The notes under the pieces were generated by a model. That model was not told the origin of the DNA and did not search any database. It saw only the letters and a list, made by a program, of their open reading frames with translations. Of a DNA stretch of 21,359 nt, positions 1-21,359 are shown piece by piece. This stretch comes from a virus. Position 1 is the first letter of the stretch, and every line of letters begins with the position of its first letter. Made by a program: the position numbers and the translations under genes. The stretch is taken from positions 1 to 21,359 of the IMG/VR virus record IMGVR_UViG_3300032770_000100, one strand, 5' to 3'.

Positions 1-193
1 CCTGACAGCAGAGAGCACCAAGCGAATCGTGAGACGGCCAGCCCGCTACCGCGGTGACATGGCACCAGGCAACGCCTCAGCGCCCTGCCGGCGAGAATCC
101 CCGGCTGAGCGGCCGACCATAGGCGCCCCGTAAGCGACGAGCACTTCGCTGTCAGCACCCTGCGCCAGCCCGGCGCACTACTGGGAGAGCACC
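1..193. other. Left-edge stretch without a confident gene
   Basis: No convincing complete gene is visible. One frame is open from base 2 to a TAA at 131-133 (43 codons, Arg/Pro/Ala-rich) and could be the C-terminal end of a gene entering from the left, but such a length is common by chance in GC-rich DNA. An 8-bp inverted repeat (CTGACAGC at 2-9, GCTGTCAG at 148-155) encloses the stretch, and a GCCGG/CCGGC stem lies inside it. It may therefore be the 3' part of another structured intergenic region like 1835-2214. Confidence 0.3.
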
Positions 194-373
194 ATGTTCG
201 TTGTCACCACCGTGAACCAAGGCCAGCTGTTCTGGCTCCGCGGCACCGTCTGGGCGTTCCAGCGGGAGCGCGCGACCGAGTACGCCACCGAGCAGGCCGC
301 ATGCGAGGCCGTCGTGGCGTCCGCGAAGTTCAACCCGAAGGCGGCAAAGAAGGCCGTCGTCGTTCCGGCATAA
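194..373 (+). CDS. Small hypothetical phage protein (59 aa)
   Basis: I do not recognise this family. The ATG at 194 follows GGGAGAG with normal spacing and the frame runs to TAA at 371-373. The product is short, with aromatic residues near the start (QLFWLRG, VWAFQRER) and a lysine/alanine-rich end (PKAAKKAVVVP). It lies 10 nt before the next plus-strand gene, whose ribosome site (AAGGAGG) begins at this stop, which suggests co-transcription as the first visible gene of the accessory block. No catalytic motif, signal peptide or membrane segment is seen. Function unknown. Confidence 0.55.
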   Translation: MFVVTTVNQGQLFWLRGTVWAFQRERATEYATEQAACEAVVASAKFNPKAAKKAVVVPA

Positions 374-383
374 GGAGGCACCA

Positions 384-602
384 ATGACGTACCGCTACGG
401 CAACCAAACCTTCGCCGATCTACCCACGCTGCTCGACGCGCTGCACATCCCGGCGCCGCAAGCAGAGATCGCCATGCTGGACCTCTACACGCCGTACTGC
501 AACGCGTGCAAGCGCCGCCACGGCGGCGAGGCTGCCGCGGAGCATCTGGCGAACCTGCATGGCCAACCCCGCCCGTACGCCTACGCGTTCGAGCGCCACT
601 GA
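384..602 (+). CDS. Small CxxC protein (72 aa), hypothetical
   Basis: Unrecognised family. The start at 384 is fixed by a strong AAGGAGG sequence about 6 nt upstream. The N-terminal half (residues 1-35) is leucine-rich and probably helical. A single C-N-A-C knuckle follows at about residues 38-41, within a segment containing KRRHGGE and two later histidines (HLANLH) that could complete a small zinc site. There is no membrane segment. It is followed after 9 nt by another small gene with its own GAGGAGG site, so it looks like one member of a run of tiny co-transcribed accessory genes. The zinc site is inference from motif shape only. Confidence 0.65.
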   Translation: MTYRYGNQTFADLPTLLDALHIPAPQAEIAMLDLYTPYCNACKRRHGGEAAAEHLANLHGQPRPYAYAFERH

Positions 603-611
603 GGAGGTGTC

Positions 612-872
612 ATGTTCCACGTACCAGCTCACAAGTCGGCCTCGGCCGGCTCAGCCAGCAACTTCCCGTACCCGCCTGGTGAGTACGCATTCATCGACGG
701 CGAGTACACCCCAGTCTTCAGGATCCGCCCGGTCTGTAGCTCGTGGCTGTCGCTCGGCCTCTGCGCCACCGATTTCATCGAAGACATGCTCCGGTGGGGC
801 TACATACCAGAGCACCACCGGCAGCACGCCGCGGAGTTCATCCGCGCCCGCGATGCGCTGACGATAGGGTGA
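612..872 (+). CDS. Small hypothetical phage protein (86 aa)
   Basis: Unrecognised. The ATG at 612 follows a strong GAGGAGG site, and the stop is at 870-872. Residues 25-35 form an acidic/aromatic segment (EYAFIDGEYTPVF). The second half looks helical (DFIEDMLRWGYIPEHH, then AAEFIRARDAL). Two cysteines (about 42 and 51) do not make an obvious metal knuckle. No signal peptide or membrane span is visible. Immediately after the stop come two RNA hairpins (878-915) that separate it from the next gene. Function unknown; the call rests on ribosome site, start and non-shadow composition. Confidence 0.6.
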   Translation: MFHVPAHKSASAGSASNFPYPPGEYAFIDGEYTPVFRIRPVCSSWLSLGLCATDFIEDMLRWGYIPEHHRQHAAEFIRARDALTIG

Positions 873-877
873 GACGC

Positions 878-915
878 GTAAGCGCTGTGACAGAGCGCTT
901 ACCGGGTCATCCCGG
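878..915 (+). promoter_or_regulatory. Tandem leader hairpins ahead of the 933 gene
   Basis: Two perfect hairpins sit back to back in a 60-nt gap. The first is a 9-bp stem, GTAAGCGCT (878-886) with AGCGCTTAC (894-902), and a 7-nt loop. The second is CCGGG (902-906) with CCCGG (911-915) and a TCAT tetraloop. They share base 902, so they may be alternatives or stack. No U-tract follows, so a standard rho-independent terminator is unlikely. The ribosome site AAAGGAG of the next gene lies just after, so these could set transcript processing or translation of that gene. Confidence 0.55.
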
Positions 916-932
916 CCCAAAGGAGAAACGCT

Positions 933-1559
933 ATGTACTCTCTCGCTTTCAAGCTGGGTCATTCGTACTTCGACGGCCCCAACGGCACCGTCGCGGTGGC
1001 GGATGACTCCATGCGCAACAGGATCGACCCGCGAAGCACAGACGATGGGCTACTGCTCCTCGACACGGGCCGCCGCGTCTCGTTCACGTACAACGACCGC
1101 GCGGACATCCCGGTGATCACCGAGGAGGGGCGCCACTCGTTCACCTGCGGTACGTGGGCCGAAGGCATGCAGGTGTGCCGCGCCTTCCGCATGGGTCCGT
1201 CATTCGACGGCAGGCTGCAAAGCCTCGTGACGTTCGCCAACCACGCTCCGCAACCACGCCAGTGCACCAACAAGCTGGTGGTCGAGGAGCGCGACGCGCG
1301 CATCACGCCACACCCGGATAGCATTGGCACGTACCGGCAGGGCGGTCTGCGGCCGGACATCGCGCCTGAGACAATCGACCGGGTGATCGGCGGAGACTGC
1401 CGCGTGCCCGACGATGCGCAGAAGGTGAAGCACTCCTGGCAATTCAACTTCGACGGCACGCCATGCGCGATCTGGGACTACAAGGGCGCGCGGTGGTCTA
1501 CCTTCGGTCCCGCGGCCGTCTTCGCTACGCTGTTCGGTAGCGACAGCGTGAGGAGCTGA
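933..1559 (+). CDS. Hypothetical phage protein (208 aa)
   Basis: I do not recognise this protein. The ATG at 933 follows AAAGGAG with ideal spacing. It looks like a soluble mixed alpha/beta protein without signal peptide or membrane segment. Visible features are an early GPNGT turn (about residues 16-20), a DTGRRVSFTYN beta-like stretch (about 45-55), scattered cysteines, and an aromatic C-terminal segment containing WQFNFDG and WDYKGARWSTFGP (about 168-193) that reads like a small conserved domain binding a strand or ligand. It is the largest gene of the left arm after the DUF932 gene, and is followed after 2 nt by the next start, implying translational coupling. Function unknown. Confidence 0.65.
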   Translation: MYSLAFKLGHSYFDGPNGTVAVADDSMRNRIDPRSTDDGLLLLDTGRRVSFTYNDRADIPVITEEGRHSFTCGTWAEGMQVCRAFRMGPSFDGRLQSLVTFANHAPQPRQCTNKLVVEERDARITPHPDSIGTYRQGGLRPDIAPETIDRVIGGDCRVPDDAQKVKHSWQFNFDGTPCAIWDYKGARWSTFGPAAVFATLFGSDSVRS

Positions 1560-1561
1560 CC

Positions 1562-1828
1562 ATGTGCAAGATCGTGGCTGCAGTAGCGCTCCCCGGTGAC
1601 GGGAAGACCGTCATCGTGGAGTACGGCATGCCGGGATACTATGACGTCCAGACGAGACTCACTCCCGAGGAGTTCAACGCGGCCAAGGGCATCACGCCCG
1701 AGATCGCCGAGGCCTTCCTCGTCGGGTCGATGTTCGGCTGGGACGTGCCCGGCGCGTGGCTGGCGCGCAAGTACGTGCAGGACACCAGCTACGAGCAACG
1801 CCTGAAACGCAAGCATGCGATGGGGTAG
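1562..1828 (+). CDS. Small hypothetical phage protein (88 aa)
   Basis: Unrecognised. It starts 2 nt after the preceding stop, with a GAGGAG site inside the end of the upstream gene, so the two are probably co-translated. The product has a short N-terminal beta-like region (KIVAAVALPGDGKTVIVEYG) and a helical C-terminal half (PEEFNAAKG, EIAEAFLVG) ending in a basic tail. The GDGK turn is not part of a full P-loop (no following S/T), so I do not call it an ATPase. Seven bases after the stop lies the first of two covarying 24-nt hairpins, followed by the long structured gap. Confidence 0.6.
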   Translation: MCKIVAAVALPGDGKTVIVEYGMPGYYDVQTRLTPEEFNAAKGITPEIAEAFLVGSMFGWDVPGAWLARKYVQDTSYEQRLKRKHAMG

Positions 1829-1834
1829 CACTCA

Positions 1835-1858
1835 GGATGCCTTCTCACGAGGGCATCC
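1835..1858 (+). repeat. Intergenic 24-nt hairpin, copy 1
   Basis: A 10-bp stem with a tetraloop: arms 1835-1844 and 1849-1858, loop TCAC. One pair is T-G (a wobble only in plus-strand RNA). It starts 6 nt after the stop codon of the 1562 gene. A second element of identical length and geometry follows another stop codon at 3394-3417. The copies differ at five positions, four of which form two complementary pair changes. No U-tract follows, so a conventional terminator is not supported; a 3'-end stabiliser, processing site or protein-binding hairpin is possible. Confidence 0.7.
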
Positions 1859-1861
1859 GAG

Positions 1862-2214
1862 GGGCTAACGCCCAGGAGTGGCGCAGTCAGGCAGCCTTCA
1901 GTCCTAGGCATTGGATCGTTCGCGGGGGTGCAACCCGTGGGTGCCTAGGATTGAGGGCTGCCGAGCGGCGCCGTCTCATCGGACGGCTAGTGCAGGACGG
2001 GGCACGACGACAAGCGGGGTGATGCCCGCGCCCGGTAACTCAGCTAAGGTTGCTGCGCAATGGCCAGTAGCGACACCGCCACGCAGGCGGCTGGCAAGTG
2101 ATGCCTCTTAGCGGAGGCCGTAGCCTTCTGCCCAAGCCGAGAGTGTTGCCCTAATAAGGTCGCTCGGCCCATGGCAGCGGGGTACGCAAGACCGTGGCGG
2201 TGCGGCTCACCGCC
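1862..2214 (+). ncRNA. Candidate structured RNA in a 410-nt gene-free gap
   Basis: Between the stop at 1828 and the ATG at 2239 I find no credible gene, but stems follow one another almost without a break: 1862-1865/1870-1873; a 21-bp stem 1890-1910/1942-1962 with only two G-U pairs, whose apical loop carries an inner 6-bp stem 1921-1926/1934-1939; 1970-1975/1982-1987; 2014-2018/2025-2029; a bulged pair 2063-2067/2091-2095 plus 2076-2080/2086-2090; 2103-2107/2114-2118; 2136-2141/2163-2168; and 2196-2202/2208-2214. The wobble pairs are valid only in plus-strand RNA. I cannot assign a known RNA family. It may be an independent RNA or the leader of the DUF932 gene. Confidence 0.55.
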
Positions 2215-2238
2215 TGAACAGACCGCGAAAGGATTCAC

Positions 2239-3246
2239 ATGTCTGCTGGAATCGATATGAGCAACGGCCGCGCCAACATGGCGCATGCCAAGGGTACGCC
2301 GAAGCCGTGGTGGGGCATCGGATTCGAGGTGGACGCCAACGCCAGCATCGAAGAGTGGCAACGGGCGGCCGGCCTCAACTTCGAGGTGCTGAAGGGCGAG
2401 CTGCTCTTCAGAGACTCCGCCGACGTCATCCACGAGGCGAGCAAGGCGCTGAATCGCAGCGTGCTGTATCGCAGCGACACGCTCGCGCCGCTGTCGGTGA
2501 TGTCGAAGAACCGCTACCACATCCATCAGCCGGCTGACATCCTCGCCTTCATCAGCGACGTCAGCAGGGCCACGGGGTGGCCGGTCGAGACCGCGGGCAG
2601 CTTGTACGGCGGCCGCAAAATCTGGGCGCTGCTCAAGGTGCCGGTGTCGTTCACCCTTCCGGGCGGCGACGTCGTGGAAGGCTACCTCTTGGCCTCCACA
2701 TCGTTCGACGGCAGCAGCGGAAGCGACTTCCGCTTCATCTGCACGCGCGTGGTCTGCGCGAATACCTTGCACATGGGCCTGTCCGAGAAGGTCAAGCACG
2801 CCACGGTGGTCTACCACGACACCGTCATCGACGTGCAGCGGGTCAAGGCCGACCTGGGCATGGCGGCAGAGCCGGTGTGGACCAGCTTCATCGAGACAGC
2901 GAAGCAGCTGGCCTCGATCAAGCTGACGCGCAGCCAGGCCGTCAGCATCCTGCGCAAGGTGTACGACGATACGCCCATCGTGTCGTCTGCCGTGCGTGTG
3001 CCGGATGAGCAATTCATCCTCGACAACCCCACGCCGCGCCGCATCCTGGGCCTGTACGAAGGCGCGGGGCTGGGTAGCAACCTCGCCAGTGCGCTCAACA
3101 CGGGCTGGGGGTTGGTCAACGCGGTGACGCAAGACACCGACCACTTCGGTAGCAATCGCAACTCGCGTCTCAACTCGGCGTGGTTCGGGCCGGGCGCGGC
3201 GCGCAAGCAGGCCGTCGTGGAAGCCGTGCTGGACGTCGCAGCATGA
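2239..3246 (+). CDS. DUF932-family protein (335 aa)
   Basis: The protein matches my memory of the DUF932 family (also described as phage/plasmid-like protein TIGR03299), found in many phages and plasmids and without an established biochemical role. Supporting segments are the early PWWGIGFEVD (about residues 23-32), a central YLLASTSFDGSSG and FICTRVVCANTLHMGL (about 150-180), and later helical regions. The length fits the family's usual 300-400 residues. The ATG at 2239 follows AAAGG; an in-frame ATG at residue 7 is a less likely start. It directly follows the structured gap, so that RNA could act as its leader. The stop overlaps the start of a tiny basic gene (ATGA). No signal peptide or membrane span. 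Confidence 0.8.
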   Translation: MSAGIDMSNGRANMAHAKGTPKPWWGIGFEVDANASIEEWQRAAGLNFEVLKGELLFRDSADVIHEASKALNRSVLYRSDTLAPLSVMSKNRYHIHQPADILAFISDVSRATGWPVETAGSLYGGRKIWALLKVPVSFTLPGGDVVEGYLLASTSFDGSSGSDFRFICTRVVCANTLHMGLSEKVKHATVVYHDTVIDVQRVKADLGMAAEPVWTSFIETAKQLASIKLTRSQAVSILRKVYDDTPIVSSAVRVPDEQFILDNPTPRRILGLYEGAGLGSNLASALNTGWGLVNAVTQDTDHFGSNRNSRLNSAWFGPGAARKQAVVEAVLDVAA

Positions 3247-3389
3247 AGGTGGCCAAGCGTCGCTACCCGCGGCGCGCGGCGCTGTCTCGCATACGCCGGA
3301 TCACGGCGGAGTGGGTGGCGCCGTTCTCAGCGGGGCATCAGGCAAGGAGGCTGGCTCGGTTCCTCCACAAGTACAAGCCGAGCGTATAG
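3243..3389 (+). CDS. Tiny arginine-rich protein (48 aa)
   Basis: Not recognised. The ATG at 3243 overlaps the stop of the DUF932 gene (ATGA), the same coupling used by most neighbouring gene pairs. The product is very basic, with RRYPRRAALSRIRRI near the start and ARRLARFLHKYKP at the end, and has no acidic cluster, membrane segment or cysteine. Such proteins usually bind nucleic acid, but that is inference from charge only. The second copy of the 24-nt hairpin begins 5 nt after its stop. An extended reading from 3180 overlaps DUF932 heavily and is less likely. Confidence 0.5.
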   Translation: MKVAKRRYPRRAALSRIRRITAEWVAPFSAGHQARRLARFLHKYKPSV

Positions 3390-3393
3390 CTGG

Positions 3394-3417
3394 GGACGCC
3401 CTCGCAAGAGGGCGTCC
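3394..3417 (+). repeat. Intergenic 24-nt hairpin, copy 2 (GCAA loop)
   Basis: A perfect 10-bp stem (3394-3403 with 3408-3417) closed by GCAA, a stable GNRA tetraloop. It starts 5 nt after the stop at 3389 and is followed by 36 nt of leader before the next ATG; no U-tract follows. It is the partner of 1835-1858: same length, arm length and loop size, matching 19 of 24 positions. The T-A pair at stem position 4 of copy 1 is C-G here, and the T-G wobble at position 8 is C-G, so the structure rather than the sequence is kept. Confidence 0.75.
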
Positions 3418-3453
3418 ACAGATGTACCCCGTAACACACACAAGGAGCATCGC

Positions 3454-3774
3454 ATGGCAGAACTTATTCCCCTGCAGCAGATTTACCTGTTGGCCATCTC
3501 CGAGGCGTGCAAGGCGCTCCACCTGGACTGCCTACTGCAAGACCTCGGCGACGGGAAGACGGGTCGTCTGTGGCTCGTGCATCCGGGCCGCACCGTGGCG
3601 TACGCGCAGCTCGCATTCGCGTTCGATCACGACGACGTCACGCTCGGCATCATCACGCGAGACGAGCGTGAGCTGGTGCGCGTAGTCAAGTATGTCGAGG
3701 GCATCGAAGACTTCATCGAGGCCATGACGCGCTTCTTCCACGCCGGCCGTCTCGCGGCACCGAAACAGAGGTAA
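3454..3774 (+). CDS. Hypothetical phage protein (106 aa)
   Basis: Not recognised. The ATG at 3454 follows AAGGAG with good spacing after a 64-nt leader that carries hairpin copy 2. The protein starts with a helix (PLQQIYLLAISEACKALHL), then shows a compact alternating pattern of strands (TGRLWLVHPGRTVAYAQLAF, DDVTLGIITRD) and a final helix (GIEDFIEAMTRFFHAGR). That suggests a small alpha/beta domain. No catalytic signature, signal peptide or membrane segment is evident. It starts a new run of tightly packed small genes reaching 5048. Confidence 0.6.
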   Translation: MAELIPLQQIYLLAISEACKALHLDCLLQDLGDGKTGRLWLVHPGRTVAYAQLAFAFDHDDVTLGIITRDERELVRVVKYVEGIEDFIEAMTRFFHAGRLAAPKQR

Positions 3775-3777
3775 CCA

Positions 3778-3966
3778 ATGGCCAAACGCAAAAACTGGCG
3801 CGCCCTGGTTGCCGATGGGCGCGCTGCGTTGATCTCGTACGAGCAGTGCGCGGAGGTTAACTGCGCAGGGCTGGCAATGCTGAGTGCGCAGGAGTTGCAG
3901 CGCGTCGCATACTCGCTGCTGAACCTGGCGCGAGCGGCGAGGGCCGAGGGTAACCATGGCCGCTAA
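3778..3966 (+). CDS. Small hypothetical protein (62 aa)
   Basis: Not recognised. It starts 3 nt after the preceding stop and its 3' end overlaps the next gene by 11 nt, consistent with operon packing. The product begins with a basic MAKRKNWR and is otherwise mostly helical (ALVADGRAALISYEQCAEV; LSAQELQRVAYSLLNLARAARAEG). Two cysteines occur but no CxxC. The upstream ribosome site (AGAGGTAACC) is modest. Function unknown. Confidence 0.5.
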   Translation: MAKRKNWRALVADGRAALISYEQCAEVNCAGLAMLSAQELQRVAYSLLNLARAARAEGNHGR

Positions 3967-4204
3967 CCGCCTGAAGTGGGGCCAGCCCGGATCGCGCGTC
4001 AAGCGCAAGACCGAGGCGACCGTGTTCTCCCGTGGCCGGCGCAACGTCGTGGTCTCCGTCTATCCCGACGGCACCATCGGCTACCGCCTGCTCGGGGAGC
4101 GCAAAGAGTACTTCCGTAACGCCGCGTCGGACTACATCGACGCGGTCCGAGCAACCAAGGCAGCCGAGCGCGCCAAGCGCAAGGCGGAAAGGAAACGCAG
4201 ATGA
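3956..4204 (+). CDS. Small basic hypothetical protein (82 aa)
   Basis: Not recognised. The ATG at 3956 lies 11 nt inside the upstream gene behind CGAGGG. The middle has a clear beta pattern (TEATVFSRGRRNVVVSVYPDGTIGYRLLG), and the last 20 residues form a highly charged helix (AVRATKAAERAKRKAERK). It may be a compact beta domain with a basic nucleic-acid-binding tail, but this is inference. The stop shares ATGA with the next gene. No membrane segment or signal peptide. Confidence 0.6.
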   Translation: MAANRLKWGQPGSRVKRKTEATVFSRGRRNVVVSVYPDGTIGYRLLGERKEYFRNAASDYIDAVRATKAAERAKRKAERKRR

Positions 4205-4434
4205 AGAAGTCACCGCCGGCCTGCTTCGTTGGGCCGAAGGGCAAGACGTCGTACGGCACCACGCTGGAGGTGCTGGCCGACAAGGGTTGCGGGCTGCTGC
4301 TGGCTCGCAAGGTTGGCGACAAGGAGGCGTCGCCGTACATCGTGCACTCACTCGACCTCATCGGCGTCACGCCGAAGGACGAGGCCATCCTCGCCGCATT
4401 TCGCAGCGGCGCGGGCAAGCTGGGGGCGCCATGA
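4201..4434 (+). CDS. Small hypothetical protein (77 aa)
   Basis: Not recognised. It starts in an ATGA overlap with the preceding gene, behind AAAGGAAA, and ends in an ATGA overlap with the next. Short glycine-rich turns and strands (CFVGPKGKTSYGTTLEVL, KGCGLLLARKVG) suggest a small beta-rich fold, with a helical C-terminus (PKDEAILAAFRSG). No conserved catalytic motif is visible. The reciprocal overlaps indicate that these genes are translated as a coupled chain. Confidence 0.6.
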   Translation: MKKSPPACFVGPKGKTSYGTTLEVLADKGCGLLLARKVGDKEASPYIVHSLDLIGVTPKDEAILAAFRSGAGKLGAP

Positions 4435-4625
4435 GCCTTGACACAAGCATCGGCGAACATCTTCAACTGGAGAACACCAAGCTACTTGCCCGCATCACCG
4501 AGCTAGAGGCGGCGCTGCGCTCGGTAGTCAAGGATGCGGAATCCCGGATTAATGTGCCCTATGACTCGATGACAGCGGAGAAGCTTCGCATCGCCCGCGC
4601 CGTGCTCGCGAAGGGGGCGGCATGA
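4431..4625 (+). CDS. Small coiled-coil protein (64 aa)
   Basis: Not recognised as a named family. The ATG at 4431 overlaps the preceding stop (ATGA). Residues 10-35 read as an amphipathic helix with regular leucine/isoleucine spacing (LQLENTKLLARITELEAALR), typical of a short coiled coil, followed by a charged helix to the end. Small phage proteins of this shape are often dimers of unknown role. It ends in another ATGA overlap with the HTH gene at 4622. The frame also reads open upstream to 4032, but that part overlaps two genes and is Arg/Ala/Gly-rich, so the internal start is chosen. Confidence 0.55.
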   Translation: MSLDTSIGEHLQLENTKLLARITELEAALRSVVKDAESRINVPYDSMTAEKLRIARAVLAKGAA

Positions 4626-4831
4626 GCATGATGGGCCATCCCAGCATCACGCATCCGCTGGCCAATCACATTGGCTCGCTGGAGGCGGCCAAGCGGCTCG
4701 GCCTCACTGAGCGGCGCATCAGGCAGCTGTGCGAGGAGGGGAGGCTCCTGGGCGCCGCCAAGATTGGCGGCTCCTGGGTCATCCCCGCCCCGCTACTTCT
4801 CGAAAGGAGGTTGCGTGTCATCACCGAGTGA
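4622..4831 (+). CDS. Small HTH_17/excisionase-like DNA-binding protein (69 aa)
   Basis: Residues 19-55 fit the MerR-like helix-turn-helix seen in HTH_17/excisionase-like proteins: SLEAAKRLGLTERRIRQLCEE, then the wing-like GRLLGAAKIGGSWVIP. These proteins bind DNA as small activators, repressors or recombination directionality factors. No integrase lies in the window, so excisionase is not specifically supported and a transcription factor is equally possible. ATG at 4622 overlaps the preceding stop (ATGA); the second in-frame ATG at residue 3 could also serve. It sits near the end of the left arm, just before the terminator at 5080. Confidence 0.75.
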   Translation: MSMMGHPSITHPLANHIGSLEAAKRLGLTERRIRQLCEEGRLLGAAKIGGSWVIPAPLLLERRLRVITE

Positions 4832-5048
4832 TGTATCGCTCCCGTACTACGTGGTTGGAAGCGATGGTTTCGGGTATCGCGTCTGTAGTCGTAGCGATCA
4901 CCGCACCATAGACACCTTCACAGACCACTGGCGCGCGCATGAGCGGTGCCGCGATCTAAATTCGCGGAGCAACGTAGGGCCTGCGTCCCCCTGCGTGTTG
5001 AACCCGACGGACGCCAACTTCAGGTACGGAGGAACTGACCCAGACTAG
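4815..5048 (+). CDS. Small hypothetical protein, GTG start (77 aa)
   Basis: Not recognised. A near-perfect AAAGGAGG lies 4 nt before the GTG at 4815, which decides the start although the frame is open further upstream. It overlaps the HTH gene by 17 nt. The sequence has a strand-like start (LPYYVVGSDGFGYRVCSR), a histidine/aspartate-rich middle (DHRTIDTFTDHWRAHERC) and a polar tail. Two of its three cysteines and the histidines could bind metal, but there is no clear knuckle. It is the last plus-strand gene of the left arm; a terminator follows after 31 nt. Confidence 0.55.
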   Translation: MSSPSDVSLPYYVVGSDGFGYRVCSRSDHRTIDTFTDHWRAHERCRDLNSRSNVGPASPCVLNPTDANFRYGGTDPD

Positions 5049-5079
5049 ACCACGATAACCGGTCACACGGTAACAAGAC

Positions 5080-5107
5080 GGCCCGCAGAGCACCGCGGGC
5101 CGATTTT
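5080..5107 (+). terminator. Rho-independent terminator ending the left arm
   Basis: A 7-bp GC stem, GGCCCGC (5080-5086) with GCGGGCC (5095-5101), and an 8-nt loop are followed by GATTTTATTT. This is a standard terminator for plus-strand transcripts leaving the 194-5048 block. Its T-tract overlaps the stop codon of the minus-strand Rz1-like gene (5106-5108), so the opposing transcription units are packed to the base. Read on the minus strand, the stem is followed only by GTCTTGTT, a weak tract, so leftward termination here is less certain. Confidence 0.85.
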
Positions 5108-5459
5108 ATTTCAGCCCCAGGTCCTTCAGCCTATCTGACAGGCTGGAGCTGGGCGCTGTTTTTGACGAGGGTGTCGACGTACTGCTGGAGTCCGGCGACC
5201 TGGGTTGCGCAGTTGGCGTAGAGTCCGGTGACTTCGCCGGCCCACTGCTCGACGGCGGCAAGGGTCGTGTCCCCGGCCACGGCGGCAGAGGCGGCGGCGT
5301 CGACGCTAGACTGGGTGACAAGGCCGGCACTGACGTTTGCGGCGTCGATGGCTGGCTGGAGCAGCTGGCCAGCAGCAGCAGGAATACGTAGGTTGCGAAT
5401 CTGCTCGTCTTGCGCGGCGAGACGCGCGTTGAAGTCCGCCGTGAGTTTGTTGATGGCAT
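5106..5459 (-). CDS. Rz1: Outer-membrane spanin lipoprotein (Rz1-like), nested in Rz
   Basis: This 117-aa reading starts inside the Rz-like gene in another frame and ends 25 nt beyond it. It has what Rz1 proteins need: a basic N-region (residues 1-20), a hydrophobic stretch (VFLLLLAS), a textbook lipobox L-A-S-C with Cys33 as predicted lipidation site, and a mature part very rich in proline and serine. In lambda, Rz1 sits in the outer membrane and joins the inner spanin Rz to fuse the membranes at the end of lysis. The ATG at 5459 follows GAAGGCGAAGAG; no other standard start precedes the lipobox. A chance shadow with a perfect signal and lipobox at this place is unlikely. Confidence 0.8.
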   Translation of the reverse strand: MPSTNSRRTSTRVSPRKTSRFATYVFLLLLASCSSQPSTPQTSVPALSPSLASTPPPLPPWPGTRPLPPSSSGPAKSPDSTPTAQPRSPDSSSTSTPSSKTAPSSSLSDRLKDLGLK

Positions 5460-5787
5460 CTCTCTTCGCCTTCGTTGCGGCCTCTAGGCGCGCGACCGCG
5501 GCGACCGCCTGCGTGCGAAAGTTCTCCGCCAGCGCGTTGGCCTCCTCGATCTTCTTCTCGCATGCCTGTAGCTTCGGCATGATCTCGTCGATCCCCTGCT
5601 GCTTGTATCCCGCCGCGACCGATGCGGCGAACAGGATCAGGCCTCCCGCGAGGATCGCGTACACCCCAATGCGTTTGAATGCCGGCAGGAACCACACCGC
5701 CAGCCCGCCAGCTACGATCAGGCCGGTGCCGGCCAGCGTTAGCTCAGTCGGCGTCGGTAGGCTCGACAGAGCGAGCCACGAGAACAC
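5131..5787 (-). CDS. Rz: Inner-membrane spanin (Rz-like), GTG start
   Basis: The 218-aa product has hydrophobic segments at about residues 17-37 and 41-61, then a long charged coiled-coil region (about 65-135) and an alanine-rich tail. Position at the end of the lysis cassette and the nested lipoprotein gene identify it as the inner spanin, which spans the periplasm and pairs with Rz1 to disrupt the outer membrane. Most Rz proteins have one N-terminal membrane helix; two hydrophobic segments here are unusual, and topology must still leave the coiled coil in the periplasm. The GTG at 5785-5787 shares a base with the upstream stop (TAGTG), indicating translational coupling. Confidence 0.75.
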   Translation of the reverse strand: MFSWLALSSLPTPTELTLAGTGLIVAGGLAVWFLPAFKRIGVYAILAGGLILFAASVAAGYKQQGIDEIMPKLQACEKKIEEANALAENFRTQAVAAVARLEAATKAKRDAINKLTADFNARLAAQDEQIRNLRIPAAAGQLLQPAIDAANVSAGLVTQSSVDAAASAAVAGDTTLAAVEQWAGEVTGLYANCATQVAGLQQYVDTLVKNSAQLQPVR

Positions 5788-6077
5788 TACAGCCCCAGGT
5801 GCTTCTGCAGGGTGGCCAACGCCGCCTTCACCTCATCCACCGCCGGAGCGGCAGCGGGCGCAGCTGCGGGCGCAGCCGGAGCCGCAGTTGGCTTGGCCGC
5901 GGACACCGCCGAATGCACGGCAGCCACCGCCTTCGCCAGCTCGGCCTTCACGTCGGCCGCAAGCGTCGCCGCGGCAGGCAAAGCCTTCCCGCCCACGGTA
6001 ACAGACTTCCCAACGAAGTAGCCGTGGGACCACAGGAAGACTCCCCCGACTCCGATCACGATTAGCAGTAGGTCCAT
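5787..6077 (-). CDS. Small membrane protein with Ala/Pro linker (96 aa)
   Basis: Residues 1-18 form one hydrophobic helix (MDLLLIVIGVGGVFLW), followed by a glycine/valine segment, an alanine-rich helix (about 40-60), an Ala/Pro-rich linker of repeated AAPA units (about 61-78) and a final short helix. The arrangement is an N-terminal anchor with a flexible extension. Between the lysis-cassette membrane gene and Rz, it could be a holin-like or lysis accessory protein, but one span does not prove that. GAGG precedes the ATG at 6077, and the stop overlaps the Rz start by one base. Confidence 0.6.
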   Translation of the reverse strand: MDLLLIVIGVGGVFLWSHGYFVGKSVTVGGKALPAAATLAADVKAELAKAVAAVHSAVSAAKPTAAPAAPAAAPAAAPAVDEVKAALATLQKHLGL

Positions 6078-6086
6078 GTGTATGCC

Positions 6087-6518
6087 TCACTTGAGGTGTA
6101 GCTTGTCCAGTTGATCTTGCGTGCGCGTGTCGTCATCCCCGTCTGCGTGCGGCGGCGCGCGCGATCCCCATGCAGCGATGGCGCGGTCTGCGCCGGCCTT
6201 CACGATGAAGATGCCGAGTACGCCAAGCAGGAAGTTGGATGGGTCTCCGCCGTCGACCGCGACGCGGATCACGTACCAGGCGGACACGCCAGCCAGGCCG
6301 AGGTACACCATCGCCGCCCCGCCAGCCTTGTTGGTGTACGGGTCCTTGATTGCGTCGACCAGGCTGAATGAATCGTTGGGGTCTGCGCTCTTGCGCCACA
6401 CCCACAACCAGAAGCCGATGAACACGCAGCTCGCGAAGACGTCCACCGCGTTGAACTTGCCGAGCCACCCAGCGAAGGCGAAGACGGCGAGGAATATCCT
6501 ATCGAGTAGCCACGCCAT
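6087..6518 (-). CDS. Multi-spanning membrane protein, holin candidate (143 aa)
   Basis: Four hydrophobic stretches are visible: LLDRIFLAVFAFAGWLG (about 3-20), VFASCVFIGFWLWVW (about 26-42), MVYLGLAGVSAWYVIRV (about 67-84) and FLLGVLGIFIVKAG (about 93-107), followed by a hydrophilic charged tail. Length, multiple spans and location in the lysis block make it a holin candidate, the protein that permeabilises the inner membrane for endolysin release; I cannot match it to a named holin class. The start at 6518 is chosen because GGAGG lies 7 nt before it. A longer frame to 6674 only adds Arg/Thr-rich shadow sequence overlapping the upstream gene. Confidence 0.65.
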   Translation of the reverse strand: MAWLLDRIFLAVFAFAGWLGKFNAVDVFASCVFIGFWLWVWRKSADPNDSFSLVDAIKDPYTNKAGGAAMVYLGLAGVSAWYVIRVAVDGGDPSNFLLGVLGIFIVKAGADRAIAAWGSRAPPHADGDDDTRTQDQLDKLHLK

Positions 6519-6876
6519 GCATATGCCTCCGGGCATCCTCGCTAGGCACGCCGTCCGAGCTAGACTTGTCGTACGGGTCCCAGGAACGCATCGAGTACTC
6601 GGTCTCGTTGATGCACGAGCGCCGGTACAGCGCGATCTCTTCCTTCGCGTCAGCGAGCTGCTTGGTGGTGTCAAGCAGCGCCTGCTTGACCGTCTCGTAG
6701 TTCGCCAGCACCTGCTTCAGCTGCGCGCGCGGCACCCCGATGAGATCTGGGTCGCCGTCGGCGCGGCCGGCGATGGCCGGCCACACCATCAGCGCGAGAA
6801 CGAAGAGCGCCCTACCTGCCTCCGAAGCGATTCTTGAGGTACGCGAGGCTGATTGCGTTGGCTGTGAACTGGCCAT
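6499..6876 (-). CDS. Probable exported coiled-coil protein (125 aa, start uncertain)
   Basis: From the ATG at 6876 the product has a long polar N-region, a hydrophobic core (ALFVLALMVWPAIAG, about residues 23-37) with an A-x-A-like cleavage site, and then an amphipathic helix (about 50-85, LKQVLANYETVKQALLDTTKQ) ending near a lone cysteine (RRSC). This suggests a periplasmic coiled-coil protein. The ATG start overlaps the phosphoesterase gene by 65 nt. The good GGAGG in that gene's end lies near the signal region, where the only in-frame ATG falls inside the hydrophobic core, so the true start may be shorter or non-standard. Family unknown; a lysis accessory role is inference from position. 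Confidence 0.5.
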   Translation of the reverse strand: MASSQPTQSASRTSRIASEAGRALFVLALMVWPAIAGRADGDPDLIGVPRAQLKQVLANYETVKQALLDTTKQLADAKEEIALYRRSCINETEYSMRSWDPYDKSSSDGVPSEDARRHMHGVATR

Positions 6877-7804
6877 CTTGAACCCCGTAGAGGATGTGCA
6901 CGCCCCTCCAAGTGGCCTTGTTTATCTGGGGATCGAGGTAACCCTCGTCGTGCTGGTAATACGCGCCAACGAACAACCCGGTGATGACCTTGCCGTCCGC
7001 GTCCCTGTCTGTGGCCACCTCGTAGCGCTGCAGGTGGCCCATGACGCAGGATGCGTGCTTCTTGGTGATGAGTGCGCGCGCGCTCGTGACGGGGCGCCCC
7101 ATCTCTCCAGAAACGAAGTAGTGCGAGTATCGAACGCCGTCCACCTTCAGCACTTCCTTGAACGGGTGGTACTGCCACCCGTACGCGGCGTAGTTGAAGT
7201 CTTTGTGGCTGATGGTCCCGTGCAGCTCTGGGTGATTCTGAGTCGCCGTCTTGATGCGGAACTCGTGGTTGCCTTCGGTGATGTGCAGCTCTGGATTCCA
7301 CGGCTCGCCGCGATCTGCGCAGATCGCCTGCTCCTCGCGTATCGGGGCCATGAACAGATCGAGCGCCATGTTGCCGGCCATGACATCGCGGCTGTAGCGC
7401 CTGCCCTCGAAGCTGCGCTGTCCCTTGTCGTAGGAGCACAGCGACGCCATGTCCCAGAAGTCCCCGATGATGACAATCACATCCGGCTTCTTGGCTACGG
7501 CGTACTGGCCGGCCCACGTCAGGTGATCGAGCGGCACGCCAGGCTTCGCCTGCACGTCCGGTATCACCATGTGCCGGCGCCCTTCGACGAACTCGATGTC
7601 CGCCAGCGGGATGGCCTCCGGGCTGGCCAGCTCGATCATCGTGCCCTTAGGCCTGGCCGAGCGAACGGCGGCCTGCTCCATGCGCGATTGCAGCGTGGTG
7701 CGCGGGATACCGGTAGCCTTGGCCGCCGCGGTCACGCTACCGAAGCGCGACACCAGGTCGACGGCTTCCTGCAGGGTCTCGTCTGTTAGGGGCGCTGTGC
7801 TCAT
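6812..7804 (-). CDS. HTH plus calcineurin-like metallophosphoesterase (330 aa)
   Basis: Residues 8-45 form a helix-turn-helix (SVTAAAKATGIPRTTLQSRM). The rest is a calcineurin-like phosphoesterase: IPDVQ (Asp83), IIGDFWDM (Asp115), TEGNHEFR (Asn179-His180), and late histidines including KKHASCVMGHLQR (His250, His257). Such enzymes use two metal ions to cut phosphoester bonds; the substrate is not evident. The DxQ in place of the usual DxH resembles what I remember from phage members of this family, so I do not treat it as loss of function. The HTH fusion suggests DNA binding or regulation. The ATG overlaps the stop of the HExxH gene (ATGA). Its place inside the lysis cassette is unusual. Confidence 0.85.
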   Translation of the reverse strand: MSTAPLTDETLQEAVDLVSRFGSVTAAAKATGIPRTTLQSRMEQAAVRSARPKGTMIELASPEAIPLADIEFVEGRRHMVIPDVQAKPGVPLDHLTWAGQYAVAKKPDVIVIIGDFWDMASLCSYDKGQRSFEGRRYSRDVMAGNMALDLFMAPIREEQAICADRGEPWNPELHITEGNHEFRIKTATQNHPELHGTISHKDFNYAAYGWQYHPFKEVLKVDGVRYSHYFVSGEMGRPVTSARALITKKHASCVMGHLQRYEVATDRDADGKVITGLFVGAYYQHDEGYLDPQINKATWRGVHILYGVQDGQFTANAISLAYLKNRFGGR

Positions 7805-8217
7805 GCTGCCTCCGCCGGTTTGTCAGCGGAGTCATCGCTCTTGGCGCGCTCCTGTCTGATACGCTTCAAGGTGAAGGAAAGCCAGGCCTCGAAGCGAGGG
7901 TTGTCGAGAAAGAACTGGGTGAACAGCACGCCCTGCTTCTCGGCGATGTCTTCGCCCTCGATGGGCTTCTCGTCTTCATCGATGTCGCCGACCCAATTCA
8001 CGCAGTGGGTGACCTCGTGCCAGATCACCTCCAACTCGTGGCGCGTGTCCAGCGTGTCTAGGATCAGGATGCCGCGATTGCTGTCCTCCCAGAAGGACAT
8101 GCCCTCGGCGTCGGCCTCCAGGCGCGGGTCGCCGCGGTGAACACGCTTGAGGTAGAACTCATACGTGCCGATCCACAGCTTACCGGGGAGGCGTGGGTGG
8201 CGCTTAGCTGTTGCCAT
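7801..8217 (-). CDS. HExxH zinc-metallopeptidase-like protein (138 aa)
   Basis: The motif HEVTH at residues 67-71, inside a hydrophobic helix (EVIWHEVTHCVNWVG), is the zinc-binding and catalytic signature of zincin peptidases. A downstream acidic helix (EGEDIAEKQG, about 88-96) may give the third ligand. At 138 aa it is a minimal peptidase, like many small phage proteins of this type; the substrate is unknown. No signal peptide is seen, so it probably acts in the cytoplasm. The start at 8217 is chosen over 8268 because the longer form overlaps the DUF6378 gene by 65 nt and adds shadow-like sequence. It overlaps the phosphoesterase start by 4 nt. Confidence 0.7.
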   Translation of the reverse strand: MATAKRHPRLPGKLWIGTYEFYLKRVHRGDPRLEADAEGMSFWEDSNRGILILDTLDTRHELEVIWHEVTHCVNWVGDIDEDEKPIEGEDIAEKQGVLFTQFFLDNPRFEAWLSFTLKRIRQERAKSDDSADKPAEAA

Positions 8218-8509
8218 CGCCAGACTCGGCGGCGTCGTACATCTTCTGATCGCACGCGATGTAGCCAATCGCGTCGACCAGGTTGTCTCGATTGTGCTGG
8301 TAAATCTCGCGCGCCTGCTTGAGCTGCATCATCATCCACGCGACGTCATGGACGTCGATGAGATCGAAGTTGATGATCGGGTACTTGGCGCGCAGATGCG
8401 CGTTCCACAGCAGCGCGGTGCGCTCGAAGTTGCGGGCCGGGTGATCGTAGGTCTTTTCCCGGTCCCCGTAGACGATGCGCTGGGCTTCCTCGCAAACGGT
8501 CTCGGACAT
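8204..8509 (-). CDS. DUF6378-like phage protein (101 aa)
   Basis: The N-terminal half has the pattern I associate with DUF6378: YGDREKTYDHPARNFERTAL followed by LWNAHL, then DVAWMMMQLKQARE and the end motif DNLVDAIGYIACDQ. The fold is expected to be helical and is often found in phages near nucleotide or modification genes; no activity is established. The histidine, the acidic residues and the conserved ending resemble the helical MazG/dUTPase-like arrangement, but that link is speculation. The start at 8509 is set by AGGAG 7 nt upstream; the open frame extending to 8776 is a shadow of the endolysin gene. It overlaps the next gene by 14 nt. Confidence 0.75.
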   Translation of the reverse strand: MSETVCEEAQRIVYGDREKTYDHPARNFERTALLWNAHLRAKYPIINFDLIDVHDVAWMMMQLKQAREIYQHNRDNLVDAIGYIACDQKMYDAAESGDGNS

Positions 8510-8537
8510 GTCCTGCTCCTGTAAGGGGTACACCCCG

Positions 8538-8546
8538 ATTATAGCA
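8538..8546 (-). promoter_or_regulatory. Possible extended -10 promoter at the end of the endolysin gene
   Basis: On the minus strand the last codons of the endolysin gene contain TGCTATAAT, a perfect extended -10 element (8546 to 8538). No good -35 lies 16-18 nt upstream, which extended -10 promoters may tolerate. A short GGGG/CCCC hairpin and the ribosome site of the DUF6378 gene follow. It could give separate expression of the DUF6378, peptidase and phosphoesterase genes. The sequence is constrained by the coding end (Gly-Leu-Leu-stop), so chance is possible. Confidence 0.35.
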
Positions 8547-9177
8547 GGCCCATCTCCCGTGCGATCTGCTCGTAGATGTCGAGCCGATTTTGGAGGCCGT
8601 TCAGGCCGCCGTTGATCTTGCGCGTGATGCCCGTGAAGTTGCCGGCGTCGGCCAGCTCGTTGCAACCGCGGCTGTGCCAGAACCACGCCGCGGCCCGGCA
8701 GGAGGTGGCCGGCTCGGCCAGCTTGTCTGGATTGTTGACCAAAACGCTCGGGTTCCCGAAGAGGGCCGCCGAGCACTCGCTGAAGTTGCCGCGCCCGGTC
8801 AGCTCGATCAGGCCGGCGCCGCGGAACTTGAAGCCGTCCCCGCGCTGGTAGTTACCGAGGTCCCGGCGCCCGTCGTAGCTCTGCTGCGCGGCCGTCGGAC
8901 CCCATATCTCGCGCGTGTACTTGAACTCCTCGGACTCCCAGGTAACCTGGGCCAGGAACTGCGCGGCGCGCGCCGGGGTGTTGATGTCGAACTCGACGCA
9001 GGCTGCGTTCAGGGGCGCCAGGTAGGTTGCGATGCGCTCCGGGGCGATCCCGGCGGCGGCGAGATCGGCTGCTTTGAATGGCCCCGAGGCAGGCGCTGGT
9101 TCCGCTGCAGCTGCGGGCGGCTCCGGCTGGGGCGTGGGATCGGCGTTGGTGCTGAAGAGGTTGCTCAGCCAGCTCAT
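8539..9177 (-). CDS. GH19 (chitinase-like) endolysin, 212 aa
   Basis: Residues 65-212 match the glycoside hydrolase 19 lysozyme type used by many phages of Gram-negative hosts to cut the glycan strands of peptidoglycan. Visible marks are AAQFLAQVTWESEEFKYTRE with the likely catalytic Glu81 and Glu90, the substrate-groove segment FKFRGAGLIELTGRGNF (about 117-132), WFWHSRGCNELAD (165-177) and ITRKINGG (184-191). The Trp before Glu81 replaces the histidine common in this motif. A Pro/Ala-rich linker (14-32) precedes the catalytic part. There is no signal peptide, so release needs a holin. Start ATG 9177 lies 3 nt from the coiled-coil membrane gene's stop. Confidence 0.9.
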   Translation of the reverse strand: MSWLSNLFSTNADPTPQPEPPAAAAEPAPASGPFKAADLAAAGIAPERIATYLAPLNAACVEFDINTPARAAQFLAQVTWESEEFKYTREIWGPTAAQQSYDGRRDLGNYQRGDGFKFRGAGLIELTGRGNFSECSAALFGNPSVLVNNPDKLAEPATSCRAAAWFWHSRGCNELADAGNFTGITRKINGGLNGLQNRLDIYEQIAREMGLL

Positions 9178-9180
9178 GGA

Positions 9181-9660
9181 TTAGTGGGATTCGTACTCCT
9201 GGGGTGGCTGCAGCGTCATGGCCGGCGGCGTGGTCTGCCAGCGCGGCTCCGGTTTCACAACTGCCTGTCTAGTCAACAGGTTATTGACTGCGTTGAATGC
9301 CCCTATTGCCACCAGGGAGATGATGCCTATCATGGCCATGACCACCCACTTCCTGGCCTCGGTCAGCGGGGCGATGTTGCCCTTGATCTCGGCGAGGACG
9401 GCGTCGTTGGCTATCAGCCGGTTCTCCTGCTGGTGAACCTCGCTGTGGATGTGGTCGAACCCCTTCTCCAGCGCGGCGTGCCGCTCTTCGAGGCGCACCA
9501 GCGCGGACATGTTGGCCGACAGGGACACCAGGGTCTTCTCGATGTTCTCCAGCCGGCCGTGGACCCCGGTTATCTGCAGCGCAAGCAGGTCGTCGCGCGT
9601 GACCGACTGCGCGGCGGCGGCGTCCTGCGCCCTCTCCCGGGCGTTGAGAGGGCGTGCCAT
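9181..9660 (-). CDS. Coiled-coil membrane protein, XhlA/holin-like candidate (159 aa)
   Basis: Residues 20-100 are a continuous amphipathic helix region (GRLENIEKTLVSL, LVRLEERHAALEKGF), followed by one membrane span (WVVMAMIGIISLVAIGAF, about 105-122) and a proline-rich tail. Coiled coil followed by a single C-terminal span resembles the XhlA/haemolysin-type proteins that act with holins, and it lies directly upstream of the endolysin, so a lysis role is likely but not proven. An alternative is a membrane-bound structural accessory protein. The start at 9660 is 4 nt from the upstream stop, with AACGG before it; a reading from 9693 adds arginine-rich sequence overlapping the Ig-like gene. Confidence 0.6.
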   Translation of the reverse strand: MARPLNARERAQDAAAAQSVTRDDLLALQITGVHGRLENIEKTLVSLSANMSALVRLEERHAALEKGFDHIHSEVHQQENRLIANDAVLAEIKGNIAPLTEARKWVVMAMIGIISLVAIGAFNAVNNLLTRQAVVKPEPRWQTTPPAMTLQPPQEYESH

Positions 9661-9664
9661 CCGT

Positions 9665-10000
9665 TTACGCCGGGGTGCCCGCGGCCAAGCCAAGCTGGTT
9701 AACCACCGGGACGACCTGCTCGAAGGTGACGTCGTCGGACTGCGACAGGGTGTCGCCCTTGACGTTGACCGCCGAGACGGTGACGTTGACCTTGCCCGGC
9801 GCCACGCGCGTGACCACGGCGCTGAGGCCGTCGGCGGCGGCGGCGACCGTGCCGACCGCGTCGTTGTCGCCCTTCCAGACGATGCCCGTGAGGGCCGTCG
9901 GGAATGCCTTCAGGTCGACAGGCTGCTGGTTGCCGCTCGCGTCCGGCGCGCTCGGGCTGATGGTGTACGGTACGGTATTGAGCTGCGTGCTGACAGACAT
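9665..10000 (-). CDS. Small Ig-like (BIg2-type) domain protein (111 aa)
   Basis: The sequence alternates short strands with Ser/Gly/Asp turns across its full length: VWKGDNDAVGTVAAAADGLSA and VVTRVAPGKVNVTVSAVNVKG resemble the bacterial Ig-like group 2 repeat, where an s-d-x-x-v-a-t-V pattern is followed by G-x-a-x-V and G-x-x-x-V-T-a. Such domains often decorate capsids or tails, or bind sugars. Only one domain is present. It is the first gene after the 10030-10054 terminator, so it would be the first product made upon antitermination. The start at 10000 follows GGGAGA; the in-frame ATG at 10027 overlaps the terminator side and lacks such a site. Confidence 0.7.
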   Translation of the reverse strand: MSVSTQLNTVPYTISPSAPDASGNQQPVDLKAFPTALTGIVWKGDNDAVGTVAAAADGLSAVVTRVAPGKVNVTVSAVNVKGDTLSQSDDVTFEQVVPVVNQLGLAAGTPA

Positions 10001-10029
10001 GGGCGTCTCCCAACTGGTTGATACCAATG

Positions 10030-10054
10030 AAAAAAAGGCCGCCTCTCGGCGGCC
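10030..10054 (-). terminator. Strong leftward terminator ahead of the lysis cassette
   Basis: On the minus strand a perfect 7-bp stem GGCCGCC/GGCGGCC (10054-10048 with 10043-10037) is closed by the stable tetraloop GAGA and followed at once by seven T (10036-10030). This is a textbook rho-independent terminator. It lies between the Q-like gene and the first lysis-cassette gene and about 120 nt after a promoter candidate, the position of tR' in lambda. It would block leftward transcription unless an antiterminator acts. Confidence 0.9.
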
Positions 10055-10177
10055 CTACGAAAGCTCAGGACGAGCTTGTCCCTATGGTGGCCAGATTTTC
10101 ACTGGCCTCCGGCGGAGCCGCCGTGTTATTGGTTCTTGTGGGCGCCGCGGGTAAAGCGGTTGAACACTACAAGTTGA
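10030..10177 (-). ncRNA. Short leader transcript between promoter and terminator (6S-like, candidate)
   Basis: From the predicted start near 10177 to the T-tract at 10030 a leftward RNA of about 148 nt would be made. It contains two further stems, CGGCGG/CCGCCG at 10110-10123 (minimal loop) and GGCCAG/CTGGCC at 10089-10107 with a 7-nt loop, before the terminator stem. No convincing gene lies in this gap. By analogy with the lambda pR'-tR' leader (the phage 6S RNA), it would be made constitutively and extended into the lysis genes upon antitermination. Start, length and role are inferred, not seen. Confidence 0.5.
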
Positions 10178-10183
10178 AATGCA

Positions 10184-10212
10184 AGTATACGCTATTCGCG
10201 GCGTTAGCGCAA
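10184..10212 (-). promoter_or_regulatory. pR'-like late promoter overlapping the end of the Q-like gene
   Basis: The minus strand reads TTGCGC (10212-10207), 17 nt, TATACT (10189-10184). The -10 matches consensus at 5 of 6 positions, the -35 at 3 of 6, and spacing is ideal. The stop codon of the Q-like gene lies in the spacer. In lambdoid phages the Q-binding site is in this same interval of pR', so gene end, promoter and a possible antiterminator site would coincide here. Confidence 0.6.
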
Positions 10213-10734
10213 GCCCCCTCGCTCCAGCTGCCGGCTGATCTGCCGGCTGACGCGAGCTTCGGCGTTGGCCAGCTTCTCGTGGGCGTGGGCGAACTCCGCC
10301 TCCCACTTCCGGTACGTCTCCTTCGACCACCCGAGCAGACGCATGCGCTCGGTATCCGAGTGGCGCCCGATGCGCGTGCCGCCGCAGGACACGCAGGCGT
10401 CGGCGATCCCGGCGGCGTTGTAGATGAACCCGCGGCCCTGGCACCGGCGGCACTTGTCCGCCAGGCGCTCCTGCACCACCAGCCAGCAGAGGTTGATCAG
10501 CAGCGTGCGGCGCCCCGCGCCGGCCCGCTTGCCCTTGCCGACCAGCTTGGCCAGCAGGAAGACCGCGCTCTTGAGCGCGCTGGCGTCGTGCTCGGCCAGG
10601 ACCCGCCACATGGCGGCGCCGAGCCGATCCGACAGCCCGAGGGCGCCGATGCGGTCTGCGGCCGTCTCGTGGATCGGGGAGTGAGTGAGGTTGCCGCGGG
10701 CCAGGTCGCTGGCCAGCCGCTGCCGGAGGCTCAA
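10204..10734 (-). CDS. Q-like late antitermination protein (176 aa, TTG start)
   Basis: Residues 95-117 form a zinc-binding pattern C-R-R-C-Q-G-R-G followed by C-V-S-C-G-G-T, then a helical segment (RHSDTERMRLLGWSKETYRKWEAEFAHA, about 124-151) that looks like a helix-turn-helix. This order is what I recall for the phage 82-type antitermination Q proteins, which load onto RNA polymerase at the late promoter and make it ignore terminators. Its placement directly before a promoter, leader, terminator and lysis genes strongly supports that. The start is taken at TTG 10734, sharing TTGA with the upstream stop; no ATG lies nearby, and the longer frame to 10866 covers the upstream gene. The ribosome site is weak. 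Confidence 0.75.
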   Translation of the reverse strand: MSLRQRLASDLARGNLTHSPIHETAADRIGALGLSDRLGAAMWRVLAEHDASALKSAVFLLAKLVGKGKRAGAGRRTLLINLCWLVVQERLADKCRRCQGRGFIYNAAGIADACVSCGGTRIGRHSDTERMRLLGWSKETYRKWEAEFAHAHEKLANAEARVSRQISRQLERGGLR

Positions 10735-10931
10735 CGCGGAGTACCGGCTTTCATGCCCAGCTCGGTCACCACCGGAACCCCGATGACCTTGGCTATCATC
10801 CCCACCGCGGCGGCCAGGCGCTCCAGCGCGAAGTGCATACCGACCTGCGCATGCCGCATCTCCCACACCTCGCGGCGCAGGTCGCGCAGCTCGGCGCGCA
10901 ACCGCTCTACTTCTCCAGTCTCAGTCCCCAT
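10731..10931 (-). CDS. Small helical protein (66 aa)
   Basis: Not recognised. Residues 8-35 form a strongly charged amphipathic helix (ERLRAELRDLRREVWEMRHA), followed by a less polar helix (LERLAAAVGMIAKVIG) and a short tail. It is probably a coiled-coil dimer. The ATG at 10931 lies 25 nt inside the end of the HNH gene, and the stop overlaps the TTG of the Q-like gene, so translation of Q may depend on it. The second helix is moderately hydrophobic but too short for a clear membrane span. Confidence 0.6.
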   Translation of the reverse strand: MGTETGEVERLRAELRDLRREVWEMRHAQVGMHFALERLAAAVGMIAKVIGVPVVTELGMKAGTPR

Positions 10932-11218
10932 CGCTCGAATACCTCTCGTTTGGTCTGCTCAACCAGCTCCAGCTCGGTCACGCCGTATCGTCGCTCGAAT
11001 GCCTTCCGGCCGAGGCCGTGGATTCCTGTGCTGCCCTGATGATGCTCGGGGCACAATGGCACCACCTCAGAGTCCGCCGCACGCCGAGCCGCTCCAACTC
11101 CCGTGCGCGGGTGATGGAGATGCGGAGGCGTGTTTCCAAATCCAAGTCGACGACAGATGATGCAGCCGGACTCGAAGACTCGGTTCTTGTACTCACGCAG
11201 CTCCCGCTTAGTGTACAG
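10907..11218 (-). CDS. Ref-like HNH nuclease, apparent CTG start (103 aa)
   Basis: This frame has no ATG, GTG or TTG before its first motif, so standard gene calls miss it. It encodes C-I-I-C (residues 19-22), H-L-H-H (33-36), then PLCPEHHQG (54-62) and GIHGLGRKAFERRYG (65-79): the zinc-knuckle HNH layout I know from Ref-type RecA-dependent nucleases and related phage nucleases. Ref of phage P1 cuts DNA at RecA-formed joints. A CTG at 11218 lies 8 nt after AGAGGA and just overlaps the upstream stop (TAA at 11208-11210). The protein is complete from there, so CTG is the likely start; frameshifting from the upstream gene is the alternative. The only other reading here (10978-11196) is a shadow. 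Confidence 0.75.
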   Translation of the reverse strand: MYTKRELREYKNRVFESGCIICRRLGFGNTPPHLHHPRTGVGAARRAADSEVVPLCPEHHQGSTGIHGLGRKAFERRYGVTELELVEQTKREVFERWGLRLEK

Positions 11219-11456
11219 TCGGTAGTTCCTCTGGCGTCATGTGCAGCGCCGCCTCCGCAACAGACTTGCCGAAGCGCAGCGCGTGTTGGTGCATCGACTC
11301 CGTATTCCCGTGATGTAGGGAGCCAAGGTACGTTAGCAACGCCGTGCCTATGGCGCAGATGATCGGGTCCGGGCTGTCGTCGTGCAGGATTTCGAGGTTG
11401 CCCAGGAAAGAGAGCACGATGCGGCGTTGCATGAGGTCTGTGTCTGCGTTACTCAT
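11208..11456 (-). CDS. Small hypothetical protein (82 aa)
   Basis: Not recognised. It is helical and histidine-rich: MQRRIVLSFLGNLEILHDDSP, PIICAIGTALLTYLGSLHH, then SMHQHALRFGKSVAEAALH. The middle is hydrophobic enough to pack as a helix but short for a membrane span. The start at 11456 is taken at the ATG overlapping the end of the upstream gene by 8 nt; the open frame up to 11678 is shadow sequence. Its last codons hold the ribosome site of the HNH gene (AGAGGA). A role with the adjacent nuclease is possible but unsupported. Confidence 0.55.
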   Translation of the reverse strand: MSNADTDLMQRRIVLSFLGNLEILHDDSPDPIICAIGTALLTYLGSLHHGNTESMHQHALRFGKSVAEAALHMTPEELPTVH

Positions 11457-12003
11457 CGATTCCGGCCTCCTTGCGGTGTGCTGCGTACGGCGCCATGATC
11501 TCCTCGCGGAAGAACTTCTCTGCGTCTGGGTTGGTGTCGAACTCCTTGCGCGACTCGACGCCGGCCACCTCGCACAAAGTGAGTCGCGCCACTTCCTTCT
11601 GCGCATCAAGCCCGCTATCGTAGGTCGACCATGCCCTGCCGTAGGTATGCTGCATCCATTCTTGGAAGTGCGGGTCATCGCACCACTTCACGGCGAGGCC
11701 GCAAAGGCCGCCGGGGAATCCGTGGCCGCGGTGCGGCTGGGCAAACTCCTTGTCGCGCTCGGTGGCCTCCGCCACCCCGGTTGCGTGCGCCTTCTTCTCC
11801 TGCTTCGAGACGTCTGCGGGCGTGGGCGCGGGCGCCGGCTCATCCTGATCGGTGAGCCGCACCAACATCGCGGCGAAGCGCTGGCCCTGCGGGCAACCCT
11901 TGAAGTACTCGATGTCTTCGGGGCCGATCAGCATGCGAACGTGAAACCCCGTCTTGCTGTGCTCGGTCCACGACTCCATCAACATCTCGACTTGTTTGTG
12001 CAT
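11449..12003 (-). CDS. Hypothetical phage protein (184 aa) next to the HNH gene
   Basis: Not assigned to a family. The N-terminal 50 residues form a compact unit (QVEMLMESWTEHSKTGFHVRM, then IGPEDIEYFKGCPQGQRFAAM and LVRLTD). A Pro/Ala/Lys-rich linker follows (about 55-85), then a C-terminal part with cysteine/histidine/tryptophan segments (GGLCGLAVKWCDDPHF; WMQHTYGRAW) and charged helices. The layout suggests two small domains. Start 12003 is chosen because it follows, within 2 nt, the stop of another frame; an ATG at 12027 is a close alternative, and neither has a strong ribosome site. It overlaps the next gene by 8 nt. Confidence 0.6.
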   Translation of the reverse strand: MHKQVEMLMESWTEHSKTGFHVRMLIGPEDIEYFKGCPQGQRFAAMLVRLTDQDEPAPAPTPADVSKQEKKAHATGVAEATERDKEFAQPHRGHGFPGGLCGLAVKWCDDPHFQEWMQHTYGRAWSTYDSGLDAQKEVARLTLCEVAGVESRKEFDTNPDAEKFFREEIMAPYAAHRKEAGIDE

Positions 12004-12005
12004 GG

Positions 12006-12110
12006 CTACCACAGGTCTATGATCCATAGGATGATGTAGAAAGCAACCGCGCCTAAGAGCGTCCCGAAGAACCCGGCCGCAAAGGCCCCAACTCTGCTAA
12101 GAGTTTCGAG
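12006..12110 (-). other. Possible tiny membrane-protein frame without a standard start
   Basis: This frame reads as a clean hydrophobic helix (RVGAFAAGFFGTLLGAVAF then YIILWIIDLW) and ends 2 nt before the ATG at 12003, typical of coupled genes. No ATG, GTG or TTG opens it; the nearest ATG (12287) lies across the neighbouring gene and adds shadow sequence. It might start at a rare codon, arise by frameshift from the 12053-12325 gene, or be chance. I list it because the helix is unusually membrane-like for a shadow. Confidence 0.25.
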
Positions 12111-12325
12111 GCGAGTGCCCGGGCCTCGTTCGCTGTCGCCAGCGTGCCGAGGTCCGGGTATCGCTTCTTCCCCCTCCACAGCTCGAATCTTGCCTCTCCC
12201 TTCAGCGTTACCTTGGCTATGACGAACTGACGGCACTCGCTGACGATGTAGTACGGACCGGTTCTGCGTCCATCTGAGGTGTAGCATGGCTCTCCTGGCT
12301 TCCAGACGATCTGAGCACTTTCCAC
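12053..12325 (-). CDS. Small hypothetical protein, GTG start (90 aa)
   Basis: Not recognised. The GTG at 12325 is preceded at ideal distance by GGAAGGA, making it the best start; the ATG at 12382 is less supported. The product has a beta-rich first half (WKPGEPCYTSDGRRTGPYYI, VIAKVTLKGEARFELWRG), typical of a small barrel-like domain, then a helix (NEARALASKLLAELG). It overlaps the 12217-12534 gene by 109 nt in another frame, unusually long even for this compact genome. Function unknown. Confidence 0.6.
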   Translation of the reverse strand: MESAQIVWKPGEPCYTSDGRRTGPYYIVSECRQFVIAKVTLKGEARFELWRGKKRYPDLGTLATANEARALASKLLAELGPLRPGSSGRS

Positions 12326-12534
12326 AGCGCGGTCCTTCCTCCCTTCCTTGACGGCGCCTTCGCTCGTGCTGTCCCGATGCATTTGATCGCTCCGCAGTCC
12401 TGCTCCTGTTGCAACACCGGACCCCAGTTGCGCATGTCGGGCGGATCGAGCAGCCCGCGCACGCGAGCGTACATGATCACGTCGTCCGCCGTGAAGTACG
12501 TGACGTTAGCGTGCCGCAGGAACCGGCGCAGCAC
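12217..12534 (-). CDS. Phage protein of the DDVI/NWGPVL type (about 105 aa, start uncertain)
   Basis: The core from about 12520 to 12306 (TYFTADDVIMYAR, then PDMRNWGPVLQQEQDCGAIKCIG and GGRTALWKV) resembles a small winged-helix-like family common in phage replication/recombination regions; I know of no established activity. The sequence after the core is Ser/Thr-rich and lies on the gene below in another frame. The frame opens with ATG at 12615, but that would overlap the upstream gene by 110 nt; GTG at 12534 reduces this to 29 nt and is preferred, though its ribosome site is poor. Expression with the helicase and primosome genes fits a DNA-metabolism role. Confidence 0.5.
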   Translation of the reverse strand: MLRRFLRHANVTYFTADDVIMYARVRGLLDPPDMRNWGPVLQQEQDCGAIKCIGTARAKAPSRKGGRTALWKVLRSSGSQESHATPQMDAEPVRTTSSASAVSSS

Positions 12535-12745
12535 GAATGTTGCTGACGTCCGCCACTTCGACAAGGGCAACCTCGTCTGGCCCAACCCTGATTTCTCGGG
12601 CGATTTCCCAACCATGGGTGATCTTCTCCTCGTCGCAGTCTTCGCCCACGTAGTTGACGTACGTCTGCGGGCGCGCCTTAACGACCACCAGCACCGGCTT
12701 CACGCCAGGCTGATACTGCTTGCCTGAGTACTCGGACCGGAACAT
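12506..12745 (-). CDS. Small hypothetical protein following the helicase (79 aa)
   Basis: Not assigned. The ATG at 12745 overlaps the helicase stop (TAATG), so it is translated with it. The sequence is beta-rich: SGKQYQPGVKPVLVVVKARP followed by TYVNYVG, and KITHGWEIAREIRVGPDEVA. The T-x-G-W-E-I-x-R-E segment is reminiscent of short phage proteins I have seen near replication genes, without known function. No metal or catalytic site is apparent. The C-terminal 10 residues overlap the start region of the next gene. Confidence 0.65.
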   Translation of the reverse strand: MFRSEYSGKQYQPGVKPVLVVVKARPQTYVNYVGEDCDEEKITHGWEIAREIRVGPDEVALVEVADVSNIRAAPVPAAR

Positions 12746-13635
12746 TAGAACGGCATCCTTTCGCTTTGTTCAAAGACTGGCGGATCGAAGTATCGCCCAG
12801 TGATTCGATCATACCACAGCGTCCCCATGCCGATGCGTCCCAGGTGCTTGAAGCGCATCTTCTGGACGTGGATGTCGACCTCCTGCGTGTGCTCGTCCGC
12901 GGTGTCTCGATGCACGCAGAGCACGACGTCCGGCACGTTGTACCAGTGGGCCGATCCCGAGATGTCGTACGGCGTCGGCACCGGCCGCTGACCCGTCTTC
13001 GGGTCGCGCAGCATCTTCTGCGGGTGCGCTACCAGGATTGTCGTGAAGTCCGCCTCGCGGCAGCGCTTCTGGATATCCTTCAGCGCCTTGAGCACGTACT
13101 TCGATTCTCTGGCGTCGTCCCCGCGGTGCTCCAGGCTGTTCCACGGGTCGAGGATCACGCAGAACTTCCCCTCGCGCCGGAAGCGCATGGCGGCATCCAG
13201 CAGGCTGCTGTAGTCCTTCCACGCCGGGGCGAGCCAGAAGAAGCGGTCGTCCACCCACAGCATGGCCTCGCCCAGCTCCTCGCGCGTCATGCGCTCGCTC
13301 GGGCCGGCGCCGAATGGCTTGCGTACGTGCTTCTCGCACAGCTTGGCCATATGAATCTGAGTGGGGTAATTCTCCGGCGAATATAGCCCGAAGTTCCATC
13401 CACCGGTCTCGGCGAGATTCACCGCCATGGCGTCCACGAACTCGGACTTCCCCATGTTCGGGATGCCAGTCACGACCACGAGCTGCCCCGTGGCCAACGT
13501 TACCAGCCGGTCGAGGCTGTGCCAGCCGGTCGAGCTTCCAGGCGGCAGGCCTGCGTCGTACAGCTCCAGCGTGCGGCCGGCCAGCGGGTCCAGCAGCTCG
13601 ATGGGCAGCGGCTCTGGTACGAAGTCTGCGGTCAT
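12745..13635 (-). CDS. DnaB-like replicative helicase / RecA-fold ATPase (296 aa)
   Basis: This is a RecA-fold ATPase of the DnaB helicase type, which unwinds DNA at the phage fork as a hexameric ring. Visible: Walker A GIPNMGKS (57-64) after QLVVVT, a catalytic-Glu-like YSPEN (85-89), Walker B FCVILDPWNS (158-167), sensor TTILVAHPQKM (198-208), and the C-terminal VPDVVLCVHRD (234-243) with VQKMRFKHLGRIG (257-269), where Lys259 and Arg261 are positioned like an arginine finger. The N-terminal DnaB domain is missing, so it is a short helicase-core form, as in several phages. ATG 13635 overlaps the upstream stop (ATGA). The upstream DUF1376 protein may load it. Confidence 0.85.
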   Translation of the reverse strand: MTADFVPEPLPIELLDPLAGRTLELYDAGLPPGSSTGWHSLDRLVTLATGQLVVVTGIPNMGKSEFVDAMAVNLAETGGWNFGLYSPENYPTQIHMAKLCEKHVRKPFGAGPSERMTREELGEAMLWVDDRFFWLAPAWKDYSSLLDAAMRFRREGKFCVILDPWNSLEHRGDDARESKYVLKALKDIQKRCREADFTTILVAHPQKMLRDPKTGQRPVPTPYDISGSAHWYNVPDVVLCVHRDTADEHTQEVDIHVQKMRFKHLGRIGMGTLWYDRITGRYFDPPVFEQSERMPF

Positions 13636-14339
13636 ACGGCCACTCTCCGCGCCGGCTTCGGATCCTCGGGGAGGCCGTCCAGCCAGCGCTTCTGGTTGAG
13701 GTAGGTGAGCGGCGCCGGGATGTATCCGTCCCGCCACTGCTCGGTCTGCGCCATCGCTTTCAGGTGTTCCACGATCTTAGCAGCATCTTCGTCCCCAATG
13801 CGCATGGCTATCCACTTGGCGTGGCAGGCAGCCTTGGCCACCTTGCGCTTGGTGGGCGGATAGGCATCCCAGAATCTGGAGAACGAGGTCAGCCACCCCC
13901 CGCGCGCAGCGCTAGGTGTGGTGTTGTTTTTGTAGTTAGAAGGAGAAGGAGAAGGAGGGGATTCCTTTTGGGACTCCATCGAGGAATCCTTTTCGGAGCC
14001 TGTCTTAGCGCCCCATCTGGCCGTGTTGCCGGCCAACGATCTCGCCCTGTAGGCCTCTATCCTCTTGATTGCAATAGGAAGATCGCGGTCCACCCGGGCG
14101 TTGTGCCGCTCGCCGTCAGGCCCGATGGGGAAGAACCTGTCAAGCACCGATGCCACCGCAGCCCGATCATCATCTGTGCGTGCGCGCACCAGGAAGGAGA
14201 CATCAAGGACTCCTTTAGGGACGGGCTTTTCTGACGCATAGCACCAGTCCAGAAGCAGGCAGTACACGCCGTGCTCCGCCAGGGTCAGGTCTGCAGTGTC
14301 GCGCAGATAGTCCCCCGGATACCTGTCGTACCTGTTCAA
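13632..14339 (-). CDS. DUF1376 replication-initiation-like protein (235 aa, TTG start)
   Basis: Residues 1-85 match DUF1376: RYPGDYLRDTADLTLAEHGV, then YCLLLDWCYASEKPVP. A Ser/Pro/Lys linker follows (about 115-145). The C-terminal part (FWDAYPPTKRKVAKAACHAKW, later PAPLTYLNQKRW) is like the end of phage replication proteins that act as helicase loaders or origin binders. I infer it recruits the adjacent helicase. TTG at 14339 is preferred: GGAGG lies 8 nt upstream and family members begin just before this RYPGDYL motif. An ATG at 14375 would overlap the nuclease gene by 35 nt. It follows that gene's stop by one base. Confidence 0.8.
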   Translation of the reverse strand: MNRYDRYPGDYLRDTADLTLAEHGVYCLLLDWCYASEKPVPKGVLDVSFLVRARTDDDRAAVASVLDRFFPIGPDGERHNARVDRDLPIAIKRIEAYRARSLAGNTARWGAKTGSEKDSSMESQKESPPSPSPSNYKNNTTPSAARGGWLTSFSRFWDAYPPTKRKVAKAACHAKWIAMRIGDEDAAKIVEHLKAMAQTEQWRDGYIPAPLTYLNQKRWLDGLPEDPKPARRVAV

Positions 14340-14340
14340 A

Positions 14341-14625
14341 CTAGCTCCTCCGCCGGTAGTGCTCGGCGATAGCAAGCGCCTCGTCGACGGTGCGCGCTAC
14401 GTGCGCGTTGCCGCGCCAGCCGGAGTGCCACACCTTCTGGCGCGAGTTGAATGTCTCGTTGCCTGACTTGATCTCGATCAGGAAGTTGAAGCCGTTGATG
14501 CCGCACAGCAGGTCCGGGCAGCCATCGCCGACCTCTGCCAGCGATTGTACGCTGACCCCGGCTGCGCGCAATGCGTCCACGATGATAGACTGGTTGGCGT
14601 CAACCTTTGCGGCGCGGCGGCTCAT
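14341..14625 (-). CDS. PD-(D/E)xK (VRR-NUC-like) nuclease, 94 aa
   Basis: A short restriction-fold nuclease: G-C-P-D-L-L (residues 35-40, Asp38) and F-L-I-E-I-K-S-G (48-55, Glu51 and Lys53) give the PD...ExK active site, preceded by a helix (SIIVDALRAAGVSV) and followed by a glutamine-containing helix (SRQKVWHSGWRG). This is the layout of VRR-NUC and Holliday-junction-resolvase-like phage nucleases. At 94 aa it is near minimal size, and the target (branched DNA, repair intermediates or host DNA) is not evident. It is the first gene of the leftward replication block, starting at ATG 14625 opposite the divergent control region. Confidence 0.8.
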   Translation of the reverse strand: MSRRAAKVDANQSIIVDALRAAGVSVQSLAEVGDGCPDLLCGINGFNFLIEIKSGNETFNSRQKVWHSGWRGNAHVARTVDEALAIAEHYRRRS

Positions 14626-14649
14626 GGCACCCAGTCTACAACATCGAGC

Positions 14650-14677
14650 TTGCGTTGATCGGCCGATTGACTATAAT
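14650..14677 (+). promoter_or_regulatory. Rightward promoter of the recombination operon
   Basis: TTGCGT (14650-14655), a 16-nt spacer and a perfect TATAAT (14672-14677) lie in the 89-nt gap between divergent genes. Transcription would begin near 14684, leaving a leader of about 30 nt with ribosome site GGAGAG before the ATG at 14715. The -35 is weak (3 of 6) but the -10 is ideal. I could not find an equally clear leftward promoter here. Confidence 0.75.
14658..14667. promoter_or_regulatory. Operator-like palindrome inside the promoter spacer
   Basis: ATCGGCCGAT is a perfect 10-bp palindrome placed exactly between the -35 and -10 of the rightward promoter. A dimeric repressor bound here would block that promoter and could also affect leftward transcription. 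The regulator is not identified; the HTH protein at 4622 or one outside the window are candidates. Confidence 0.45.
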
Positions 14678-14714
14678 GGGTGTGTACCGACATCCTTGAT
14701 ACGGAGAGAAACAC

Positions 14715-15422
14715 ATGGCGTATGATCCTAAACTGTCGCTTAATCAGCGACTTCTGAACGTGATGCTGGAGGTCGAGTACGTCAAGAAGGACGTCACGAT
14801 CCCCGGCTCGGGCAAGGGGGTGGCCAGGGACGCGGTCGTTGCCGCCATCCGCCGACGCCTGCTGGCGAACGGCGTCATCGCGCGCACGTCCGAGGTGCCA
14901 GGCACCGGGCGCTTCATCGAAACCAACCAGAAGTCGGCCAGCGGCACGCCGAAGATCACCTATGCGGCCACGTATCGCACCTCGTTCGTCAACGTGGACG
15001 ACGGCTCGACGGTCGACGTCGAACACCTGGGGCAGGGCGACGACTTCGGCGACAAGGCGCCGGGCAAGGCCGGTACGTACGCGGAGAAGCTGAACTTCCT
15101 GCGCGGCCTCCTGCTGGAGACCGGCATCGCAGATGAGGGGCGCAACCCTGGCGAGGGCGACACCGACACCGAATCAGCGCCGGCCTGCCTCAGCGCGGCG
15201 GAGCGCGCGGTGTTCGAGGGCAAGATCAAGGCCGAGACCACCGAGAAGGCCATCCTGCAGGACCTGAAGGATGCCCGCCAGCGGCTCGCCGTGGTAGCCG
15301 GGGACATCGATGTCAGCACCCATCCCGATATGGTGGCGCTGATCGAGGTTGCATCCAAGCGCAAGGGTGAGCTGGCCGAAGCCAAGAAAGCCGAGGCCAA
15401 GAAAGCCGAGGCCGAATCGTGA
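14715..15422 (+). CDS. erf: ERF-family single-strand annealing protein (235 aa)
   Basis: The sequence matches the ERF superfamily: LNQRLLNVMLEVEYVKKD at the start, GKGVARDAVVAAIRRRLLAN (about 34-52), YRTSFVNVDDGSTVDVEH (87-104) and the diagnostic GDKAPGKAGTYAEKLNFLRG (112-131) followed by LLLETGIADEG. ERF proteins bind single-stranded DNA and anneal complementary strands during phage recombination and end joining. The C-terminal quarter is variable, charged and ends in lysine/alanine/glutamate repeats. It heads the rightward operon and travels with the usual partners, a YqaJ-type exonuclease (16661) and an SSB (17663). Start ATG 14715 has GGAGAG upstream. The stop overlaps the ligase start (GTGA). 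Confidence 0.9.
   Translation: MAYDPKLSLNQRLLNVMLEVEYVKKDVTIPGSGKGVARDAVVAAIRRRLLANGVIARTSEVPGTGRFIETNQKSASGTPKITYAATYRTSFVNVDDGSTVDVEHLGQGDDFGDKAPGKAGTYAEKLNFLRGLLLETGIADEGRNPGEGDTDTESAPACLSAAERAVFEGKIKAETTEKAILQDLKDARQRLAVVAGDIDVSTHPDMVALIEVASKRKGELAEAKKAEAKKAEAES
15381..15410 (+). repeat. 15-nt in-frame tandem repeat at the end of the ERF gene
   Basis: Two perfect adjacent copies of a 15-nt unit (15381-15395 and 15396-15410), followed by the start of a third. They encode two copies of Ala-Lys-Lys-Ala-Glu at the C-terminus. Length can change by whole repeats without shifting the frame; the tail is probably a flexible charged extension. Confidence 0.85.
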
Positions 15423-16099
15423 TCGACTTCGAGGGGTTCCCCAAGATTCCGCGGCTGTCTCGGCCGTGCTGCATCACCGAGAAGATCGACGGGACCAACG
15501 CGCAGGTCTACATCAGGCAAGCAGAGGTTCACGATCTGCCGGATGGCACGCGCATTCACCCGGAGCCATTTGAATTCGGGGTCGACATCCAGGTGACCGG
15601 CAAGGATGGCCTGGAATACTACCTCCGCGCCGGCAGCAAGAGCCGCTGGCTCCGCCTCGATGACGACAACTTCCGCTTCGCCAACTGGGTGTATCAGCAT
15701 GCCCCCGAGCTGGTGGAACTGGGGCCTGGCCGACACTTCGGCGAGTGGTGGGGCCACGGCATCCAGCGCGGGTACGGCCAGGAGCGCAAGCGCTTCTCGC
15801 TGTTCAACACCAAGCGCTGGCTGGATCGGGGCAACATCACCATCGACCCGGTCACCGGTGACCAGCAGCCCAACACCGCCACCGTACCCCCGCCGTGCTG
15901 CGACGTGGTGCCGGTTATCGTCGAGGGCATGTTCAGCACGGGCCTGGTGAACATGGCCCTGGAGACACTGGCGCGCCTCGGTAGCATCGCCGCGCCCGGG
16001 TTCAACAACCCGGAGGGCATCATCGTCTACCACGCCGCGCTCGGCGGCTACTTCAAGAAGTCGCTCCACAAGGACGAGGAGTGGAAGGGAAAAAAGTGA
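15419..16099 (+). CDS. RNA-ligase-family nucleotidyltransferase (226 aa)
   Basis: The motifs of the RNA ligase (Rnl2-like)/DNA ligase superfamily are in order: motif I EKIDGTN with the adenylated Lys22, motif III FGEWWGHG (Glu109), motif IIIa FSLFN (126-130), motif IV NPEGIIVY (197-204) and motif V YFKKSL (211-216). Such enzymes use ATP to seal nicked or broken RNA, sometimes DNA. With no C-terminal OB domain and 226 aa it is a minimal catalytic core. It starts at GTG 15419, sharing GTGA with the ERF stop. A place between recombination genes suggests repair of nucleic acid ends, but an RNA role such as tRNA repair cannot be excluded. Confidence 0.85.
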   Translation: MIDFEGFPKIPRLSRPCCITEKIDGTNAQVYIRQAEVHDLPDGTRIHPEPFEFGVDIQVTGKDGLEYYLRAGSKSRWLRLDDDNFRFANWVYQHAPELVELGPGRHFGEWWGHGIQRGYGQERKRFSLFNTKRWLDRGNITIDPVTGDQQPNTATVPPPCCDVVPVIVEGMFSTGLVNMALETLARLGSIAAPGFNNPEGIIVYHAALGGYFKKSLHKDEEWKGKK

Positions 16100-16476
16100 G
16101 CCGCGATCTGGCAGTCGGAGGCCGAATCTGGTACTTCGATTCGAATCGGCGTGTGTACCCACCGCTGCGGACTGGGCAGCTGTGGCCCGATAGTGGTCCG
16201 ATCTATCGCGAGCACTGGGTAGCGGTAGAGATCAAAGGTGAAACCACAAGGTCGTGGATCACCTGCTACGGCAAGTGCCCGAAGAAAGGGCACAGCAAGC
16301 CGTGGGCGCTCTACGAGGAAGAGGTGGATGCCGACTGCTACATCCACAATTACCGCTACATTATCGCGCGGAAGGTGGAGCACTTGACGTTCGGTGAGTA
16401 CGATACGTTCGACGTGTACCTGAAGCTGCGGAATATCGCCGGTATCATCGGCTACGATGACGGGGAAAAGAAATGA
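16096..16476 (+). CDS. Hypothetical phage protein (126 aa), GTG start
   Basis: Not assigned to a named family, but the pattern YFDSNRRVYP, GPIYREHWVAVEIKGETTRSW and CYGKCPKKGHSKPWALYEEE, then DADCYIHNYRYIIARKV, is one I recall from uncharacterised phage proteins. It is rich in aromatic and charged residues and probably binds nucleic acid or a partner protein. The GTG at 16096 shares GTGA with the ligase stop and is preceded by GGAAGGGA; the GTG at 16081 is less likely. It overlaps the following gene by 4 nt. No membrane segment. Confidence 0.65.
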   Translation: MSRDLAVGGRIWYFDSNRRVYPPLRTGQLWPDSGPIYREHWVAVEIKGETTRSWITCYGKCPKKGHSKPWALYEEEVDADCYIHNYRYIIARKVEHLTFGEYDTFDVYLKLRNIAGIIGYDDGEKK

Positions 16477-16664
16477 AGTACGACGTGGTGATAGCGGTGG
16501 ACGCGACCATCTACATTACCGTGGATGCCAACAGCCCCGAAGAGGCGGCAGAAAAGGGCTTGGAGGAATGCTCCACGCCGACGCTGTGCTCTTATTGCTC
16601 CAGGGAGGTGGCGCTCGGAGACCCGTTGGATGTACTGGAAGTCAACGAGGTCAAGACGAAATGA
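16473..16664 (+). CDS. Small protein with CxxC (63 aa)
   Basis: Not recognised. ATG at 16473 overlaps the preceding stop (ATGA). It starts with a beta strand (VVIAVDATIYITVDANS), followed by a helix (PEEAAEKGLEECS) and a C-S-Y-C knuckle (about residues 39-42), resembling tiny ferredoxin-like or zinc-ribbon-like phage proteins. It ends in an ATGA overlap with the exonuclease gene, so the two are probably co-translated and may cooperate, though that is inference. Confidence 0.6.
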   Translation: MKYDVVIAVDATIYITVDANSPEEAAEKGLEECSTPTLCSYCSREVALGDPLDVLEVNEVKTK

Positions 16665-17290
16665 TCGAGCAACGCTCCGCCGAGTGGTTCAAGGAACGCC
16701 TCGGCCACGCCACGGCGTCCGAGGCCGACGCCGTCATGGCCGAGGGCAAGGGCGGCGGCGAGGCCGTCACGCGCCGCAACTACAAGATGCGGCTCGCCTG
16801 CGAGCGGCTAACCGGCAGGCCGGCGGAGGAGTCGTTCTCCAACCGGCACACCGACCGCGGCGAGGCGCTGGAGCCGTTCGCGCGGGCCGCCTACTGCACC
16901 ATCAAAGACGTGCTGGTGACGCAGCTCGGTTTCGTCAAGCACCCAACCATCCTGTGGGTGGGCGCGTCGCCGGACTCCGAGGCCGACCCCAAGGGCGGCC
17001 TGGAGATCAAGTGCCCCATCGCCGCCATCCACGTCGCCTACCTCACCAGCGGCTTCCCGAGCACCTACCGCAAGCAGGTGCAGTGGCAGCTGTGGTGCAA
17101 GCCGGAGTGGGAGTGGGTGGACTTCGTCAGCTACAACCAAGACGTTCCCGAGAAGATTCGCACCTTCATCCAGCGCGTGCCTCGGGACGACAAGTTCATC
17201 GCGGAGATCGAGCAGAAGACGATCCCGTTCCTGCGTGAAGTGGAGGAGGTATACCTCAAACTGGAGGCCCTGTGTTCCAAGTCGGAGTGA
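16661..17290 (+). CDS. YqaJ-type (lambda-exonuclease-like) recombinase nuclease (209 aa)
   Basis: A member of the YqaJ viral recombinase family, 5'-3' exonucleases that prepare single strands for an annealing protein. The start RSAEWFKERLGHATASE is typical. The catalytic residues are visible in DRGEALEPFAR (65-75, Glu71), VGASPDSEADPKGGLEIKCP (100-119, with Asp105, Glu115 and Lys117) and the QVQWQLW segment (139-145) that helps shape the site. About 210 aa is the normal length. It works with the ERF protein encoded upstream and the SSB downstream. Start at ATG 16661 shares ATGA with the previous stop; the open frame further upstream is shadow. Confidence 0.9.
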   Translation: MIEQRSAEWFKERLGHATASEADAVMAEGKGGGEAVTRRNYKMRLACERLTGRPAEESFSNRHTDRGEALEPFARAAYCTIKDVLVTQLGFVKHPTILWVGASPDSEADPKGGLEIKCPIAAIHVAYLTSGFPSTYRKQVQWQLWCKPEWEWVDFVSYNQDVPEKIRTFIQRVPRDDKFIAEIEQKTIPFLREVEEVYLKLEALCSKSE

Positions 17291-17673
17291 TAGGAGCGAT
17301 ACAGATTCACCGCGATACCATGTACGAGGCGGAGACCGAGTCGGAGTCCTTCCTGCTCGACGGCAAGTCGCGCGGGCAGGAGCAGCGACTCACCTGCTTC
17401 GCCGTGCTACAATCTGTGCTGGATGAGGATCGATACTACTCGGTCAGCGAGCTGGAACCGAAGACCGGGTTCTCTCATCCGGTGATCCTGCGGACGCTGC
17501 GGAAGATGCGCGCCATGGGGATTGCGTTCTCGGAGCCGGTGCCGAAGACCAATCGGAGCGTATGGAAGGTGAAGCAGGACGCCGGCATGATCCCGGGTGT
17601 GATGGACATCCGGCCGTTAGCGAAGTGCTTTGGTGGCTACACCTACGTACAGGAGAAACGCGATGTCGTTTAA
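17272..17673 (+). CDS. Winged-helix DNA-binding protein (133 aa, start uncertain)
   Basis: Residues 38-100 form a winged helix: [39 protein letters not shown] and [20 protein letters not shown], where the second helix reads as recognition helix and the last piece as wing. It could regulate the operon or bind recombination DNA. Three starts are possible: GTG 17272 (GGAGG just upstream, short spacing), GTG 17287 (GTGA overlap with the exonuclease stop) and ATG 17320 (no ribosome site). It overlaps the SSB gene by 11 nt and carries that gene's AGGAG site. Confidence 0.65.
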
Positions 17674-18085
17674 CAAGGTGATTCTCGAAGGCAACCTCGG
17701 CAAAGACCCGGAGACGCGCTATACGCAGGGCGGGGATGCCGTGTGCAACTTCTCGGTGGCCACCACGGAGCGGTGGACCAAGGACGGCGAGAAGAAGGAA
17801 AAGACCGAGTGGCACAACATCGTGATTTTCGGCAAGCTGGCCGAGATCGCGGCGAAGTACCTGAGGAAGGGCTTCCGGGTGCTGCTCGAAGGCAAGCTCC
17901 AGACGCGCAAGTGGGAGAAGGACGGCGTGACGCGCTACACCACCGAGGTGGTCGTGTCGCAGATCGACCTCATCGACTTCCCCGATGACGAAGAGCGCGG
18001 CGAGCCTGCGGCAAAGCCGGCGGCGAAATCCAAGGCCGCGAAGCCGAAGGGCGGAGACGAGCTGGACGATGACATCCCGTTCTAA
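17663..18085 (+). CDS. ssb: Single-stranded DNA-binding protein (140 aa)
   Basis: Classic bacterial-type [55 protein letters not shown] and [15 protein letters not shown] give the OB fold (residues 1-108), followed by a Lys/Ala linker and the acidic tip DDDIPF (135-140) that recruits partner proteins. It binds single strands produced during replication and recombination as a tetramer and would work with the YqaJ nuclease, the ERF protein and the phage helicase. AGGAG precedes the ATG at 17663. The next gene starts inside its end, 17 nt before its last base. Confidence 0.95.
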
Positions 18086-18524
18086 ATCCCATACGTGCCC
18101 CATGTGCGGGCAGCGTGTTAGAAAGCTGAACCCGCACAGGATGGACGCCGGTAAAATACGTGTGCTGCGTAAAATCGCAGACCTGAACCACTACTTCGTG
18201 TGGGTCAAGGTGCAGCAGGATGGGCGCCTCATATCGCCGGAAGAGGCGGCGTTCACCATCCAGATAGATGCCGTCCACGCCTCGCGGCTTGTGTGGTTTG
18301 GTTTGCTCGACCGCAAGAGTCCGCGCAGCGGTATGTTCCGCATCAACGACAACGGCCGAGCGTTCTTGCGCGGAGACTTAGCTGTGCCGGCGGTTATCCT
18401 GTGCAGCGAGGGCGAGGTGGTAAAGCAGTCCGAAAAGACAGTTACCATCGACGACGCGGAGCGCACGGTGCTCACAAAGGAATACTGGGATAACTACCCG
18501 GCCATTCAGGTTGCCCGCCAATGA
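18069..18524 (+). CDS. Zinc-knuckle / winged-helix-like phage protein (151 aa)
   Basis: The N-terminus has a CPMCGQRV knuckle (residues 10-17). It is followed by a helix with [20 protein letters not shown], a helix-turn segment containing [16 protein letters not shown] and a wing-like [15 protein letters not shown], which together resemble a winged helix (about 28-110). The rest is an acidic beta-rich tail. It probably binds nucleic acid. ATG 18069 overlaps the SSB end by 17 nt; the open frame back to 17985 lies within SSB and is shadow. It ends in an ATGA overlap. Confidence 0.65.
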
Positions 18525-18766
18525 AGGGGGCCGGCAAGCCGAAGCAGATGAAGGCCGCCATCGTCGCTGGCTACATGCAGCACATCATCGGCGCCCTGAT
18601 GAACGCGGCGCTGGGCGGCGCCAAGGATGGCCAGCATCTCGGTCCGTTCAGGCAGCACAAGGAGGCAATCAAGTGGGGCCGGCGCTCGAAGTCGAAGTAC
18701 CGGACCCATCAGGGCGAGCGCGAGTGTGCTCGCAGACGCAGGCAGGCTGACAGGAGACCCAAGTGA
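18521..18766 (+). CDS. Small very basic protein (81 aa)
   Basis: Not recognised. It starts in an ATGA overlap. The product is strongly basic: [20 protein letters not shown] at the start, a Gly/Ala-rich helix (IIGALMNAALGG) and an Arg/Lys-rich second half (WGRRSKSKYRTHQGER, then RRRRQADRRPK). This composition suggests nucleic-acid binding. It ends in a GTGA overlap with the HicA-like gene. Position in an unbroken chain of coupled genes supports it being real despite small size. Confidence 0.55.
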   Translation: MKGAGKPKQMKAAIVAGYMQHIIGALMNAALGGAKDGQHLGPFRQHKEAIKWGRRSKSKYRTHQGERECARRRRQADRRPK

Positions 18767-18975
18767 ATGTGCACAAGCTGAAGCTGCCAGACAGCGCGAA
18801 GCGCGAGGTGCGCCGCGTGCTCGGGCTGGGGTGGACACTAAAGCGCGGCGGGAAGCACGTCAAGCTGTGCGCCCCGAGCGGGCGGTTCGTTACGCTGCCG
18901 TCGACGCCGTCGTCCAATCAGTACGTGGAGCGCGAGCTGCGCCGGCACATCAGGCACATCGAGGAGGCCGCGTGA
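18763..18975 (+). CDS. HicA-like mRNA-interferase fold protein, GTG start (70 aa)
   Basis: The core G-W-T-L-K-R-G-G-K-H-V-K-L followed by SGRFVTLPSTPSS matches the HicA/YcfA fold, a small double-stranded-RNA-binding-like domain in which the histidine of G-K-H is catalytic in toxins. HicA toxins cut mRNA and are held by a HicB partner. No HicB-like gene is adjacent, and the gene lies within a recombination operon, so a phage RNA-binding or solitary HicA-like role is more likely than a toxin-antitoxin pair. GTG 18763 shares GTGA with the previous stop; the stop overlaps the next GTG. Confidence 0.65.
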   Translation: MNVHKLKLPDSAKREVRRVLGLGWTLKRGGKHVKLCAPSGRFVTLPSTPSSNQYVERELRRHIRHIEEAA

Positions 18976-19511
18976 GCGACACCTACATCCTGACGCACAG
19001 CGGGCGCCACTTCGACTTCGCCAATCCCACGACTGACATGGTATGCATCGAGGACATCGCCACCGCGCTCGCCAAGGAATGCCGATACGGCGGCCACTGC
19101 CGAGGCCACTACTCCGTGGCGCAGCACAGCTGGCTCTGCGCCAACGTGGTCCCCGAGGAGTACGCGCTGGAGGCGCTGCTGCACGACGCCACCGAGGCGT
19201 ACTGCAAGGACCTGCCTAGGCCGCTCAAGCGCATGCTCCCTGGCTACGCGGAGGTCGAGGAGCGCGTCGACATCGTCATCCGTCTCAAGTTCGCTCTGCC
19301 GGTGGAGCACTCTGCTATCGTCAAGGAGGCGGACAACCGCATGCTGCTCACCGAGCAGCGCGACATCATGCCGCCGTCCGAGCAGTGGTGCGGGTGGGAC
19401 CTGAATGGCCTGAAGCCCTACGAGGACATCCACATCCACCCCATGCCGTGGGCCATGGCGCGGGAGGAGTTCATGTCGTTCTTCCGCTACCTTGAGCGTC
19501 GATCCGTTTGA
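18972..19511 (+). CDS. HD-domain phosphohydrolase, YfbR-like nucleotidase (179 aa)
   Basis: An HD-superfamily metal hydrolase: YSVAQHSWLCAN (47-58, His52), ALEALLHDATEAYCKDLPRP (67-84, the His71-Asp72 pair and Glu75) and IVKEADNRMLL (116-126, Asp121) form the metal site. The arrangement resembles YfbR-type 5'-nucleotidases that cleave deoxynucleoside monophosphates; phages use relatives to shape nucleotide pools, e.g. to favour modified bases. The substrate cannot be read from sequence. GTG 18972 follows GAGGAGG and shares GTGA with the preceding stop. The open frame to 18627 is shadow. Confidence 0.8.
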   Translation: MSDTYILTHSGRHFDFANPTTDMVCIEDIATALAKECRYGGHCRGHYSVAQHSWLCANVVPEEYALEALLHDATEAYCKDLPRPLKRMLPGYAEVEERVDIVIRLKFALPVEHSAIVKEADNRMLLTEQRDIMPPSEQWCGWDLNGLKPYEDIHIHPMPWAMAREEFMSFFRYLERRSV

Positions 19512-19534
19512 CCGCGTAACGCGGCCGATGATCT

Positions 19535-19750
19535 ATGACGACGGGGATAATCCCGGTGCCAGAGAGGGAGGTTGTGCGATGGAGGCAGTATTTGTTGGAC
19601 CGCTCGCAGAGCAAGGCAGCCCTGGAGCTGCTGGACATGGTGGAGAGGTTGTGGCGCCAGAACCAGGATCAGGCCTCCGTAATCGCCGGGCTGCAGCAGC
19701 ACTTGACCGGCTTGGCGAAAGAGGCCCGGCAGGCGAGGCTGGACCTCTGA
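19535..19750 (+). CDS. Small helical protein (71 aa)
   Basis: Not recognised. ATG at 19535 is 23 nt after the HD gene. The product is helical: VPEREVVRWRQYLLDRSQSK, AALELLDMVERLWRQNQD, then QASVIAGLQQHLTGLAKEAR, with heptad-like leucine spacing typical of a coiled coil. An alternative reading in another frame (19492-19890) is Gly/Ala/Pro-rich across this stretch and looks like a shadow here. Its stop overlaps a CTG that may start the next gene (CTGA). Confidence 0.6.
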   Translation: MTTGIIPVPEREVVRWRQYLLDRSQSKAALELLDMVERLWRQNQDQASVIAGLQQHLTGLAKEARQARLDL

Positions 19751-19890
19751 CGCGCGACGACCTGATCGATTACTCGAAGGACGAGCTGATCGGCGTGGTG
19801 CTGATGCTGGACAGGAAGATCGCGCGCATGGTCAAGTCGAGCATGGAGCACCGCATCGGCCACGTCTGCGAGCGGATCAAGCGGCTCTAG
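19747..19890 (+). CDS. Small protein with apparent CTG start (47 aa)
   Basis: The last part of the plus operon reads TRDDLIDYSKDELIGVVLML, then DRKIARMVKSSMEHRI and GHVCERIKRL: a well-formed helical protein unlike the sequence upstream in the same frame. The upstream stop is CTGA, and CTG 19747 in that overlap would start this protein just like the ATGA/GTGA pairs of the neighbours; GCGAGG lies about 8 nt before it. In-frame alternatives are GTG 19795 and ATG 19804 (shorter), or TTG 19492 (far upstream). Its TAG shares CTAG with the opposing gene's stop. Confidence 0.45.
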   Translation: MTRDDLIDYSKDELIGVVLMLDRKIARMVKSSMEHRIGHVCERIKRL

Positions 19891-21359
19891 GGCTGGGCTA
19901 CCTCGTGTAGCGAGCGCGGCGGGTAGCGCTTGGATGGTATCTTGACTGGGGACAGGCCCTCCCTGAGCACGAGGTGAACCTCGGGCAGGCGCAGTCCGGC
20001 GGCGAACATCCGCGGCACCATCTGGCTCGGCTGCCCTCCGTTTTGCAGCTCCCCTCGGAACTTGGCGATCAGGGCGTCCTTCTGCCGGCTGAGCGCGGCG
20101 GCCTCGGTCTGCTTATCGTTCTTGGTGATGTAGCCAGGCGACGGCGTGATGCCAAACATGGACGGGGATGCGATATAGCCGAGCGGGTTGACTTCCTCGC
20201 CCAGGGTCTTTTGCTGCTGCTGGTAGTTGCGAATACCGAATGGCGTGAGCTGCGCGATGAGGTAGTTGGCCTCGTCCTGCACCTGCTGCACGATGGGGTC
20301 TCCCGGGCTGCGGATGGCTGCGCCGAAGAAGTCCTGGTTGTTCAGCATCTGCGCGATCATCCCGAGCATAGGGTGCAGCTTGTTCTGCAGGGTCTGCGTC
20401 GGGTTGGCGCCGTACTTCAGGAAGCCGCTGATGTCGTGGCCGTACTCGAAGAGGTCCTTCATGTACGAAGGCAGCGACACGCGATCCTCCGTCCCGTCTG
20501 GCCGCGTGCGGCCGGTGCGCGGGAAGATGTAGTCCTTCAGGTCCTGCGGACCCTGCCCGGTGTACATGTAGCCGATCATCGATCCCAGGATGGCGGTAAC
20601 GAACGGCAGCGCGAACACGTAGGCGGAGCGGCTGGACAGCTCCTTGTCCTTGAGCACGTTCTTGAAGTCGAGCACGCCGCCGCCCAGCTCTCGGAACGTA
20701 CCGAGGTTCCAGCCCACCGAGCGCACCGAGATCATCAGGGCATCCTTCAGCGCGCGGTTCCAGAAGACGTTGTCGTAGGCGAGCTGACCCAGGCGGTTGT
20801 CCACCGAGTCCCAGAACTTGCCCATGGCCTCGCGCTTCTCCTCCAGCGTGGCGTTCGGGTTGCGCTCGATCCAGTCCTTGGCCATGTCGAAGAAGATACC
20901 CATCTTCTGGCGCGGCACCAGCTGCTCGAAGACCGGGGCGTTGATGCGGTCGAGCATGGCGGGCAGGAAGCCGCGCGCGATTCCGGCCTTGTCTCCGCGG
21001 GAGATGGCCTGCTTGAAGCGGTTGAGCGCGTCGTTCTTGTAGAAGTCGTCCAGACCGACACGCCCGCCGCCCTGGAGCATGGCCTCGACGATGGGGGCGA
21101 GGTTCGGGTCGTCCAGCTTGCCCAGCGCCTGGCGCAGGAGGCGGTCGCCCTTGTAGAAGTTGATGAACGGCTGGATCGGGTTGATGGACTGGGCCAGGTT
21201 GCCGAAGCCCTTGAACATCTGGCCGCGGCTGATCTGCTGGATGCCGAGTGCGGCCTTCGACACCATGGAGTCCACCGTGGTGAAGCCGGCGTGGAAGAGC
21301 GACAGCCCGAGCTGCGCGCTGTTCAGCATCATGCCTGACTTGTGCAGGAAGTCGTACAC
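19887..21359 (-). CDS. C-terminal part of a very large polyvalent/virion-associated protein (partial)
   Basis: The frame is open from the right edge to TAG at 19887-19889, giving 490 aa that lack a real N-terminus. The start visible at the edge (NSAQLGLSLFHAGFTTVDSM, then SKAALGIQQISRG) resembles the conserved helix of large polyvalent-protein-associated domain 38 (LPD38) found near the C-terminus of giant phage proteins that are packaged and injected or attached to the virion. After it come helical segments, a hydrophobic stretch (VFALPFVTAILGSMIGYMYTG, about 248-268) and a Gln/Pro-rich end. Leftward direction and size agree with a late gene. The LPD38 assignment is from memory and moderate; the full length is unknown. 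Confidence 0.6.
   Translation of the reverse strand: MYDFLHKSGMMLNSAQLGLSLFHAGFTTVDSMVSKAALGIQQISRGQMFKGFGNLAQSINPIQPFINFYKGDRLLRQALGKLDDPNLAPIVEAMLQGGGRVGLDDFYKNDALNRFKQAISRGDKAGIARGFLPAMLDRINAPVFEQLVPRQKMGIFFDMAKDWIERNPNATLEEKREAMGKFWDSVDNRLGQLAYDNVFWNRALKDALMISVRSVGWNLGTFRELGGGVLDFKNVLKDKELSSRSAYVFALPFVTAILGSMIGYMYTGQGPQDLKDYIFPRTGRTRPDGTEDRVSLPSYMKDLFEYGHDISGFLKYGANPTQTLQNKLHPMLGMIAQMLNNQDFFGAAIRSPGDPIVQQVQDEANYLIAQLTPFGIRNYQQQQKTLGEEVNPLGYIASPSMFGITPSPGYITKNDKQTEAAALSRQKDALIAKFRGELQNGGQPSQMVPRMFAAGLRLPEVHLVLREGLSPVKIPSKRYPPRSLHEVAQP

What the first reader, a model, noticed from the sequence alone, without database searches (positions are those of the whole stretch)
1835..2214. Dense run of stems in a gene-free gap: candidate new structured RNA
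The 410-nt gap before the DUF932 gene holds at least nine consecutive stems. The most notable is a 21-bp stem (1890-1910/1942-1962) interrupted only by G-U pairs, capped by an inner 6-bp stem. The wobbles are legal only in plus-strand RNA, so selection on RNA is the simplest reading. The size is in the range of phage structured RNAs such as ROOL and GOLLD, but I see no match to them.
Basis: partly seen in the sequence, partly recalled or inferred. Interest (0 to 1): 0.85.

Follow-up and report, generated by a model that had tools for sequence, protein, structure and literature searches.

The report
Orphan phage hairpin RNA between genes
A virus of bacteria carries, in a gene-free stretch between two genes, a very long and clearly non-random hairpin that would form in its RNA; no relative was found, so it is most likely a local RNA-processing or expression-control hairpin, and a new class of large structured RNA is not shown.

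Summary
The gap (1829-2238, 410 nt, no coding signal) does hold structure far beyond chance, but almost all of the signal lies in its first third. Hairpins at 1835-1858 (10 bp, UCAC loop), 1862-1873 (4 bp, UAAC loop) and 1876-1977 (22-bp uninterrupted core, about 40 pairs in all) give z = -9.6 on the plus strand; 1801-2000 plus is the best of 424 windows over both strands. The remaining 260 nt (1978-2238) fold no better than shuffles (z = -0.4), so 'nine consecutive stems' is mostly what any GC-rich sequence gives. A 13-bp long-range closure (1821-1833/2141-2153) is only weakly supported. The wobble argument is weak, but the plus/minus energy difference favours plus-strand RNA (2 of 200 shuffles). 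No homologue was found in Rfam, phages, plasmids, IMG/VR, upstream of 160 other DUF932 genes, or in the Burkholderiales and Xanthomonadales genomes sampled. Covariation is therefore untestable and ROOL/GOLLD kinship unsupported. Best reading: an intercistronic plus-strand RNA hairpin in the p88-DUF932 operon, probably a processing or expression-partitioning element (RNase III-type); an orphan trans-acting ncRNA is the main rival. In passing, a covarying multi-copy leader RNA was found upstream of DUF932 in Cupriavidus.

The parts
1562..1828 (+). upstream 88-aa ORF (p88); its last codons overlap the 5' strand of the proposed closing stem
   Evidence: PHROG 10280, function unknown, E 4.5e-9; coding-like codon usage
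1835..1858 (+). hairpin A: 10 bp (one G-U), loop UCAC (UMAC-type tetraloop)
   Evidence: z -5.75, 0 of 200 shuffles as good; pairing probability 1.00
1862..1873 (+). hairpin C: 4 bp, loop UAAC (UMAC-type tetraloop)
   Evidence: pairing probability 0.98
1876..1977 (+). hairpin B: long hairpin with 9- and 2-bp lower stems, a 22-bp uninterrupted core (1890-1911/1941-1962) and a 7-bp cap (1920-1926/1934-1940)
   Evidence: MFE -71.5 kcal/mol, z -8.9, 0 of 200 shuffles; core helix longer than in any of 200 shuffles
1821..1833 (+). 5' strand of a possible long-range closing stem P1 (pairs with 2141-2153), tentative
   Evidence: probability 0.97 in the model; with hairpins kept and the rest shuffled the real sequence folds better than 297 of 300; 13-bp helices occur by chance in 37 of 200 shuffles of the gap
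2141..2153 (+). 3' strand of the possible closing stem P1, tentative
1984..2139 (+). predicted distal branched arm; not distinguishable from shuffled sequence
   Evidence: 1978-2140 z -0.75; sub-part 2039-2116 z -2.2
2122..2136 (+). 12/15 direct copy of part of hairpin B's 5' arm (1893-1907); could compete for its 3' arm (inference)
   Evidence: repeat D1
2239..3246 (+). DUF932 gene (PF06067, E 2.5e-37; PHROG 1221), same strand, with its own AAAGGA ribosome-binding site at about 2228

Best explanation
It is a plus-strand structured element of about 145 nt (1834-1977: two small UMAC-loop hairpins and one long hairpin) in the untranslated gap between p88 and DUF932, inside a run of co-directional phage genes. 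I think it works in cis at the RNA level. The long hairpin (22 uninterrupted bp, about 40 pairs in all) would be a substrate for host RNase III or a barrier to exonucleases and ribosomes, separating or processing the p88 and DUF932 parts of one transcript so that the two genes are expressed at different levels. Shown: the hairpins, their non-randomness, the plus-strand bias, the non-coding gap and gene order. Inferred: transcription through the gap, double-strand-specific cleavage, and the effect on expression.
For: Hairpins A and B are far beyond chance (z -5.75 and -8.9; longest helix exceeds all 200 shuffles). Folding favours plus over minus (z -9.6 against -7.1 for 1829-1977; energy difference reached in 2 of 200 shuffles). 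RNA parameters give a more extreme z than DNA ones (-6.3 against -5.3). All neighbours (933-1559, 1562-1828, 2239-3246, 3454-3774) are on the plus strand, DUF932 has its own ribosome-binding site, and neither a sigma-70-like promoter nor an intrinsic terminator was found between 1500 and 2400, so the gap is probably transcribed as part of a longer message. The signal is local, as expected of a processing hairpin rather than of a large folded RNA.
Against: No homologue, so no covariation and no sign that the structure is kept by selection. Most DUF932 genes in other phages have short, ordinary upstream gaps. The inverted repeat is also strong as DNA, and the minus strand still has z -7.1 for 1829-1977, so a DNA-level role is not excluded. 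RNase III cleavage is assumed, not tested, and a 410-nt gap is longer than a processing hairpin needs.
Confidence: 0.4

Rival explanations
1. A trans-acting phage non-coding RNA of about 150-330 nt, closed by P1 (1821-1833/2141-2153), processed from the operon or made from its own promoter: a member of an undescribed structured-RNA family.
For: Gap without coding signal; 1821-2153 folds at z -7.6 on plus and -3.3 on minus; with the hairpins kept and the rest shuffled the real sequence folds better than 297 of 300; two UMAC tetraloops; no Rfam match.
Against: 1978-2238 on its own is no better than shuffled; P1 length occurs by chance in 37 of 200 shuffles; no homologue by BLAST, nhmmer or single-sequence covariance models; no promoter-like site found.
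Confidence: 0.25
2. A DNA-level element: the inverted repeat (arms 1880-1910/1942-1972) is a protein-binding, recombination, packaging or single-strand-annealing site, and the RNA fold is a by-product.
For: The inverted repeat is strong as DNA (z -5.3 with DNA parameters; 81% complementary arms over 31 nt); six mismatches split 3 G-U, 1 C-A, 2 A-G, which hardly separates RNA from DNA; the phage carries YqaJ exonuclease, SSB and a single-strand-annealing-like protein.
Against: The plus/minus energy difference is reached in only 2 of 200 shuffles; hairpin A (one G-U) is a second, separate non-random hairpin with an RNA-type tetraloop.
Confidence: 0.2
3. A 5' leader that regulates DUF932 (attenuator or riboswitch-like), in which the 2122-2136 copy of hairpin B's 5' arm competes for its 3' arm.
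For: Position directly upstream of DUF932; direct repeat 1893-1907/2122-2136, 12 of 15 identical; an unrelated but conserved structured leader precedes DUF932 in Cupriavidus, so some DUF932 genes do carry leader RNAs.
Against: The Cupriavidus model does not match this gap (best plus-strand score 4.4 bits); no terminator-like site; the short repeat may be chance.
Confidence: 0.15

Closest known systems
RNase III processing hairpins in intercistronic regions of phage early operons (such as T7 R1-R5); from general knowledge, not from a search hit
   Same: Long double-stranded hairpin in an untranslated gap between co-directional phage genes
   Different: No experimental cleavage; the surrounding gap (410 nt) and this hairpin (about 40 pairs) are larger; no sequence relation tested
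ROOL and GOLLD large ornate phage RNAs (Rfam; PMC12286853)
   Same: Non-coding, structured, phage-borne
   Different: No Rfam match at the gathering score or at E up to 10; supported structure about 150 nt rather than several hundred; no tRNA island; no pseudoknot or covariation evidence
Cupriavidus DUF932 leader element found here (model R1)
   Same: Structured element in a long non-coding gap directly upstream of a DUF932 gene
   Different: Different sequence and hairpin arrangement; the model does not match the window gap; conserved and covarying, unlike this orphan
Frpo/ssi single-stranded DNA promoters of conjugative plasmids (PMC11541004)
   Same: Long hairpin upstream of a gene common on mobile elements
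   Different: Those carry -35/-10 hexamers in the duplex; none is found here, and this is a phage contig; folding favours RNA over DNA

Membership tests
Any Rfam 15 family (ROOL, GOLLD, introns, ribozymes, riboswitches and others) | Covariance-model match at the gathering score | tested here: not met
   0 matches in the whole window; with E up to 10 only spurious microRNA and ribosomal-leader matches far below their gathering scores
ROOL / GOLLD | Length of several hundred nt with extensive supported structure | tested here: not met
   Supported structure is 1834-1977 only; 1978-2238 z -0.4
ROOL / GOLLD | Typical location near tRNA genes | tested here: not met
   No tRNA or tmRNA in the 21-kb window
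Conserved structured RNA family in general | Compensatory changes across homologues | not testable with these tools
Cupriavidus DUF932 leader element (model R1) | Match to model R1 | tested here: not met
   Best plus-strand score in the gap 4.4 bits, E 4.4, filters off, against 117-171 bits for members
Intrinsic terminator | GC-rich hairpin followed by a run of U | tested here: not met
   None found between 1500 and 2400
Frpo/ssi ssDNA promoter | -35 and -10 hexamers within the hairpin | tested here: not met
   No sigma-70-like pair between 1500 and 2400
RNase III processing hairpin | About two turns (20 or more bp) of dsRNA in a transcript | tested here: inconclusive
   22 uninterrupted bp predicted; transcription not testable here
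RNase III processing hairpin | Cleavage by RNase III in vivo or in vitro | not testable with these tools
   Needs an experiment
Protein-coding gene | Reading frame with coding-like codon usage or homology | tested here: not met
   All six frames negative; the three ORFs overlapping the gap have no Pfam match

The most novel reading that the evidence does not exclude
The segment 1821-2153 is one folded phage RNA of about 330 nt, closed by a long-range stem, with UMAC-capped hairpins and a 40-pair arm, and is the first seen member of an undescribed family of phage structured RNAs acting in trans.
Probability: 0.15. Interest if true: 0.65.

Novelty: new member of a known kind. Interest (0 to 1): 0.3.

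Why it matters
A 410-nt non-coding gap in a gene-dense phage with a helix longer than any shuffle can give is worth keeping as a candidate. If homologues with covariation turn up it would be a new phage RNA family. As it stands it shows that a dense-looking run of stems in GC-rich DNA can owe nearly all its signal to one or two hairpins.

Tried and rejected
Homologue searches that found nothing: blastn of the gap against phages and plasmids; DUF932 as a single protein in IMG/VR and in GTDB genomes; four DNA patterns from loops and hairpins in IMG/VR, all chance matches by context or complementarity; blastn in 14 phage records with a related DnaB-like protein, 6 genomes with DUF932, and 698 Burkholderiales and Xanthomonadales genomes, where the few 22-40-nt matches lie inside long open frames; covariance models of 1834-1977 (R2) and 1984-2139 (R3), built from this one sequence, over the DUF932 loci and the DnaB-related loci (R3 on part of the latter) and in 250-300 genomes per search. 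The tool warns that the empty genome searches have no positive control. The nearest phage by replication genes (L098, DnaB-like 55%) has no DUF932 and no match to the gap. Structured gaps upstream of other DUF932 genes (L025, L035, L051 and others) are unrelated. A first 300-nt energy scan timed out and was redone with 200-nt windows. MITE or insertion element: rejected, since there is a single copy, no flanking duplication at the P1 ends, and no copy elsewhere (and the searches above).

Full report
What was checked. The window is a complete 21,359-base viral record of a dsDNA phage judged by its genes: a GH19-like endolysin, DnaB-like helicase, YqaJ exonuclease, SSB, RNA ligase, and a primosomal DUF1376 protein. 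The 410-nt gap 1829-2238 lies between an 88-aa ORF and a DUF932 gene, both on the plus strand. No frame in it has coding-like codon usage, and its overlapping ORFs have no Pfam match.

Is the structure real? The gap with 24 nt of the upstream gene (1805-2214) folds at -219.9 kcal/mol, z -6.3 against dinucleotide shuffles; the minus strand has z -3.1 and single-stranded DNA z -5.3. In a scan of 424 windows of 200 nt over both strands, 1801-2000 plus is first with z -9.5; its own minus strand is second (-5.6) and the next best is -5.0. The named stem is confirmed as 22 contiguous pairs (1890-1911/1941-1962) with three G-U pairs and a 7-bp cap. The longest helix in the gap exceeds the longest in each of 200 shuffles, whose maximum is 16.

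Where the signal is. Split up, 1829-1977 has z -9.6, while 1978-2140 has -0.75, 1978-2238 has -0.4 and 2141-2238 has +0.8. The late stems are therefore expected of any sequence of this composition. The closing stem 1821-1833/2141-2153 has probability 0.97 in the model, but 13-bp helices arise in 37 of 200 shuffles. If the hairpins are kept and only the P1 strand and 1978-2153 are shuffled, the real sequence still folds better than 297 of 300 (z -2.7), so a larger architecture has weak but not zero support.

RNA or DNA? The plus-minus energy difference is reached in 2 of 200 shuffles, and the loops of hairpins A and C are UCAC and UAAC, both of the UMAC tetraloop type known from structured RNAs (general knowledge). 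Together this favours RNA on the plus strand.

Relatives. Rfam gives nothing. There is no match in annotated phages or plasmids. DUF932 relatives at 32-41% identity were collected from IMG/VR (80 loci) and from bacterial genomes (80 loci). In the phage set the upstream gap is usually under 150 nt and not unusually structured. In the genome set there are two groups with long structured leaders, Cupriavidus and Xanthomonadales, both without a convincing BLAST match to the window gap (the best alignments are weak, antisense, and 55-58% identical) and, for Cupriavidus, without a covariance-model match (4.4 bits). The closest phage by its replication genes, L098, has no DUF932 in its 25.9-kb record. 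Models of the window's own hairpins (R2) and distal arm (R3) found only the window in the held loci searched and nothing in the genomes searched. The tools state that records very near the window may be left out, so absence of relatives here is not proof of uniqueness.

Mechanism. The gene order, the ribosome-binding site of DUF932, and the absence of promoter-like and terminator-like sites suggest readthrough transcription from the genes upstream. A long, nearly perfect hairpin in such a position is most simply an RNA-processing or stability element that uncouples the two genes; RNase III is the natural candidate because of the 22-bp uninterrupted duplex. This is inference. A trans-acting RNA, a DNA site, and a regulatory leader remain open; for the last, a 12/15 copy of the 5' arm of hairpin B at 2122-2136 could act as a competitor strand.

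Verdict. It stays a modest orphan candidate.

Noticed in passing
L363:3651-3797, L364, L366, L367, L368, L370, L371, L373, L381, L382: Conserved, covarying structured leader of about 145 nt in a non-coding gap (about 460 nt in most) upstream of DUF932 in Cupriavidus genomes and plasmids, with core CGCGUC-NNN-GACGCAUCGACC. Further copies recur at about 3.4-kb spacing in the same loci (up to four in L381), near the known sbcD RNA in L371 and L373. It is not itself matched by Rfam. This may be the more interesting RNA.
   Followed up: partly
L434, L441, L414, L420 and ten other Xanthomonadales-type DUF932 loci: Shared upstream region; the four printed loci show a short membrane-peptide-like ORF and a GC-rich terminator-like hairpin followed by TTATGCCGTC or TTATGCCATC (in L434 only GTGCCGTC) just before DUF932.
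   Followed up: no
window 13401-13600 (within the DnaB-like gene); L098:9401-9600 and L099:6601-6800 (within the DUF1376 gene): Strong folding energy inside or next to the replication genes (z -5.0, -7.0, -8.1; only 12-20 shuffles each), possibly a replication origin.
   Followed up: no
window 19890-21359 minus: 490-aa C-terminal part of a large protein with no Pfam, PHROG, phage or IMG/VR relative found.
   Followed up: no
window 15419-16099 plus: Phage RNA ligase (PF09414) next to a single-strand-annealing-like protein (14715-15422), in a phage without tRNA genes in this contig.
   Followed up: no
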